Below, piece by piece: positions 1 through 64,000 of a stretch of DNA of 64,000 nucleotides. The translations under genes and the position numbers were made by a program. Below the pieces are notes generated by a model that saw only the letters and a list, made by a program, of their open reading frames with translations, did no database searches and was not told the origin of the DNA. How positions within the stretch are numbered: position 1 is the stretch's first letter; each line of letters opens with the position of its first letter. This DNA comes from Renibacterium salmoninarum ATCC 33209 (lineage in GTDB: Bacteria; Actinomycetota; Actinomycetes; Actinomycetales; Micrococcaceae), in assembly GCF_000018885.1 (NCBI RefSeq), contig NC_010168.1, positions 1,364,001 through 1,428,000 of the forward strand, read 5' to 3'.

Positions 1-2
1 TT

Positions 3-1093
3 GCTGCGGGCCACTGGGACAAGGTGACTCTGCGGGATCCGCAGAAGCGTTACAACCTGCTTAGCAGAGCGGATGCCATTGAGCTGTTCCCCGCTCTGGA
101 GCTTTGGCTCAGCAATCTGGGCGTCAGCGAAAGCCAGAGCTCGGAAATAATTGTTGTCACTCCTGACTTTTTCCGTACTGCAGCCAAATTACTTCACGAG
201 GTGCCGTTGCGCTCTTGGCAAGACTGGCTCGCAATGCGCGTAATCTCCTCCGCAGCACCGTATCTCGCCGAAGAATTTGTTTCTGAGGACTTCGCTTTCT
301 ACGGCACTGCACTCAGCGGCACCACCGAGAACAAAGAACGCTGGAAACGCGGGGTGGCCTTAGTCGAAGGCGGCCTTGGCGAAGCGGTCGGCCAGCTCTA
401 TGTCGCGGAACATTTTCCGCCTGCGCACAAGCTGCGAATGGAAAAGCTGGTGGCTGATCTCATCGAAGCTTACCGGCAGTCAATCACCGCCCTTGATTGG
501 ATGAGCGATAGCACCAAGACCAAAGTCCTTGAGAAACTTTCCAAATTTGTGCCCAAAATCGGCTACCCTGCAGTCTGGCAAGATTATTCAGCTCTTGAAA
601 TCAAGGCAGAGGATTTGCTCGGAAATATCACCAGGGCCAATATCTTTGAACTTGAACGCCAGCTTGCCCGGATTGGGCAGCCGATCGACCGCGACGAATG
701 GCTGATGACGCCGCAAACGGTTAACGCCTATTACAACCCCACCATGAATGAAATTGTCTTTCCTGCGGCGATCTTGCAGCCGCCATTCTTTGACGCAACC
801 GCGGACGATGCAGCTAACTACGGCGGAATCGGCGCCGTGATCGGACATGAAATCGGCCACGGTTTTGACGATCAAGGGTCGCAATACGACGGCGATGGCG
901 CATTGGCAAACTGGTGGACCGACCAAGACCGAGAAGCTTTCGAGACTCGCACCGCGGCTTTGGTGGCGCAATATGACGAGCTAAGCCCGCTTGCTGCGCC
1001 ACAGGAACGAGTCAACGGGAAATTCACGCTTGGCGAAAACATCGGCGACCTTGGCGGACTAAGCATTTCCTATAAGGCCTGGCAGCTGCATCT
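3..1093 (+). pseudogene. M13-family (neprilysin/PepO-like) zinc metallopeptidase, 5' open at window edge, 3' end cut off by IS copy 1
   Basis: The reading frame is already open at the left edge: codons before the GTG at 24 read AAGHWDK, typical M13 sequence, so the true start lies outside the window. The zinc-binding HEIGH motif is at 846-860 and the second M13 motif GENIGD at about 1032-1049. M13 peptidases are about 650 residues and cleave small peptides; actinobacterial forms are often cytosolic or exported. Coding similarity stops at the IS boundary (1093/1094), and the frame then reads about 23 unrelated residues inside the element. The last 100 or so residues expected after GLSISYKAW, which carry further active-site and fold elements, are absent on the far side of the IS, so this is more than a simple insertion. 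Almost certainly inactive. Confidence 0.9.
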
Positions 1094-1123
1094 TGAATCG
1101 CTCCGGTGTGTCCGGAGGGTTTC

Positions 1124-2014
1124 TCAGACGATGAGCCTGTCGGCGGCTGCCGTGCTCTGGTAGTGATTGTAGTAGTGGTTTTCTAGCTCTACTGGTGGGA
1201 TGTCTCCGCAGTACTGGTAGAGCCTTCGGTGGTTGTACCAATCGGCCCATTCAGCGGTGCCGATTTCGACTTCTTCTAGAGTCCGCCAGGGCTTGCCGGG
1301 TTTGATCAGCTCGGTCTTATAAAGCCCGTTGATGGTTTCCGCCAAGACGTTGTCGTAACTATCACCCACAGAACCGATCGAGGGGCGGATACCGGCCTGG
1401 GCCAGGCGTTCGGTGAAGGCCAAGGAGGCGTATTGAGCCCCGGCATCGTGATGATGAATCACCCCGGAAATCTCAGCCCCGGCCCGTTCACGACTCCAGA
1501 TTGCCTGATTAACTGCGTTGAGCACTAGCACGGTGTTCATAGAAGCACTCGCTGACCAGCCCAGGATCCTCCGAGAGTAAGCATCGATCACGAAGGCAAC
1601 ATAGACCCACCCGGACCAGGTCGAAACATAGGTGAAATCATCTACCCATAGCCGATCCGGTGCCGTTGGTGTGAAATCACGGCGGACCAAGTCCTTCGCT
1701 CGGGCTGCCTTCGAGTCTTTGATCGTGGTGCGTTTGACCTTGCCACGGACCGCACCCTGTATGCCAAGTAACCCCATGAGCCGTTCTACCGTGCACCTGG
1801 CCACCGGCACACCTTCACGGTTCATCGCCAACCAGACTTTCCTGGTGCCGTAAACCCCGTAATTAGCGGCATACACCTTCTGGATCACGGGCTTGAGCAC
1901 CTCATCACGTTGTTCTCGGTGAGATCGTGTTTTATCCACCCATTCGTAGTACGTGGACGGGGTGGTCTTCACCCCGTCCCAGTAAGCACCTGGCAGATCG
2001 ACTCGACACCCCAC
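1124..2014 (-). CDS. IS3-family transposase OrfB (DDE integrase domain), IS copy 1
   Basis: The 296-residue frame has an rve-type DDE catalytic core: Asp126 (WVDDFTY), Asp190 (HHHDAGAQY) and Glu226 (DNVLAET), with 35 residues between the last two as is standard for IS3 enzymes. The ending NHRRLYQYCGDIPPVELE is close to IS6110 OrfB. The first ~14 residues (from the GTG at 2014) are not family-like. The normal N-terminal stretch of OrfB lies upstream in another frame (see copy 2). Variants in this copy are GVYG, WVDD, DNVLAE and GTAEWADW. It shares DNVLAE and GVYG with copy 2. Confidence 0.85.
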   Translation of the reverse strand: MGCRVDLPGAYWDGVKTTPSTYYEWVDKTRSHREQRDEVLKPVIQKVYAANYGVYGTRKVWLAMNREGVPVARCTVERLMGLLGIQGAVRGKVKRTTIKDSKAARAKDLVRRDFTPTAPDRLWVDDFTYVSTWSGWVYVAFVIDAYSRRILGWSASASMNTVLVLNAVNQAIWSRERAGAEISGVIHHHDAGAQYASLAFTERLAQAGIRPSIGSVGDSYDNVLAETINGLYKTELIKPGKPWRTLEEVEIGTAEWADWYNHRRLYQYCGDIPPVELENHYYNHYQSTAAADRLIV

Positions 2015-2023
2015 CGCAATCCA

Positions 2024-2389
2024 TTATTCTCGCGGTGACCGGCATGGTCCTTGATGTATTTCACGATCAGTGTTGTGGCGGTCGAGTTCGACCGCGAAAA
2101 AAGCTGAAGCACTCCGAAGGATCGCGTTCGCCCGTTTCAGCTCAGCGTTCTCACGCCGTAACCGTTTCAGCTCGGCCGATTCCGTGCTCGTTGTTCCAGT
2201 TCTAGTACCAACATCGATCTCGGCTTGCCGGACCCATTTACGCACCGTTTCCGGCACACCCACACCCAAAAGCTGGGCAACTTTTTGCATCGCCGCCCAC
2301 TCCGAAGACGCACCCTCCATCTCCGCCACCATGCGCACCGTACGATCCTTCAACTCCTGCGGATACCGTGTCGTAGTTTTCCCTGCCAT
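2024..2389 (-). CDS. IS3-family transposase OrfA (HTH), IS copy 1
   Basis: The 121-residue protein has an N-terminal HTH_Tnp_1-type region (YPQELKDRTVRMVAEMEG) followed by a leucine-zipper-like stretch (ELKRLRRENAELKRANAIL). It binds the IS ends in this family. A run of six T (SAFF codons) is where IS3 elements usually shift to the -1 frame to make OrfAB. Here the -1 frame stops soon after, at a TGA, so a fusion is not obvious. The frame is about 13 codons longer than IS6110 OrfA because of an apparent missing base near its end. Confidence 0.85.
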   Translation of the reverse strand: MAGKTTTRYPQELKDRTVRMVAEMEGASSEWAAMQKVAQLLGVGVPETVRKWVRQAEIDVGTRTGTTSTESAELKRLRRENAELKRANAILRSASAFFAVELDRHNTDREIHQGPCRSPRE

Positions 2390-2550
2390 GTCCTGATCCT
2401 CTCAAACAAGAAAGTCTCCGGACACGCCGGGGCGATTCACTCAACCTGGCAGCATTTTCTGCCTATATCTAAGCACACAGACTATCCTTTTGCTCCTTCG
2501 GCGTGAACCTACGTTGGCGTAATAAGGGCCATGAGGAGCAGGATAGGACT

Positions 2551-3399
2551 GTGACGAATCTGAACTTGCCAGCCAGCGAACCCGGAACCGCAACAGAAAC
2601 CGTATCGCACCCTTGGGCGCGATACGGTGCCATGGGCGACTCGTTTACCGAGGGAATCGGTGATCCCGAGCAAAGCAGTCCAGGCGGCCATCGCGGCTGG
2701 GCCGACCGCCTAGCAGAAGAGCTCAGCAAAGGACATCACGACTTCGCGTATGCGAATCTAGCGATTCGCGGCCGGCTCCTGCAACAGATTCTGACCGAGC
2801 AGCTCGAACCCGCCCTGGCTCTGAAACCTGATCTCATTTCAATCTCGGCAGGTGGGAACGACTTGATTCGGCCTGGTTCGGACCCTGACGCGCTAGCCGA
2901 GAAAATGGATGCAGCAGTGGCGAAGATGACTGCTTCGGGTGCCACGGTATTGCTCTTTAACGGCCCGGATATCCGTGATACCCCCGTACTAGGTCTAGTC
3001 CGCGGCAAAGTCGCCATCTACAACGAAAATCTCCGCACGGTAGCTGCCCGTCATGACGCCGTTATTGCCGATATGTGGTCGCTGCGTGAACTCTCCGATC
3101 CACAAATGTGGGACGAAGACCGACTGCATTTTGCGCCTTTAGGCCATCACCGGATTGCCATTATGACCTTGGATGCGCTCAACGTACCTCATCAGCTTGA
3201 GCCATTACGGCCGGAGCCGCTCGCGCACCGCACCTGGCGTGCCGCCCGGAGCGAGGACCTTATTTGGGCATGTGAGTTCTTGGTGCCGTGGGTGGTCCGC
3301 CGATTGCGGCACCAATCATCTGGCGACGGAGTCAGCGCAAAAAGGCCCACCCCTGGCCCAGTGTTTATGCCCTCGGTCGACGTCAAAAAACTGAGTTAA
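2551..3399 (+). CDS. SGNH/GDSL-family hydrolase (lipase/esterase-like)
   Basis: The block-I motif GDSFTEG is at residues 30-36 (nucleophile Ser31), block III GGND lies further on, and the catalytic Asp-His pair is in DRLHFAPLGHH, which together identify an SGNH hydrolase of about 282 residues. There is no signal peptide, so it is probably cytoplasmic. I chose the GTG at 2551 (MTNLNLPAS) because AGGAG-like sequence lies upstream. An in-frame GTG at 2503 would add 16 non-conserved residues. It lies alone just downstream of IS copy 1, and only about 110 bp of non-coding DNA separates it from the element, so its native promoter may be altered. The substrate is unknown: deacetylation or de-esterification of a small molecule is the family role. 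Confidence 0.85.
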   Translation: MTNLNLPASEPGTATETVSHPWARYGAMGDSFTEGIGDPEQSSPGGHRGWADRLAEELSKGHHDFAYANLAIRGRLLQQILTEQLEPALALKPDLISISAGGNDLIRPGSDPDALAEKMDAAVAKMTASGATVLLFNGPDIRDTPVLGLVRGKVAIYNENLRTVAARHDAVIADMWSLRELSDPQMWDEDRLHFAPLGHHRIAIMTLDALNVPHQLEPLRPEPLAHRTWRAARSEDLIWACEFLVPWVVRRLRHQSSGDGVSAKRPTPGPVFMPSVDVKKLS

Positions 3400-3497
3400 C
3401 GGGCAGTCTGAGGCGAAGTTTCACTTGGCTCGAAACTCGCTTGTTCGCGCATCGACGCTTCAATACCGTCTAGCAAAACGTCCCGCTTACGCTGCCA

Positions 3498-4112
3498 CTA
3501 AGCTTTGCCATCGGTGCTAAAAGCCAACCCCAATAGGTGCTCCAGCCCGGCCAGGTTCTTGATCTTCAAGGGTCCAGGCGGTGATTCAATGAATCGACTA
3601 TTGACCACCGATTCCGGTTTGAGCGGTTTTAGCGCACTGCGTCGAAGACGGTAGGCGTTCATATAGCTATCGATGGTCAGATCAGAGACCAGATCCATGA
3701 TCAACACCGCCTGCTGCTCTTCAAAGCCAAAGTCAATCAGCGCCTCACTACCGGCGGCAAAGATACAAATAACGCTAGGCGGCGTTGAGGCTAAGCGTTG
3801 CAGCTCCGGAGCTAAACCAGGAAACGATTCGTAGATTTCCCACATCACATCGGTCAGTTGCTCAACGTAACGTCGCCAGCCTTCGTTCGGCTCCGGCCAA
3901 TTAGCTTCCCAAGCGAGAAGGCCAATGGCGAGCGTGACCAGATCGTCACGGGATCCGACGTGTCGGTAGAGCGAAGAATGTTTCACGCCCAGTGAGCTTG
4001 CCACAGTGGACATGGTCAATCCTTCGAAACCGAGGCTAATGGCAGCACGGGCTACCGACTCACGAGAAATAGTCGGTACGCGGCCGCGTCGACGGGCTTG
4101 TAGGTTGGTCAC
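3498..4112 (-). CDS. TetR-family transcriptional regulator
   Basis: The N-terminal TetR_N helix-turn-helix (ISRESVARAAISLGFEGLTMSTVASSLGVKHSSLYRHVGSRDDL region) is typical: helix 3 contains the SLYRHVGSRDDL signature. The C-terminal ligand/dimer domain is divergent (TetR_C_11-like). I prefer the GTG at 4112 (MTNLQARRRGR) because homologues start just before the HTH; the frame stays open to a start at 4172. It follows the broken metX gene on the same strand with a gap of about 70 bp, so it may be co-transcribed with metYX or have its own promoter. Its target and ligand are not evident. Confidence 0.8.
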   Translation of the reverse strand: MTNLQARRRGRVPTISRESVARAAISLGFEGLTMSTVASSLGVKHSSLYRHVGSRDDLVTLAIGLLAWEANWPEPNEGWRRYVEQLTDVMWEIYESFPGLAPELQRLASTPPSVICIFAAGSEALIDFGFEEQQAVLIMDLVSDLTIDSYMNAYRLRRSALKPLKPESVVNSRFIESPPGPLKIKNLAGLEHLLGLAFSTDGKA

Positions 4113-4181
4113 TCGATCATAATAACTGTCAAGAATGAGCGTAAGCCGGGCACCGATTGATAACGCACCCAAGTTTATTAT

Positions 4182-5316
4182 TCAGGCTAGCGCCGGAGCA
4201 ATGAGTGCGGCGATCTGCCCGGTTTCCAGCAGAAATGCATCGTGGCCGACCTTCGAGTCGATACTTCGAACCGAAACTCCGCCAGGCACGGCTGCCGCAA
4301 GTTGCTCAGTTTGTGCGGGTAAATACAAGCGATCTGAACTCACCGAGGCAAGAGTGAACCTCACGCTAGCGGCGGCAAGAAGCGCTTGTTCAAGACCACC
4401 CCGGCCGCGCCCCACGTCATGACTCATCAAAGCTTCGGTCAAGACAATGTAGCTATTAGCGTCAAACCGCTGCACCAATTTAGTCGCTTGATGGTCTAAG
4501 TAGCTTTCCACCTGGTAACGGTTCAGTTCCGGCTGCTCGCCCCGCTCAAGAGAAATCGGTTGCTCGCCACCTTGCGCCGCTCGACCAAATCGATGGCCCA
4601 ATTCAGCTTCTGAACGATACGAAATATGCGCAATTCGTCGCGCCAGCCCCAGCCCAGCCAGCGGCGGTCGACCCGAATAATAGTCACCGCCGTCGAAATT
4701 GGCGTCCTGCCAGATAGCGAGGACCTGAGTCTGCGCCAAAGCGATTTGCTCCGCGGTACTTGCTCCGCACGAGGCCAAGATCACTGCCTGACGCAGGCGG
4801 TCGGGAAACTCTGCCGCCCATTCCAGCGCCCTAGCGCCCCCCATTGAACCACCAATCACGGCATGCCACTGCTGGATGCCCAATGCATCCGAAAGCACTG
4901 CCTCTGACCGCACGCTATCTCGCAATGTTAGGTAGGGAAAGCGCGAGCCCCAAGGCACGCCGTCGGGCGCTAACGACGACGGACCAGTGCTGCCATAACA
5001 ACCGCCCAGAATATTCGCTGCGACCACGAAAAAGCGGTTGGTATCGATAGCTTTTCCGGGGCCGACCAAACCGTCCCACCAGCCATCCTCATCGCTGTCT
5101 CCCCTGGCAACATGCGTGCTGCCGGTCAAAGCGTGCTGAATAAGAACCGTAGTTGAAGCATCAGCGTTGAGTTTGCCCCAGCTTTACATAGGCCAAAACC
5201 ACTGCCGGGATGCTCGCGCCGGATTCGAGCTCAACATCACCGATCAACTGATATTGCAAAATGCCATCGGCAAAACTCTCTGCTGCGGTCTCCGCAGAAA
5301 CTTCCAATGCCGTCAA
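4182..5316 (-). pseudogene. metX: Homoserine O-acetyltransferase (metX), frameshifted
   Basis: MetX acetylates homoserine, the first committed step of methionine synthesis by direct sulfhydrylation. The alpha/beta-hydrolase nucleophile elbow GGSMGG and the C-terminal GHDAFLLE (catalytic His) are intact in the frame from 5129 to 4182. The first ~45 residues (MTALEVSAETAAES..., then YQLIGDVELESG and VVLAYVKLG) are in a different frame and hit a stop. Around 5170-5180 the sequence reads ggggcaaactcaacgc; removing one base would give the expected G-K-L-N-A-D and restore a 377-codon gene. The TTG start at 5316 overlaps the metY stop (TTGA), so the two genes formed an operon. A protein restarted downstream would lack the N-terminal core strands and is unlikely to work. 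Confidence 0.88.
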
Positions 5317-6626
5317 GACTTTGCCGCCCGGAAGCCTGCATCCAAATCAGCCAAAATATCGTCAATGTGCTCCAGCCCAACCGATAGCCGGGCCATTGAT
5401 GGGCTGACGCCGCTCGCGAGTTGCTGCGCTTCGCTCAGTTGCGAGTGCGTTGTGGACGCCGGGTGAATGACCAGCGAGCGGACATCACCAATGTTGGCCA
5501 CGTGCGAATGCAATTCCAGTCCGTCAACGAACTTTTTGCCCGCTTCAACGCCGCCTTTGATTTGAAAAGCGACTACCGCACCGGTGCCACGAGGCCCATA
5601 TTTCCGGCTGCGCTAGTACCAGGGGCTAGATGGCAGGCCTGCGTAGGCTACGGACTCGACGCTGTGATGTTCACTGAGCCATTGGGCGACTTCGACGGCG
5701 TTGGAAACATGCCGTTCTACCCGCAGGCTCAATGTTTCCAAGCCTTGCGCAATCAAAAAGGCGTTGAATGGCGAGACCGCTGAGCCAAGATCGCGCAGCA
5801 GCTGAACTCTGGCCTTGAGGATATATGCCAAATTGGCACCTAGGGCACTACCCACACCCAAGTCCCGGGCAAAAACCAAGCCGTTATACGACTCATCCGG
5901 CGTATTGAATCCGGGGAACTTCTCCGGATCCTTCGCGTAATCAAACGTGCCGCCATCGACTATGACACCCGCGATAGCCGCACCATGACCACCGAGATAC
6001 TTCGTCGCCGAATGCAGTACGACGTCCGCTCCCCATTCGAGCGGGCGAATCAAATAGGGCGTGGCAAGCGTCTTATCGACAATGAGGGGCACGCCAGCTT
6101 CATGCGCGACGGCGCTAACACCTTCAATGTCCAGGATGTCCTGGCGCGGGTTAGAAACCACTTCGCCAAAGAGCAACTTGGTGTTTGGCTTTATTGCTGC
6201 ACGCCATTGATCCAGGTTGTCCGGATCGTCAACAAAAGTTACCTCGATCCCGAACTTCTTGAAGGTGTGAGCAAAAAGGTTGTAGGTGCCGCCGTAGATG
6301 CTCGGGCTAGAAACAATGTGGTCGACGGCCTGAGCAATATTGAGCACGGCAAGAGTTGCAGCGGCCTGCCCCGAAGAAAGCAGCAGCGCGCCAACGCCGC
6401 CCTCAAGATTCGCAATGCGCTGCTCAACGGCGTCCTGGGTGGGATTGCCGATTCTGGTGTAGATCGGCGCCAATTCAGCGAGCGCAAACCGATTTGCCGC
6501 ACTTTCAGCGCTAGGGAAAACAAACGAGCTTGTTTGATAGATCGGCAACGCTCGCGCGCCAGTAACTGCATCTGGTTCTTGGCCGATGTGGATTTGTCGT
6601 GTTTCGAAAGACCAACCATTACTCAT
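5313..6626 (-). pseudogene. metY: O-acetylhomoserine sulfhydrylase (metY), in-frame nonsense codon
   Basis: PLP-dependent Cys/Met-metabolism family enzyme that joins O-acetylhomoserine and sulfide to homocysteine. The ATG at 6626 begins MSNGWSFETRQIH and the PLP-lysine motif SATKYLGGHG is present. After AGLPSSPWY a TAG at 5615-5613 interrupts a frame that then continues without shift ([20 protein letters not shown] ... [14 protein letters not shown]) to the normal end at 5313, 437 sense codons in all. A glutamate codon changed to TAG is the simplest explanation. The truncated product would lack the C-terminal domain of about 100 residues. There is also a Lys in place of the usual Asn in VDKTLATPYL. 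The operon is metY-metX, with a SAM-IV riboswitch upstream. Confidence 0.9.
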
Positions 6627-6740
6627 AGGGCTGGCTCCTTTTCTGGAAAGGGCCCAATAATCAGCAGCGGCCGGACGGTGGCCAGAGATACCCCGTTCAA
6701 CCGGGTGCGATGCATCGACCCGCGCTTGCCTCTACCGGTT

Positions 6741-6844
6741 GGTGGAGGCCAGGTCTTCACCCGGGGCACCCCGCCGCGGTGGAGGGTTGCCGTCCAGCAA
6801 GCCGGGGCAGGCGTCTGGTCAAGACATTGCTGGCACTCGTGACC
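6741..6844 (-). promoter_or_regulatory. SAM-IV riboswitch upstream of metY
   Basis: On the minus strand the leader contains the conserved blocks of the actinobacterial SAM-IV class in order: GGTCACGAGTGCCAGC at the 5' end, then CCCCGGCTTGCTGG, CGGCAACCCTCC, CCGCGGCGGGGTGCCCCGGG and TGAAGACC. GGTC at 6844-6841 can pair with GACC at 6755-6752 to close the basal stem. This class binds S-adenosylmethionine and represses sulfur-metabolism genes when SAM is high. It lies about 115 nt before the metY start. The intervening region could form the expression platform, but I could not settle a terminator structure there. Confidence 0.88.
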
Positions 6845-6979
6845 TAAAACAAGTTTGCGCAAGCAAAGCTCATCAGTTCAAGTCCATGACGGGGTGTGAC
6901 GTTTTTTGGCCAGCCCCCACAGCTGTTGCTTAGGTCACCCTAAGTCGAGACAGGGGTCACAAAGTGCAAGGATATGGGC

Positions 6980-7618
6980 ATGCGCATGGATCACGTTTCT
7001 TACGCTTGTGACCCCGATGGACTAGCTGCCACCTCGGAGCGGATTGTCACGGCACTCGGCGTCAAAGCCGTGTGCGGAGGCGTACACCCTCGCTTCGGTA
7101 CGCGGAATATGATCATCCCGCTCACCTCGCGCCACTACCTCGAAGTTGTCGAAGTCCTCGACCACCCTGCTTCAGATAAAGCACCCTTCGGCCAAGCCGT
7201 GCGTGCTCGCTCCAACGCCGGTGGCGGTTGGATGGGCTGGTGCGTCGAAGTGAACGACCTTTCGCCTTTTGAAGAACGGCTTGGCCGCTCTGCAGTGCCT
7301 GGTAACCGAAAGTTCCCAGACGGTCGCGAGCTTGTTTGGCAGCAAATTGGCATCAAGGGACTCATCGCCGATCCGCAGGTGCCCTACCTGTTGAAATGGG
7401 AGGGCGATCCAAGCCTGCACCCGTCTCAGGCAGAGCCCAGCTCTGTGATTTTGTCTAGCCTTACCATTGCCGGCTCGGCTGAACGGGTCACCGAATGGCT
7501 TGGCGAGTGTGTGGACAAGCCGCTCGAAGACGTTGCCGTCGAATGGATCGCTCCGCACGGAACGCCGGGCATCATGAGCGTGACCTTTGAAACAGCGAAC
7601 GGTCCAGTAACCCTCTAA
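6980..7618 (+). CDS. VOC/glyoxalase-like domain protein (Glyoxalase_3 type)
   Basis: A protein of about 212 residues whose N-terminus MDHVSYACDPDGLAATSERI and inner HYLEVVEVLD match the vicinal-oxygen-chelate fold seen in many actinobacterial hypothetical proteins (Glyoxalase_3/PF13468-like). The substrate is unknown. AAGGA at 6968-6972 lies 7 nt before the ATG at 6980, which favours that start over the ATG at 6974 (spacing 1). It is divergent from the metYX leader. The frame is intact. Confidence 0.75.
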   Translation: MRMDHVSYACDPDGLAATSERIVTALGVKAVCGGVHPRFGTRNMIIPLTSRHYLEVVEVLDHPASDKAPFGQAVRARSNAGGGWMGWCVEVNDLSPFEERLGRSAVPGNRKFPDGRELVWQQIGIKGLIADPQVPYLLKWEGDPSLHPSQAEPSSVILSSLTIAGSAERVTEWLGECVDKPLEDVAVEWIAPHGTPGIMSVTFETANGPVTL

Positions 7619-7634
7619 TTTTTTTCCATCCGTT

Positions 7635-7689
7635 GAGTGTCGACTTATGGCGAGTTTGAGTACGATTTATTCGCCACAAGTCGACACTC
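7635..7689. terminator. Large hairpin between convergent genes, probable bidirectional terminator
   Basis: GAGTGTCGACTT plus TGGCGA pairs with TCGCCA plus AAGTCGACACTC, a stem of about 18 pairs with one a/c mismatch and a ~17-nt loop. It sits between the convergent VOC gene (ends 7618) and CPBP gene (ends 7712). T-rich sequence precedes it on one side. Terminator function is inferred from position. Confidence 0.6.
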
Positions 7690-7711
7690 GACGTTTGTTT
7701 AAGGGTGTTGA

Positions 7712-8464
7712 TCAGCCGAAACCTAGTTGCCTACCGAAAGTGAACGCGGCAATGTCTAATAAACTATGCGCGATCACCAGCGGCATGACTCGCTTCGTCT
7801 TGGTATAGAGCCAGCCAAAGACCAGGCCCATCGCAACATTGCCAATAAACGGTCCGAAGCCCTGGTACAAGTGATAGCTGCCGCGCAAAATTGCGCTGGC
7901 AATAATCGCTGGCCACAGCCGCCATCCCAGCTTATTCAGCCGGTCCAGCAAATAGCCGACGACGATTACCTCCTCCAAAACTGCGTTGCGGATCGCGGAA
8001 ATCACCAGCACCGGCACTGTCCACCAAAATTCCTGCAGCGAATTGGGCACGAGTTGCGCGGTAATTCCCAACGCCCGGCCAATCGCATAGAGCCCAAGTG
8101 ACGGCGCACCGATGAGCACCAATAGCCCCACACCCCACAGCAAATCGCGACCCGGCTTAGCGAAAGTGAAGCCGATCGCGGTGAAACCACTTCGGGCTGG
8201 TTTCCAGAGTAAATAGAGCACTAACGCCAAAGGTATTAAGGCGAAGAAGTTGCCCAGCAGCTGATACGCCAGGTCAAAGTATTCGCGATTGTTTTTGCTG
8301 GTATTCAAGGTGGCCGTGGCTTGGGCGATCGGACCTCGGCTGAGGTTATCGATCAAATTGACCACGGCATAGACCGCAGATTGGCCAAGAGAAAGCCCCA
8401 GCACAATCAAAATTTCAACACGCCAACGCTTGCGTAATGCGCTGGGTGGGCGGCGAACAGACAT
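7712..8464 (-). CDS. CPBP (CAAX protease/bacteriocin-processing) family intramembrane protein
   Basis: About 250 residues with six or so hydrophobic segments. The Abi/CPBP motif 1 is EEVIVVGYLLDR (double Glu), motif 2 lies around RGSYHLYQGF (His) and motif 3 is HSLLD near the C-terminus, which are the glutamate and histidine residues that form the active site in this family. I chose the ATG at 8464 (MSVRRPPSALRKRW); the upstream open frame to 8593 is not family-like. It acts in the membrane, and the substrate is unknown. It is divergent from the phosphatase gene with about 90 bp between them. Confidence 0.82.
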   Translation of the reverse strand: MSVRRPPSALRKRWRVEILIVLGLSLGQSAVYAVVNLIDNLSRGPIAQATATLNTSKNNREYFDLAYQLLGNFFALIPLALVLYLLWKPARSGFTAIGFTFAKPGRDLLWGVGLLVLIGAPSLGLYAIGRALGITAQLVPNSLQEFWWTVPVLVISAIRNAVLEEVIVVGYLLDRLNKLGWRLWPAIIASAILRGSYHLYQGFGPFIGNVAMGLVFGWLYTKTKRVMPLVIAHSLLDIAAFTFGRQLGFG

Positions 8465-8557
8465 GGCACCATCCTGCCTCGGCATCCTTGTGCAAGCCGT
8501 TACGACACCCGGTGCGCAACAGAACCGAGCACAGATTTCGAACACTAGACTCAGATC

Positions 8558-9235
8558 ATGAGCGCACCCCGGCAGATCTTGATGCTCCGACACGGTCAGT
8601 CTGAGGCGAATCGAGACCAGACCATTTACAACCGCGTGCCTGATTACCGAATACCGTTAACCGATATTGGTTTAGCTCAAGCAACCGCGGCGGGTGAAAA
8701 TATTCGACGCCGTCTTGATGGCCAACAAGTCTGCGTCTACGTCTCCCCCTATTTACGCGCATATCAAACCCTGGAAGCTCTAAACTTGGGCAACTTGGTG
8801 GAACGGGTCATCGAAGAACCTCGGCTTCGGGAGCAGGACTGTGCAAATTTTCAGAATCCTGCCGAGATCGCAGATCAAAAGGAGCTTAGGAACGCCTACG
8901 GGCATTTTTTCTACCGATTCCGTGAAGGCGAATCGGGCTCGGATGTTTACGATCGGGTGTCGTCGTTCTTGGAAACTTTGCATCGACATTGGCAGAAACC
9001 TGATTACGCCGCCAATACCTTGCTGGTGACGCATGGACTCACCATGCGCCTTTTTTGTATGCGCTGGTTTCATTGGTCCGTTGAGTACTTCGAGTCGCTC
9101 AATAACCCGGAAAACGCGGAAGTGAGATCACTTCTTTTCGACGACGGGCGTTATCGCCTGGACTTGCCTTTTGAACAATGGAACGCTGTCGCACCCGGCC
9201 AGACGGTGCTGGATAGCCCCCGGGTAACGTGGTAA
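8558..9235 (+). CDS. Histidine phosphatase family protein (phosphoglycerate mutase-like)
   Basis: The N-terminal LRHGQSEAN contains the RHG phosphohistidine motif at residues 11-13. A second catalytic His is in LLVTHGLTMR and the middle contains YVSPYLRAYQT. At 225 residues it is the normal single-domain length. The family includes phosphatases of sugar phosphates, nucleotides and proteins, and true mutase function is not supported. The start ATG is clear and the frame is intact. Confidence 0.85.
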   Translation: MSAPRQILMLRHGQSEANRDQTIYNRVPDYRIPLTDIGLAQATAAGENIRRRLDGQQVCVYVSPYLRAYQTLEALNLGNLVERVIEEPRLREQDCANFQNPAEIADQKELRNAYGHFFYRFREGESGSDVYDRVSSFLETLHRHWQKPDYAANTLLVTHGLTMRLFCMRWFHWSVEYFESLNNPENAEVRSLLFDDGRYRLDLPFEQWNAVAPGQTVLDSPRVTW

Positions 9236-9336
9236 TACGTTATGAGCGCATGACTTAATTGGCCTGAGACAACGGCCAGAGGGTAGCCTTACCTATGTTC
9301 TGAACGATTTGGAACCTAGCTACCGAGAGAACGCTC

Positions 9337-10311
9337 TTGCTCGCAACTTTGGTGATTGGCCTCCGCGAAGGCCTAGAGGCCGCACTAATTGTCGGCATTA
9401 TTGCGGCGTTCTTGCGGCGCAGCGGCAAAAGCCTTTTCGCTATGTGGATCGGCATTGGCATAGCGGTGGCGATCAGCCTTGGCGTCGGGGTAACCCTAGA
9501 AGTCATCTCCGCCGGACTACCGCAAGCCCAGCAAGAGGGCATGGAAACAATCATCGGCGCAGTCGCCGTCGTAATGGTTACCGCAATGATTCTCTGGATT
9601 GCAAAGAACGCCCGGTCGCTCAAGGGTTATTTGGAAGCACATGCCGCGAGTGCGCTAAAAACCGGTTCGACGGCGGCACTCGCCACCATGGCCTTTCTTG
9701 CAGTTTTGCGAGAAGGCGTCGAAACCGCAGTCTTTCTGCTGGCAGCATTCCAATCCTCGGTCGACCCGCTACTGGCTGGTGCAGGTGCTCTGATCGGTGT
9801 CCTGATTTCTATCGTCATTGGCTATGGCATCTACCGTGGCGGCGTCAAGCTCAATATGGGCCGCTTCTTCACCATCACCGGCGTCTTCCTGGTCTTAGTT
9901 GCCGCGGGTCTAGTACTCAAAGCGCTTCGTACCGCACATGAAGCAGGCTGGATCATGATCGGTCAAGATAAGACGGTCGACTTGTCCTGGCTAGCGCCAA
10001 ATGGCTCAGCACAGGCGGCATTGCTGACTGGTGTTCTTGGCATACCGGCAGATCCGCGAGTTATTGAAGTTCTAGGTTGGCTGCTCTATCTCGTTCCCAT
10101 GCTGCTTTTTGTGCTGTGGCCAGCAAAGCGCCGCATTGCGCCCGCCAAGTTGCCTGCTTTTCACCGAATCATCGCGATTAGCTTGGGTTCCGCAGCAGTA
10201 TTACTGGCCCTCATTGCCGCCATTCTGCCCACGCCGCAGAGTTCTGCAGCAGCGCTAAACGTTGTAAGTGCTCAAAATACTGTGGCTGCCAGCTGGGCTG
10301 CTGAACGGTAA
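9337..10311 (+). CDS. efeU: FTR1-family iron permease (EfeU-like)
   Basis: A seven-helix membrane protein with two REGxE motifs (REGLEAAL near residue 10 and REGVETAV near residue 125), the iron-translocating signature of FTR1/EfeU. The TTG at 9337 gives MLATLVIGLREGLE. GAGAG lies just upstream. The frame stops at 10311 while a second frame with an extracytoplasmic-looking domain begins at 10268. The two may be one gene split by a frameshift between 10268 and 10311, or two overlapping genes. EfeO and EfeB, normally downstream, are not in the window: IS copy 2 follows instead. The permease part itself appears whole, but the uptake system is probably incomplete here. Confidence 0.82.
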   Translation: MLATLVIGLREGLEAALIVGIIAAFLRRSGKSLFAMWIGIGIAVAISLGVGVTLEVISAGLPQAQQEGMETIIGAVAVVMVTAMILWIAKNARSLKGYLEAHAASALKTGSTAALATMAFLAVLREGVETAVFLLAAFQSSVDPLLAGAGALIGVLISIVIGYGIYRGGVKLNMGRFFTITGVFLVLVAAGLVLKALRTAHEAGWIMIGQDKTVDLSWLAPNGSAQAALLTGVLGIPADPRVIEVLGWLLYLVPMLLFVLWPAKRRIAPAKLPAFHRIIAISLGSAAVLLALIAAILPTPQSSAAALNVVSAQNTVAASWAAER

Positions 10312-10966
10312 AACACTTTCCTTCACCAGCCCAGCTGGCAGCCGAACCGATTTCCAGCTAGCTGACCAACCACAAGAGCTCGGTGAGCACCTTGGCGTCG
10401 CCGCGCAGCGATTCAGCTTGCAGCTACCCACGGAAGCAAATCAACCAGCAAACCTGAGCCTCAAAGACCTCATTGCGCTAAATGCTGGCCGGTTACCTGT
10501 TGGTATTTCCACTCAAAGTAATCCAGGACCATTTCAGGCTCATTGGATCAACAAAAACGGGCTGACTGTATGGCTTGCAAACGGAAAATTACTTGACGCC
10601 TCTCGCGAGTCTGATGCCGCTGTAACGCTCAGCGACGGCGGTCTCAGCACGGCCAGAACTGTGGCCTTCTCCCAGACAAGGGATAACTGGCAGATAGACC
10701 CTTCAGAAGCAGCTTCGGCCGCAACCGCAGCCGGATCTGCTCAGGGCTCGCAACAGGAAAGACAGCTCTGGGGAGTTTGGTTACCAGTACTTTTTGCCGC
10801 GGGTGCGCTTAGCTTCCTGGGCCTCTCTTTCCGACGTCGTCGTCAGCTTGCCGCACTGGAACCTGCACCGGCTTCAAACACCCCGGTCCTAGAAACCAAG
10901 CTGCTCGTCGAAATAGCTTTCGCAATTATTTCCTCGATTCCTCGCTCCGCATTGAAAGGCTCACTA
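10268..10966 (+). pseudogene. C-terminal extracytoplasmic/membrane-anchored portion adjoining efeU, truncated by IS copy 2
   Basis: About 233 codons, beginning in the end of efeU in the +1 frame and with no convincing ribosome binding site at its GTG (10268). It encodes a soluble region (LNAGRLPVGIS, LTVWLANGKLLDASRE) and then one hydrophobic segment (LWGVWLPVLFAAGALSFLGL) followed by an Arg-rich tail (FRRRRQ). This is the layout of a domain facing outside plus a C-terminal anchor, as in extended EfeU proteins. The frame ends on the TGA formed by the first three bases of the IS, so the natural end is unknown. I do not recognise a named domain. Frameshifted extension of efeU is my first reading, separate overlapping gene the second. 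Confidence 0.55.
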
Positions 10967-11016
10967 TGAATCGCCCCGGTGTGTCCGGAGACTTTCTTGT
11001 TTGAGAGGATCAGGAC

Positions 11017-11382
11017 ATGGCAGGGAAAACTACGACACGGTATCCGCAGGAGTTGAAGGATCATACGGTGCGCATGGTGGCGGAGATGGAGGGTGCGTCT
11101 TCGGAGTGGGCGGCGATGCAAAAAGTTGCCCAGCTTTTGGGTGTGGGTGTGCCGGAAACGGTGCGTAAATGGGTCCGGCAAGCCGAGATCGATGTTGGTA
11201 CTAGAACTGGAACAACGAGCACGGAATCGGCCGAGCTGAAACGGTTACGGCGTGAGAACGCTGAGCTGAAACGGGCGAACGCGATCCTTCGGAGTGCTTC
11301 AGCTTTTGTCGCGGTCGAACTCGACCGCCACAACACTGATCGTGAAATACATCAAGGACCATGCCGGTCACCGCGAGAATAA
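11017..11382 (+). CDS. IS3-family transposase OrfA, IS copy 2
   Basis: HTH_Tnp_1-type N-terminus and leucine-zipper region as in copy 1. The usual slippery run is interrupted in this copy (gct ttt gtc instead of gct ttt ttc), which should lower -1 frameshifting. Near 11323-11330 one base appears to be missing relative to IS6110 (GACCGCCA for GACCGGCCA). This lengthens OrfA and puts the N-terminal segment of OrfB (residues like IVKYIKDHAGHRE and GLRWGVESICQVL) into a third frame. Confidence 0.83.
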   Translation: MAGKTTTRYPQELKDHTVRMVAEMEGASSEWAAMQKVAQLLGVGVPETVRKWVRQAEIDVGTRTGTTSTESAELKRLRRENAELKRANAILRSASAFVAVELDRHNTDREIHQGPCRSPRE

Positions 11383-11391
11383 TGGATTGCG

Positions 11392-12282
11392 GTGGGGTGT
11401 CGAGTCGATCTGCCAGGTGCTTACTGGGACGGGGTGAAGACCACCCCGTCCACGTACTACGAATGGGTGGATAAAACACGATCTCACCGAGAACAACGTG
11501 ATGAGGTGCTCAAGCCCGTGATCCAGAAGGTGTATGCCGCTAATTACGGGGTTTACGGCACCAGGAAAGTCTGGTTGGCGATGAACCGTGAAGGTGTGCC
11601 GGTGGCCAGGTGCACGGTAGAACGGCTCATGGGGTTACTTGGCATACAGGGTGCGGTCCGTGGCAAGGTCAAACGCACCACGATCAAAGACTCGAAGGCG
11701 GCCCGAGCGAAGGACTTGGTCCGCCGTGATTTCACACCAACGGCACCGGATCGGCTATGGGTAGATGATTTCACCTATGTTTCGACCTGGTCGGGGTGGG
11801 TCTATGTTGCCTTCGTGATCGATGCTTACTCTCGGAGGATCCTGGGCTGGTCAGCGAGTGCTTCTATGAACACCGTGCTAGTGCTCAACGCAGTTAATCA
11901 GGCAATCTGGAGTCGTGAACGGGCCGGGGCTGAGATTTCCGGGGTGATTCATCATCACGATGCCGGGGCTCAATACGCCTCCTTGGCCTTCACCGAACGC
12001 CTGGCCCAGGCCGGTATCCGCCCCTCGATCGGTTCTGTGGGTGATAGTTACGACAACGTCTTGGCGGAAACCATCAACGGGCTTTATAAGACCGAGCTGA
12101 TCAAACCCGGCAAGCCCTGGCGGACTCTAGAAGAAGTCGAAATCGGCACCGCTGAATGGGTCGATTGGTACAACCACCGAAGGCTCTACCAGTACTGCGG
12201 AGACATCCCACCAGTAGAGCTAGAAAACCACTACTACAATCACTACCAGAGCACGGCAGCCGCCGACAGGCTCATCGTCTGA
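11392..12282 (+). CDS. IS3-family transposase OrfB, IS copy 2
   Basis: DDE residues Asp126, Asp190 and Glu226 are all present. The conserved OrfB N-terminal segment is encoded at about 11333-11434 in another frame that stops at a TGA (11435-11437). One extra G in the run at 11431-11434 would join it to the KTTPSTYYEW part. The GTG at 11392 is therefore a nominal start. Whether this shorter protein transposes is unknown. Confidence 0.82.
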   Translation: MGCRVDLPGAYWDGVKTTPSTYYEWVDKTRSHREQRDEVLKPVIQKVYAANYGVYGTRKVWLAMNREGVPVARCTVERLMGLLGIQGAVRGKVKRTTIKDSKAARAKDLVRRDFTPTAPDRLWVDDFTYVSTWSGWVYVAFVIDAYSRRILGWSASASMNTVLVLNAVNQAIWSRERAGAEISGVIHHHDAGAQYASLAFTERLAQAGIRPSIGSVGDSYDNVLAETINGLYKTELIKPGKPWRTLEEVEIGTAEWVDWYNHRRLYQYCGDIPPVELENHYYNHYQSTAAADRLIV

Positions 12283-12332
12283 GAAACCCTCCGGACACAC
12301 CGGGGCGATTCATTCAGCGTAGAATCAAAATC

Positions 12333-13070
12333 ATGCCCAGGAACGATGGACGCCGGATCCTTGTGATCACGCCGGCGTGGAACGAAGGCGAGACTGTCGG
12401 TCACACGGTCACCGAAATATATTCCATAGACAAGGGATATGACGTCCTGGTGGTCGACGACGGCTCCAAAGACAACACCGCAATAGCTGCCGAAGCCGCC
12501 GGTGCCATGGTCTTGAAACTTCCGTTCAATATGGGAGTCGGCGGTGCCATGCGCGCTGGATTCAAATTTGCTCAGCGGTTTAACTACGACGCTGCCATCC
12601 AGGTTGATGCTGACGGCCAACATAATCCACGAGATATTGAAGCAGTGATCTCTGGACTAGATTCGGCTGATATTTCGATTGGTGCCCGTTTCGCGGACAA
12701 AGGCGACTACAAAGTGTCCGGCCCTAGGCAATGGGCCATGATTTTCCTAGCGAAAGTCATTTCGAGTATCGCCAGAACTCGACTGACAGATGTCACTTCA
12801 GGGTTCCGGGCAGCCAACCGGCGGGCGATAGCGCAATATATTGATCATTATCCGGCTGAATACCTAGGCGACACCATTGACTCCCTCGTGGTCGCGATCA
12901 AGTCCGGTTGCAGAGTCACTCAAGTTAGCGTGGCTATGCGTCCGCGTCAGGGCGGGACGCCGAGCCACAATCCTGTGAAATCGGCAATCTATCTTTTGCG
13001 CTCCATCTTTGCTTTGCTGTTTGCAGTGACGCGTAGTAAATCGAAGCCAGTAATTCAGGAAGGTGCTTAG
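12333..13070 (+). CDS. Family 2 glycosyltransferase (dolichyl/polyprenyl-phosphate sugar synthase-like)
   Basis: The GT-A fold start ILVITPAWNEGETVGHTVTEI is followed by VLVVDDGSKDNT and then AIQVDADGQHNP, which contains the DxD-type metal site. These are hallmarks of DPM1-like enzymes that move a sugar from a nucleotide donor onto a polyprenyl phosphate or glycan. A C-terminal hydrophobic segment (IYLLRSIFALLFAV) may anchor it to the membrane. The ATG at 12333 is 20 bp after the IS end, so the native promoter and probably the Shine-Dalgarno sequence were displaced. The next gene (DUF2304) starts 2 nt after its stop, and this GT2-DUF2304 pair recurs in actinobacteria. Confidence 0.87.
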   Translation: MPRNDGRRILVITPAWNEGETVGHTVTEIYSIDKGYDVLVVDDGSKDNTAIAAEAAGAMVLKLPFNMGVGGAMRAGFKFAQRFNYDAAIQVDADGQHNPRDIEAVISGLDSADISIGARFADKGDYKVSGPRQWAMIFLAKVISSIARTRLTDVTSGFRAANRRAIAQYIDHYPAEYLGDTIDSLVVAIKSGCRVTQVSVAMRPRQGGTPSHNPVKSAIYLLRSIFALLFAVTRSKSKPVIQEGA

Positions 13071-13071
13071 C

Positions 13072-13473
13072 ATGGGTAGCACGGTTACCGCGTTCATCTT
13101 CGCTCTCATCGTGGTCTGTATCATTCTCGACCTGGTGCGTAGAAAGGTCTTTAAGGAGAAATATGCCGCTCTCTGGCTTGTCATTGGCCTTGGTGCCATG
13201 GTGCTCGCAGGCTGGCCTGGCCTTTTGGGAGCCGTTAGTAGTTTCCTAGGCGTCCAAGTTGCTTCAAACCTCTTATTCGGCCTATGTATTTTGCTCCTTT
13301 TGGGCGTCTGTCTGCATCTTTCATGGGAAATGTCCGTTATCGAAGAAGAGACGCGAACTTTGGCAGAGGAAGTTGCCATTCTTCGACATCAAGTGGCCGC
13401 ACTGGTCAAGGACGCCGAAGTGAAGTCACAATCCAGTTCAGATGAAGACTCAACGGGTGGAGACCGCCACTAG
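13072..13473 (+). CDS. DUF2304 family small membrane protein
   Basis: 133 residues from the ATG at 13072: three hydrophobic helices (TVTAFIFALIVVCIILDLV, ALWLVIGLGAMVLAGWPGLL, LLFGLCILLLLGVCLHLSW) and a charged coiled-coil tail (IEEETRTLAEEVAILRHQVAAL). This is the DUF2304 architecture, found beside GT2 glycosyltransferases of cell-surface polysaccharide loci. It is probably a membrane partner of the preceding transferase. Confidence 0.85.
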   Translation: MGSTVTAFIFALIVVCIILDLVRRKVFKEKYAALWLVIGLGAMVLAGWPGLLGAVSSFLGVQVASNLLFGLCILLLLGVCLHLSWEMSVIEEETRTLAEEVAILRHQVAALVKDAEVKSQSSSDEDSTGGDRH

Positions 13474-13855
13474 ATCCGTGAAGGATGTCGTCGCCAAAGC
13501 CTGATCGTGCGTATGCTCTAGCCTTAGTGCTAGGCGCAGCCAACATTTGGCTCCGACTAAAGTCAAGGTAATTCGCAGCTGCGCCCGGTGCAAATTTGGG
13601 CATAGCGACGCTGCACTCAATTGTTGATGACTCAAAACAATGCTGCCGTTGTTGGTCAATGGTAGCTAAGAGACGCCTTATCGTGATTTGTACACGTGTC
13701 CCGGAGAAACCGGCCTATTGAACGGACTGCCCTCATAGCGCGGAGGGTCCATTGCGAAATTGCAAAGGCTTTTCGGCAACTTCCACTCGCCTGAGCAAGT
13801 GAAGCCACTCGAAAAGTCAATTCTCAATGAGGAAATCACCAGGTCTAACCATATT
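13474..13855. other. Gene-poor gap with possible gene remnants
   Basis: This 380-bp gap between the plus-strand DUF2304 gene and the minus-strand wecB end has no convincing gene. A 28-codon frame at 13485-13571 (MSSPKPDRAYALALVLGAAN...) looks like the start of a membrane protein that stops early. A second open stretch at about 13754-13880 reads LQRLFGNFHSPEQVKPLEKS. Both could be debris of lost polysaccharide genes. I see no terminator hairpin of note. Confidence 0.4.
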
Positions 13856-15007
13856 TCAGATGTTCTTTCGGAGATATATTCCTGCACGTCTGTGATGAGT
13901 GTGAGCTGTCGAGCGAATGAAATTCACGGTTCGTCGAGACGTATCGCTAATTTGATAATCGGTGGGGATCGTCGGACGCCCCAAATCGGCGTATTGCGAG
14001 AGCACGATATCGATCGAATCAACGATCGCGTCAGCATTAACTCCGGTCGTGATAATGGCTCCGGTGTCCAACGACTCTGGCCGTTCGATAGCATCTCGTA
14101 AGGTCACTGCTGGGAAGCCCAATAGCGAAGACTCCTCGCTAATCGTGCCGCTATCCGAAAGGACTAGCTTCGCTTCTTGCTGTAATTTCACGTAGTCATT
14201 GAAGCCAAATGGTGGATGGAAAATCAGGCCCGCTTTTAGCTCCTCAGGCTGCTCTTCTAAACGTTTGCGGGTGCGAGGATGAGTCGAGATTAGGACAGGA
14301 ACGTCGTACTCGGATTGGATCGCTTGCAATGCTTTGAGGATTTCAGTGAGTCGCTCCGGGCTGTCTACGTTCTCTTCACGGTGAACACTGACCATGAAAT
14401 ATTGGCCCGAAGTAAGACCCTGAGCCGCCAAAACTTGGCTCGACTCAATTGCCTTAGCGTTGCCTGCAAGCACCTCCTTCATAGGAGAACCTGTCAAGAG
14501 AATTCGAGCGGGCTGTAGACCCTCGGAAAGCAGGTTTCTACGAGCGTGTTCCGTGTAAACCAAGTTATAGTCAGCTACGTGGTCAACGAGACGTCGATTC
14601 GTCTCCTCTGGCACGTTTTCGTCGAAACAACGATTTCCGGCTTCCATGTGATAAACCGGAACGCGAAGCCGCTTAGCTATCAATGCTGAGATACAAGAGT
14701 TAGTGTCCCCCAGAACAAGCATTGCGTCCGGCTTTTCCTGAATCAAAACTTCCTCAGTCTTAGCAAGAATTGATCCGAGAACCGCACCCAAGCTCGAAGT
14801 ATCAGCTTGCAAGAAATGGTCAGGCCGACGTAGCCCGAGATCTTCGAAAAAGACCTCGTTCAACTCGTAGTCATAGTTCTGCCCGGTGTGGACCAAAATA
14901 TGATTTGTATCTTTTTCGAGCTGTCGGATGGTTGCAGCCAACCGAATTATTTCGGGCCTCGTTCCGACAACTGTCATCACTTTGAGCTTGCGGTCGGTCG
15001 CGGTCAT
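13856..15007 (-). CDS. wecB: UDP-N-acetylglucosamine 2-epimerase (WecB/CapG type)
   Basis: 383 residues with the epimerase hallmarks: VVGTRPEIIRLAA at the N-terminus, HTGQNYDYELNEVFFEDL, VLGDTNSC, YHMEAGNRCFDENVPEETNR and STHPRTRKRLE. It interconverts UDP-GlcNAc and UDP-ManNAc or, in the staphylococcal capsule pathway, is CapG, which epimerises the CapF product to UDP-N-acetyl-L-fucosamine. Because capF lies directly upstream and overlaps it by 4 bp (ATGA), the CapG role is the better inference. The C-terminal ~20 residues (HTHHRRAGIYLRKNI) look unlike the family and could be altered. Last gene of the minus-strand operon. Confidence 0.9.
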   Translation of the reverse strand: MTATDRKLKVMTVVGTRPEIIRLAATIRQLEKDTNHILVHTGQNYDYELNEVFFEDLGLRRPDHFLQADTSSLGAVLGSILAKTEEVLIQEKPDAMLVLGDTNSCISALIAKRLRVPVYHMEAGNRCFDENVPEETNRRLVDHVADYNLVYTEHARRNLLSEGLQPARILLTGSPMKEVLAGNAKAIESSQVLAAQGLTSGQYFMVSVHREENVDSPERLTEILKALQAIQSEYDVPVLISTHPRTRKRLEEQPEELKAGLIFHPPFGFNDYVKLQQEAKLVLSDSGTISEESSLLGFPAVTLRDAIERPESLDTGAIITTGVNADAIVDSIDIVLSQYADLGRPTIPTDYQISDTSRRTVNFIRSTAHTHHRRAGIYLRKNI

Positions 15008-16098
15008 ACTTCCTCCGGGAAAGTGTCGGGAGAGGAGGGATCATAAATTTCGCTGATCCAAAACATCGTATAAAGCATATCTGATCCAACGTTGGTGATT
15101 TTGTGTGACCACATTGTTGGCATGTCTATGGCAACAGGCTGATCCCCATTCACCCGGTAAGTCACAACCTCATCAGAGAACAACTTACGCATCGCGATTT
15201 CTGCAGAACCCGCCAGGACCGTGAATCGCTCTATTTTTCTGCGATGATAGTGCTGCCCACGAGTGATGCCGGGAACCGTCGTGGAAAAGGAGGACTGGCC
15301 TTGTCCGTGTTCACTTCGCACAACTTCAAAAAAGGCTCCGCGCGAGTCCTCTTTCCGATCCAGCTGAATTGGTAGCTTATCTCCCACTAGGAACGAGCGA
15401 TAGGTGTTGAATAAATTGCGATCAAAACGATCCGCAATTGCTGGTACAGTTCCCCGCGAGTAAGTCGCCGCGATTTCAGCAAGCGCACTCGCCAGCTCCG
15501 ACACAGATCTTTGGGCTACTAACTCAGACATTGCGGAAACCGGTACCTGGCCTATTAGCACCTCTGCGGCATCCTGTGCGTGCAACAGGTCAAGCACCCG
15601 ATCTTCGGTGACTTCAGGATGCCTGCCGTCTACCAACATCTGGCAAAACGTTGCCACCACTGAGTTATAGAAAGGTCTTCCGTGCTCACCGAAAAGGTTT
15701 GGGAGCAGTACATCGACAAAGTCAATTCCTAATTCCTCAGCTGCCACACGGAGAATTCGGCCAGCTTCTGCCTTTGCTTCACCGTAAACAGATCCATTTC
15801 CGGCTTGAATCGAATTGGCAAAGACCAACCGCTTCGGCTTGGAAGTGGTGATCTTCAGCGCGCTCACGAGTTGCTGCGCAAACTTCACGTTGCCTTCGAG
15901 AATTTCATGATCTGAACCGCGGTTAACTCCGGCTATGTGAATCACGCTTTCGACGTCGTCCATTGCAATTGCCGCGGCCGAAATCTCGAACTCAGCACCG
16001 ATCTCAATCCGGCGACTCGTCGAGCCCACACTATGAGCCAAGGCTCGAGTGTGCCAACCCAAAAAACCATTTGATCCAGTCAGAGCAATAGTGTTCAT
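15004..16098 (-). CDS. capF: CapF-type bifunctional enzyme: SDR reductase plus cupin (UDP-FucNAc pathway)
   Basis: The N-terminal SDR has the NAD(P) motif TGSNGFLGWH at residues 6-15; the C-terminal half is a cupin (TRGQHYHRRKIERFTVLAGSAEI, with clustered His). This combination is specific to CapF, which acts between CapE and CapG in synthesis of UDP-N-acetyl-L-fucosamine from UDP-GlcNAc. I chose the ATG at 16098 (MNTIALTGS) because GGAGGG lies 7 nt upstream; the in-frame ATGs at 16104 and 16113 fall beside or inside that site. No CapE homologue is in the window, so the first enzyme must be elsewhere. N-acetylfucosamine is a reported sugar of the Renibacterium cell-wall polysaccharide. Confidence 0.92.
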   Translation of the reverse strand: MNTIALTGSNGFLGWHTRALAHSVGSTSRRIEIGAEFEISAAAIAMDDVESVIHIAGVNRGSDHEILEGNVKFAQQLVSALKITTSKPKRLVFANSIQAGNGSVYGEAKAEAGRILRVAAEELGIDFVDVLLPNLFGEHGRPFYNSVVATFCQMLVDGRHPEVTEDRVLDLLHAQDAAEVLIGQVPVSAMSELVAQRSVSELASALAEIAATYSRGTVPAIADRFDRNLFNTYRSFLVGDKLPIQLDRKEDSRGAFFEVVRSEHGQGQSSFSTTVPGITRGQHYHRRKIERFTVLAGSAEIAMRKLFSDEVVTYRVNGDQPVAIDMPTMWSHKITNVGSDMLYTMFWISEIYDPSSPDTFPEEV

Positions 16099-16116
16099 GA
16101 GCATTCCCTCCATTCT

Positions 16117-18096
16117 CTAACAGGCAGAAATCTTATAGAGCTTGGCGTCTCCTTGAGAGTCGACCAGAGTAGCAACTCCGCTCGCCACGAGGTCATCGAG
16201 CCCTTTGTATCCGTTGTCTCCGCCGTGAACTTCACGATGTCCAAAATCTAGAACATAAGCGACTTTCAATTCTCTGACAGCAGGGCAAACATCTGCGTCA
16301 ATCTTGGCGTCCTTTAGATGATCGTAAATTTCCGGAGCACCGTTCGGAATTGTACTGAGGATATGGAGCTGGAGCGTCTTCCGATCGGCGAATGCGTAAG
16401 CAAGCGCGCTACCGTTCCATGGATTTCCGGCCAACACTGCATCTTTCGGCACATTTTTATCTAGGCGCTCGATCAGAGCCATCTCGTCGGAAGAAACTAG
16501 TGGCGACTGGGGCGACAGCTGATAGCCCGGGACTGCTGCGAGTGACGCTTCTCGCAAGTTCTCCCTTTGAGTCCCCCAGATTAAGCCCCCTAACAAGACC
16601 ACGGATACCAAGATGAATGAAATCGCGCGCGGCCATACTATTGTCTCCGCACGCCGTCCTTGGTTATTACATGCCGCCCAGAACCCAAGGATTCTTGCCT
16701 TGCAGAAATCCCAAATCCGAATCGCTCCGATGGTTGCAATCGGCAAAATTACCAACGGAAGCAGAGACGCAAGCCTGGGGGGGTCATTATACCAGAGGCC
16801 AGTGAAAAAGGTTCGAACCTGTCCGAACGGGAAAGAGGCGACAATGACAAACAACGCCCCGATGACCAGGTACATCCCGAGTAGCCAAAATTGACGACGG
16901 TGCAGGACCAGGCTGAAGATGCCAAGTACCGCCAATATCATAATGATCCAGGAAACCGGCCGATTGATGCCGGCGCTCGCAATCACTTCACCGATCGCAC
17001 GAGCACTGGATTCAACCGGTGGCCAGAATGCAGCAATTTCTGGAGGTCGGACGTTCTTCCATAGATGATAGGCGACCAAAGCACCGACGACTAACGCGAT
17101 AATCAAGACAATCAACATCAGCCAGTTTGACCTTAGCTCTCGAAGCCGGGGCCGAACTGCCTTGCCCCAGAGAACTAGCCATGCGGGAATCGACAAGGCC
17201 AAAAGTACCATCAGGCTGCTTGGATGCGAAAGAGCAATTCCAGGCAACACGGCGATGAATAGTAGCCAGGTAATGAGCTTAGGTACATCGCGATCCTTTG
17301 CCAGGCCCAGAGCTTGAATCATCAATCCCAAGGCGGCCGGTAGCAGCGCGTTGCCCAAGAAATTTGGATATAGCACTCCGAAGTCGAGAAGCAAGATCGG
17401 AAATGCGCCGAATCCAGCGGATAAAACTCCCGCAGCTAGACTGACGGCCGGGCGCCGACCAAGCGTCTGATGGGCAAGGAACATGCAGCCTAACGGCCAA
17501 ACGACGGCACCCACGATAATGTTCGTCAAGTTCACTGACGCCGGAATGCTTCCGCCAAAAATGCCAACGCTCAGCGATACCAAATCATGCCAAGCCGAGG
17601 GATAAAATCCTCCCCCAGTCATCCCACTGACATCCATCGACGAACCCGAGCCGGTGTCTAGAATGTATCGAATCGCATTGAGGTGGAAAACATTATCGAA
17701 AGTCTGGGAAAAGGAATCAGGCTTGCCGAAAACGAATACTAAGCGACGAGCAATCAAAATTGTTGCGATGGCTAAGGCCAGCACATGAAGCACACCTTTT
17801 TTCCAATGCCAAGGTACTGCACGGCTTGGCTCTGAGCGCTTTTTGAGGAAGAACACTACGAAAAGAGCCGCCAAAGCTATCAGTACGGCGAGACCGATGA
17901 CTGGCAACGGTGACCATTTCAAACCCGTAAAAGGGGCTAGAATCGCGGCAACTGAGATTAGTGTGACACTTATAAGCGGCGAAATGGCAAAGAGCGCCAT
18001 TCCTCGTAACCTGCATGCCAAACCAACAAGCAGTCCAGGCAGAAAAATCACCGCTGAAACCACTATCGCTAGTGGAACGGTTGACCACCAAGTCAC
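16117..18096 (-). CDS. Large polytopic membrane protein (DUF6541-like), surface polysaccharide locus
   Basis: 659 residues with roughly 13-15 hydrophobic helices through residue ~530 and a C-terminal extracytoplasmic domain (LDKNVPKDAVLAGNPWNGSALAYAF). This layout resembles GT-C type glycosyltransferases and the actinobacterial DUF6541 family. Its role is probably lipid-linked sugar transfer or polymer modification outside the membrane, inferred from topology and location. It starts with GTG at 18096, overlapping the acyltransferase stop by 4 bp (GTGA). capF begins 18 nt after its stop. Confidence 0.78.
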   Translation of the reverse strand: MTWWSTVPLAIVVSAVIFLPGLLVGLACRLRGMALFAISPLISVTLISVAAILAPFTGLKWSPLPVIGLAVLIALAALFVVFFLKKRSEPSRAVPWHWKKGVLHVLALAIATILIARRLVFVFGKPDSFSQTFDNVFHLNAIRYILDTGSGSSMDVSGMTGGGFYPSAWHDLVSLSVGIFGGSIPASVNLTNIIVGAVVWPLGCMFLAHQTLGRRPAVSLAAGVLSAGFGAFPILLLDFGVLYPNFLGNALLPAALGLMIQALGLAKDRDVPKLITWLLFIAVLPGIALSHPSSLMVLLALSIPAWLVLWGKAVRPRLRELRSNWLMLIVLIIALVVGALVAYHLWKNVRPPEIAAFWPPVESSARAIGEVIASAGINRPVSWIIMILAVLGIFSLVLHRRQFWLLGMYLVIGALFVIVASFPFGQVRTFFTGLWYNDPPRLASLLPLVILPIATIGAIRIWDFCKARILGFWAACNNQGRRAETIVWPRAISFILVSVVLLGGLIWGTQRENLREASLAAVPGYQLSPQSPLVSSDEMALIERLDKNVPKDAVLAGNPWNGSALAYAFADRKTLQLHILSTIPNGAPEIYDHLKDAKIDADVCPAVRELKVAYVLDFGHREVHGGDNGYKGLDDLVASGVATLVDSQGDAKLYKISAC

Positions 18097-20303
18097 AATT
18101 CTCCTCCAAGAATAAATTTATGGGTACAAAACCTTCCTCTGAGACACCAACGGACTTCGCCTTTGAGAATCCTACTTGACCGGTCCAAACCCGATGGTTG
18201 ACTACCAACCATCCTCAAAGCTCCAAAGCTAGAGCCAATGGCTTGGCCAAATGTTTTTGCGAAGGTGTTCGTCATATGGTTGTCCCGGTAAATAAGAACG
18301 TTGCCTATGACGTCTGGACAAAATGAGTTACGGCAAAAGTAGGGTTGCAAATTTACAATTCGCACTCCTGAGACTTGTTCAGCGGCTCTTTTTAGCGGAT
18401 CAGACATCGCACCAGTTTCAGACGACGGCCTTGCGCTACATATCGTTGACAGCGCACCGTTCTTCAGTACGCATTCAGATGCAGAGGAATCCGGGTAAGG
18501 GTTATCGAGAATGACCGAAACAGGTATTCCGGCATCACGCAAGGGCTTCAGGAGCTGAATGTAGCCCTCAACCAAGCTTTCCTCATCATGCCAAGTCCAT
18601 TGAAGTGCCTTTGCATACCCAGCCGGAGTCATCGCGCTAATGACCACCAGCTGTGGTTTGGATTTCAGAAGTCTTTGCAATGTGACCTTGTTTTGATCAG
18701 AACAATTCGTCAACGCGTTGCTGGCTGCTATAGGAGGGATGGCAGAAAAAGGACATCCATTTCGCACCATCGCGCTCACTTTCCAACCATTCGCCGCTCC
18801 GGCTGCGAGGATCGGATCCACGTATTGGCTCGCATGCGAGTCTCCAACTACGGCCGCCGTCTTTGTTGCATCAGCTGGACCATAAATGCATTGAGATTCC
18901 GAAATAACTTCCGGATCAAAAATGCCGCACTCATCTTTGCCGGTTAATGGAACGTCCTTCAAAGCCACGGCATGGTCAGGACTAATTGTCACACCAGAGG
19001 GAACCCTCGCTGGAGCAACAGGATCAAACACCTCGGCACCTGGATACCGTTCGTTATCTGCAGCGACGCCTAGTTCCGAAGCCTTCATCTGAACTATGGT
19101 CCACGGCACCCCAGCTGCCGCCACGCTCGAACCCACCTGCAGTATGGCAAATCCGTATGCCGCTCGTTGAGAAATCAACTGACGAAATCTGCGTCCGCCT
19201 CGTAACTCAACGGGCTTCCCATGCCGACATCTCTGTTCCACAAACCGGTACGACAGCCAAGCAAGGCTAAGACTCAAAACAACAATCATTGCCCCTTGGA
19301 ATACCCCCGGCTCCCGACCCAAGATACTTACCCAGAAGACGATGACGGGCCAATGCCAAAGATAGAGCGAGTATGAGATATCTCCAACGAAAGTCATCGG
19401 GCGCAGACTCAGGAAGCTTGATATTGATCCGGCACGGTAGTGCTGAGAACTCTTGATTCCTGAACCAGCCATCAAAATTGCGCAAGTACCTAATACCGGT
19501 ATTAGTGCAATTGATCCGGGGAAAGGCAGCGTGGTCGAGAGAAGGAAGACCGAGACAAAGATAAGAATGAGGCCCGACCACCCCATGAGAAATCTGCTCA
19601 ATGCCGTTAGCTTGATTCGATGCACAAGTAAAGCCAAAATTCCGCCTAACCCCAACTCCCACATCCGAGTCGTGGTCGCGAAATAGGCCAGGTTGTGATT
19701 AGACCCGGAGAAAAACACGCTATGGGCGAAAGAAGGCGCAGATATTATGAGAACTAGTGTCAGACAGGCTCTTGATTTGAGCACGTTAAAGTGGCGAGCC
19801 AATGTCACCGCCAGCAGAATCAGTATCGGAATAACGATATAAAACTGTTCTTCAACCGCTAACGACCAGTAATGCTGAACCGGTGAAACGGCAGCTGTTG
19901 CTCCTTCATAGCTTGCGGAGCTGAATCCCTGATTCCAATTCTGCACTTGCAGCGTAGACATGGCTACATCCCAGGAAACGGACTGCCATCGGCTTTGCGG
20001 CAAAAATACGAACGTGCCAACTACAACTGCCAAGAGCACCAAAGTTGCTGCAGGAAGAAGTCTTCGAATCCTTCGAGCGTAAAAAGCTAAGAGTCCGATT
20101 TTTCCCGTACTGACCGCTTCACGAACAAGAGAGCCGACTATTAGAAATCCCGAAATTATGAAAAATACATCTACTCCAACAAACCCTCCGGGAGCAAAAT
20201 TCGGCCACAGGTGATAAACAATCACGATACCGACGGCAATAGTTCGGAGGCCCTGAATATCAGGTCGTTGGGCCTTGGCCACCGGAATACTGCTGTTAGC
20301 CAT
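18093..20303 (-). CDS. Acyltransferase family 3 protein with C-terminal SGNH domain (OafA/YrhL-like)
   Basis: The N-terminal Acyl_transf_3 domain (RPDIQGLRTIAVGIVIVYHL and GGFVGVDVFFIISGFLI, with catalytic-type His in YHL) spans about ten membrane helices to residue ~380. A periplasm-side SGNH domain follows with AAVVGDSHASQY (Ser) and YRDNHMT (Asp-His). Such proteins O-acetylate cell-surface polysaccharides. The ATG at 20303 (MANSSIPVAKAQRPD) overlaps the stop of the ABC ATPase gene by 8 bp. An upstream extension to 20399 would run far into that gene and is not family-like. It probably decorates the galactofuranose-containing polymer of this operon. Confidence 0.9.
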   Translation of the reverse strand: MANSSIPVAKAQRPDIQGLRTIAVGIVIVYHLWPNFAPGGFVGVDVFFIISGFLIVGSLVREAVSTGKIGLLAFYARRIRRLLPAATLVLLAVVVGTFVFLPQSRWQSVSWDVAMSTLQVQNWNQGFSSASYEGATAAVSPVQHYWSLAVEEQFYIVIPILILLAVTLARHFNVLKSRACLTLVLIISAPSFAHSVFFSGSNHNLAYFATTTRMWELGLGGILALLVHRIKLTALSRFLMGWSGLILIFVSVFLLSTTLPFPGSIALIPVLGTCAILMAGSGIKSSQHYRAGSISSFLSLRPMTFVGDISYSLYLWHWPVIVFWVSILGREPGVFQGAMIVVLSLSLAWLSYRFVEQRCRHGKPVELRGGRRFRQLISQRAAYGFAILQVGSSVAAAGVPWTIVQMKASELGVAADNERYPGAEVFDPVAPARVPSGVTISPDHAVALKDVPLTGKDECGIFDPEVISESQCIYGPADATKTAAVVGDSHASQYVDPILAAGAANGWKVSAMVRNGCPFSAIPPIAASNALTNCSDQNKVTLQRLLKSKPQLVVISAMTPAGYAKALQWTWHDEESLVEGYIQLLKPLRDAGIPVSVILDNPYPDSSASECVLKNGALSTICSARPSSETGAMSDPLKRAAEQVSGVRIVNLQPYFCRNSFCPDVIGNVLIYRDNHMTNTFAKTFGQAIGSSFGALRMVGSQPSGLDRSSRILKGEVRWCLRGRFCTHKFILGGEL

Positions 20304-21027
20304 CTTCACGCAACTTCGCGACCGCGACATCGATGGGGCCGTCGAAAACGACTGAACCATGATCCAAAAGAACACCGCGATTACAAATTCGTGAAACAAG
20401 ATCTAAGTCGTGACTGACCACGACCAAAGTCTTACCGGCATCTGCTAGCTCTTGAATCTTATACAGACATTTTCTTTGGAAAGGCTCGTCTCCAACGGCA
20501 AGAATTTCGTCAACCAGAAAGACTTCCGGATCGGTGTGAACTGCAACAGAAAAGGCAAGTCGTAGATACATTCCTGACGAGTAAAACTTGACTTCCGTGT
20601 CTATGAAATCGCCGATTTCGGCAAAATCTAAGATTGATTCAAAGCGTTCGTCAATCTGTTCCTTACTCATCCCCAAGATTGCGCCGTTAAGGAAGACATT
20701 GTCTCGGCCCGACAAGTCGTGGTGGAATCCAGCCCCGACCTCTATCAGGCCCGCGACTCGACCTCTGGTCCGAACAGTGCCGGAGTCGGGCTGCATTACG
20801 CCAGAAATGTGCTTCAGCAAAGTTGACTTACCCGAACCATTGAATCCCAGCAAAGCAACCGTTTCGCCTTCCGAGACCGACAAGTCGACATGCTTTAGCG
20901 CGTCAAATTTGTTGGTTAGATCTCCTTTACGACCTTTGAGGAGCCAGACTATTGACTCTTTGATCGATCGGGAATGCCTCAGGACAAAGCTCTTTGTTAC
21001 GTCTTTAACTTCAATTGAAATTGCCAT
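20296..21027 (-). CDS. wzt: ABC-2 type polysaccharide exporter, ATP-binding subunit (Wzt/TagH/RfbE-like)
   Basis: About 243 residues: Walker A GFNGSGKST, signature KFYSSGMYLRLAFS, Walker B EVFLVDEILAVGD and the switch His in VVSHD. The YSSGM signature and FLVDE are those of O-antigen and teichoic-acid exporters. There is no C-terminal carbohydrate-binding extension, so chain-terminus recognition is not built in. The ATG at 21027 (MAISIEVKDVTK) begins one base after the permease stop. It works with the permease encoded directly upstream. Confidence 0.92.
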   Translation of the reverse strand: MAISIEVKDVTKSFVLRHSRSIKESIVWLLKGRKGDLTNKFDALKHVDLSVSEGETVALLGFNGSGKSTLLKHISGVMQPDSGTVRTRGRVAGLIEVGAGFHHDLSGRDNVFLNGAILGMSKEQIDERFESILDFAEIGDFIDTEVKFYSSGMYLRLAFSVAVHTDPEVFLVDEILAVGDEPFQRKCLYKIQELADAGKTLVVVSHDLDLVSRICNRGVLLDHGSVVFDGPIDVAVAKLREDG

Positions 21028-21028
21028 A

Positions 21029-21897
21029 TCAGAGTTCCTGTGCAAAACGGCCTTCCAGCCGACCGAAGGTGAACTGACCAACGAGAACTAGGATGAAGGA
21101 TATCCCTAGCCCGATTGGCACCCAGAGAGAGAGAAAATTATCTGGCATAAGGCTGCTTCCATCAGTGGTCGGAAGCCAAAAGGCGTAGTGAAAAGATTCA
21201 ACACCGATTGTCATGGGATTCATCTGATAGAAGAAATAGAAGGTTTCGCCCGCCTTCTCACGCACCATTGTCCAGGCATACATCACCGGGGATGCCCAGG
21301 TCGCGATCATAAGAAGCATATCTACAAAATTTTCAGCATCTCGGAAGTAGACATTCGCTGCACCAAAGAGCAAGCCGAGCCCTAAAGCCAACATGGCAAC
21401 AATGACGAACCCCGCAACCGCTGAAAGGATTTGCAAGGCGTTCGGTCGCCATCCAACGGCAAAACATGCACCTAATAGGATCACAAGTTGTGGGAAAAAA
21501 TGGACTGCCGATACCCACAGTGAAGCCGCAGGAAATAACTCTCTAGGTAGATAGATCTTTTTGATCAAATTACCGTTGGCCACGATTGAGCGTGCAGCAT
21601 TTCCCAATGCTTCAGAAAAGAAATTTATGAGAATAATGCCGGAAAACAAATAGATAGCATAATTAGGAAGGCCTGTTGGATTTCTTGAGCTCTTCTCCAA
21701 ACCCAAAAACACGCCTAATGCGACGTAGAAGACCGCAAACTGAACGGCCGGCTTGAAGTAGGACCAGAGAAGGCCAAGAACCGATCCACGGTATCTGACC
21801 TTAAGCTCCTTCTGAACTAGCAGCTTCAGTAGGAAGCCCGACGATTGTAAGTCTCGAAGCCCCCGTCCTTTGCCAGGTTGAACAAGTTCAGCCGCGC

Positions 21898-21901
<4 letters not shown>
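21029..21901 (-). CDS. wzm: ABC-2 type polysaccharide exporter, permease subunit (Wzm/TagG-like)
   Basis: Six-helix ABC2_membrane protein: the amphipathic N-terminus LLKLLVQKELKVRYRGSVLG is diagnostic, followed by LGLLWSYFKPAVQFAVFYVA and the ending FTFGRLEGRFAQEL. It moves an undecaprenyl-linked glycan across the membrane with its ATPase. No ATG start exists: the TTG at 21901 overlaps the glfT2 stop as TTGA, the same junction seen at metY-metX, while a TTG at 21949 would give a 52-nt overlap. I prefer 21901. Confidence 0.88.
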
Positions 21902-25082
<3,181 letters not shown>

Positions 25083-25315
25083 TCATTCTCCTGGCTCAAA
25101 GTTTTCGGTCGTCGCAACGTCCGTACAATCCCCTCAAGATTACCCGAAGACGACGCCGAAGCATGTATTTGGCGCTGCCGCAGTCGCTCCTCCACAACTT
25201 GGGTTCCTCGAAGAGTTGTCCACATCCGGCAATTTCGATGCTGGGCGGCTGCAAATTCACCGTAGCGTCAAAAGTGATCGAACAGTTGTCCACCAATGCA
25301 ACCAGAGGATTTTAG

Positions 25316-26521
25316 ATGAGGCTCGAAATCACACTGATCGCTTTTCCTCGCGCTGGCTCAATCCTTCAGCTGAGCGAATTGAGTATTGATGTTGCCGCGG
25401 GAACGGACTCCAGCCAGCTCGGCGCGGCACTTTCGCAGCGCTTTGGGTCCGCTCCACTCTGGCTTAATGGCAACCCGCTTGCGCACCATACGGTAGGGAT
25501 TGCTCCGCTAGTCAATGGTGCAACAATCATTTCCAGCACCTCGCCGCCTCCCAGAAATACTGAGGGGCTTCAACTCGCAATCGCAGTGCTACACGGGAAT
25601 AACGCTGGCACCCTCTATCCGCTACGGATGGGAAATCTCCGCCTTGGTGACCTTAGCTCCTCGAAGCCAACGTCTGCTTCAGCTGACCAGATATATAGAT
25701 CTTCAAGTATCCAAAAGAGCAGTGACGCTTTTTCGGAGGGCAAGCAAGCCGGTTCAGCTGCGCATCAATGACACGTTCATCGTCAATCGATGCACAATCG
25801 GCTTGGTGTTATTAGATCAGCCCGTAACAGTTGAAGCCAAGAATCTGACAGCGGCACACCTTCACCTAGCTGCGATAAACCACCAAATCAAACCCCGAGA
25901 ACAACAGAACGACGAGTTCGTTTGCTATCTAGGAGTCCGATGGCCCTCTCCCAGGGAAAAAGGCATCGGCTAGTTCTGCAGCTAAGGAAATCCCAAACAA
26001 TTCAGGTTGTTGGGCCCTTCAGGCCGGTTTCTAACTTCCTGCTCAGCCAGTTGATGCAAACTGCCTGGCAGGAAATCGAAGCGGTAGTCACTGGTCCAGT
26101 CAGTTGGTTGCCGCTATCCGCAAGATTTTTACCCAAGACTGACCTTCGATTTTCTCAAAGGTTAACGGTCTGCGAGACCAATCAAATTTTACTATCAATT
26201 TCAATGACCAGACAGCAGGGGCTGTGTCTGGTGCTAGGACACGAAGACCAGGATCAAGCCCGGGAACGCAAGACATCAATAATCAGAGTCACACTAAGCG
26301 AACTCAGAGGATCGATGTTGAAAGATAGGCAAGTCAAGCAGTTCATCCCAGATCTAGTCACAGCCCAGACATTTGATCGATTCGCCCGGAATTTCTGTTG
26401 GAGTCTAGACCCACCAGAGATAGAGCCAATTCACCCAATACGAATACTCTCAGCCGAGTCTCAGCTTTGGCTTCCCCGCGAAGATTTCAGAGCACAGCAG
26501 ATCGATTACCCCGCAGCGTAA
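25316..26521 (+). pseudogene. FHA-domain FtsK/SpoIIIE-like ATPase remnant (frameshifted and internally/terminally deleted)
   Basis: The start MRLEITLIAF, then VNGATIISS and LQLAIAVLHGNNAGTLYPLR, fits the N-terminus of actinobacterial FHA-FtsK/SpoIIIE proteins (EccC-like). Near 25680 the coherent frame passes to the next frame (IDLQVSKRAVTLFRRASKPVQLRIND), and near 25930 it returns (GKRHRLVLQLRKSQTIQVVG). Only about 400 codons remain of a protein that is normally over 1000, and no Walker A motif of the motor domains is left. It then meets the convergent membrane-protein gene. Such proteins drive type VII-like secretion or DNA translocation, so that function is gone here. The family identity is by pattern, not by alignment. 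Confidence 0.6.
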
Positions 26522-26930
26522 ATGCCACCACGCTGGGAAAAAACAACAGCACCAGCACCAGTAAAGGCGGCAGCAATAAGACAAGACCCCATACATAACC
26601 ACCTAGAACCGTGGGCACCGCTACGGTTAGCATCAGCAACTGCCAAACGAAAGTCGCAGCCCTTGTCCATCGATAGCCGCGAAAGTGCTGAATAGCAGAA
26701 GCGCCCAATGCGCCAGCGAGTAAAAACAGAATGACGGTAAGGAATACCGCGCCGCCAAAGGTTGCAACCTGAACGGTAAAAAGCCCTATGAGATAACTGA
26801 CTGCAGCAATCGCCAAGGCTATTGCCTCTAAGCCCACGACTATCGAAATAGCCCAAACTCCCCACGGGCGCGCTGGAACAGCAACCGGTGTGACGGGGTT
26901 TTCATCATTTGCTTCAATAGGTCTTGACAC
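26487..26930 (-). CDS. Small four-helix membrane protein of unknown function
   Basis: 147 residues with four hydrophobic segments (IVVGLEAIALAIAAVSYLIG; GGAVFLTVILFLLAGALG; FVWQLLMLTVAVPTVLGGYV; VLLLPPLLVLVLLFFPSVV) and a polar N-terminus. No domain is recognised. Arthrobacter relatives seem to carry similar proteins beside whiB1. It overlaps the decayed FtsK-like frame by 35 bp at the 3' end and is divergent from whiB1. Confidence 0.7.
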   Translation of the reverse strand: MSRPIEANDENPVTPVAVPARPWGVWAISIVVGLEAIALAIAAVSYLIGLFTVQVATFGGAVFLTVILFLLAGALGASAIQHFRGYRWTRAATFVWQLLMLTVAVPTVLGGYVWGLVLLLPPLLVLVLLFFPSVVAFTLRGNRSAVL

Positions 26931-27195
26931 ACTGGCACCATACCGGAGATATTCATCAGGCTAGGAGTTCTACGTCAGCAAATGTGACGTATCGCTCATG
27001 CTTCTTGGCAAGTTGTTGGCTTTCACCCCTTGTTTACACACTGTTAACGTGAAACTCTTATTGGAGTGACCCCAGGGGCCTGCCTTGAATGATGTACAGC
27101 AGAAGTACAGCAAAACGCAGCCCCTTTTCTTATGTAACTGCTCGTGAATCTTTTCACAAGCGGTTTGCGATACCTGTAAGGAGCAAGTGATAAGC

Positions 27196-27444
27196 ATGGA
27201 TTGGCGTAGCCGCGCTGCCTGCCTGGACAAGGATCCGGAACTATTCTTCCCCGTGGGAAATACCGGTCCGGCCCTCCTCCAAATCGAGGAAGCTAAAAGT
27301 GTCTGTCGACGTTGCCAAGTAGTCGACACTTGCCTTCAATGGGCGATCGAAAGTGGCCAAGATGCCGGCGTCTGGGGCGGCATGGGCGAAGGCGAACGTC
27401 GCGCACTCAAGCGTCGGGCTGCTCGGGCACGTCGCGCAAGCTAG
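27196..27444 (+). CDS. whiB1: WhiB1-type iron-sulfur transcription factor
   Basis: 82 residues. Four cysteines (CLDKD near residue 9, CRRC, and CLQW) ligate the 4Fe-4S cluster. The GVWGG turn and basic tail RRALKRRAARARR bind DNA. MDWRSRAACLDKDPELFFP and GNTGPALLQI match Mycobacterium WhiB1 closely. I chose the ATG at 27196; AAGGAG lies just upstream at about 27178-27183. WhiB1 is an essential NO-responsive regulator that partners SigA. The pdtaS-type kinase gene lies next, convergent, as at Rv3219-Rv3220c. Confidence 0.95.
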   Translation: MDWRSRAACLDKDPELFFPVGNTGPALLQIEEAKSVCRRCQVVDTCLQWAIESGQDAGVWGGMGEGERRALKRRAARARRAS

Positions 27445-27450
27445 AACCAT

Positions 27451-27483
27451 CAGAGTGCAAGTTCTAGCAGAACTTGCACTCTG
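27451..27483. terminator. Perfect 15-bp hairpin between whiB1 and pdtaS, bidirectional terminator
   Basis: CAGAGTGCAAGTTCT pairs exactly with AGAACTTGCACTCTG around a 3-nt loop. It lies 6 bp after the whiB1 stop and 7 bp before the end of the convergent kinase gene, so it can serve both. A short T/A-rich stretch (ccttatttataa) follows on the plus side. Confidence 0.85.
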
Positions 27484-27490
27484 CCCTTAT

Positions 27491-28954
27491 TTATAAGGGC
27501 AGCTCAATTTCGACAGCAGTTCCGCCCCCAGTACGCCGCGTCCAGCGAATCGAACCACCTAATTCGCTGGTGACCAAAGTACGCACAATTTGAAGGCCCA
27601 GGCCCTCAGTTAGCGGCGTCTCTGGAAGCCCAACGCCGTCGTCGGCAATTGTTACCCGAAGCATTTCGGAACTTCTGTCGGTCGCCATATACCGCTCGGC
27701 AATCAACCGCACCGTACCAGCTCGGTCTTCAAGACCATGCTCAACGGCGTTGGTCACCAATTCGTTGATGATCAAGGCAAGCGGGGTAGCTAAGTCGCTG
27801 GGCAAATCACCAAATTCACCTTCGCGTTCGGTATGGACGCCCTGTGACGGTGAGGCCACCTCGGCCGCAAGGCGAAAATGCCGTCCGATCAATTCATCAA
27901 AGTCGACATTCTGAGTAAGACCCTGCGACAAGGTTTCATGGACCAGGGCAATAGTGGCGACTCGGCGCATTGCCTGTTCCAAGCCGTGTTTGCCCTCTTC
28001 AGAATGCATCCGCCGCGATTGCATTCGCAAAAGTGCTGCCACCGTTTGAAGATTGTTCTTAACCCGATGATGAATTTCTCGGATCGTGGCATCTTTGCTG
28101 ACCAATTCCAATTCCCGGCGACGCAGCTCAGTAACATCGCGGCATAGCACAACGGCGCCAAATCGACGCTCTTGATCTCGCAAGGGAATTGCACGTAGCG
28201 AAAGGCTTACGCCTCGAGACTCAACTTCGGTTCGCCAAGGCATCCTACCCGTGACCACCAGCGGTAACGTCTCATCGACCAAACGACGTTCTTGAATCAG
28301 ACCCGCAGTAACTTCGGCCAAGGACCGGCCTTCAAGCGATTCGATACCGCCCAACCGGCGAAAGGCTGAAATACCGTTTGGGCTGGCGTACTGGACAACA
28401 CCATCGGCATCGAGCCGAATAAATCCATCGCCAACTCGCGGTGCACCTCGACGCGATCCAGTCGGCGAAGCAAAATCGGGCCACAGCCCCATGGTGCCCA
28501 TCCGCAACAGATCATATGCGCTCTGCCGGTAGGTCAATTCCAGCCTGGAGGGCAACCGAGAAGACGAAACGTCTACATGTGAAGTCACAACAGCCAAAGT
28601 ACGGCCATTGCGCACCATGGGTACCGCATCCACACGAACCGCCATATCCGAGTTCCAACTCGCTTCAGCAGCTCGTTCGATCGAATGACTTCGCCACGCA
28701 CGCTCGACGAGCGGTCCCAGATCTCCGCGCAGCTTCTCCCCCACAAAATCCTTATGGAAAACCGTGTGGGTAGTCGACGGCCGTACATGAGCTAAGGCCA
28801 AATACCCGCCCTCCGGATCCGGGAACCAGAGCGCCAGATCAGCAAAAGCCAGATCAGCTATCAACTGCCAATCACCGACCAAAAGGTGCAGCCACTCCGC
28901 GTCGCCCGGACCGAAATCGGCGTGCTCCCGAATCGGATCAGTAAAAATCGCCAC
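27491..28954 (-). CDS. pdtaS: PdtaS-type soluble sensor histidine kinase (HisKA_2)
   Basis: 487 residues with no membrane helix: N-terminal GAF-like domain (about 1-150), a PAS-like domain (about 175-275), the HisKA_2 box IREIHHRVKNNLQTVAALLR with phosphoacceptor His295, and an HATPase domain with NELVTNAVEHG and DDGVGLP. This is the domain order of Mycobacterium PdtaS (Rv3220c), whose partner PdtaR is an ANTAR antiterminator. Neighbouring whiB1 is conserved. GTG start at 28954. No response regulator is adjacent, as is also true in mycobacteria. Confidence 0.92.
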   Translation of the reverse strand: MAIFTDPIREHADFGPGDAEWLHLLVGDWQLIADLAFADLALWFPDPEGGYLALAHVRPSTTHTVFHKDFVGEKLRGDLGPLVERAWRSHSIERAAEASWNSDMAVRVDAVPMVRNGRTLAVVTSHVDVSSSRLPSRLELTYRQSAYDLLRMGTMGLWPDFASPTGSRRGAPRVGDGFIRLDADGVVQYASPNGISAFRRLGGIESLEGRSLAEVTAGLIQERRLVDETLPLVVTGRMPWRTEVESRGVSLSLRAIPLRDQERRFGAVVLCRDVTELRRRELELVSKDATIREIHHRVKNNLQTVAALLRMQSRRMHSEEGKHGLEQAMRRVATIALVHETLSQGLTQNVDFDELIGRHFRLAAEVASPSQGVHTEREGEFGDLPSDLATPLALIINELVTNAVEHGLEDRAGTVRLIAERYMATDRSSEMLRVTIADDGVGLPETPLTEGLGLQIVRTLVTSELGGSIRWTRRTGGGTAVEIELPL

Positions 28955-28981
28955 GGACTAGCCGCCTCTCAGACCGCAGAA

Positions 28982-31900
28982 CTAGCTCCGTACGATTGAA
29001 CGGAGCAACCTCAAGGCTACCGACAACGAAGCCATATCGTCTTTTTCAAGCTGATTGACTTCCTCAAACATCGATCGCGCTCTGGCAAGCTGTTCGGCAT
29101 TTTTCGCTGCCCACGCCTCAATTCTGGCATGTGCGTCCAAACTCGCTTCGCTACCGTCCGAGTCAGAGCCGCCGAGGACCGTCGCGTGCATAACCGCGAT
29201 AGTCATATCCGCCGTCGTTGAGTACAAATCGTCGCGGAGCGCCGCTCTAGCTAGCGCCTGCCAGCGGTCGAGCCTAGGCAAGGTTGAGATGCGTTCCAAA
29301 AGATTATCGACGCCAAACTGGGCAAACACCGCGTAGTAAACTCGTGCGATCTCTTCGACCGGTTCATGAATCTGATCGCTGATTCGAGTAATGTCCAGAA
29401 GCGCAAAGCTCTCAAACATCTCAGCCCAACGGTTTCCCAGCTCAGTCGGAACGCCCCAGGAAATCGCCTTTTCATGCCAAGCCTGCACGCGCTCGCGGTC
29501 TACGCCGTCGAGCAGCTCGCTTAGCTGCGCGCTCAATGTCCCGACCACAGGCTGATACTTTGCGACGAACTCATCAATCGGACGCGAAGTCCCTGAGTGG
29601 TTAATCAGCCAACGCACTGCCCGGTCCAGCATCCGGCGCATGTCCAGGTGCATATTAGACCAGTGCTCTGTCGAGAACGACGGCGGCAAGGTTACCAAAG
29701 CCGAAACGATGTCATCCAGACGATAAATCTCCCGCAGTGCGACGAAAGCACGCGCCACAACTGCCTCGCCGGCGCTAGTCTCCTCCATTGCGCGGAACGC
29801 GAACGTAATACCACCAACGTTGATCATGTCGTTGGCCACTACGGTGGCGATGATTTCCTTACGTAGCGGGTGTGAATCCAATTCCGCATCAAACCGTTCG
29901 GCCAGTTGCTTCGGGAAGTACTTTCGCAGCGTCGTGCGGAACCAGGGATCTTCAGCCAAATCACTCTCAGCAAGAGCCTTAGCTAGTTCAATTTTGGCGT
30001 AAGCGGCAAGCACTGAGAGCTCTGGTGAGGTCAGTCCTTGTCCACCCTCGAGCCGACGACGTAGTTCGGCAGAACTTGGCAGTGCCTCAATGTTTCGGTC
30101 CAGACCGGCATGGGTTTCCAGCCAGTCCATAAGTCTTTCGTAACTTGGGCTCCATTCGACGACTCGCATTCGGTCATTGAGAAGCAACACGTTTTGATCG
30201 ATGTTGTCTTCCAAGACCAAGGTACCGATTTCATCGGTCATCGTGGCCAGGAAGTCAGCACGCTCTGCCGCATCCAGCTTGCCTGAAGCCACCATACGAT
30301 CTACGAAGATCTTGATATTGACTTCATGGTCAGAGGTATCCACGCCTGCTGAGTTGTCGATCGCATCAGTATTTAGAATGACGCCATGCAAGGCTGCTTC
30401 GATTCGACCATGTTGAGTCAGGCCAAGGTTTCCACCCTCGCCAACAACCTTCACGCGCAAGTCTTGACCATCAACTCGAATCGAGTCGTTAGCCTTGTCG
30501 CCAACCTGCGCGTGTGTCTCAGTACTGGCTTTGACGTACGTACCGATACCGCCGTTGTAAAGCAGATCCGCTGGCGCTAGCAGGATTGCACGTAACAGAT
30601 CCGGCGGACTCATGGTCTTGGTACCTTCGGGCAGTCCCAAGGCTTCACGGACTTGCGCTGAAATCGGAATGATTTTGACCTGCCGAGGGAAGACTCCGCC
30701 GCCCTCGCTGATCAGTGAGGCATCGTAGTCTTGCCACGAGGAACGGGGTAACTCGAACATCCGGCGGCGTTCAGCGTAGGAAACCGCTGGATCAGGATTT
30801 GGATCAAGGAAAATGTCGCGGTGGTCGAATGCCGCGACTAGCTTGATGTGTTCTGAAAGCAACATGCCATTGCCAAAGACATCTCCGGACATGTCGCCAA
30901 CGCCGACCACGGTAAAGTCTTCGTTCTGAGTATCGACATCGAGCTCGCTGAAATGGCGTTTGACTGATTCCCACGCACCGTGCGCTGTAATTCCCATGAC
31001 TTTGTGGTCGTAGCCAACAGAACCGCCGGAGGCAAACGCATCGCCAAGCCAAAATCCGTATTCCGCCGAAATCGAATTCGCAATATCGGAAAAGGTTGCG
31101 GTGCCCTTATCAGCTGCAACCACCAGGTAGGAATCTTCGTCGTCGTGCCGAACCACCCGAGCCGGCGGCACCACGATTTGGCCTTCTTCCGAAGCCACTA
31201 AATTATCAGTGAGATCCAGCAAACCGCGGATAAAAGTCTTGTAGCTCTCGATTCCTTCAGCCAGCCAAGCAGCGCGATCGACTGCTGGATCTGGCAGTGC
31301 TTTGGCGTAAAAACCGCCCTTAGCGCCAGTCGGCACAATCACAGCATTTTTCACCGTTTGGGCCTTAACCAAGCCCAAGATTTCAGTGCGGAAGTCCTCG
31401 CGGCGATCCGACCAACGCAATCCACCGCGAGCGACCTTGCCGAATCGAAGATGGACGCCTTCAACCCGCGGGGAGTAGACCCAGATCTCGAAGTGCGGCC
31501 GCGGGAACGGTAGCCCATCTATTGCAGTCGGATTGAGTTTGATGCTCAAGTAAGGCTTCTCTTGGAAGTGATTCGTGCGCAACGTCGCTTCGATGAGATT
31601 AGCCAGCGTCCGGAGCACCCTGTCCGCATCAAGCGTCGGTACCTCTTCGAGCTGTTCCGCCAACAGAGCGCGCACCTGCTCTAGGCGCACCGTGCGATCT
31701 TCTGCCGCGACCGAAGGATCGAAGCTAGTCTCGAAGAGTTCGACCAAGGCCTTGGCAACGCCCGCATTTGCCAACAAAGTATCCGCAACAAATCCGTAGG
31801 AATTGCTATTACCCATTTGCCGGAGGTACTTCGCGTAGCTTCGCAGGATCACCACTTGGCGCCACTGCATTCCCTCACGTAGCACCAGACGATCAAAAGC

Positions 31901-33928
31901 GTCAGATTCGCTTGCCCCGGTGATTGCAGCACCAAACGACGCTTTGAGCAGCTCGCCGGTAGCAAGCGGATCGATTCCGGCCGGATACTTCAGGCCCAAA
32001 TCGTAAAGGAAAAAGTCGCGTTTGTCCGCAGTTTGAATTTCAAAAGGTCGCTCGTCGAGTACTTCGAGTCCGAGATTATGAAAGAACGGCAGAATTTGAC
32101 TGAGGCTCTTGGGGTGCGCCAAATACAATTTCACGCGGGCGTCTTCTTCAAGCTCGTCTTCCGCACCTTCGGGAAGATAAACAGTTAGCCCAGGTTCGCA
32201 GTCAGTTCCGGTCTGCGTCTTTCCGGACTTCTTCGCCGTGACATAAGCCTGGTCGTATTCTTCGAATCGACGAATATCCTCAATCGCGTCTTCAACTTCG
32301 AAATCCACCCGATAGCTGGCCGGAAATGCCTCAGCCCACTGAACGGCCATCGGCTGAGCTTGGTCAAAAGGCAAGGCTTTCGCTAGAACTTCGGTCAGCC
32401 CCTCTGACCAAGACCGTGCCGCAGTGACCAATCTGGCCTCCACCGCGACAGGATCGACGTCGGTAACTTGGCTTTCGTTGGCACCTTTGGGAAGGCGGAT
32501 CCGGAAAAATAATCTCGCTAGCGCGGACTCGCTCATTCGTGCTTCAAAGTCGATGCTGACCGCGCCGAAAGTGCGCGTCAGCTCGTCTTCAATCCGTTTT
32601 CGAACTGCCGTCGTGTAGCGGTCGCGCGGAATGAAAACCAGCGCCGACATGAAGCGCCCGTAGATGTCCGGTCGAAGGAACAACCGAGTGCGGCGGCGTT
32701 CCTGCAGACGCATAATCCCGTCTGCAATCTCAATCAGATCGGCAACATCAATCTGAAAAAGCTCGTCACGCGGATAAGTCTCCAGTACAGCGAAGAGATC
32801 TTTACCGGAGTGCGAATCGGGCGGGAAACCAAAGTGCCGCAAGACCTGATTGACCTTTTCCCGGACCACCGGGATCTTGCGCACCGATCCGGTGTAGACA
32901 ATCGAGGCGAATAGACCAATGAATCGCTTCTCACCGTTGACGTTGCCCTGCGCGTCAAAGGACTTCACGCCGATGTAATCGAGATAACCCGTGCGGTGCA
33001 CCGTCGAGCGGGAATTGGCCTTGGTGATGACTAAGGCCCGCTTCTCACGAGCCTTACGACGACCTTCTGCGGTCAAATGCTGGACTTGTTTATTCGCCTC
33101 TGCATCGCGGAGCAGGCCAAGACCGCTGCCCGCTCTGTTGCCCAGTACGTCTTCACCGTGTTCAGTTATCAGGTCGTACTCTCGGTAACCCAAGAACGTG
33201 AAATTTCCAGCGTCCATCCAGCTGAGCAGCTCTTCTGCTTCGCGTAGATCTGCCACTTGATCGCCGTCAGTAACTTTGGCCAGTTGGCTAGAGCAAGCAA
33301 TGGCTTTTTGGCGCATGGCTGGCCAGTCGTCCACCGCAGCACGAACGTCAGCAAGTACTCGGTTCAAGCCTTCGACGAGCTCCTGGCTGGAGTCAGCATC
33401 TTGTTGACCGATTTCGATGGCGATCCAGGACTCCAGATGTGAAGTCCGATCACCATCGGAAATAAGGTTTGAGATATCTGGCATCGCAGCAGTGTCTCCA
33501 CTGGAGACGCCAACATATGCGGGCACTTTTGAGACGCTGACGAGTTCGTCATCGGTTTTGTCCCTAGACACCACGAACATTGGGTGTACGACGAGGGTTA
33601 TTGCCGCATTCTGCCGAACAATTTCTGCGGTAACCGAGTCAACGAGGAACGGCATATCGTCCGTCACGATATAAACGATCGACTCTTTGTAATGGCGGGC
33701 ATCATCGTCCTCATTGACGACGGCGACTTTGGCAGTTCCGGCGGGCCGCTTCTTTGCCAATTCCCAGTGCTTGAGTGCCCTGCTACGCAAAGTGCTTGCT
33801 TCGTACTTAGCTCGATCGTCTTCGGCGATCTGCTGATAATAGTCGTCGATAAAACTATCCATTGTTTCTTCGGTTAGCTTCGTTGTCCCGGTGCTGGACA
33901 CAACGGTCTCTTCGGACCCGTTCGACAT
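28982..33928 (-). CDS. gdh: NAD-specific glutamate dehydrogenase, large (180-kDa class)
   Basis: 1648 residues, normal for the L_180 class. The N-terminal regulatory half has ACT-like segments (VYIVTDDMPFLVDSVTAEI near residue 85). The catalytic region contains KLNPTAIDGLPFPRPHFEIW, the dehydrogenase core VIVPTGAKGGFYAKALPDP, GVGDMSGDVFGNGML and VVGEGGNLGLTQ. It oxidises glutamate to 2-oxoglutarate and ammonia with NAD, so amino acids can feed central metabolism. An ATG at 33928 (MSNGSEETVV) with GGAGG 9 nt upstream is well supported. No frameshift was found. The start overlaps the end of the CpaE-like gene by 55 bp. Confidence 0.95.
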   Translation of the reverse strand: MSNGSEETVVSSTGTTKLTEETMDSFIDDYYQQIAEDDRAKYEASTLRSRALKHWELAKKRPAGTAKVAVVNEDDDARHYKESIVYIVTDDMPFLVDSVTAEIVRQNAAITLVVHPMFVVSRDKTDDELVSVSKVPAYVGVSSGDTAAMPDISNLISDGDRTSHLESWIAIEIGQQDADSSQELVEGLNRVLADVRAAVDDWPAMRQKAIACSSQLAKVTDGDQVADLREAEELLSWMDAGNFTFLGYREYDLITEHGEDVLGNRAGSGLGLLRDAEANKQVQHLTAEGRRKAREKRALVITKANSRSTVHRTGYLDYIGVKSFDAQGNVNGEKRFIGLFASIVYTGSVRKIPVVREKVNQVLRHFGFPPDSHSGKDLFAVLETYPRDELFQIDVADLIEIADGIMRLQERRRTRLFLRPDIYGRFMSALVFIPRDRYTTAVRKRIEDELTRTFGAVSIDFEARMSESALARLFFRIRLPKGANESQVTDVDPVAVEARLVTAARSWSEGLTEVLAKALPFDQAQPMAVQWAEAFPASYRVDFEVEDAIEDIRRFEEYDQAYVTAKKSGKTQTGTDCEPGLTVYLPEGAEDELEEDARVKLYLAHPKSLSQILPFFHNLGLEVLDERPFEIQTADKRDFFLYDLGLKYPAGIDPLATGELLKASFGAAITGASESDAFDRLVLREGMQWRQVVILRSYAKYLRQMGNSNSYGFVADTLLANAGVAKALVELFETSFDPSVAAEDRTVRLEQVRALLAEQLEEVPTLDADRVLRTLANLIEATLRTNHFQEKPYLSIKLNPTAIDGLPFPRPHFEIWVYSPRVEGVHLRFGKVARGGLRWSDRREDFRTEILGLVKAQTVKNAVIVPTGAKGGFYAKALPDPAVDRAAWLAEGIESYKTFIRGLLDLTDNLVASEEGQIVVPPARVVRHDDEDSYLVVAADKGTATFSDIANSISAEYGFWLGDAFASGGSVGYDHKVMGITAHGAWESVKRHFSELDVDTQNEDFTVVGVGDMSGDVFGNGMLLSEHIKLVAAFDHRDIFLDPNPDPAVSYAERRRMFELPRSSWQDYDASLISEGGGVFPRQVKIIPISAQVREALGLPEGTKTMSPPDLLRAILLAPADLLYNGGIGTYVKASTETHAQVGDKANDSIRVDGQDLRVKVVGEGGNLGLTQHGRIEAALHGVILNTDAIDNSAGVDTSDHEVNIKIFVDRMVASGKLDAAERADFLATMTDEIGTLVLEDNIDQNVLLLNDRMRVVEWSPSYERLMDWLETHAGLDRNIEALPSSAELRRRLEGGQGLTSPELSVLAAYAKIELAKALAESDLAEDPWFRTTLRKYFPKQLAERFDAELDSHPLRKEIIATVVANDMINVGGITFAFRAMEETSAGEAVVARAFVALREIYRLDDIVSALVTLPPSFSTEHWSNMHLDMRRMLDRAVRWLINHSGTSRPIDEFVAKYQPVVGTLSAQLSELLDGVDRERVQAWHEKAISWGVPTELGNRWAEMFESFALLDITRISDQIHEPVEEIARVYYAVFAQFGVDNLLERISTLPRLDRWQALARAALRDDLYSTTADMTIAVMHATVLGGSDSDGSEASLDAHARIEAWAAKNAEQLARARSMFEEVNQLEKDDMASLSVALRLLRSIVRS

Positions 33929-35301
33929 GGAAATACGCCTCCGTCGCAGTTTAAAGGCCGCTTCCTTGCAGTCTCAAAATGACAGTAGCCTGAATCAGTC
34001 CACGTTGCTATGGTTGAAGGCACAGCGTATTTCCTATTTCGCTGTGCATCTGCACCAACGATTTTCTGAATGCGGCGACGTAACTCCGACTCTGGCGCAG
34101 CTTCCAGAAGCACCTCCCCCGCGAGCAGTGCCCTGTCAATTGATTGCGGGTCCCAAGGCAAATAGTGCGCGACCGGCCATTCCGGTCCAAACCGATCCCA
34201 AGCCTGTTGTAATGCGCGTTCCGGGTGACGCCCTGCAGCACTTGCTCGGACTTTATTAAGGACCACAGTGACTTGTTGTCCCGGGGCAACCGCGTCGAGA
34301 TCCTGCAGCGCCCGAACCAATCGTGGAATACCAATGCTGTCAGAAGTGCCGACAGCCAGAACTTCATCAGCGGCCGCTACTACGGTCAAGGTAGCCGCGT
34401 TCCTTCGAGGCGCAAGAGCGTCAAAGCTAAGCTCTTCGTCAGCTTCCAAGGACAACCCGCAGTCCACGACCACTACATCGCACAGGGTCCGAGCAGTTTC
34501 TAACACTCGGGACAATGTTGAGGAACGCAACTCAGGCCAGCGATCCGCTCGAGTCAGTCCGGTGAGTACCCGGAACTTCCCACCGCGGAACATTAACTCT
34601 GGCGCAATTCGACGAAGGCTCTCCTGGTCTAGTTTGCCTTGATCAGCCAGGCGGTAAGCTTGAGCAATTGCGGCAGATTCATCCAACAGCCCTATTGTTG
34701 CTGCAATACTGGCACCGTAACTGTCCGCGTCGATCAACAGCACGGATTTTCCGGCGCAAGCTAACTCGGCGGCCAGATTAACGGCAATTGTTGTTCTGCC
34801 GGGCGAACCAACCGGTCCCCACACGGCAATCAGGCGATGCCCGGCGTCGAGCTGCTCTTGGGTTGAAACTCCGGTAACTGGCTCTGTCATCGACGCATTT
34901 TGGCCCGGGGCGGCAAATCCAAGGTGATGGTAGCGATCCGCAGCCACCGTCTGACCTGCTTGAGATACGGCCCGCACTATCTGTGCGGATAGCGCGCTCA
35001 CCTCACTTTGCTCAGCAGCAACCAAGACGCCCAGTCGGCGCAGTCGATCTACCTGCTCAGCATCATCCGTCAAAGCAACGATGACGACGCCTACCGTAGC
35101 CAAGCGATCCACCAGAGTCACGTTAAGCTCGGCTACATTCTCCGCCACAATTGCCGCTCGAGCGAGACCGCTCTGACAAGCCGCAATCAATTCTGCAAGG
35201 TCTGCACAGCGGCGGACTACTGTCACGGGGCCATGTAATGCTTCGAGATCTCCAGCCAGCGCATCCATCGAGTTGCCGACTGTTACTACGGATATATTCA
35301 T
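33874..35301 (-). CDS. cpaE: CpaE/TadZ-like MinD-family ATPase (Flp pilus assembly)
   Basis: An N-terminal pseudo-receiver domain (about 1-125) precedes a MinD/ParA-like ATPase. The Walker A is degenerate (WGPVGSPGRTTIAVNLA), followed by SVLLIDADSYGASIAA and DVVVVDCGLSLEAD. Such proteins place or assemble Tad/Flp pili. The ATG at 35301 overlaps the cpaB-like stop by 4 bp. The final ~30 residues (ARKRPLNCDGG...) run into the glutamate dehydrogenase gene and look unlike protein coding, so a small 3' frameshift or lost stop is possible. The tadA/tadB/tadC genes are not in the window. Confidence 0.8.
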   Translation of the reverse strand: MNISVVTVGNSMDALAGDLEALHGPVTVVRRCADLAELIAACQSGLARAAIVAENVAELNVTLVDRLATVGVVIVALTDDAEQVDRLRRLGVLVAAEQSEVSALSAQIVRAVSQAGQTVAADRYHHLGFAAPGQNASMTEPVTGVSTQEQLDAGHRLIAVWGPVGSPGRTTIAVNLAAELACAGKSVLLIDADSYGASIAATIGLLDESAAIAQAYRLADQGKLDQESLRRIAPELMFRGGKFRVLTGLTRADRWPELRSSTLSRVLETARTLCDVVVVDCGLSLEADEELSFDALAPRRNAATLTVVAAADEVLAVGTSDSIGIPRLVRALQDLDAVAPGQQVTVVLNKVRASAAGRHPERALQQAWDRFGPEWPVAHYLPWDPQSIDRALLAGEVLLEAAPESELRRRIQKIVGADAQRNRKYAVPSTIATWTDSGYCHFETARKRPLNCDGGVFPCRTGPKRPLCPAPGQRS

Positions 35302-35942
35302 CGTCCGGAGCCTGCTGGATTCCAAACAACTGAAACCTTTGCTTTGCTCGCCAAAGCACCGAGGATTTGAGGCAGCTGCGGCTTGCCAGCTAGTACGTAG
35401 ACTGTCGTCGTCCTAGCACTGCCGAGACCATTTGACTCGGAGTCCAATTGAGATATTTCCACTCCCGGTAGGAGCAACCTCGGCTCAACAAAGCCGCCGG
35501 TTTTCGCATCCGGCAAGCTAACCCAAACATCCACTCTGCTACCAACCTTCGCACCGATTGGTAGCTTCTCTTCAAGGGTCGGTGCCACCGGATTGCGAGC
35601 AAGCGCTTGTGGCTGATCGACGCTGGACTTCGCGACTAAGTCACCATGCGGGATTCGCCGCGCTGCAACCGCATTTCCGGGAAAAATATCGGAGGCTAAA
35701 AAGTAATGGTCTTGAACTTCGTCCAACCGAACCTTCACTCGTTCCAAGAGCTCTTGATTAATAGTGTGACCCACTGCGATATCGCTTTTGGCGGCATAGA
35801 CATCGACGGTTTTGTCCGCACCGCCGACCAAGACCACTACCGCTGCTACTGAGACTAGAACCAGGAGAATACCAATAAGAAGCCGGGGATCCCGCCATGA
35901 GGGCCGCTTCAACCGCGGTGCAGCAGGTGAGTAAAACGCCAT
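35298..35942 (-). CDS. cpaB: SAF-domain pilus assembly protein, CpaB/RcpC-like
   Basis: 214 residues: one N-terminal membrane helix (LLIGILLVLVSVAAVVVLVGG), then an SAF domain (VYAAKSDIAVGHTINQELLERVKVRLD with the following AVAARRIPHGDLV), as in CpaB proteins that line the Flp pilus channel. The extracytoplasmic region continues with a sheet-rich part (GSRVDVWVSLPD). First gene of a two-gene unit with cpaE. It is divergent from the small HTH gene with about 190 bp of AT-rich DNA between them. Confidence 0.82.
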   Translation of the reverse strand: MAFYSPAAPRLKRPSWRDPRLLIGILLVLVSVAAVVVLVGGADKTVDVYAAKSDIAVGHTINQELLERVKVRLDEVQDHYFLASDIFPGNAVAARRIPHGDLVAKSSVDQPQALARNPVAPTLEEKLPIGAKVGSRVDVWVSLPDAKTGGFVEPRLLLPGVEISQLDSESNGLGSARTTTVYVLAGKPQLPQILGALASKAKVSVVWNPAGSGR

Positions 35943-36134
35943 TGTTTCTCCTTGGTCGATACTTGCTGGGCAAGAGACACTTGGGCTAATCTGGCACGCG
36001 TCGTCGCGCGCCTCACCGTAAGAATCCTCTACAGAATAAACTGCGAACCTTGGCTAACAGCCTGACAGGTGCTGACCTGTGGATAACTCGGATCAAAGTT
36101 ACCCAAATGGCATCAAAAGTGACAAAATCGATTT

Positions 36135-36353
36135 ATGCCTCGCTTCCTGACTCTTGCCGATGTTTCTGAGCAGTCACAGCTCTCCTCACCAGCAACATAT
36201 GCTTTGGTCCGCAGCGGCGAACTGCCAGCAATTCAGGTTGGTGGCCGAGGCCAATGGCGGGTCGAAGAGACAATGCTCGAAAAGTACATCCAAGATCGCT
36301 ACGCCGAGACTGAACGCCTCATCGCGGAAAATCGCCTCAAAGGAACCAGCTAG
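36135..36353 (+). CDS. Small MerR/excisionase-type helix-turn-helix protein (BldC-like)
   Basis: 72 residues: FLTLADVSEQSQLSSPATYALVRSGELPAIQVGGRGQWRV is the winged-helix pattern of excisionase/BldC proteins (helix 1, recognition helix, wing with a GRGQWRV strand), followed by a basic helical tail. It lacks an effector domain, so it probably works as a DNA-bending regulator or oligomerising activator. It is divergent from cpaB-cpaE. There is no phage integrase nearby, so an excisionase role is unlikely. Confidence 0.82.
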   Translation: MPRFLTLADVSEQSQLSSPATYALVRSGELPAIQVGGRGQWRVEETMLEKYIQDRYAETERLIAENRLKGTS

Positions 36354-36399
36354 GACTAATACCTGGTTCGTTCGCTCATCGCAATGCCGTGGCTAATTG

Positions 36400-36975
36400 C
36401 TAATTGCGAGCTTCCAGGGGAGAAGCAATCGCGAGAATCGCACCAAATGGAATGGTTTTCCGAACCAACACTTCACGCTGCCGGCGCACTTCGCCGTCGC
36501 GCACCACGGCAATATCGCAATGATCTTCGCCAACTCGATCAATCACGGCGTGAAATCTTCTGCGGCTTTCGTCGCTGACCATGAGATAGATGGTTACCAT
36601 TGCTCGATCACGCGCCAGCAAGCGCAAAGCAGAAGAAAGAGTACGAAAATTCTGCCGAACCAGGCTACTCGCTGTCAGAGTTTCTGCGCCTAGTCCTTCG
36701 ATCGCCATGATATTTGGCAACAGAACTACGACTGATTGTGAACCTTCACTCAACAGAATCCAATCCGAGCCGATTTGCCTGATAGCTCCGCTGAATTGCA
36801 GACCATACGCCAAATCGACGGTAATTCGGAGAGAAATCGCGGCTCTCAGCCGATCAATCAGCGTGATCCTGGCGATCTCAACGCGTGCGCGTTCGGTAAT
36901 TTCCGACTCTAAATCAAGCAGCTAAGAAGCAGCCATCTGCCCTTGTAAGTCGTCGAAAAGTGCGTCCCATCGCAT
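36400..36975 (-). pseudogene. Conserved actinobacterial hypothetical protein, in-frame nonsense at codon 18
   Basis: From an ATG at 36975 the frame reads MRWDALFDDLQGQMAAS and then TAG (36924-36922), and continues unshifted LLDLESEITERARVEIARI to the stop at 36400, 191 codons in all. The continuing part (SLRITVDLAYGLQFSGAIRQIG, TIPFGAILAIAS) has the look of a known Arthrobacter-type hypothetical protein with small beta-barrel repeats. No ATG or good start lies directly after the TAG. A TTG at 36813 could give a 137-residue product lacking the first third. It lies between the HTH gene and the LysM gene. The function is unknown. Confidence 0.75.
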
Positions 36976-37023
36976 CAGGTCAGCGTATGGGCCGTAGTCA
37001 CTTGACGTCAAGAAAATTAAAGG

Positions 37024-37824
37024 ATGACAAAATGGCTACTTAATGCTCAAATAAGCTTTATTAACATTAAAACAATTCAAACAACGTTAAAACAAGTTAA
37101 AGAGCCACTCCAGGATCGGGCCTCATTGGCTAGTGACGTTTCGCTGGCTGCGATGCTTTTGCTCTTGGGCGTCCTGCTTCTGTTTTGCGGAGCCCAAGCA
37201 CTGCCTTCCTGGAACGAAACAGCCGATTTCTCTTCGTCTGGTCTGAGCAACGCGTTAGCGGCACTAGCAGTTTCCGCCGGCTTGCTGATTGTCTCGTGGT
37301 GGCTGCTCGGTTTCCTTGCGGCATTTTGCTCGGCCGTTGCATGGGCCAATGGTTTTCGGCGTTTTGCCAGTTACAGTTCGCGACTTTCACCAATATTTAT
37401 GCGTAGATTGGTCGCGACTATTTTGGGCATCAACCTACTGGCGATTTCTGCCGCGAGTGTCAGCGTGGCCACTGCCGCAGGAAGCGATCCGGCCTGGTCA
37501 ACAGATCAGAGTAGTCAAGCAACGCAAATACCGACTGAGGATCTAGTCGATCCTGCCTGGCGCGCCGAACCCCCTGGAGTTCGTCCGGGGCTTTTGCTGC
37601 CAGCACCCTCCCGCGCTCCGCTTGCCGAATTCTCGCCTTTCGAGGTAGTTCGTCCCGGCGATTGTCTCTGGACAATCGCCGCAAGGGCTCTCGGTTCCTT
37701 TGCTTCAGATGCGGAAATAGCCCACGAATGGCCGCGCTGGTATGCCACAAACCGCGAGCTAATCGGTAATGATCCGAACTTGCTCACACCGGGAACGCTG
37801 CTACAGACTCCCCCGCAATCCTGA
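37024..37824 (+). CDS. LysM-domain membrane protein
   Basis: 266 residues with hydrophobic segments at about 40-60, 78-106 and 127-150, a Pro/Ser-rich linker, and a C-terminal LysM-like repeat from about residue 205 (VVRPGDCLWTIAARALG ... NRELIGNDPNLLTPGTLL). LysM binds peptidoglycan GlcNAc, so the protein probably ties the membrane to the wall. The first 25 residues are unusually AT-rich and Asn/Ile/Thr-rich, and the ATG at 37024 has AAAGG nearby. It is followed by the DUF6459 fragment, 29 bp downstream. Confidence 0.8.
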   Translation: MTKWLLNAQISFINIKTIQTTLKQVKEPLQDRASLASDVSLAAMLLLLGVLLLFCGAQALPSWNETADFSSSGLSNALAALAVSAGLLIVSWWLLGFLAAFCSAVAWANGFRRFASYSSRLSPIFMRRLVATILGINLLAISAASVSVATAAGSDPAWSTDQSSQATQIPTEDLVDPAWRAEPPGVRPGLLLPAPSRAPLAEFSPFEVVRPGDCLWTIAARALGSFASDAEIAHEWPRWYATNRELIGNDPNLLTPGTLLQTPPQS

Positions 37825-37853
37825 GAATACTTTCAGACGACCAAGGAGGAACT

Positions 37854-38081
37854 ATGGAACTCGCCAGGTCCAAAAACATTGAATCGATCGAATCGGTAAG
37901 CGGAGTTGGGGGAACTCAAGATACCTTGCCGCGGCGAGCGTATGCCAGAGGACGCCGACCTTCGAGTCGGGTGGTTGCCCTTGAAATTCCACCCCAGGAA
38001 GAACAAGCCACCGTGCGCAGAATTGCCGCCTACGTTGCACACGGCACCTTAGAAGTACGTCCTGCTCAGCAGCTGTCTGTC
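37854..38081 (+). pseudogene. DUF6459/Rv3235-like protein, N-terminal half (split by IS copy 3)
   Basis: An ATG at 37854, with AAGGAGG about 8 nt upstream, opens a 76-codon frame (MELARSKNIES ... VRRIAAYVAHGTLEVRPAQQLSV) that ends on a codon boundary exactly where IS copy 3 begins; the IS supplies the stop. The C-terminal half is not beyond the IS but on the other strand, at 42345-42602, on the far side of secA. Reading from base 38081 into the complement of 42602 keeps the frame and gives a 161-residue protein, a usual length for this family. The function of the family is unknown. Confidence 0.82.
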
Positions 38082-38131
38082 TGAATCGCCCCGGTGTGTC
38101 CGGAGACTTTCTTGTTTGAGAGGATCAGGAC

Positions 38132-38497
38132 ATGGCAGGGAAAACTACGACACGGTATCCGCAGGAGTTGAAGGATCGTACGGTGCGCATGGTGGCGGAG
38201 ATGGAGGGTGCATCTTCGGAGTGGGCGGCGATGCAAAAAGTTGCCCAGCTTTTGGGTGTGGGTGTGCCGGAAACGGTGCGTAAATGGGTCCGGCAAGCCG
38301 AGATCGATGTTGGTACTAGAACTGGAACAACGAGCACGGAATCGGCCGAGCTGAAACGGTTACGGCGTGAGAACACTGAGCTGAAACGGGCGAACGCGAT
38401 CCTTCGGAGTGCTTCAGCTTTTTTCGCGGTCGAACTCGACCGCCACAACACTGATCGTGAAATACATCAAGGACCATGCCGGTCACCGCGAGAATAA
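38132..38497 (+). CDS. IS3-family transposase OrfA, IS copy 3
   Basis: 121 residues, HTH plus leucine-zipper-like region as in copy 1, with Thr in RRENTELKRAN and an intact T6 slippery run. The extended C-terminus results from the base missing relative to IS6110, as in all copies. Confidence 0.83.
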   Translation: MAGKTTTRYPQELKDRTVRMVAEMEGASSEWAAMQKVAQLLGVGVPETVRKWVRQAEIDVGTRTGTTSTESAELKRLRRENTELKRANAILRSASAFFAVELDRHNTDREIHQGPCRSPRE

Positions 38498-38506
38498 TGG
38501 ATTGCG

Positions 38507-39397
38507 GTGGGGTGTCGAGTCGATCTGCCAGGTGCTTACTGGGACGGGGTGAAGACCACCCCGTCCACGTACTACGAATGGGTGGATAAAACACGATCTC
38601 ACCGAGAACAACGTGATGAGGTGCTCAAGCCCGTGATCCAGAAGGTGTATGCCGCTAATTACGGGGTGCACGGCACCAGGAAAGTCTGGTTGGCGATGAA
38701 CCGTGAAGGTGTGCCGGTGGCCAGGTGCACGGTAGAACGGCTCATGGGGTTACTTGGCATACAGGGTGCGGTCCGTGGCAAGGTCAAACGCACCACGATC
38801 AAAGACTCGAAGGCAGCCCGAGCGAAGGACTTGGTCCGCCGTGATTTCACACCAACGGCACCGGATCGGCTATGGGTAGCTGATTTCACCTATGTTTCGA
38901 CCTGGTCCGGGTGGGTCTATGTTGCCTTCGTGATCGATGCTTACTCTCGGAGGATCCTGGGCTGGTCAGCGAGTGCTTCTATGAACACCGTGCTAGTGCT
39001 CAACGCAGTTAATCAGGCAATCTGGAGTCGTGAACGGGCCGGGGCTGAGATTTCCGGGGTGATTCATCATCACGATGCCGGGGCTCAATACGCCTCCTTG
39101 GCCTTCACCGAACGCCTGGCCCAGGCCGGTATCCGCCCCTCGATCGGTTCTGTGGGTGATAGTTACGACAACGCCTTGGCGGAAACCATCAACGGGCTTT
39201 ATAAGACCGAGCTGATCAAACCCGGCAAGCCCTGGCGGACTCTAGAAGAAGTCGAAATCGGCGCCGCTGAATGGGCCGATTGGTACAACCACCGAAGGCT
39301 CTACCAGTACTGCGGAGACATCCCACCAGTAGAGCTAGAAAACCACTACTACAATCACTACCAGAGCACGGCAGCCGCCGACAGGCTCATCGTCTGA
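38507..39397 (+). CDS. IS3-family transposase OrfB, IS copy 3
   Basis: DDE core present. This copy has WVADFTY, the form seen in IS6110, where the other three have WVDDFTY. It also differs by GAAEWADW. It could be the least altered copy, but it carries the same broken N-terminal junction. Confidence 0.83.
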   Translation: MGCRVDLPGAYWDGVKTTPSTYYEWVDKTRSHREQRDEVLKPVIQKVYAANYGVHGTRKVWLAMNREGVPVARCTVERLMGLLGIQGAVRGKVKRTTIKDSKAARAKDLVRRDFTPTAPDRLWVADFTYVSTWSGWVYVAFVIDAYSRRILGWSASASMNTVLVLNAVNQAIWSRERAGAEISGVIHHHDAGAQYASLAFTERLAQAGIRPSIGSVGDSYDNALAETINGLYKTELIKPGKPWRTLEEVEIGAAEWADWYNHRRLYQYCGDIPPVELENHYYNHYQSTAAADRLIV

Positions 39398-39533
39398 GAA
39401 ACCCTCCGGACACGCCGGGGCGATTCATCGGGGCGCTCGCCGAGACGTGACTCACGTAGACTGATCACGCTGGAAACCGTCCAGGGGACCACAAGCCCCG
39501 AAATTAGACTGCTGCAACCCAGGAGCATGGAAC

Positions 39534-42332
39534 GTGCCATCACTGTTTGAAAAGATTCTTCGCACCGGCGACCGTAAGACGCTCAAACGGTTGCACGTCT
39601 ATGCCGACGCGATCAATACGCTGGAAGATTCCTTCCAGACGTTTACTGACGCTGAGCTTCGTGAGGAAACGGATAAGCTCCGGGCCCGGCACGCAGACGG
39701 CGAGTCGCTGGATGATCTGTTGCCCGAAGCATTCGCTGCGGTCCGAGAGGGCTCGCGACGCACGCTCGGCATGCGACAGTTCGACGTGCAACTGATGGGT
39801 GGTGCGGCCCTTCACCTCGGCAACATTGCCGAAATGAAGACGGGTGAAGGCAAGACTTTGGTTGCCACCGCGCCGGCATATTTGAACGGCCTGTCCGGCA
39901 AAGGCGTACACATTGTGACGACGAACGACTATCTGGCGTCGTACCAGTCCGAGCTGATGGGGCGAGTGCATCGTTTCATGGGCTTGACCAGCGGATGCAT
40001 TCTTTCGGCTCAAGAGCCGTCTGAGCGACGCCTGCAGTACGCGGCCGATGTCACCTACGGCACCAATAACGAATTCGGTTTCGACTACCTCCGCGACAAT
40101 ATGGCGTGGAGCTCGGAAGAACTCGTCCAGCGTGGACACCACTTCGCCATCGTTGACGAAGTTGACTCGATTCTGATCGATGAGGCTCGTACTCCGTTGA
40201 TCATTTCCGGTCCTGCCAGTGGCGATGCGAACCGCTGGTACGGCGAATTCGCCAAAGTGGTTCTTCGCTTGGACGTCGACGACGACTACGAAGTCGATGA
40301 GAAGAAGCGCACGGTCGGCGTACTTGAGCCCGGGATCGAAAAGGTCGAAGACTACCTGGGCATAAGCAACCTTTACGAGTCCGCGAACACGCCGCTCATT
40401 GGCTTCTTGAACAATGCGATCAAGGCGAAAGAGCTCTTCAAGCGGGACAAAGATTATGTCATTCTCGACGGCGAAGTACTGATCGTCGATGAGCACACCG
40501 GCCGTATTTTGGCTGGTCGGCGGTACAACGAAGGCATGCACCAGGCCATCGAAGCCAAAGAAAGCGTTGAAATCAAGGCTGAAAACCAGACCTTGGCCAC
40601 GGTGACCTTGCAGAACTACTTCCGGCTTTACGAGAAACTCTCCGGCATGACCGGTACTGCCGAGACTGAAGCATCTGAATTCATGGGCACGTACGAATTG
40701 GGCGTGGTGGCTATCCCGACGAACAAGCCGATGGTGCGAATCGACCAGTCGGACTTGGTTTACAAAAATGAAGTCGTTAAGTTCGAAGCAGTAGTCAAAG
40801 ACATCGAAGAACGCCACAAAGAGGGCCAGCCGGTCTTGGTGGGTACCACCAGCGTAGAAAAGAGCGAGTACCTTTCTAAGCAGCTGTCCAAGCTAGGCAT
40901 CAAGCACGAAGTTCTCAACGCGAAAAACCACGCCCGTGAGGCCTCGATCGTTGCGCAAGCTGGCCGCAAGGGTGCTGTGACGGTTGCGACCAATATGGCT
41001 GGTCGCGGTACCGACATCATGCTCGGTGGTAACGCAGAGTTCAACGCAGTGACCGAATTGGCCAAACGCGGGCTGGACCCGGAAGAAACCCCTGAAGAGT
41101 ACGAGGCCGCGTGGGCTGAAGCCTACGAAAAAGCTCAAGAGGCGACCGAGGAAGAGCACGAAGAGGTTGTTGAGCTTGGTGGGCTCTACGTTCTGGGCAC
41201 TGAACGCCATGAGTCTCGACGCATCGACAATCAGCTCCGCGGCCGCTCTGGCCGTCAGGGTGACCCGGGAGAATCGCGCTTCTACCTTTCGTTGACTGAT
41301 GACCTGATGCGCCTTTTCAACTCGGGTGCAGCTGAGCGGCTCATGGGTCGTTCAGTGATGCCAGACGATCAGGCCTTGGAATCGAAGTTGGTTTCCAAAG
41401 CTATTGCCTCGGCGCAAGGACAGGTTGAGGGCCGCAACGCCGAACAGCGTAAGAACGTGCTCAAGTACGATGACGTATTGAACCGGCAGCGCGAGGCCAT
41501 CTATGGTGACCGACGTCGAATTCTTGAAGGTGACGATCTTCACGAGAAAGTGCAACACTTCCTCGAAGATACAGTCAACGAAAGTATTGACGCTACGACG
41601 GCGGAAGGCCACGCCGAAGGCTGGGACTACAAAGCATTGTGGAGCTCGCTTGGCACGCTTTACCCCATCGGTCTGACCGCGGATGACGTCGCTGAAGAAG
41701 TTGGCGGTTTGGCAAACGTCACTTCCGATGTGCTCAAGCGTGAGATCCTTTCTGATGCCAAGCTTGCCTACCAAGGCCGCGAAGAAAAGCTCGGTTCAGA
41801 GACCATTCGTGAGCTCGAACGCCGGGTAGTGCTGTCCGTTATTGGACGCAAATGGCAAGAGCACCTCTATGAAATGGATTACCTCAAAGAAGGTATTGGC
41901 CTGCGAGCGATGGCTCAGCGCGATCCGCTGGTTGAGTACCAACGTGAAGGCTTCGTGATGTTCCAAGCGATGATGGGCGCCATTCGCGAAGAAAGCGTTG
42001 GTTTCTTGTTCAACCTGGAAGTACAGGTTGAAGAGGCGCCGGCAGCTTCGGCCGGAGTGCAAGCAAATCAACCTTCAGCGCTCCTGGATCGAGTCAACGG
42101 TGAAGACGCCGGTGCTGAGGCTCATGCCTCCGCAAAGCCGGTGCTCAACGCTCCTGGCCTGGCTGAACCGGAACGCCCTAGCCAGCTTCAGTTCACAGCC
42201 CCAGATGCTTCGGGTGAAGCGGAAACTCGTATTGAGCGCCGCTCGACTGCTGGTTCCGCTGGTGATTCAAATTTGCCGCCGTCGGCCCGTAAGACCAATA
42301 AGCCGGCACCAAAGCGGAAGAAGCGTCGCTAA
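39534..42332 (+). CDS. secA: Preprotein translocase ATPase SecA
   Basis: 932 residues. Walker A is MKTGEGKT at 101-108, DEVD at 208-211 ([17 protein letters not shown]), the helicase motif is [19 protein letters not shown], and [15 protein letters not shown] follows. It drives Sec-dependent export with SecYEG. The acidic/Lys-rich tail ends in KRKKRR and has no SEC-C zinc motif, common in actinobacterial SecA1. GTG start at 39534, with AGGAG 8 nt upstream. Only about 105 bp of native upstream DNA remains before IS copy 3. secA is on the plus strand here, whereas hpf, comF, lpqB and mtrBA are on the minus strand. In related actinobacteria all run the same way, so the segment appears inverted. 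Confidence 0.97.
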
Positions 42333-42344
42333 TCTTTTAGCGAA

Positions 42345-42602
42345 TCAACCTATCAACAGGGCGGTAACTTTCCAGTTACCGCCCTGTTTTTCTATCCGGA
42401 TCGCTACTGCGCGGTAACGGGCCCGTTCTGACACCACGATGCTTAGCTCGTATATTCCGGCAGCCACCCTGCTGCCGTGAACTGACCTGACCTGGATACT
42501 TTGATGCAATCGCTCGGGGTTGTGCTGAACCGCACGCCGAGCCCGATTAGTTAGTTCTGCTCGCATCAGCAAGCTGGCAAAAAGTTGCTGATCCAATATG
42601 CA
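42345..42602 (-). pseudogene. DUF6459/Rv3235-like protein, C-terminal half (split, inverted relative to N-terminal half)
   Basis: Starting at the IS copy 4 boundary, the minus strand reads CILDQQLFASLLMRAELTNR and on through VHGSRVAAGIYELSIVV and RYRAVAIRIEKQGGNWKVTALLIG to a stop at 42345. The end (G-W-x-x-T-A-L-x-x-G) is characteristic of Rv3235-like proteins. It has no start of its own. The gene converges on secA, and its last codons coincide with the secA terminator hairpin. Confidence 0.8.
42356..42392 (+). terminator. Rho-independent terminator of secA
   Basis: ACAGGGCGGTAACT and AGTTACCGCCCTGT form a perfect 14-bp stem with a TTCC loop, followed by TTTTTC. It lies 24 bp after the secA stop. 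On the other strand the same bases encode GGNWKVTALL of the DUF6459 fragment. Confidence 0.93.
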
Positions 42603-42632
42603 TGAATCGCTCCGGTGTGTCCGGAGGGTTTC

Positions 42633-43523
42633 TCAGACGATGAGCCTGTCGGCGGCTGCCGTGCTCTGGTAGTGATTGTAGTAGTGGTTTTCTAGCTCTA
42701 CTGGTGGGATGTCTCCGCAGTACTGGTAGAGCCTTCGGTGGTTGTACCAATCGGCCCATTCAGCGGTGCCGATTTCGACTTCTTCTAGAGTCCGCCAGGG
42801 CTTGCCGGGTTTGATCAGCTCGGTCTTATAAAGCCCGTTGATGGTTTCCGCCAAGGCGTTGTCGTAACTATCACCCACAGAACCGATCGAGGGGCGGATA
42901 CCGGCCTGGGCCAGGCGTTCGGTGAAGGCCAAGGAGGCGTATTGAGCCCCGGCATCGTGATGATGAATCACCCCGGAAATCTCAGCCCCGGCCCGTTCAC
43001 GACTCCAGATTGCCTGATTAACTGCGTTGAGCACTAGCACGGTGTTCATAGAAGCACTCGCTGACCAGCCCAGGATCCTCCGAGAGTAAGCATCGATCAC
43101 GAAGGCAACATAGACCCACCCGGACCAGGTCGAAACATAGGTGAAATCATCTACCCATAGCCGATCCGGTGCCGTTGGTGTGAAATCACGGCGGACCAAG
43201 TCCTTCGCTCGGGCTGCCTTCGAGTCTTTGATCGTGGTGCGTTTGACCTTGCCACGGACCGCACCCTGTATGCCAAGTAACCCCATGAGCCGTTCTACCG
43301 TGCACCTGGCCACCGGCACACCTTCACGGTTCATCGCCAACCAGACTTTCCTGGTGCCGTGCACCCCGTAATTAGCGGCATACACCTTCTGGATCACGGG
43401 CTTGAGCACCTCATCACGTTGTTCTCGGTGAGATCGTGTTTTATCCACCCATTCGTAGTACGTGGACGGGGTGGTCTTCACCCCGTCCCAGTAAGCACCT
43501 GGCAGATCGACTCGACACCCCAC
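42633..43523 (-). CDS. IS3-family transposase OrfB, IS copy 4
   Basis: DDE triad intact (WVDDFTY, HHHDAGAQY, DNALAET). It shares GVHG and DNALAE with copy 3. As in all copies, the nominal GTG start lies downstream of the out-of-frame N-terminal segment. Confidence 0.83.
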   Translation of the reverse strand: MGCRVDLPGAYWDGVKTTPSTYYEWVDKTRSHREQRDEVLKPVIQKVYAANYGVHGTRKVWLAMNREGVPVARCTVERLMGLLGIQGAVRGKVKRTTIKDSKAARAKDLVRRDFTPTAPDRLWVDDFTYVSTWSGWVYVAFVIDAYSRRILGWSASASMNTVLVLNAVNQAIWSRERAGAEISGVIHHHDAGAQYASLAFTERLAQAGIRPSIGSVGDSYDNALAETINGLYKTELIKPGKPWRTLEEVEIGTAEWADWYNHRRLYQYCGDIPPVELENHYYNHYQSTAAADRLIV

Positions 43524-43532
43524 CGCAATCCA

Positions 43533-43898
43533 TTATTCTCGCGGTGACCGGCATGGTCCTTGATGTATTTCACGATCAGTGTTGTGGCGGTCGAGTTCGA
43601 CCGCGAAAAAAGCTGAAGCACTCCGAAGGATCGCGTTCGCCCGTTTCAGCTCAGTGTTCTCACGCCGTAACCGTTTCAGCTCGGCCGATTCCGTGCTCGT
43701 TGTTCCAGTTCTAGTACCAACATCGATCTCGGCTTGCCGGACCCATTTACGCACCGTTTCCGGCACACCCACACCCAAAAGCTGGGCAACTTTTTGCATC
43801 GCCGCCCACTCCGAAGATGCACCCTCCATCTCCGCCACCATGCGCACCGTACGATCCTTCAACTCCTGCGGATACCGTGTCGTAGTTTTCCCTGCCAT
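43533..43898 (-). CDS. IS3-family transposase OrfA, IS copy 4
   Basis: Same protein sequence as copy 3 OrfA, including RRENTELKRAN and the intact T6 slippery run. HTH followed by a leucine-zipper-like region. Confidence 0.83.
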   Translation of the reverse strand: MAGKTTTRYPQELKDRTVRMVAEMEGASSEWAAMQKVAQLLGVGVPETVRKWVRQAEIDVGTRTGTTSTESAELKRLRRENTELKRANAILRSASAFFAVELDRHNTDREIHQGPCRSPRE

Positions 43899-43948
43899 GT
43901 CCTGATCCTCTCAAACAAGAAAGTCTCCGGACACACCGGGGCGATTCA

Positions 43949-44420
43949 CCCAGGGCCGGGCGAACAGGTATCAAAATCAATGGCAGCAACTAGCTGTTGC
44001 TCTCGAAACACCAAATTGTAGGGGGGCAAAGTCGTTGTGACAAATCACCTCGGCTGGCTCATGTGACCGCAGCTGCTAACGGACGTTTTCGACGGCGAAG
44101 TCCAGGCTTGCGTCATGAACCATTCGAAGAAACACCGCGGCATCATCAAGAATTTTCTCCGTCCACAGCCAATCTGGCATCGGATAGTGCGGGACTATTC
44201 CGTTGATGAACTCCAGTTCTTCGCGTCCGTCAGCGGTGAGTCCGAAGGGTTGCGGCACACCAGGAAGCTTCTTGGCCCGCAAATGGCTGAGAAAAGCTTG
44301 AATTGTGGGCGTCCACGGGCCACTTGGCCGGAGTACCTTGTCGCCACGTCGGGTAGCTCCGCCCATATTTCCGCCAGCCAACGAGATGTCTCCCGGTTGG
44401 TTTAGGGGCAGCTGATTCAT
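43949..44420 (-). pseudogene. Aminoglycoside phosphotransferase (APH)-family protein, multiply disrupted and cut by IS copy 4
   Basis: The ATG at 44420 (MNQLPLNQPGDISLAGGN) opens a kinase-like fold: RRGDKVLRPSGPWTPTIQAF, then YPMPDWLWTEKIL and LRMVHDASLDF. A TAG at 44076-44078 follows ENVR; the frame then continues QLRSHEPAEVICHNDFAP, which holds the catalytic loop HNDFAPYN once one C is removed from a six-C run (about 44030-44036). After that come LVAAIDFDTCSPGPG and the IS boundary. Three lesions (nonsense, +1 shift, truncation) show it is dead. The remaining C-terminus is not found beyond the IS. Confidence 0.82.
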
Positions 44421-44463
44421 GCCCCCAGCTTAGTTACCCGGTCGGCCTTCGACGCTGGTTAGT

Positions 44464-45721
44464 TTAGTTTTTGATTGCTGCCGCAAGCTTGTCTGCAAGA
44501 TTACCTACCGGCTCCACGACGACATCAGTCAGTTCCAGCCATTGAGCCATCAGCCTCAGTTCTGCGGCAAGTTCCGTCGCGGTATCCGCAGGTGCATTCG
44601 GTTCGGCGAATGCGGTTCGTACCAACAACCGACTAGCAGCCCGATCAGCTTTCAGATCAACTCGGGCCACAATTTCTTCACGCAAAAAAAGGGCAACACA
44701 TAGTAGCCGTGCGTCCGCTTTTCTACAGGTGTGTATTATGCCGATCCGGTAATGCATATCAAAAAGATCAAGCAGCCTTCGACGCTCGAAGACCAACGAG
44801 TCAAAGGGGCTCAACAAGGCTCGCGCCCGCGAGATTCGGGGCTTGGCAGCCTCCTCCTGGTGCAGGAAAAGGTCAGCGTCCCACCCACGGACCGATACTC
44901 GCTCCAACACACCAGTATCCAGTAATTCGGCGACGGCGGCAGCGGAGTCCCGGATTGGCAGCCTAAAATAGTTCAGCGAAGCAACGCACAGTACCGATTC
45001 CGTGTGCTCTAGCCGCCGCCTCGGTGAGCCGCACGATGCCCTCCGCGCGGTCAGCGGCATCGTTTGCTACGCTGCGAAAAATGCGGCCGGTTGGCGTGTA
45101 ACGTCGTTCAAATTGCTCGTTCCGACCTGCCACGCTGATATCTCCGGCAATGAACAGTCGCTCAAGACACTCTTTAACCGGGTTCCAGCCCCAGTTGGAG
45201 CGGTCAGTTGTCTTTTCGTAACCTACTCGTTCGCTTACTTGGCGCGCGGTCATCGCTCGGCCAGCTTCGAGAACTCTCAATATCTTCAGGGAAAGATCGC
45301 GCGTCTGCTCTGGTCGCTGCGGATTGTTTCCGAACCAGCTTCTACGTTGCCAAGAGCGCATATCAGCAAAGTGCTCCGGCTTGATGAAACTAGCCTCATG
45401 TGCCCAGTATTCGACCATTTTGCGCGGGTGAGCTGAGCTGAATCTGTTCAAGATTTCACGATCGTAATTGCCTAGTCTGGCAAAAAACGGTAAATAGTGA
45501 CTGCGAGAAAGCACGTTGACAGAGTCAATCTTGACGAGCTGCAACTGATCAAAAACTCTAGCAATGCCGCGAGCTCCCGCAGCGACTTCCGGTTTACCTT
45601 TGATCAGACCCTGTGCCGCAATAGCGATTCGACGAGCTTGCGCCAAAGTCATCGGAGCGGACGCTGTGGGCCTTAGGTTCTGACCGGTGGCCAATTGCTG
45701 CGATTTGTTAGCGGAGGTCAT
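44464..45721 (-). pseudogene. Winged-helix DNA glycosylase-like protein (HTH_42/YcaQ family), frameshifted
   Basis: The N-terminal part from an ATG at 45721 (MTSANKSQQL ... LAQARRIAIAAQGL, VKIDSVNVLSRSHYLPFFARLG, VEYWAHEASFI, ERLFIAGDISVAGR) matches the HTH_42 family, which includes crosslink-repair glycosylases such as YcaQ. At about 44970 the frame passes into the next one (YFRLPIRDSAAAVAELLD ... SPFDSLVFERRRLLDLF), consistent with a one-base insertion. A further +1/-1 pair around 44695-44750 scrambles what should read YTPVEKRTHGYYVLPF before VARVDLKADR returns. At least three indels mean no functional product. Confidence 0.82.
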
Positions 45722-45731
45722 GGCAAAAAGC

Positions 45732-45774
45732 GTAGGGGCTATCCAGGACAGCAAACGTCCTAGATAGCCCCTAC
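45732..45774 (-). terminator. Hairpin terminator downstream of hpf
   Basis: GTAGGGGCTATC-AGGAC pairs with GTCCT-GATAGCCCCTAC over about 17-18 bp with one mismatch and a 7-nt loop. It lies 22 bp after the hpf stop and just before the start of the winged-helix pseudogene, so the two were separate transcription units. Confidence 0.82.
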
Positions 45775-45795
45775 GGCATTAATTGATGGAAATTC

Positions 45796-46524
45796 TTATG
45801 AAACGCTTGCCGCCCGGTCCTCGGAGCGATATGCCAAGATCTGCTCGGCAGGAGCAGAACCGACATCAGCACAGTCTGCGTCAAGAGTTATCACGCCATA
45901 GGTCCAACCGCGGCGACGATAAACCACCGAGGGCGCATTAGTCACCGAATCAATGAACAAGTAAAAGTCGTGGCCTACTAACTCCATGTTGTCCACGGCG
46001 TCATCAACACCCATAGCGGCAGCAGGAAAAACTTTGCGCCGGATCAAGACCGGTGAGTCACCAGCTGGAATGTCATTTTCAATTTCATAAGGTGACGCTG
46101 TTTGTTTTGCTGCTTCAGCTTCGACAGAAACTTCAGTGTTCAGCAAGGTAATCGGACCAGTGCCTACCGGTTCCAGGGACGCCGTCGCTTCACTCACTGC
46201 TTTTGGCGTATGCCGACCGTGGTGAAGCTTTTTCTTATCTTTAGCGCGGCGTAATCGTTCCAAAAGCTTGTTATAGGCAACATCGAAGGCTGCAAACTTA
46301 TCCCCAGCATGCGCCTCAGCTCTAATCACCGGCCCACGGCCCTGGACAGTTAGCTCCACCGTCAACTTGGTGTCAGCCAGCCGAGCGTTCGGCTGCTTGG
46401 ACACTTTAGCGTCGACTCGCTGGACTTTTTCGGTGAGGTGCTCCAGTTTGGAAATCTTTTCTGTCGCGTATTCCCGGAACCGGTCCGAGACAGTGAGATT
46501 GCGGCCGCTGATCATGAATTCCAT
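45796..46524 (-). CDS. hpf: Long-form ribosome hibernation promoting factor
   Basis: 242 residues. The N-terminal S30AE domain (MEFMISGRNLTVSDRFREYA ... EHLTEKVQRVDAKVSKQPNAR ... DKFAAFDVAYNKLLERLRRAKDKKK) binds the 30S subunit. The C-terminal domain (SPVLIRRKVFPAAAMGVDDAVDNMELVGHDFYLFID) dimerises 70S ribosomes to 100S. The ATG at 46524 is preceded by GGAGGG with 5-nt spacing, which decides against the longer frame to 46599. It keeps its actinobacterial place between comF and secA, apart from the local rearrangement. Confidence 0.95.
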   Translation of the reverse strand: MEFMISGRNLTVSDRFREYATEKISKLEHLTEKVQRVDAKVSKQPNARLADTKLTVELTVQGRGPVIRAEAHAGDKFAAFDVAYNKLLERLRRAKDKKKLHHGRHTPKAVSEATASLEPVGTGPITLLNTEVSVEAEAAKQTASPYEIENDIPAGDSPVLIRRKVFPAAAMGVDDAVDNMELVGHDFYLFIDSVTNAPSVVYRRRGWTYGVITLDADCADVGSAPAEQILAYRSEDRAASVS

Positions 46525-46665
46525 AGTGCCCTCCACATGACGAAAGTGACACGACGGTCGGCTTTCGGTTCTGCTGCCAGACCGCCGACGGGTCCTCATC
46601 CTCGAAGAGGTACCCGTTTACTCACGTTAGTTCAAAGCCACCCGTTATTCATCCTCTGTTCGCAA

Positions 46666-47511
46666 TTATTTTCTTGGAAGTCGCTGTACATTTCGAGATA
46701 CTGCTGCAATAACCACAGCACCAATGACGTTTCCGCCCGCTGCTGAAACCGCCCGAGCCGCTTCAGCAAGGGTTGCGCCTGTGGTCAGCACATCGTCGAC
46801 CAACAGGCAATTGAGGCCCTGAACATGATTTAGCTTTCGCTTTGGCACCATCAAGCTGCCGCGAAGGTTGGCCCTTCGAGCAACGGCAGAGAGCGATTTC
46901 TGGGCGGCTTGCGGAGCGAAAAAGGTTTTCCAATCGAACTTTCTTCGCTTCTGCAAAAGGGCCGAAACCGGAAAACATTGACTGTTCCGGCGGCGTAGGC
47001 TGCCAAGTATTTGACCCACTGGGTCGTAGCCACGCCTTCGGTAGCCGGAAATTGTCGTAGGCACTGGCACTAAATGCGGCAGCGCCCGAAAGGAAGGGCC
47101 AGGCACCGCTAGCTGCTCCGAAAATATCGAGGCCTCAATCGCTCGACCAAGAGCAGCCGCCAGATCATTAGCCAATGGAACTGCACCCTGATTCTTAAAC
47201 GCCAGAATCGCATGAGCCAGTTGGTTTCGATAAGAACCTGCTGCGATTACTGGAAACAGTACTTCGCCGTCCAAATCTGTTAATGCCGGCGCTTGAGCTG
47301 CCGCTTGGAATGGCGAACTAGTCAGCGAGCGCAACGCAGCTGAACAGTCTGTACAAAGCAAAGCATTCGGACGTCCGCATGAGACGCACTCAATCGGTAA
47401 CACCAGGGCCAGAAACTCCTGCCAGGCACTGCCGATGAAGCTATACCAGCGCAGCAAACGTGCTTGTGGCTGGTGCCGATGCCGCACTCTTGAGATTTGC
47501 TGAAGCCCCAT
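46666..47511 (-). CDS. comF: ComF-family phosphoribosyltransferase-like protein
   Basis: 281 residues. A zinc-finger-like CVSCGRPNALLCTDC sits near the N-terminus (about residues 43-57); the PRTase motif LLVDDVLTTGATLAEAA is in the C-terminal part, preceded by VPVPTTISGYRRRGYDP. ComF proteins assist DNA uptake in competent bacteria, but in actinobacteria they sit in the mtrAB-lpqB-hpf cluster without proven competence. ATG at 47511. The frame is intact. Confidence 0.9.
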   Translation of the reverse strand: MGLQQISRVRHRHQPQARLLRWYSFIGSAWQEFLALVLPIECVSCGRPNALLCTDCSAALRSLTSSPFQAAAQAPALTDLDGEVLFPVIAAGSYRNQLAHAILAFKNQGAVPLANDLAAALGRAIEASIFSEQLAVPGPSFRALPHLVPVPTTISGYRRRGYDPVGQILGSLRRRNSQCFPVSALLQKRRKFDWKTFFAPQAAQKSLSAVARRANLRGSLMVPKRKLNHVQGLNCLLVDDVLTTGATLAEAARAVSAAGGNVIGAVVIAAVSRNVQRLPRK

Positions 47512-47645
47512 AAATCAAGGATCCGTTACCGGTGCCCCGGTAACCCCCGGAACACAAACAACCTCGATAAATGTGCGGAAAGCCAAGCGAACAGGGCATG
47601 TGTCGGACAAGTCAGGCTGTCAGAAAAGCGATCTACTGGAATTGA

Positions 47646-49400
47646 TTAACCAGCAAATGCCAAATCGTTCAGATCTTTCAATTGGGATTGTTCTTGCCAC
47701 CCGTTGACCGCATAGCTGAAGACGTCCCCCGAGTTATTTTGTGCATAGACCTCGGATAAATCGTTACCTACGGTGGAACCCTTCAGCTCTTTCAAAGCAG
47801 TGAACTTATTTGAGGCCTTATTGTCCGGAGCATCGACTGAAATGACACCAGCTACCACTTCACCAGGGCCGGGCGCCGTCACCAATATTTTCGACTCCCC
47901 GGCCCAATTGCCGGTGGTGAAAGCCAAACCTTCTGCAAAGAGATTCAAGGGTGCCGTGAGTTCTCGTGGGGTACTCACAGAGTTGTTATCCTGTTTGAGA
48001 ATCCCGCTCAGCTGAACTTGGCTTTGGCCGTTCAGCGAAGAAATCACCATAACTCGCGCACCATCACGCGAGACTCGCAGCGCAGTGACCGTGCGACCCT
48101 TTAGCCAGTCTGCGGTCAAGGTAACGGTAGTTGCCTGGTTCCCGTCCGTGATACCGGGATAGCTGGCAAATATTCGGCCGCTCTGATTTCCTTCCGCCGT
48201 CCAGACCCAGTTTGACGGCGAGAACGACGGCGGCGTCAACGCTGTGCCGCTCACTGCCAACTTTTCCGTCTGGTTAGGAGAAACGGTATACATTTCCGTG
48301 GAAGTTCCGTTCAAAAACGCAACGGGACCACCCGGTGCGTAGGATTCAGCCGGAGATTTCGGTTGATACCGGGCGACTGAAGGAATCCCGGCAATTTGCT
48401 GCTGCTGGCCGTTGTCAAAATAGACCAGTTCGCTTTTTGAAATTCCGGCTAACCTGTTTGGCACCGGCGCGCCGTGAACAAGGCTTAGCGAGCTCGAGGG
48501 TGCATCATTGGCGTCCAGCGTGAGCTGATCGGCTCGAAGGATGATGTTAGTTACCGTATTGAGCTGGCGAGTAAGTGTTTCTTGCAGCTGGGCCCGCATC
48601 TGTTGGCGCACTTGTGCGCTCGCAGCCTGCAGCACAGTTGCCGTTAGATCGACGGTCGCGGTCGACGAGACAATGGGCACCGTGTCCCTTAAAAGTCGGA
48701 TTCCGTCGGGGAAAGCGCTTGCCACTGCCCCCTTGAGATAGCTCGCTGGACCGCTAATCAAGGCTTTCACCATGACCGTTGGCACAGTGCTTGGACTCGC
48801 CGCGAACCAACGAACATCCGGAACCATGTAGGAAAAGCTGGGGTCGTAAAAATACAACGATCTGGCTTTGAAAATATTCTGGAAGTTCTGTTGCGCAATC
48901 ATAATTCCGTCCGGAATCGAACTGATCCGCCATTCGCCATCAACCCGGGTCATCGTGAGTTGAACTGTGTTGGGCACGCCAGAGTGGGCGGGCGTCCTAA
49001 TACCATCAGCGTCGATACTCGACTGAGTTTTCAACTCAATTTTGAAATCGTTGTCAGAATCACCTTTGACGATATTCGGCTGATCTTGGAACACCAGGGT
49101 GCGCTGATCACTTTTCCACGTCGTTGCAGCGGGTCCGGCAAGGAATTTTCTGGCAGTTTGAAAGTTCTCGGCAAACCCAGTTCCGGCGTTAATGAACCCG
49201 TTGATAATTGCCATCTGATCCGCACCGGGGGCAGGCGGATTAGGCGGTGCGTAATTGAAATTAAGTTGAGTATCGCTGCGATCAGTTGGTTGAATCTTCG
49301 AAACACCGCCACCGGTTGGAATGCTCGCGCATGCGGACAACGTCAACACAGCTACGAGCAGAGCGCTTAGCACCACCAGCAGCTTCTTTTGCGGGCTCAT
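47646..49400 (-). CDS. lpqB: Lipoprotein LpqB (MtrAB accessory, beta-propeller)
   Basis: 584 residues. The signal peptide MSPQKKLLVVLSALLVAVLTLSAC ends in the lipobox LSAC with Cys24 as the lipidated residue. A GerMN-like domain follows, and then a beta-propeller-type C-terminal half. LpqB interacts with MtrB and tunes MtrA phosphorylation in mycobacteria and Streptomyces. The ATG at 49400 shares its first base with the last base of the mtrB stop (TGATG), so the genes are translationally coupled. Confidence 0.95.
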   Translation of the reverse strand: MSPQKKLLVVLSALLVAVLTLSACASIPTGGGVSKIQPTDRSDTQLNFNYAPPNPPAPGADQMAIINGFINAGTGFAENFQTARKFLAGPAATTWKSDQRTLVFQDQPNIVKGDSDNDFKIELKTQSSIDADGIRTPAHSGVPNTVQLTMTRVDGEWRISSIPDGIMIAQQNFQNIFKARSLYFYDPSFSYMVPDVRWFAASPSTVPTVMVKALISGPASYLKGAVASAFPDGIRLLRDTVPIVSSTATVDLTATVLQAASAQVRQQMRAQLQETLTRQLNTVTNIILRADQLTLDANDAPSSSLSLVHGAPVPNRLAGISKSELVYFDNGQQQQIAGIPSVARYQPKSPAESYAPGGPVAFLNGTSTEMYTVSPNQTEKLAVSGTALTPPSFSPSNWVWTAEGNQSGRIFASYPGITDGNQATTVTLTADWLKGRTVTALRVSRDGARVMVISSLNGQSQVQLSGILKQDNNSVSTPRELTAPLNLFAEGLAFTTGNWAGESKILVTAPGPGEVVAGVISVDAPDNKASNKFTALKELKGSTVGNDLSEVYAQNNSGDVFSYAVNGWQEQSQLKDLNDLAFAG

Positions 49401-51082
49401 CAGCGCTTCTCCTCTGCTGGTGTTTTTCCGTCAACATGCATGACGCCACCCAGCGAGGAAAGTGGAATACTCTCGTTTCCTGGTGGCAGTGCTAGCGGCG
49501 AATGATCTACGCCGGTGCCGCGTTTGCGTGGCAAGGTGAGGCGGAAACATGCACCTTCGCCAGGACGTCCCCAGACTTCTAAAAGACCATCATGCAACTT
49601 CGTGTCCTCAATCGAAATGGCCAAGCCCAAACCACTGCCGCCAGTTGTTCGCGCACGCGCCGGATCCGCTCGCCAAAACCGATCAAAGACTCGAGATATC
49701 TCTGATTCAGTCAGACCAATGCCATGATCGCGTACCGCAATCGCTACCACGTCGGCATCTGCAGCAATGAAAATCTGCACTGGACGCTTTTCTCCGTGCT
49801 CCAGGGCATTGACCAGCAAATTTCGCAGAATTCGCTCAATTCGACGTGGATCCATCTCAACAATGCAGCTGTCATCTGGTACTGCCGAAACTAAGGTAAG
49901 CGGTGAGCCAATCTTGTCTGCCAGCATTTTCGCTTCGTCAAGCACTTTACTAATGACAGTGAAAATTTCTTGCGGTTCGGCGTCCAAAACGGCCGCGCCC
50001 GCGTCAAACCTTGATATTTCCAGTAGATCCGCAAGCAGCGCCTGAAATCTTTCCACCTGGTGATACATCAACTCGGCCGAACGCCGGTTGACCGGATCAA
50101 AACTTTCCCGAGCGTCATAAAGCACTTCGGCAGCCATCCGCACCGTGGTCAGTGGGGTACGCAATTCATGTGAAACGTCGGAAACGAAATTGCGTTGCAT
50201 ATGAGACAAGGTGGCTAGCTGAGTGATCTGTTCTTGGAGTGCGTTCGCCATCTTGTTAAACGACTCTGCCAACCGAGCCACCTCGTCTTCGCCTTTGGCG
50301 TTCATTCGCTCCTGTAGTTCACCCGCTGCTAGTTTCTCCGCGACTAAGGCGGCTTGGCTAACCGGTTGCACAACGTTCCTGGTTACAAACCAAGCGATTC
50401 CACCGATCAAAAGCAGCAATGCCGCCCCCGAAATCCACAACACAGACTGAATGTAGTTCAGCGTCTCCTGGGACGAATTGAGATCGTAAACCACGTAAAG
50501 CTCGTAAAAGTTGTTGGCAAGTTCTACCCGAGATCCGAAGACAATAGCCGGGTGGCTTCCCGAGCTGCCGATCGGCAAAGCCATAGATTTCGAGAACAGT
50601 TCGTCGCTCTGCTTCACCATTGAACGCAGATCGTCAGGAATAACCGATGCGGTGATCTCGCCTTTATTGATGCTCGAAACCGCGAGCGGGTTCTTTTGAC
50701 CTTGTACCGGAATCATCAGGTACTTGCGGATGTTGCCGGTGTCTCCGACCACAAGCCCACTCAAAGTATCGTTCGCTAGCTGAACCAAGGAGGCTTGATC
50801 TGATATTTGCGCTGCGGCAAAGCTGGTGCGTACCGTGCCTATCCCTCGGCTGGTGTCGGCGGAAGTCTGTTGAAGGCGCTCCTGAAACAGCCCGTTGGCA
50901 ATTTGGTTGGAAAGAAAGATTCCCACACCGCCGATCGCGACAAAAGCGACCAGCATCGTCACTAATACCGTTCGGAACTGCAGTGAGCGGCGAAGCCTCC
51001 CGGTGAACCATTCAAATTCACGTTTGACCAACATGAGCGTCGATCGAGCAGCATGTCGAAGCGCGTTCAAGGGCTTAGCCAT
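49400..51082 (-). CDS. mtrB: Sensor histidine kinase MtrB
   Basis: 560 residues from the ATG at 51082 (MAKPLNALRHAARS). It has two membrane helices (VLVTMLVAFVAIGGVGIFLS near residue 40 and ILWISG-ALLLLIGGIAWFV near 205), an extracytoplasmic sensor, HAMP (VAEKLAAGELQERMNAKGEDEV), the H-box FVSDVSHELRTPLTTVRMAAE, and HATPase motifs NLLVNALEHGEKR, DHGIGL and GGSGLGLAI. A TTG at 51124 would add 14 residues but lacks a ribosome binding site. It phosphorylates MtrA to coordinate cell-wall hydrolases and division. Confidence 0.95.
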   Translation of the reverse strand: MAKPLNALRHAARSTLMLVKREFEWFTGRLRRSLQFRTVLVTMLVAFVAIGGVGIFLSNQIANGLFQERLQQTSADTSRGIGTVRTSFAAAQISDQASLVQLANDTLSGLVVGDTGNIRKYLMIPVQGQKNPLAVSSINKGEITASVIPDDLRSMVKQSDELFSKSMALPIGSSGSHPAIVFGSRVELANNFYELYVVYDLNSSQETLNYIQSVLWISGAALLLLIGGIAWFVTRNVVQPVSQAALVAEKLAAGELQERMNAKGEDEVARLAESFNKMANALQEQITQLATLSHMQRNFVSDVSHELRTPLTTVRMAAEVLYDARESFDPVNRRSAELMYHQVERFQALLADLLEISRFDAGAAVLDAEPQEIFTVISKVLDEAKMLADKIGSPLTLVSAVPDDSCIVEMDPRRIERILRNLLVNALEHGEKRPVQIFIAADADVVAIAVRDHGIGLTESEISRVFDRFWRADPARARTTGGSGLGLAISIEDTKLHDGLLEVWGRPGEGACFRLTLPRKRGTGVDHSPLALPPGNESIPLSSLGGVMHVDGKTPAEEKR

Positions 51083-51140
51083 GCTGCCGAACCGCCTCGC
51101 AGCCAGCGTGGATCTGCTTGGCAAAGTGATGCGTCAAAAG

Positions 51141-51815
51141 CTACTGACCAGCCTTGTATCCCACTCCACGCACCGTGAGTACGACCTCGGGAGCTTCAGG
51201 GTCGATCTCGATTTTGGACCGCAAGCGTTGCACATGCACATTGACCAAACGCGTATCCGCAGCATGCCGGTATCCCCACACCTGCTCCAGGAGTAGCTCT
51301 CTAGTGAAGACCTGCCAAGGCTTGCGCGCCAGAGCGACCAAAAGATCAAATTCCAAGGGAGTGAGTGAAATCCGAGTTTCGCCCCTAGCCACCACGTGCC
51401 CGGCGACGTCGATCGTTATATCAGCGATCTTGAGCGTCTCTGGCGTTTTCTGATCGCCAGGTCGCAATCGAGCGCGAACTCGGGCAACCAGCTCCGCAGG
51501 CTTGAATGGCTTGGGTACGTAGTCGTCCCCGCCCGATTCAAGGCCCCGGACGACGTCGGACGTATCGGCTTTTGCCGTCAACATCACCACCGGAACGTCT
51601 GACTCGGCGCGAATGAGCCGACAGACTTCGATTCCGTCTATTCCTGGCAGCATGAGGTCCAAAAGAACTAGGTCTGGCTTTCCAGCGCGGAAAACCTCCA
51701 ATGCCTGCGACCCATCCGCACAAAAGAATGGTTCAAACCCATCATTGCGGAGCACAATACCGATCATCTCGGCCAGAGCCTCGTCGTCGTCTACCACCAA
51801 AATGCGTGCCTTCAT
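51141..51815 (-). CDS. mtrA: Response regulator MtrA (OmpR/PhoB family)
   Basis: 225 residues from the ATG at 51815 (MKARILVVDDDEALAEMIG). The receiver has the acidic pair DD at 9-10 and phospho-acceptor Asp53 (LVLLDLMLPG). The C-terminal winged helix has SLTPLEFDLLVALARKPWQVFTRELLLEQVWGY and RLVNVHVQRLRSKIE. The sequence is nearly that of mycobacterial MtrA. It is the first gene of mtrA-mtrB-lpqB on the minus strand. The 220 bp before it, shared with a divergent membrane operon, hold no recognised gene. Confidence 0.96.
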   Translation of the reverse strand: MKARILVVDDDEALAEMIGIVLRNDGFEPFFCADGSQALEVFRAGKPDLVLLDLMLPGIDGIEVCRLIRAESDVPVVMLTAKADTSDVVRGLESGGDDYVPKPFKPAELVARVRARLRPGDQKTPETLKIADITIDVAGHVVARGETRISLTPLEFDLLVALARKPWQVFTRELLLEQVWGYRHAADTRLVNVHVQRLRSKIEIDPEAPEVVLTVRGVGYKAGQ

Positions 51816-52091
51816 ACCTCTATATTCGCCTATCCAGTGGACTTGTGTCGCACCGACCTGCAGATTCAACCGAAAATTCGCTGAGATACGCCAATATATT
51901 GACCGAAATGTTCTGCGGTTTCTGCTGCCAGCTGACCTGCAATTCTGGGTAGGCTAGGCAGCAGAGCTTTCCAGTCGAGCAAATCACAGTGTGGTTGAGT
52001 TAGTTTCCAGCCAAGCTGCGAAATGACTGACATGGCAAAACTGTCAAAATGCCCATCGTGGCGAGTCCTAACCGGAGGGGTCCAACACGCA

Positions 52092-53247
52092 ATGTCGATG
52101 GGCAACAATACGACACCTGAGCCGCCACAACCCCAGTGGGGGCAGCAGCCGCAGTGGGGTCAGCAACCCGGCCCGCTACCCGGGTATCCGCAATACGTTG
52201 CGCCACCGAAACCCGGTGTGATTCCGCTACGACCGCGCAACTTAGGCGAGATCCTCGACGGCGCGTTCCAAACTGCGCGGCGCAATGGCAGAGCGATGTT
52301 TGGCTCGGCCTTGTTGGTGCAGGCCGGGTCCACCGTACTGAGCTTGCTTACGCTCTTAATCTTTGGTGGTGCTGGGCTCTTTTCCCTGCTCAGCAGCGTC
52401 AGTAGTGGCAGCGGATCCGGTCGGTTAAACAGTGGCGCTGGCCTTTCGTTGCTGCTGGCAATTCTTTCGGCAAGTGCGGCAACTGTCCTTGTCACGGTGA
52501 TTGCCACCATGATCATGCAGGGCGCTCTAGTCATTCCGGTCATGCGCGCCACGGTGAATAAGACAACTAGTTTCAAGCAAATGTGGAGCCTCACTCGACC
52601 CCGGGTCTGGACGTTAGTGTTGCTGGCCCTGCTCTATGCTGCGGTGGCGATTGTCTCGATTGCGCTCTATTGTTCTGCTAGCTGTGGTTCTTGCCATGTC
52701 GATCCAGTGGGTCACCATTCCGATCATGTTTCTGATCATGCTCGGAGTCGCCGCGTTGGCAATCTGGATAGGCACCAAGTTGATCCTTGCCCCAGCGTCA
52801 ATTGTGGTGGAGAACCTTTCGGTGTTTGCCGCCATTGCACGCTCTTGGAAACTTACTAACGGAAATTTCTGGCGCACTTTCGGTACCTATTTGCTCTCGC
52901 AATTCATCGTCGGGGCAATATCCGGCATTGTGAGCGTGCCGGTTGCTTTGGTGATCGGCATCTTGTCTCGCCTCATCAATCCAAATCCAAATCCTCGTGA
53001 TGCCATCGCTATTCTGATTGTCACTCAAGTAATTTCTTACCTGATTTCGGCATTAATCGGGGCAGTCACTTTGGCCTTCCAAACTGGTGTGCTGGCCTTG
53101 ATTTACGTCGACCTTCGAATCCGTAAAGAAGGGTTCGATTTAGAACTGCTCGCAAGTCTGGAAACCACGCCCGACGGCGCTGGCTTGGAAATACCAGGCT
53201 CCCGGCAGTATCAGCCGCCGCCAGGCAGAGGTTGGGTGAGCCAATGA
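52092..53247 (+). pseudogene. Polytopic membrane protein (glycerophosphodiester-phosphodiesterase membrane-domain-like), frameshifted
   Basis: The N-terminus from the ATG at 52092 (GGAGGGG about 11 nt upstream) is Pro/Gln-rich with a PQWGQQ repeat, followed by IPLRPRNLGEILDGAFQTARRNGRAMFG and hydrophobic helices. Near 52660-52675 the open frame leaves the family pattern (IALYCSASCGSCHVDP), while the next frame supplies IVLLAVVLAMSIQWVTIPIM and continues correctly (LILAPASIVVENLSVFAAIARSWKLTNG) to 53247. One indel thus splits the gene between the fourth and fifth helices. It heads a five-gene operon and overlaps the DUF4129 start by 4 bp. Confidence 0.85.
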
Positions 53248-53960
53248 TGACCGGTTATCCGCTCCTGGACGGCTTGCCAACGGATGTTCCGGTCGATCCA
53301 GACTCTGACCAAGCACGCCAGTGGGCCATTGACGAGCTATCAAAACAGCCATATCAATCTGCCAAGCCAGGAATTTTAGACTCGGTTTGGGATGCGATTG
53401 TGAAATTCTTCAACTCGTTGCTGGAAGGTCTACAAAACGCTACCGGCATCGATGGGGGCGTCCTTGGCATAGTTTTGGTGATCGTCGTGATCGTCGTGAT
53501 CGGCCTGATCGTGGGACTGGTTTTGTTACTCCGTCCGCGTCTTTTGCACCGCGAGCAACCAGATGCTGAAGTATTCGAATCTGAGCTGACGCTCAGCGCG
53601 GCACAACATCGAACGCTCGCCGCGAAAGCGGCAGACGTCCGTGATTTTGCTTTGGCAATTACCGAAACATTTCGTGCCATCGTTCGAGCCAGCGAGGAAC
53701 GCGGCGTTATTGACCCACAAGCAGGACGAACCGCCGATGAGGTCGCTGGAAAACTATCAGCGGCTTTTGGCTCAGCCAGGCAAGCACTCATGAGTTCAGC
53801 CACCCTGTTCAATAGAGTTCGCTACTCAGTACAGTCATCTGGACGAAGCTCGGCAAGCGAATCCGAGTTCAGGGCAATACGCGAACTTGACGAGTCGCTC
53901 GCTTCCCTCCAACCTGAGTACAGCGACGAAGCGCAGCTCAATTGGGTGGGTCCACAATGA
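53244..53960 (+). CDS. DUF4129 domain membrane protein
   Basis: 238 residues: an N-terminal soluble part with QARQWAIDELSKQPYQ and a central helix (LGIVLVIVVIVVIGLIVGLVLLL), then the cytosolic DUF4129 domain (HRTLAAKAADVRDFALAITETFRAIVRASEERGVID ... GRTADEVA) that resembles the C-terminal part of some transglutaminase-like membrane proteins. The ATG at 53244 overlaps the previous stop (ATGA). It recurs beside DUF4350, MoxR and DUF58 genes. The function is unknown. Confidence 0.87.
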   Translation: MMTGYPLLDGLPTDVPVDPDSDQARQWAIDELSKQPYQSAKPGILDSVWDAIVKFFNSLLEGLQNATGIDGGVLGIVLVIVVIVVIGLIVGLVLLLRPRLLHREQPDAEVFESELTLSAAQHRTLAAKAADVRDFALAITETFRAIVRASEERGVIDPQAGRTADEVAGKLSAAFGSARQALMSSATLFNRVRYSVQSSGRSSASESEFRAIRELDESLASLQPEYSDEAQLNWVGPQ

Positions 53961-55228
53961 GTGCACCGGGCATCAACATCGCCGAAGCAACTGACTCAGA
54001 AGCTGAAGTGGCGAGAGAAGATTCAAAAGGTTCAACGGATCCAACAACTCGCTCGCTGAAATCTCGGTTACGCAAAAACCGGTTTTGGCTGATTATTGGC
54101 ACGGTCTTCTTGCCGGTTGTTGCCTTTGCGCTTTACCAGAGCTTCAGCGGATGAACCCGATCAAATGTAAAGCTTTCGATGAGCAACCCTGCACCCGATG
54201 GCGCAATGGCGGTGGGCCAAATCCTTGGCGCACATGGCGTCAACGTCGTTGCCACTGACAACCTTTCCGATACCGAAGCAAATATCTCTCGTTTGGGTGC
54301 TGCCAACACCAGTGTGGTGCTTTTCGATCCGGATAATTTCCTTCTCGAAGAGCAGACACGAAAACTCGTTGATGCCGGTGCTCGGGTTATCGCTATCACC
54401 CCGGGACCATCGAAACTACAAGCGATGAACCCGGGATTAGTTTCTGCTGGCGCTGGCGATCCGCATGCAGCCGATAGCAATCAGCTCGTGAATGCCGGGT
54501 GTAATAACCCTGATGCCGAGGCGGCCCAAAAAATAGCTCCAGGTTTTAGCCGGCTCTACTCTGGACCGGTTGTCTGCTTCACAACCAACGACGGCGCAGA
54601 CAAACCTGCCGGAATGATGGCGCAGAGCAGCGACGGAAAATTCACCGTTTTAGGCAGCCAATCATTTTTGAGTAACGACAAGTTGGCGGCAGAGGGCAAC
54701 GCGGCATTAGCGTTGCGGCTATTGGGTCATGATGCCAATTTGGTTTGGTATTTGCCCAGCGCTAAAGATTTGGCAAGCAGCAGCGACTCGAAGCCTCAGC
54801 TAAGCGATCTACAGCCTGCTTGGCTTGCCCCAGTCGGATTATGGCTAGCGGTTGTTGGAGTCTTAGCGACGCTCTGGAAAGGCCGAAGGGACGGTCCTCT
54901 AGTGGAAGAACCACTCCCCGTTGTGGTGAAAGCTGCTGAAACCGCGGCTGGACGCGCTCGGCTCTACCAGGATGGCAAAGCCACCGAACGAGCTGCCGAT
55001 AACTTACGTTCGGCAACCCTCGGACGATTGGCACGGCGCTATCGCCTAGGTGCTGGCAGTAACCGGGAAGCAATTGTGCTGGCCACAATCCGGCATACCA
55101 ACATCCCAGAAACTGAAATCCGCAGAATTCTGCTGCAGACTGTGCCCAGCACAGAGGGGCAACTATTGACCTGGTCGCAGCAGCTGGAATCTTTAGAACG
55201 TGAAACCGAGAGGGACCAACAAAAATGA
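53957..55228 (+). pseudogene. DUF4350 domain membrane protein, in-frame nonsense codon
   Basis: The ATG at 53957 (overlapping the DUF4129 stop) gives a polar N-terminus and a helix (FWLIIGTVFLPVVAFALY); after QSFSG a TGA occurs at 54152-54154. The same frame continues TRSNVKLSMSNPAPDGAMAVGQIL and the whole DUF4350 domain (HGVNVVATDNLSDTEANIS, a second helix APVGLWLAVVGVLATLW) to 55228. So one stop separates the membrane anchor from its domain. An ATG at 54179 could re-initiate and make a protein with only the C-terminal helix. A sequencing error is the alternative to a real nonsense mutation. Confidence 0.82.
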
Positions 55229-56361
55229 GCGAACAGCCCCGCGACGGATTAGACGATGTGGCCGCGCAGAACGCGCAGCTTCAGAATCCAACAACGCAAG
55301 ATTACTGGCCGAACAATGCAGTTGCTGCACCCGAACAGCAGCCTGAGCCAAATCAGCCACAGTCATATCAGCAAGAGGCATATCAGCAAGAGCCCGTCGT
55401 CGCACCTCAACCGGATCCCGCGTTGCAGGCATTGCTCGCGGTTCGCGCTGAAGTAGCCAAAGCCGTCGTCGGCCAAGACTCCACCGTCACTGGTGTGTTA
55501 ATTGCGTTGCTGGCGCGCGGACACGTTTTGCTTGAGGGCGTTCCCGGTGTGGCAAAAACCTTGTTGGTCAGGACGCTAGCTGCCGCCTTGAGCTTAGATA
55601 CCAAACGGGTGCAGTTCACGCCAGACTTGATGCCAGGAGATGTCACTGGCTCACTTATTTATGACAACCATTCCTCGGAATTTACCTTCCGTGAGGGCCC
55701 GGTTTTCACCAATATCTTGCTCGCAGATGAAATCAACCGAACGCCACCAAAAACTCAAGCATCTTTGCTCGAGGCTGTGGAAGAGCGTCAGGTATCGGTG
55801 GATGGCATCACCCGTCCGCTCCCTACCCCGTTTATCGTTGCCGCAACGCAGAATCCCGTGGAGTACGAGGGAACTTATCCATTGCCCGAAGCGCAGCTCG
55901 ATAGGTTTCTGCTCAAATTGAGCATGCCTCTGCCCGGACGCAACGAAGAAATCGAGGTAGTCCGTAGGCACAGCGTGGGCTTCGATCCTCGAGACTTGAA
56001 AGCCGCCGGTGTACAAGCCGTTGCCGGAATCGCCGAGCTAGATGCTGCCCGACAAGCCGTCAATTCCGTTCAGATATCTCCTGAGGTAATGGCTTATATT
56101 GTCGACGTCGTAAGAGCCACTCGATCCGCGCCTTCATTCCAATTGGGAGTTTCTCCCCGTGGCGCCAATGCCTTGTTGAATACCTCAAGAGCGTGGGCTT
56201 GGCTTTCTGGCCGAAACTTTGTCACTCCGGATGATGTCAAGGCTCTCACGTTGCCGGCCCTGCGGCACCGGGTGGCGCTACGTCCAGAAGCCGAAATGGA
56301 CGGCGTACAGATCGACGACGTACTCGGAAGCATTTTGGCCACTGTACCGGTTCCACGCTAG
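55225..56361 (+). CDS. moxR: MoxR-family AAA+ ATPase
   Basis: 378 residues. An N-terminal Gln/Pro/Glu-rich segment (residues 20-65, with AYQQE/SYQQE repeats) precedes the AAA core: Walker A GVPGVAKT at 105-112, Walker B LLADEI at 165-170, sensor 1 in VAATQNPVEYEGTYPLPEAQLDRF. MoxR proteins act as chaperones that mature or insert cofactors into partner complexes, usually together with VWA/DUF58 proteins like the next gene. The ATG at 55225 overlaps the DUF4350 stop. Confidence 0.95.
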   Translation: MSEQPRDGLDDVAAQNAQLQNPTTQDYWPNNAVAAPEQQPEPNQPQSYQQEAYQQEPVVAPQPDPALQALLAVRAEVAKAVVGQDSTVTGVLIALLARGHVLLEGVPGVAKTLLVRTLAAALSLDTKRVQFTPDLMPGDVTGSLIYDNHSSEFTFREGPVFTNILLADEINRTPPKTQASLLEAVEERQVSVDGITRPLPTPFIVAATQNPVEYEGTYPLPEAQLDRFLLKLSMPLPGRNEEIEVVRRHSVGFDPRDLKAAGVQAVAGIAELDAARQAVNSVQISPEVMAYIVDVVRATRSAPSFQLGVSPRGANALLNTSRAWAWLSGRNFVTPDDVKALTLPALRHRVALRPEAEMDGVQIDDVLGSILATVPVPR

Positions 56362-56372
56362 GCAACCAGAAA

Positions 56373-57665
56373 ATGGCAATTACTGGACGTTTTGTGCTCC
56401 TGGCCTTGATAGGAATCATTCCGATTCTGCTTTACCCACTACCGCAAACAGTCATGCTTTGGGCCGCTTTGTTGCTGGTCGTCCTGGTAGTCGACTTGTT
56501 GTTCGCTGGCTCTGCACGCGATGTTCGTTTTGCCCGAAATTTGCCGCAATCCGTGCGACTAGATGAAAGCTGCACGGGTGTTCTGCTCCTTGCTAACGAC
56601 GGGAAACGCCGAATCCGAGGCTCGATTAAGGATGGCTGGCAACCATCAGCTGGTGCCCAAACCGAGCGGCAGAAAATTTCCGTTTCACCAGCTGAACGGC
56701 AGCGGCTCGTAACCCGAATGCTGCCAAAACGTCGTGGCGATTTACAGACAGAATATGTGACAATCCGATCGTTCGGGCCGCTCGGAATGGCCGCTAGACA
56801 ACGCACTACCCGGGTGCCGGGAACTCTCCGAGTTTTGCCGCCTTTTCGATCTAAAAAGCACCTACCTTCAAAATTGCGTATGCTGCGTGAGCTAGAGGGC
56901 AAAGCTGCAATCCAGATTCGTGGTGCCGGTACTGAATTCGATTCGCTTCGCGACTACATTCGAGGCGATGACGTTCGCTCCATCGATTGGCGAGCGACCG
57001 CGCGCAGACAGGCCGTTGTGGTGCGGACGTGGCGACCAGAACAAGATCGCCGTGTCATTATCCTTTTGGATACCTCAAGAACTTCGGCGGCCAGGATTGA
57101 CGATGAGCCCCGCCTTGACACCGAAATCGAAGCCGCTTTGCTGCTTTCCGTGTTGGCAGAACGCGGCGGAGATCACGTTGAATTTATCGCTTTCGATCGG
57201 CGAATTCGGGCTCGAGCGGCTACAACCAATAAGGGCAATCTGCTTTCGTCGTTGGTACAGGCCATCGCACCAATACAGGCTGAACTCATCGAAATGGACT
57301 GGGCGCAGATCCCAGCCCAAGTGCGCTCCGCTTCGGCACATCGATCGCTTGTGGTGTTACTCACGGCCCTAGACTCGGGCACCGCGGAAGAAGGTCTGCT
57401 CCCGACGGTGGCGTTGTTAGCGCAGAATCATCTTGTCGTGGTCGCGTCCGTGACCGATCCGTTGCTGGCTGCAATGCGAACCGACCGGGTTACTGGAACT
57501 CAGGCGTTCGAAGCCGCTGCGGCAGAACGAGCGATTCTGGATCGAGCCGCAGTGAGCGCCCAGCTCAAACAGTTGGGCGCTGAAGTGGTTGACGCGGATC
57601 CCCAAGAACTACCAATAAAATTCGCAGACATTTATATCCGATTGAAGGCAGCCGGTAGGCTCTGA
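56373..57665 (+). CDS. DUF58 domain protein (VWA-like, MoxR partner)
   Basis: 430 residues: two adjacent N-terminal hydrophobic helices (FVLLALIGIIPILLYPL; TVMLWAALLLVVLVVDLLF), a beta-rich region, then the DUF58 signature GTEFDSLRDYIRGDDVRSID and a VWA-like fold with a MIDAS-type DTSRTS. It is the standard companion of MoxR. It starts 11 bp after moxR. The frame is intact, so the operon retains MoxR, DUF58 and DUF4129 but has lost intact DUF4350 and the first membrane gene. Confidence 0.92.
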   Translation: MAITGRFVLLALIGIIPILLYPLPQTVMLWAALLLVVLVVDLLFAGSARDVRFARNLPQSVRLDESCTGVLLLANDGKRRIRGSIKDGWQPSAGAQTERQKISVSPAERQRLVTRMLPKRRGDLQTEYVTIRSFGPLGMAARQRTTRVPGTLRVLPPFRSKKHLPSKLRMLRELEGKAAIQIRGAGTEFDSLRDYIRGDDVRSIDWRATARRQAVVVRTWRPEQDRRVIILLDTSRTSAARIDDEPRLDTEIEAALLLSVLAERGGDHVEFIAFDRRIRARAATTNKGNLLSSLVQAIAPIQAELIEMDWAQIPAQVRSASAHRSLVVLLTALDSGTAEEGLLPTVALLAQNHLVVVASVTDPLLAAMRTDRVTGTQAFEAAAAERAILDRAAVSAQLKQLGAEVVDADPQELPIKFADIYIRLKAAGRL

Positions 57666-57710
57666 GCGGAAACCGCTTGCAATGTCAGTGCCTCTGCTTA
57701 GGCTGGTGCC

Positions 57711-58082
57711 ATGGCAGAGCCGCTTTTACGTTCAGTGCACGGCAAGATTCTTCGCAGAGCCCGGCAACGGCAAGGCAAGACTCTTGGCGAGGTTGCGCAA
57801 ACTGCTGGCATTTCAATGCAGTATCTCTCCGAAATCGAACGTGGGCGCAAGGAGCCATCGTCGGAAATTCTTGCCGCGGTATGTCGGGCGCTTGGCTGGA
57901 GTCTGCTCAATCTCACCAGCGCTGCCCAACGACAGTATCTCACCATTGGCGCCCTTGGTAGCGAAGTCCACAAATTCAATGAATTCAGCGATTCAGTTCC
58001 AGGGCTCAGCTCCGCTCCGCTCCGGTTGAATTCCCATCGGCGCCGGAGCAGGCTGAAAATCCGGTTCAGTTCAGCTTGCTAG
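57711..58082 (+). CDS. clgR: ClgR-like XRE-family regulator of clp genes, C-terminus frameshifted by a repeat
   Basis: 123 residues. HTH_3 spans residues 12-66 ([40 protein letters not shown]), the pattern of ClgR, which activates clpP, clpC and other stress genes in Streptomyces and Corynebacterium. It converges on two clpP genes. After SSAP the frame reads a basic tail ([20 protein letters not shown]). A (CTCCG)3 tract at 58010-58024 lies exactly there: with two units the frame would read [21 protein letters not shown] and stop at 58090. ClgR proteins are degraded through C-terminal alanines by ClpP, so the present allele may be stabilised. The ClgR name rests on HTH similarity and context. 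Confidence 0.72.
58010..58024 (+). repeat. (CTCCG)3 pentanucleotide tandem repeat inside the clgR-like gene
   Basis: Three exact CTCCG units in tandem. Loss or gain of one unit moves the reading frame by two/one bases. Two units give a plausible acidic C-terminus ending Leu-Ala-Ala; three units (as here) give a basic tail. Confidence 0.85.
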
Positions 58083-58691
58083 CCGCTTAGCCGGCTGCCG
58101 TAGCTTCCGCGAGCTAATAATGGCATCAGCAAGCCCATAATCCACTGCTTCTTGTGCCGTGAAGATCTTGTCCCGCGAAGTATCTGCGTGCAATATCTCG
58201 GTGGATTGGCCAGTGTGTTCGGCCAGGATCTCTTCGAGTTGATGACGGATTCGGCTCATTTCCTTGGCGTGCACACTGAGATCCGCCAAAGTCCCGCGCC
58301 CTTGGCTCGAGGGCTGATGTAGCAATACTCTCGAATGCGCTAAAACGCTGCGTTTCCCTTTTGCACCCGCTGCAAGCAGAATTGCTGCCGCTGAGGCTGC
58401 CTGGCCCATACAAACCGTGGCAACATCTGGCCGAACAAAATCCATCGTGTCTAAAATCGCCATCAAAGCGGTATGCGATCCACCGGGCGAGTTGATATAG
58501 AGATTGATATCTTCATCCGGGTTATCTGATTCCAGGTAGATCAATTGCGCCATGATGACATTGGCAACGTCGTCGTCGATCTCGGAACCGACAAAAACGA
58601 TTCGGTCCCGCACAAGCCTGGAAAAAACGTCGTAACTGCGCTCGCCAAATGGGGTCTTTTCCAACACCGTTGGCATGGTGTAATGGCTCAT
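58071..58691 (-). CDS. clpP: ATP-dependent Clp protease proteolytic subunit (second of pair)
   Basis: 206 residues from the ATG at 58691 ([21 protein letters not shown]). The catalytic triad is Ser100 (GQAASAAA), His125 (VLLHQPSS) and Asp174 (TSRDKIF). Actinobacterial ClpP1 and ClpP2 form a mixed tetradecamer that pairs with ClpX/ClpC. The start overlaps the stop of the other clpP by 4 bp (ATGA). The 3' end overlaps the convergent clgR-like frame by 12 bp. Upstream in-frame codons to 58790 lie inside the other clpP and are not used. Confidence 0.95.
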
Positions 58692-59296
58692 AGTCCGGCC
58701 TTTCGATGATTTGGGTTTTGAAGTTCGGCAAGGTTTCCCACAAGGTGATCGACCATGCCGTATTGGCGAGCCTCCTCCGCCGAGAACCAATGGTCCCGGT
58801 CGCTGTCTCGTTCGATTTCCGCGATCGTGTGCCCGGTGTGATGAGCTAATAATCCATTCACCATGTCTTCGATTGCGCGAAGGTTCTGCTCTTGGATTTC
58901 AACATCAGCGGTTGTTCCTTGGATACCGGCAGAACCTTGATGCATCAGGATTCGCGAATGCGGCAGGCTAAATCGCTTTCCGGCTGCTCCGGCGCAAAGC
59001 AGTATCTGCCCCATACTGGCCGCGAGCCCCATGGCTAATGTGCCAACTTCATTGGGAATCATCATCATGGTGTCGTAGATCGCCATTCCGGCGCTGACCG
59101 ATCCGCCAGGGGAATTGATGTAAAGGCTGATGTCGGCCCGGGGATCTTCGGCAGAGAGCAAAAGGAGCTGGGCAACAATTCGGTTAGCGACGGCGTCGTC
59201 CACCTCGGTGCCTAGCACCACGATGCGTTGGTGAAGTAAGCGGAGTGAAAGTTGTTCATCAAATGAACCTGAAAGTGGGGTGGTCTGTGCGTTCAT
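58688..59296 (-). CDS. clpP: ATP-dependent Clp protease proteolytic subunit (first of pair)
   Basis: 202 residues from the ATG at 59296 ([16 protein letters not shown]). The triad is Ser94 (GLAASMGQ), His119 ([10 protein letters not shown]) and Asp168 (SDRDHW). It begins the two-gene operon. No clpX or tig lies nearby, so this is the pair linked to clgR rather than the tig-clpP-clpX locus. A palindromic candidate ClgR site lies 70-90 bp upstream. Confidence 0.95.
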
Positions 59297-59366
59297 GGAC
59301 CCAGCCTGCCAGCGGCAGATCAAGCTGGGAACGCCCCTCTGCGCTCGGCAGATCAGCCCATAGCAG

Positions 59367-59383
59367 ATTCGCTTTGAGCGGAT
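59367..59383 (-). promoter_or_regulatory. Candidate ClgR operator upstream of clpP pair
   Basis: ATTCGCTTTGAGCGGAT contains the partial palindrome TCGCT-TTG-AGCGG, i.e. CGC-N5-GCG as in published ClgR sites of Streptomyces and Corynebacterium (CGCY...RGCG). It lies between the divergent clpP pair (ATG 59296) and the kinase-like gene (ATG 59432). One central consensus position differs. Confidence 0.5.
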
Positions 59384-59431
59384 TAGTCTACGTATATCAT
59401 CTTGGCCTCAACTCTGGGATAGCCTCGAAGT

Positions 59432-60376
59432 ATGCAGTTTGATTACCTCGCTACTGCCCTGCGACTCCGTTGGGAGGAACTTCCTGCTGCTATACAGCAT
59501 GCCATCGAGGCGAACATTGCCCAGCCAGTGACCCGAGTCGAAGTTGCCGGTGGCGGCTTTACGCCAGGGTTTGCTGCAGTTATCAATGACCGTTGGTTCA
59601 TCAAGGCCGCGCCCGCGAGAATTCCCTGGCTGTTCGATGCGTATCGACGGGAAGCCGAAGTAGCGGTTGCTTTGCCCGAGGGCATACCAATGCCACGTTT
59701 CCTTGGGGCTTCGAGTGTTTCAACATCAAGCGATTCATGGCAGTTAATCTATGTCGAATCAGTCGTTGGCAAAATCCCGGGAAATCCATGGACTGCCGCC
59801 GAGCTTGCCGCAGTCGAATCAGCTCTCGTAACAGTTGATGAGGTGTTAACTCCGGCTCCTATCGACTTGAAGACTACGCCGCTCAGCCGTACCGTCACGG
59901 ACGATCCAGAACTCGGCTTGGTCTTTCCGGAAACTTTTCCTGATTTCCTGCCTCCGCTAGCCGAAACAAGCCGATGGCAATTACAGTCGCTGCTGCAAAA
60001 CTCAGAAACAGCGCTCGCTGGTCAGAGCCTGCAACACAACGCTTTGCGACCAGATAATATTCTGATGACCGAACACGGCGCACTGTTTTGCGATTGGAAT
60101 TTCATAGCGTCGGGGTCGCGGTGGGCAGATTGGGTAGTCATGCTGGCATATGCTCGGCTGGATGGCCTCGACGTAGCAAACGCATTGGCACTGTCGACTT
60201 TGAGTAAGGACGCTGATCCGGATCACATCGACTCCTGGCTTTCGGCCTTGTTGGCATACATGATCCATGCGGGTTCGCAGGCAGAGGTTAGTAACTCCCC
60301 TGCCCTGCGAGAACATCAAAGATTCAGCGCCAAAATGCTTTTGGATTGGCTCATTGAACGGAGGGAACTGATATGA
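59432..60376 (+). CDS. Aminoglycoside phosphotransferase-like kinase-fold protein with altered catalytic loop
   Basis: 314 residues with APH fold features: N-lobe GGGFTPGFAAVI and WFIKAAPA (ATP-binding Lys), REAEVAVALP (Glu helix), and hinge LIYVESVVGKIPGNPW. The catalytic loop reads HNALRPDN (His202-Asn209). The usual HxD aspartate is Ala204 (gct, one base from gat), while the second metal motif CDWNF is kept. So the protein may bind nucleotide but is probably a poor kinase, either a pseudokinase or a decaying gene. The next gene (DUF4166) overlaps its stop by 4 bp. Confidence 0.8.
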   Translation: MQFDYLATALRLRWEELPAAIQHAIEANIAQPVTRVEVAGGGFTPGFAAVINDRWFIKAAPARIPWLFDAYRREAEVAVALPEGIPMPRFLGASSVSTSSDSWQLIYVESVVGKIPGNPWTAAELAAVESALVTVDEVLTPAPIDLKTTPLSRTVTDDPELGLVFPETFPDFLPPLAETSRWQLQSLLQNSETALAGQSLQHNALRPDNILMTEHGALFCDWNFIASGSRWADWVVMLAYARLDGLDVANALALSTLSKDADPDHIDSWLSALLAYMIHAGSQAEVSNSPALREHQRFSAKMLLDWLIERRELI

Positions 60377-61083
60377 GCTTGCCAGAAGCGGTCTATCAAG
60401 CGGTGATGGGTAGTGCCTTCAATCGGCTTCAACCGCAGCTTCAGGAGTATTTTTCCTTGCTGCCAGGTTCAGGATTTTATGGGGTAGGTAGCGGGGTCTT
60501 TGACGTTGCAGGTTGTCCGCAAGCCTGGTTACGTCCGTTGCTGCGAACAACAGCGTCCGAAGAAGCATTTTTCCCAGAATACGGTGAAAACATTCCGTTC
60601 CAGGTGGAAAATCATGCGCATCGGGACCCCTTTGGCCGACCTAGCCTGACCACGATTCGTACCTTGCAGTTCCCCAAGATAACTCGTGTTTTTCAAGATA
60701 CAACGAGCCTCACTTCGCAAGGTTTGGTGGACTATTTGGGTCGCCATCGTCGAATAGCCACTGATCTACGGCCCTTTGTCGGCCCGGAAAATCGCCTCCG
60801 CGCCGTTTCGCATACTAGCCGAGTGTTCGGCGCAGCCCTGCGGCTCGGTGTCCCCGGACCTTTCGATGCAAAAGCCTATATGAGCCAATGGTGGGACCAG
60901 GACCTGGAGAAATTTCGCATTCAGGTCAAAGTGATTCATCGCCTCATCGGCCCGCTACTGGTCTATTCAGGAAGCTTCAACTACCGTTTGGTGCATTATT
61001 CGCGCCACGAAGCTGCTTCACACGGCGTACCGAATTCGCTTCCCGCCTATGCGCGCCCGGAGCGGTGGGAATCGCGGATCTGA
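60373..61083 (+). CDS. DUF4166 domain protein
   Basis: 236 residues: YQAVMGSAFNRLQPQLQEYFSL, GFYGVGSGVFDVAG and the repeated mixed-strand region (PFQVENHAHRDPFGRPSLTTIRTLQFP, then GPLLVYSGSFNYRLVHY) agree with DUF4166, often found fused to or beside redox proteins. There is no signal peptide. It is coupled with the kinase-like gene through ATGA at 60373. The function is unknown. Confidence 0.8.
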   Translation: MSLPEAVYQAVMGSAFNRLQPQLQEYFSLLPGSGFYGVGSGVFDVAGCPQAWLRPLLRTTASEEAFFPEYGENIPFQVENHAHRDPFGRPSLTTIRTLQFPKITRVFQDTTSLTSQGLVDYLGRHRRIATDLRPFVGPENRLRAVSHTSRVFGAALRLGVPGPFDAKAYMSQWWDQDLEKFRIQVKVIHRLIGPLLVYSGSFNYRLVHYSRHEAASHGVPNSLPAYARPERWESRI

Positions 61084-61097
61084 ACGTATTTCGCCTA

Positions 61098-62105
61098 TCA
61101 AGCTGAGGCGATAAGTTCTTGAATCGCATCGATGACATCGGTGAGCTCGCCAAGCACCTTTCGAGCCGCTGCCGGTGAAATCTCAGCTACGTCAGCTGCC
61201 TCGAATAGTCGCAAGGCGCCCATTTGCCGGGCTGGTAGGTCCACCCCTCGCCATGGACGCCAAATTGCCTCAGCGGCCCTACCGGCCTTGCCTCGCGGCA
61301 CCGGAAGCAACACCGATGTTCCGGCTTCAACTAGGCTCGCGATGCGCTCCCAATAGCTACCGCTGAGCTCTGCACCAGCCACGTCACTAAAGGCCACGCC
61401 ATCGGCGCTGCTTTCGGCTGCGAGCGCCGCAGATTCGAATGGTACTGAAAGGATGACTTCCGCTGCACCCGCTGCCCTGGCCGCTTCACTGACCAGGCTC
61501 CAGGCCGCACGCATTTCAGCCACCGGTACGGCACGCATCGTCCGATACCCGCTAACCGTCGGCACCTTACCCGAAAGAATCGCTTCGATCCCCGGCTCAT
61601 CTAACTGCAGGCTCACCGCAACCCCTGGTGCTGCCGCCTGCAGCGCCTTGAGGTGCAAAGTAACGCCCGCAGCTAGTGATTGAACCAATTCCCGGCGCGC
61701 GCCATGGTCGGCAAGGACCTTTTCGCCCAACGGCAAATGTAGGTTAGCTGCCAAGCTAAATGGCCCCATGAGCTGGGTCTTGATTCGAGGTGGCTTGCTC
61801 GCTAGCCCGCCAACGACGTCGGCAAGGACGTTGATATCCGAGCTCAAGGACGATTGCGCCCGGCGTAGGTCGGCTCCTGGTCGTTGTACTAGGCGCCAAC
61901 CGTATGATTGCACGTCAACCGGCAGCTCGACCAGCACCGCCGCAGTTCTGCCGATTGCTTGGCTAGCCGCTCCGCGCCCAGGCAAAAGTGGCAAGATCGG
62001 CAAATGCGGTGCGCCCAGTTCCCCTTGCAATACTTGGCATGCTTCCGCGATATCAAGCCCCGGCCATGACCCAAACGCAGTGGCGGAGACGGTACCTTCG
62101 GTCAC
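61098..62105 (-). CDS. Cobalamin-independent methionine synthase (MetE C-terminal)-like protein
   Basis: 335 residues. TAFGSWPGLDIAEACQVLQGEL, TQLMGPFSLAANLHLPLGEKVL and VSLQLDEPGIEAILSGKVP follow the UROD/MetE barrel family also seen in mycobacterial Rv3015c-like proteins. The zinc ligands of genuine MetE (His-Cys...Cys) are not apparent, so methionine synthase activity is doubtful. Its start overlaps the chorismate mutase stop by 4 bp, so the two genes are co-transcribed, mutase first. Confidence 0.75.
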   Translation of the reverse strand: MTEGTVSATAFGSWPGLDIAEACQVLQGELGAPHLPILPLLPGRGAASQAIGRTAAVLVELPVDVQSYGWRLVQRPGADLRRAQSSLSSDINVLADVVGGLASKPPRIKTQLMGPFSLAANLHLPLGEKVLADHGARRELVQSLAAGVTLHLKALQAAAPGVAVSLQLDEPGIEAILSGKVPTVSGYRTMRAVPVAEMRAAWSLVSEAARAAGAAEVILSVPFESAALAAESSADGVAFSDVAGAELSGSYWERIASLVEAGTSVLLPVPRGKAGRAAEAIWRPWRGVDLPARQMGALRLFEAADVAEISPAAARKVLGELTDVIDAIQELIASA

Positions 62106-62470
62106 AAGTTACCGTCAGCAGACTGATGCGTCTGCGAAATTGCGTGGTGATTGCGAATGACTTCGGAAATGATGAAGTTTAAGAACTTCTCGGCAAATGC
62201 AGGATCAAGCTGTGCTTCTTGGGCAAGATCGCGAAGTCGGCTAATCTGGGCAAGCTCACGATCCGGGTCCCCTGCGGGTAGGTTGTACTTCGCCTTGAGG
62301 ACCCCGACTCGTTGCGTCGCTTTAAACCGCTCAGCCAGCAAATGCACCAGAGCGGCGTCAAAATTATCGATGCTGGAGCGAACGGCCAAAAGCTCTGCCA
62401 TCACATCGGCTGAAATCTGGCCCGAAAGTGAACTGGCCGTGGGATCGAATTCTTCGTGTTGCGCGCTCAT
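62102..62470 (-). CDS. aroQ: Chorismate mutase, AroQ type
   Basis: 122 residues, all helical. LLAVRSSIDNFDAALVHLLAERFKATQRVGVLKA has the conserved Arg, Asp and Lys (RxxID and K) of AroQ. GDPDRELAQISRLRDLA and FLNFIISEVIRNHH complete the bundle. It converts chorismate to prephenate for Phe/Tyr synthesis. The start ATG at 62470 is clear. Confidence 0.92.
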   Translation of the reverse strand: MSAQHEEFDPTASSLSGQISADVMAELLAVRSSIDNFDAALVHLLAERFKATQRVGVLKAKYNLPAGDPDRELAQISRLRDLAQEAQLDPAFAEKFLNFIISEVIRNHHAISQTHQSADGNL

Positions 62471-62544
62471 GGTTCCAGTCTACGGAGATGTACGCCGCGT
62501 TAGCGATCCATGACGAAGCTTCCCAGCCCGTGGACGTGTTCTCC

Positions 62545-63432
62545 TCATGCGGCAACGTCTGCGTCGCGTCTCGATGTCTTGGGCTCCGCCGCAATAAGTC
62601 TGTCGAGCTCGGCCAACCGGGCCGCCGTCAGGTCGTCTCCTGGTGTCACTGTCACCATGCGAACATCGCGTTGCTGATCGATCCACAGGGTGGTGAACTG
62701 CAGTCGCAATACCCCCACTCGCGGGTTGTTGAAGATTTTGATGAGCTCATCAGTGCGTTGGACTTGCTGAGAGTCCCAAAGCCGGGTGAAAAGTGGCGAC
62801 ATCGCTTTGAGTCGATCAACAAACTCTGCCCAACCTTGTTCGCCTAGGTGCCGAGCCGTATTCGCCCGGAATCTAGCCACCATGCTTCGGCAGACCTCCT
62901 CATACCGGTCGCCATAGGCTCTTTCCCAGTCCGGCTCGCCGAAAGCGGCCAAGAGACAATTTCTTCGAAGTTCTGGTTGCTCTTCGATATCCGAAATGAG
63001 GAATCGATAAACCCGGTTCCAGGCAAGTACGTCGTACTTCCCGTTTTGAATCGTGCAAGGATAAGGAAGCATCTTTTCAATTACCGCAAGGTGGTGTGCG
63101 GTGACATCTAGGCACTCAACGGGCCTGACCACTTTGTTCAGCCCAGCCAACGTGAAGATGTGTCTTTGTTCGTCAGCGTTTAATTGCAATGCGTCCGCAA
63201 GAGCATTGAGCACTTGCTCTGAGGCATTGATGTTCCGCCCTTGTTCCAGCCAGGTGTACCAAGTAACACCAACGTTGGCCAGCTGCGCAACTTCTTCACG
63301 CCGTAATCCTGGCGTACGACGACGGCCCGAGCCCGGCAAACCAACGTTGAACGGTAGCAACCGACTGCGTCGATCTCGAAGAAACTGGCCTAACTCAATT
63401 CGAGCTGGATTGGCACTGCCTTGGGGTTTCAT
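62545..63432 (-). CDS. XRE-family regulator with MmyB-like ligand-binding domain
   Basis: 295 residues from the ATG at 63432 (MKPQGSANPARIELGQFLRD). The N-terminal HTH is RRRTPGLRREEVAQLANVGVTWYTWLEQGRNINAS, the highly typical sequence of this large actinobacterial group. The C-terminal MmyB_LBD has CTIQNGKYDVLAWNRVYRFL, CLLAAFGEPDWERAYG and FNNPRVGVLRLQFTTLWI. Such genes usually sit divergently beside an oxidoreductase or transporter they control; here that is an MFS transporter. Confidence 0.92.
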   Translation of the reverse strand: MKPQGSANPARIELGQFLRDRRSRLLPFNVGLPGSGRRRTPGLRREEVAQLANVGVTWYTWLEQGRNINASEQVLNALADALQLNADEQRHIFTLAGLNKVVRPVECLDVTAHHLAVIEKMLPYPCTIQNGKYDVLAWNRVYRFLISDIEEQPELRRNCLLAAFGEPDWERAYGDRYEEVCRSMVARFRANTARHLGEQGWAEFVDRLKAMSPLFTRLWDSQQVQRTDELIKIFNNPRVGVLRLQFTTLWIDQQRDVRMVTVTPGDDLTAARLAELDRLIAAEPKTSRRDADVAA

Positions 63433-63467
63433 TATGGCTCCTCTGATCATCAGCACAGCATTCGTAA

Positions 63468-63492
63468 TACTAGGATAAACACACTTCTAGTA
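63468..63492. promoter_or_regulatory. Inverted repeat between the XRE regulator and MFS gene, candidate operator
   Basis: TACTAG (63468-63473) and CTAGTA (63487-63492) form a perfect 6+6 inverted repeat with a 13-nt spacer, placed midway in the 90-bp divergent intergenic region. It is the natural place for autoregulation by the XRE protein. Binding is inferred. Confidence 0.5.
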
Positions 63493-63522
63493 CCAGAATG
63501 AAATATAGTTCATGCTGGAGGC

Positions 63523-64000
63523 ATGGCAACAGTAACAGCACAATCGTCAGTCGTGGAAGCCGCTTCGCCGGTTGGTCGACTGGGCTACCCGGTTCTCTAT
63601 CTCGCGGCGTTCTTAGCCACCTTCACCTTTGGTTCAATGAACCTGCTCGCGCCGGTGTTCGGTTCAGAGTTGAAAGCAGACGGACTGGCGCAAAGTTTCA
63701 TCCTCAGCAGTTACACGACGGTACTCGCGACGGTCTTGATCCTGTCCGGCCGCTTGGGCGACCGGTTCGGCCGTCGCCAAGTTCTGGCCTGGGGACTTCT
63801 CATCTTCGCCATTGCTTCAATAGGTGCAGGCTTCAGCACTACTGTGACACTGCTCATTGTTGCTCGGGTAGTGCAAGGCATCGGCATTGGTCTGGTGCTG
63901 CCGCAGATCCTTTCCACGATCCAGGCAACCTCCACTGGAGAAAAACGCACTAGGGCGCTAGCGCCCTACGCTGCAATCGCCGGCGCCGGTACCGTCATCG
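63523..64000 (+). CDS. Major facilitator superfamily (DHA2/EmrB-like) transporter, 3' end beyond window
   Basis: The ATG at 63523, with GGAGG about 5 nt upstream, opens a frame that remains open to the right edge. It encodes LGYPVLYLAAFLATFTFGSM (helix 1), FILSSYTTVLATVLILSGRLGDRFGRRQVLAW (helix 2 and MFS motif A), then VTLLIVARVVQGIGIGLVLP (motif B, Arg-x-x-QG). This pattern marks drug:H+ antiporters. About 159 codons are visible of an expected 450-500. Regulation by the divergent XRE protein is likely. Confidence 0.88.
   Translation, partial: MATVTAQSSVVEAASPVGRLGYPVLYLAAFLATFTFGSMNLLAPVFGSELKADGLAQSFILSSYTTVLATVLILSGRLGDRFGRRQVLAWGLLIFAIASIGAGFSTTVTLLIVARVVQGIGIGLVLPQILSTIQATSTGEKRTRALAPYAAIAGAGTVI

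Follow-up and report, generated by a model that had tools for sequence, protein, structure and literature searches.

A secA segment probably inverted between two opposed insertion sequence copies in Renibacterium salmoninarum

In Renibacterium salmoninarum ATCC 33209, whose chromosome is a single contig of 3,155,250 bases, a block carrying the essential gene secA is best read as having been inverted between two insertion sequence (IS) copies, and we put the probability of this reading at about 85%. The window, that is, the whole stretch of 64,000 nucleotides analysed here, contains the block (39428-42602, ~3.2 kb) enclosed by two facing IS copies, numbered 3 and 4. Both breakpoints lie exactly at these copies, a gene broken there has an intact homologue elsewhere, and the relatives keep a different gene order. 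The initial annotation of this DNA had proposed that the secA segment was inverted between two IS copies, and the proposal was borne out by opposed copies at both breakpoints and by an order conserved in 24 of 24 relatives. We regard the inversion as real and well supported, and its mechanism as ordinary and well known. The features of the locus, in window coordinates, are as follows.

37854..38081, plus strand: N-terminal half of a DUF6459/Rv3235-like gene, 76 codons, cut at IS copy 3
38082-39427, plus strand: IS copy 3, an IS3-type element of 1346 bp with ends TGAATCGC...GCGATTCA
38132-38497, plus strand: orfA of IS copy 3, HTH_Tnp_1 domain
38507-39397, plus strand: orfB of IS copy 3, rve domain
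39428..39533, plus strand: secA upstream region inside the flipped block, holding TCACGTAGACT
39534..42332, plus strand: secA, intact, 932 aa (hpf, comF, lpqB and mtrBA are on the minus strand)
42345..42602, minus strand: C-terminal half of the DUF6459 gene (PF20060), 85 codons plus stop, own start absent, abutting IS copy 4
42355..42388, plus strand: terminator-like hairpin of 15 pairs with a T tail behind secA, located in the 3' end of the DUF6459 C-terminal half, which is convergent with secA
42603-43948, minus strand: IS copy 4, opposed to copy 3, 1346 bp, 4 differences from copy 3
within 43949..44420, minus strand: phosphotransferase-like gene fragment on the outer flank of copy 4, truncated and frameshifted, open part 44076-44420
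44464..45754, minus strand: AlkZ-like gene, probably frameshifted, read in two overlapping frames; adjoins secA in most relatives
45796..51869, minus strand: hpf, comF, lpqB, mtrB and mtrA cluster; secA is on the same strand in relatives

The two breakpoints separate two halves of one DUF6459/Rv3235-like gene, since both halves match successive parts of a single intact protein. The N-terminal half ends on a codon boundary at position 38081, at the left edge of copy 3, as had been described, and its stop codon TGA is supplied by the IS end, while the frame of the C-terminal half is open to the first base beside copy 4. The left edge of copy 4 had been placed at 42602; this is the last flanking base and the IS starts at 42603, but the C-terminal half does abut copy 4 as described. 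The 161 residues given for the joined protein were also recovered, as 76 plus 85 codons in one frame, by codon count with the halves kept separate. The C-terminal half matched DUF6459 (PF20060) with an E-value of 9.7e-17 and 61.7 bits (cut-off 27) over profile positions 32-105 of 105, whereas the N-terminal half had no Pfam match, so that alignment to the family held for the C-terminal half only.

An intact homologue of 164 aa (P0002) was among 24 matches to a profile built from two intact relatives and the two halves as separate rows, the best 7996 candidates by common words having been scored. The N-terminal half is 87% identical to residues 1-79 of P0002 (6 of 75 residues differ, plus a 4-residue gap) and the C-terminal half is 98% identical to residues 81-164 (2 of 84 residues differ), which disposes of the concern that the halves might derive from different families. 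Residues 1-80 of P0002 match the N-terminal half in the R. salmoninarum genome at 91%. The greater divergence of the N-terminal half is weak evidence of decay only, because the N-terminal region is variable across the family. At the junction the window is one residue longer than P0002, which is the size of a 3-bp duplication, and the two triplets differ. The gene was broken by the insertion of the IS and not by the flip; as the IS sits within the gene, turning the block back would not repair it.

We also considered P0002 as a protein from a strain of R. salmoninarum and rejected this, its divergence being far above the within-species rate of one SNP per 876 bases (PMC3960531). A close relative outside the known diversity of the species seems to exist in public reads, where the longest contig with P0002 reaches 11,996 bases. 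An LpqB cluster representative that differs at 6 of 584 residues may or may not come from the same organism.

The gene order of relatives indicates which orientation is ancestral. In all 20 family relatives whose 20-kb surroundings were compared (the best-scoring 20 of 60 searched), hpf lies on the secA strand and DUF6459 on the opposite strand, DUF6459 being found in 19 of the 20 when the C-terminal half alone was the query. The same order occurs in six of six same-genus relatives (Psychromicrobium), two of which are common to both sets, so that secA shares the strand of hpf and converges with DUF6459 in all 24 distinct family relatives. Nine further family loci, whose flanks are short, all have DUF6459 opposite secA, and the one in which hpf was found has it on the secA strand; DUF6459 is thus convergent with secA at 33 of 33 family loci (20 + 9 + 4). 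Among 80 named loci taken from across bacteria, hpf was found in 43, always on the secA strand and within 4 kb in 34, and DUF6459 was found in 17 and lies opposite secA in 16. The sole exception is a DUF6459 match on the secA strand in Microbacterium oxydans. Flipping the block back therefore puts secA on the minus strand with hpf and its neighbours and convergent with DUF6459, as had been predicted and as in the 24 relatives. Relatives with the present orientation of secA relative to hpf were sought and numbered none of the 24 in the family and none of the 43 named loci having hpf. Compared with the same-genus genome G026, the window from 20 to 64 kb is collinear save for an inverted 39.5-42.6 kb, among the matches listed (>60 bits). 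Judged from this collinearity, it is the block that was turned, not its surroundings.

The main rival explanation is that the 3.2-kb segment was placed backwards in the assembly, the chromosome really having the ancestral order plus two IS insertions. Copies 3 and 4 are identical over ~800 bases at one end, so the segment would be difficult to orient with single Sanger or short reads, and a genome with ~70 IS copies is hard to assemble. However, read pairs from a library with inserts of a few kilobases would cross a 1.35-kb IS and fix the orientation, and the assembly is one contig. We consider such an artefact improbable.

The breakpoints themselves are marked by the inverted IS pair. An inverted-repeat search of the window returned opposed arms at 38077-39428 and 42602-43953. 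The element carries terminal inverted repeats, and it was called IS3-type because of orfA with HTH_Tnp_1 and orfB with rve, a label that rests on these transposase domains and does not imply a formal family assignment. Its terminal repeat has 70 forward and 70 reverse matches genome-wide; the spacings of the pairs vary, so the count may take in related IS forms. R. salmoninarum has been reported to carry 69 copies of IS994, an IS3-family element (PMC5320689). The resemblance in copy number (69 versus 70 + 70 terminal repeats) and the two ORFs with HTH and rve suggest that the element is IS994, a name drawn from organism and copy number rather than from sequence identity.

Copies 3 and 4 are not identical; they differ at four alignment columns (801, 1184, 1336 and 1341). 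Copy 4 is nevertheless the nearest to copy 3 of the 43 other copies compared (4 differences, against an all-pairs median of 8), and the two have in common a rare variant present in 3 of 44 copies. Copy 4 is nearer to the copy at L011 (3 differences) and equally near to that at L016 and to copy 3 (4 each). The closeness and the rare variant fit what would be expected if the two copies had exchanged sequence. Elsewhere in the genome, four copies (L012, L022, L031 and L045) have extra terminal-repeat pieces directly beside them, as if IS ends, or sites adjoining them, had been targets of IS insertion, and four pairs of copies lying far apart (L010/L025, L018/L023, L012/L022 and L029/L035) have 10-21 identical bases at the same IS end.

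From this anatomy we infer both the recombination and an order of steps. An IS3-type copy would have inserted into the DUF6459 gene and broken it, and a second copy would have inserted immediately before the secA promoter region, some sequence being lost or gained there. The two copies would then have been opposed and ~3.2 kb apart, and RecA-type homologous recombination between them would have inverted the secA upstream region, secA, the hairpin and the DUF6459 C-terminal half. The anatomy supports homologous recombination between IS copies, which the initial annotation had already invoked, but neither pairing of the flanks shows a target-site duplication.

Elements of the IS3 family make target-site duplications of 3-4 bp. 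Read in the frame of the IS, the flanks of copy 3 are GTC/TCG and those of copy 4 are GGG/TGC, which contain no target-site duplication, and the swapped pairings (GTC/TGC and GGG/TCG) contain none either. A target-site duplication as proof of the inversion is thus ruled out, as neither pairing of copies 3 and 4 fits. To place this result, the flanks of 40 sampled copies were compared (4 in the window and 36 of the loci L009-L048), in 43 rows with two rows each for L012, L022 and L045; 4 of 44 copies were left out (L031, L040 and L043, imperfect end; L048, N in flank). Only three of the 40 copies (L027, L036 and L045) match between their own flanks at 3 bp, and none matches at 4 bp. The missing duplication is general among the sampled copies (37 of 40) and does not single out copies 3 and 4, and the exchanged-duplication test is weak in this genome for the same reason. 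Either the element makes no duplication, or DNA at IS ends is often deleted. That duplications had been shuffled among copies by recombination was also considered and is unsupported, as 14 triplets are common to the 5' and 3' flank sets, where chance would give 16.5. Just right of the window, at 68552-69840 in window coordinates, a 1289-bp form of the IS (L103) lies in a permease-like gene that has a collinear counterpart in G026. As estimated from match coordinates, some 50 bp of this counterpart are apparently missing at the site, which suggests that deletions at IS ends may be one cause of the missing duplications.

Intramolecular transposition would leave the same anatomy, the second IS copy having arisen together with the inversion and without recombination between earlier copies, and the closeness of copies 3 and 4 and their common rare variant would fit this route as well. 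However, the copies differ at four positions and the right breakpoint carries an additional gene fragment, both of which suggest that the copies have separate histories, and IS3-family elements move by copy-out/paste-in circles, which give no inversions directly. We consider this route very unlikely, even more so than a misassembly, and return to inversion by recombination between existing copies.

The right breakpoint is composite. The fragment on the outer flank of copy 4 has no Pfam match, and its phosphotransferase-like label is a reading of the sequence. None of the 24 relatives showed it in the surroundings of secA. Homologues occur away from secA in three of the four relatives whose whole genomes were searched (50% in G053, 47% in G024 and a weaker 31% in G026), with none in the fourth, G028, and in the R. 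salmoninarum genome the fragment matches only itself. A gene fragment at the right breakpoint that is absent there in relatives means that at least one further event happened. The split gene had been offered as proof of the inversion; the gene is indeed split, but proof is too strong a word for a breakpoint that carries the additional fragment in 43949-44420.

Despite the turn, the secA unit in the block appears complete, with a predicted promoter and terminator. The motif TCACGTAGACT lies at 39452-39462, 24 bases from the IS, and occurs upstream of secA in the window and in 17 of 20 relatives, being absent in the other 3. The hairpin behind secA folds at -26.3 kcal/mol (z -8.3), and none of 200 shuffles folds as well. 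A sigma-70 consensus scan of 39400-42620 gave no promoter upstream of secA, and the terminator-like sites in the same interval, the hairpin among them, number 3 against a shuffle mean of 3.6, which is not above chance; the promoter and terminator are therefore putative. As the two IS copies face inward, secA is preceded by an IS 3' end before and after a flip alike. The seeming completeness of the unit and the inward-facing copies would explain why the inversion was tolerated.

The direction of secA relative to replication has probably changed. The gene dnaA is at base 180. All 8 stretches sampled between 0.2 and 1.29 Mb have positive GC skew, and all 14 sampled from 1.33 Mb on, among them the thirds of the window, have negative skew; a stretch at 50 kb is an exception in being negative too. 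This skew suggests that the minus strand is probably the leading strand in the window, in which case secA was co-directional with replication before the flip and is head-on now. Head-on secA is a likely cost of the inversion.

The orientation of secA is possibly reversible. Near-identical opposed repeats at short distance are good substrates for recombination, and here the opposed repeats of 1346 bp, with 4 differences, are 3.2 kb apart and a flip leaves the immediate IS neighbour of secA unchanged. A mixed population in which both orientations occur, at least rarely, would extend the inversion reading rather than exclude it, and we hold this tentatively, as possible but not favoured. PMC3960531 speaks against it, reporting no evidence of genomic rearrangement among 68 isolates in a MAUVE screen of paired HiSeq short reads, but with weak power across IS copies; PMC6202448 describes isolates compared by mapping reads whose inserts averaged 300 bp. 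Such short-read isolate studies have little power here, because the reads can hardly cross a 1.35-kb repeat. The main text of PMC13274415 contains none of the terms insertion sequence, inversion and rearrangement, and among the titles listed for open papers we found none on a secA inversion in R. salmoninarum. It is doubtful that the block is maintained as a reversible switch, each orientation being common in populations, so that cells would differ in the direction of secA relative to the replication fork while the upstream context stays the same.

The locus resembles known IS-mediated inversions in that each breakpoint coincides with one of two opposed copies of the same element and the content is collinear with relatives once turned. 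It differs from them in its very small block, which holds a single essential gene and half of a broken one, and in that no target-site duplication is left to prove the exchange. The C-terminal half matches the DUF6459/Rv3235 family, whose gene converges with secA at all 33 family loci, and both halves match an intact member, P0002, but here the gene is split in two and is a pseudogene. The case shows on a small scale how a host-restricted bacterium rich in IS copies can rearrange even a conserved neighbourhood of an essential gene and leave that gene unharmed, the break having fallen outside a seemingly self-contained secA unit. Its interest lies in an essential gene turned head-on within a seemingly unchanged expression unit; should the two orientations coexist, one could measure, with all else equal, what it costs to have an essential gene head-on. 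In old closed genomes, the orientation of segments between opposed IS copies merits a check by long reads. Elsewhere in the window, IS copy 2 (10967-12312) is followed on its right by a stretch (12354-13470) that is inverted relative to its match in G026, possibly a second IS-linked rearrangement.
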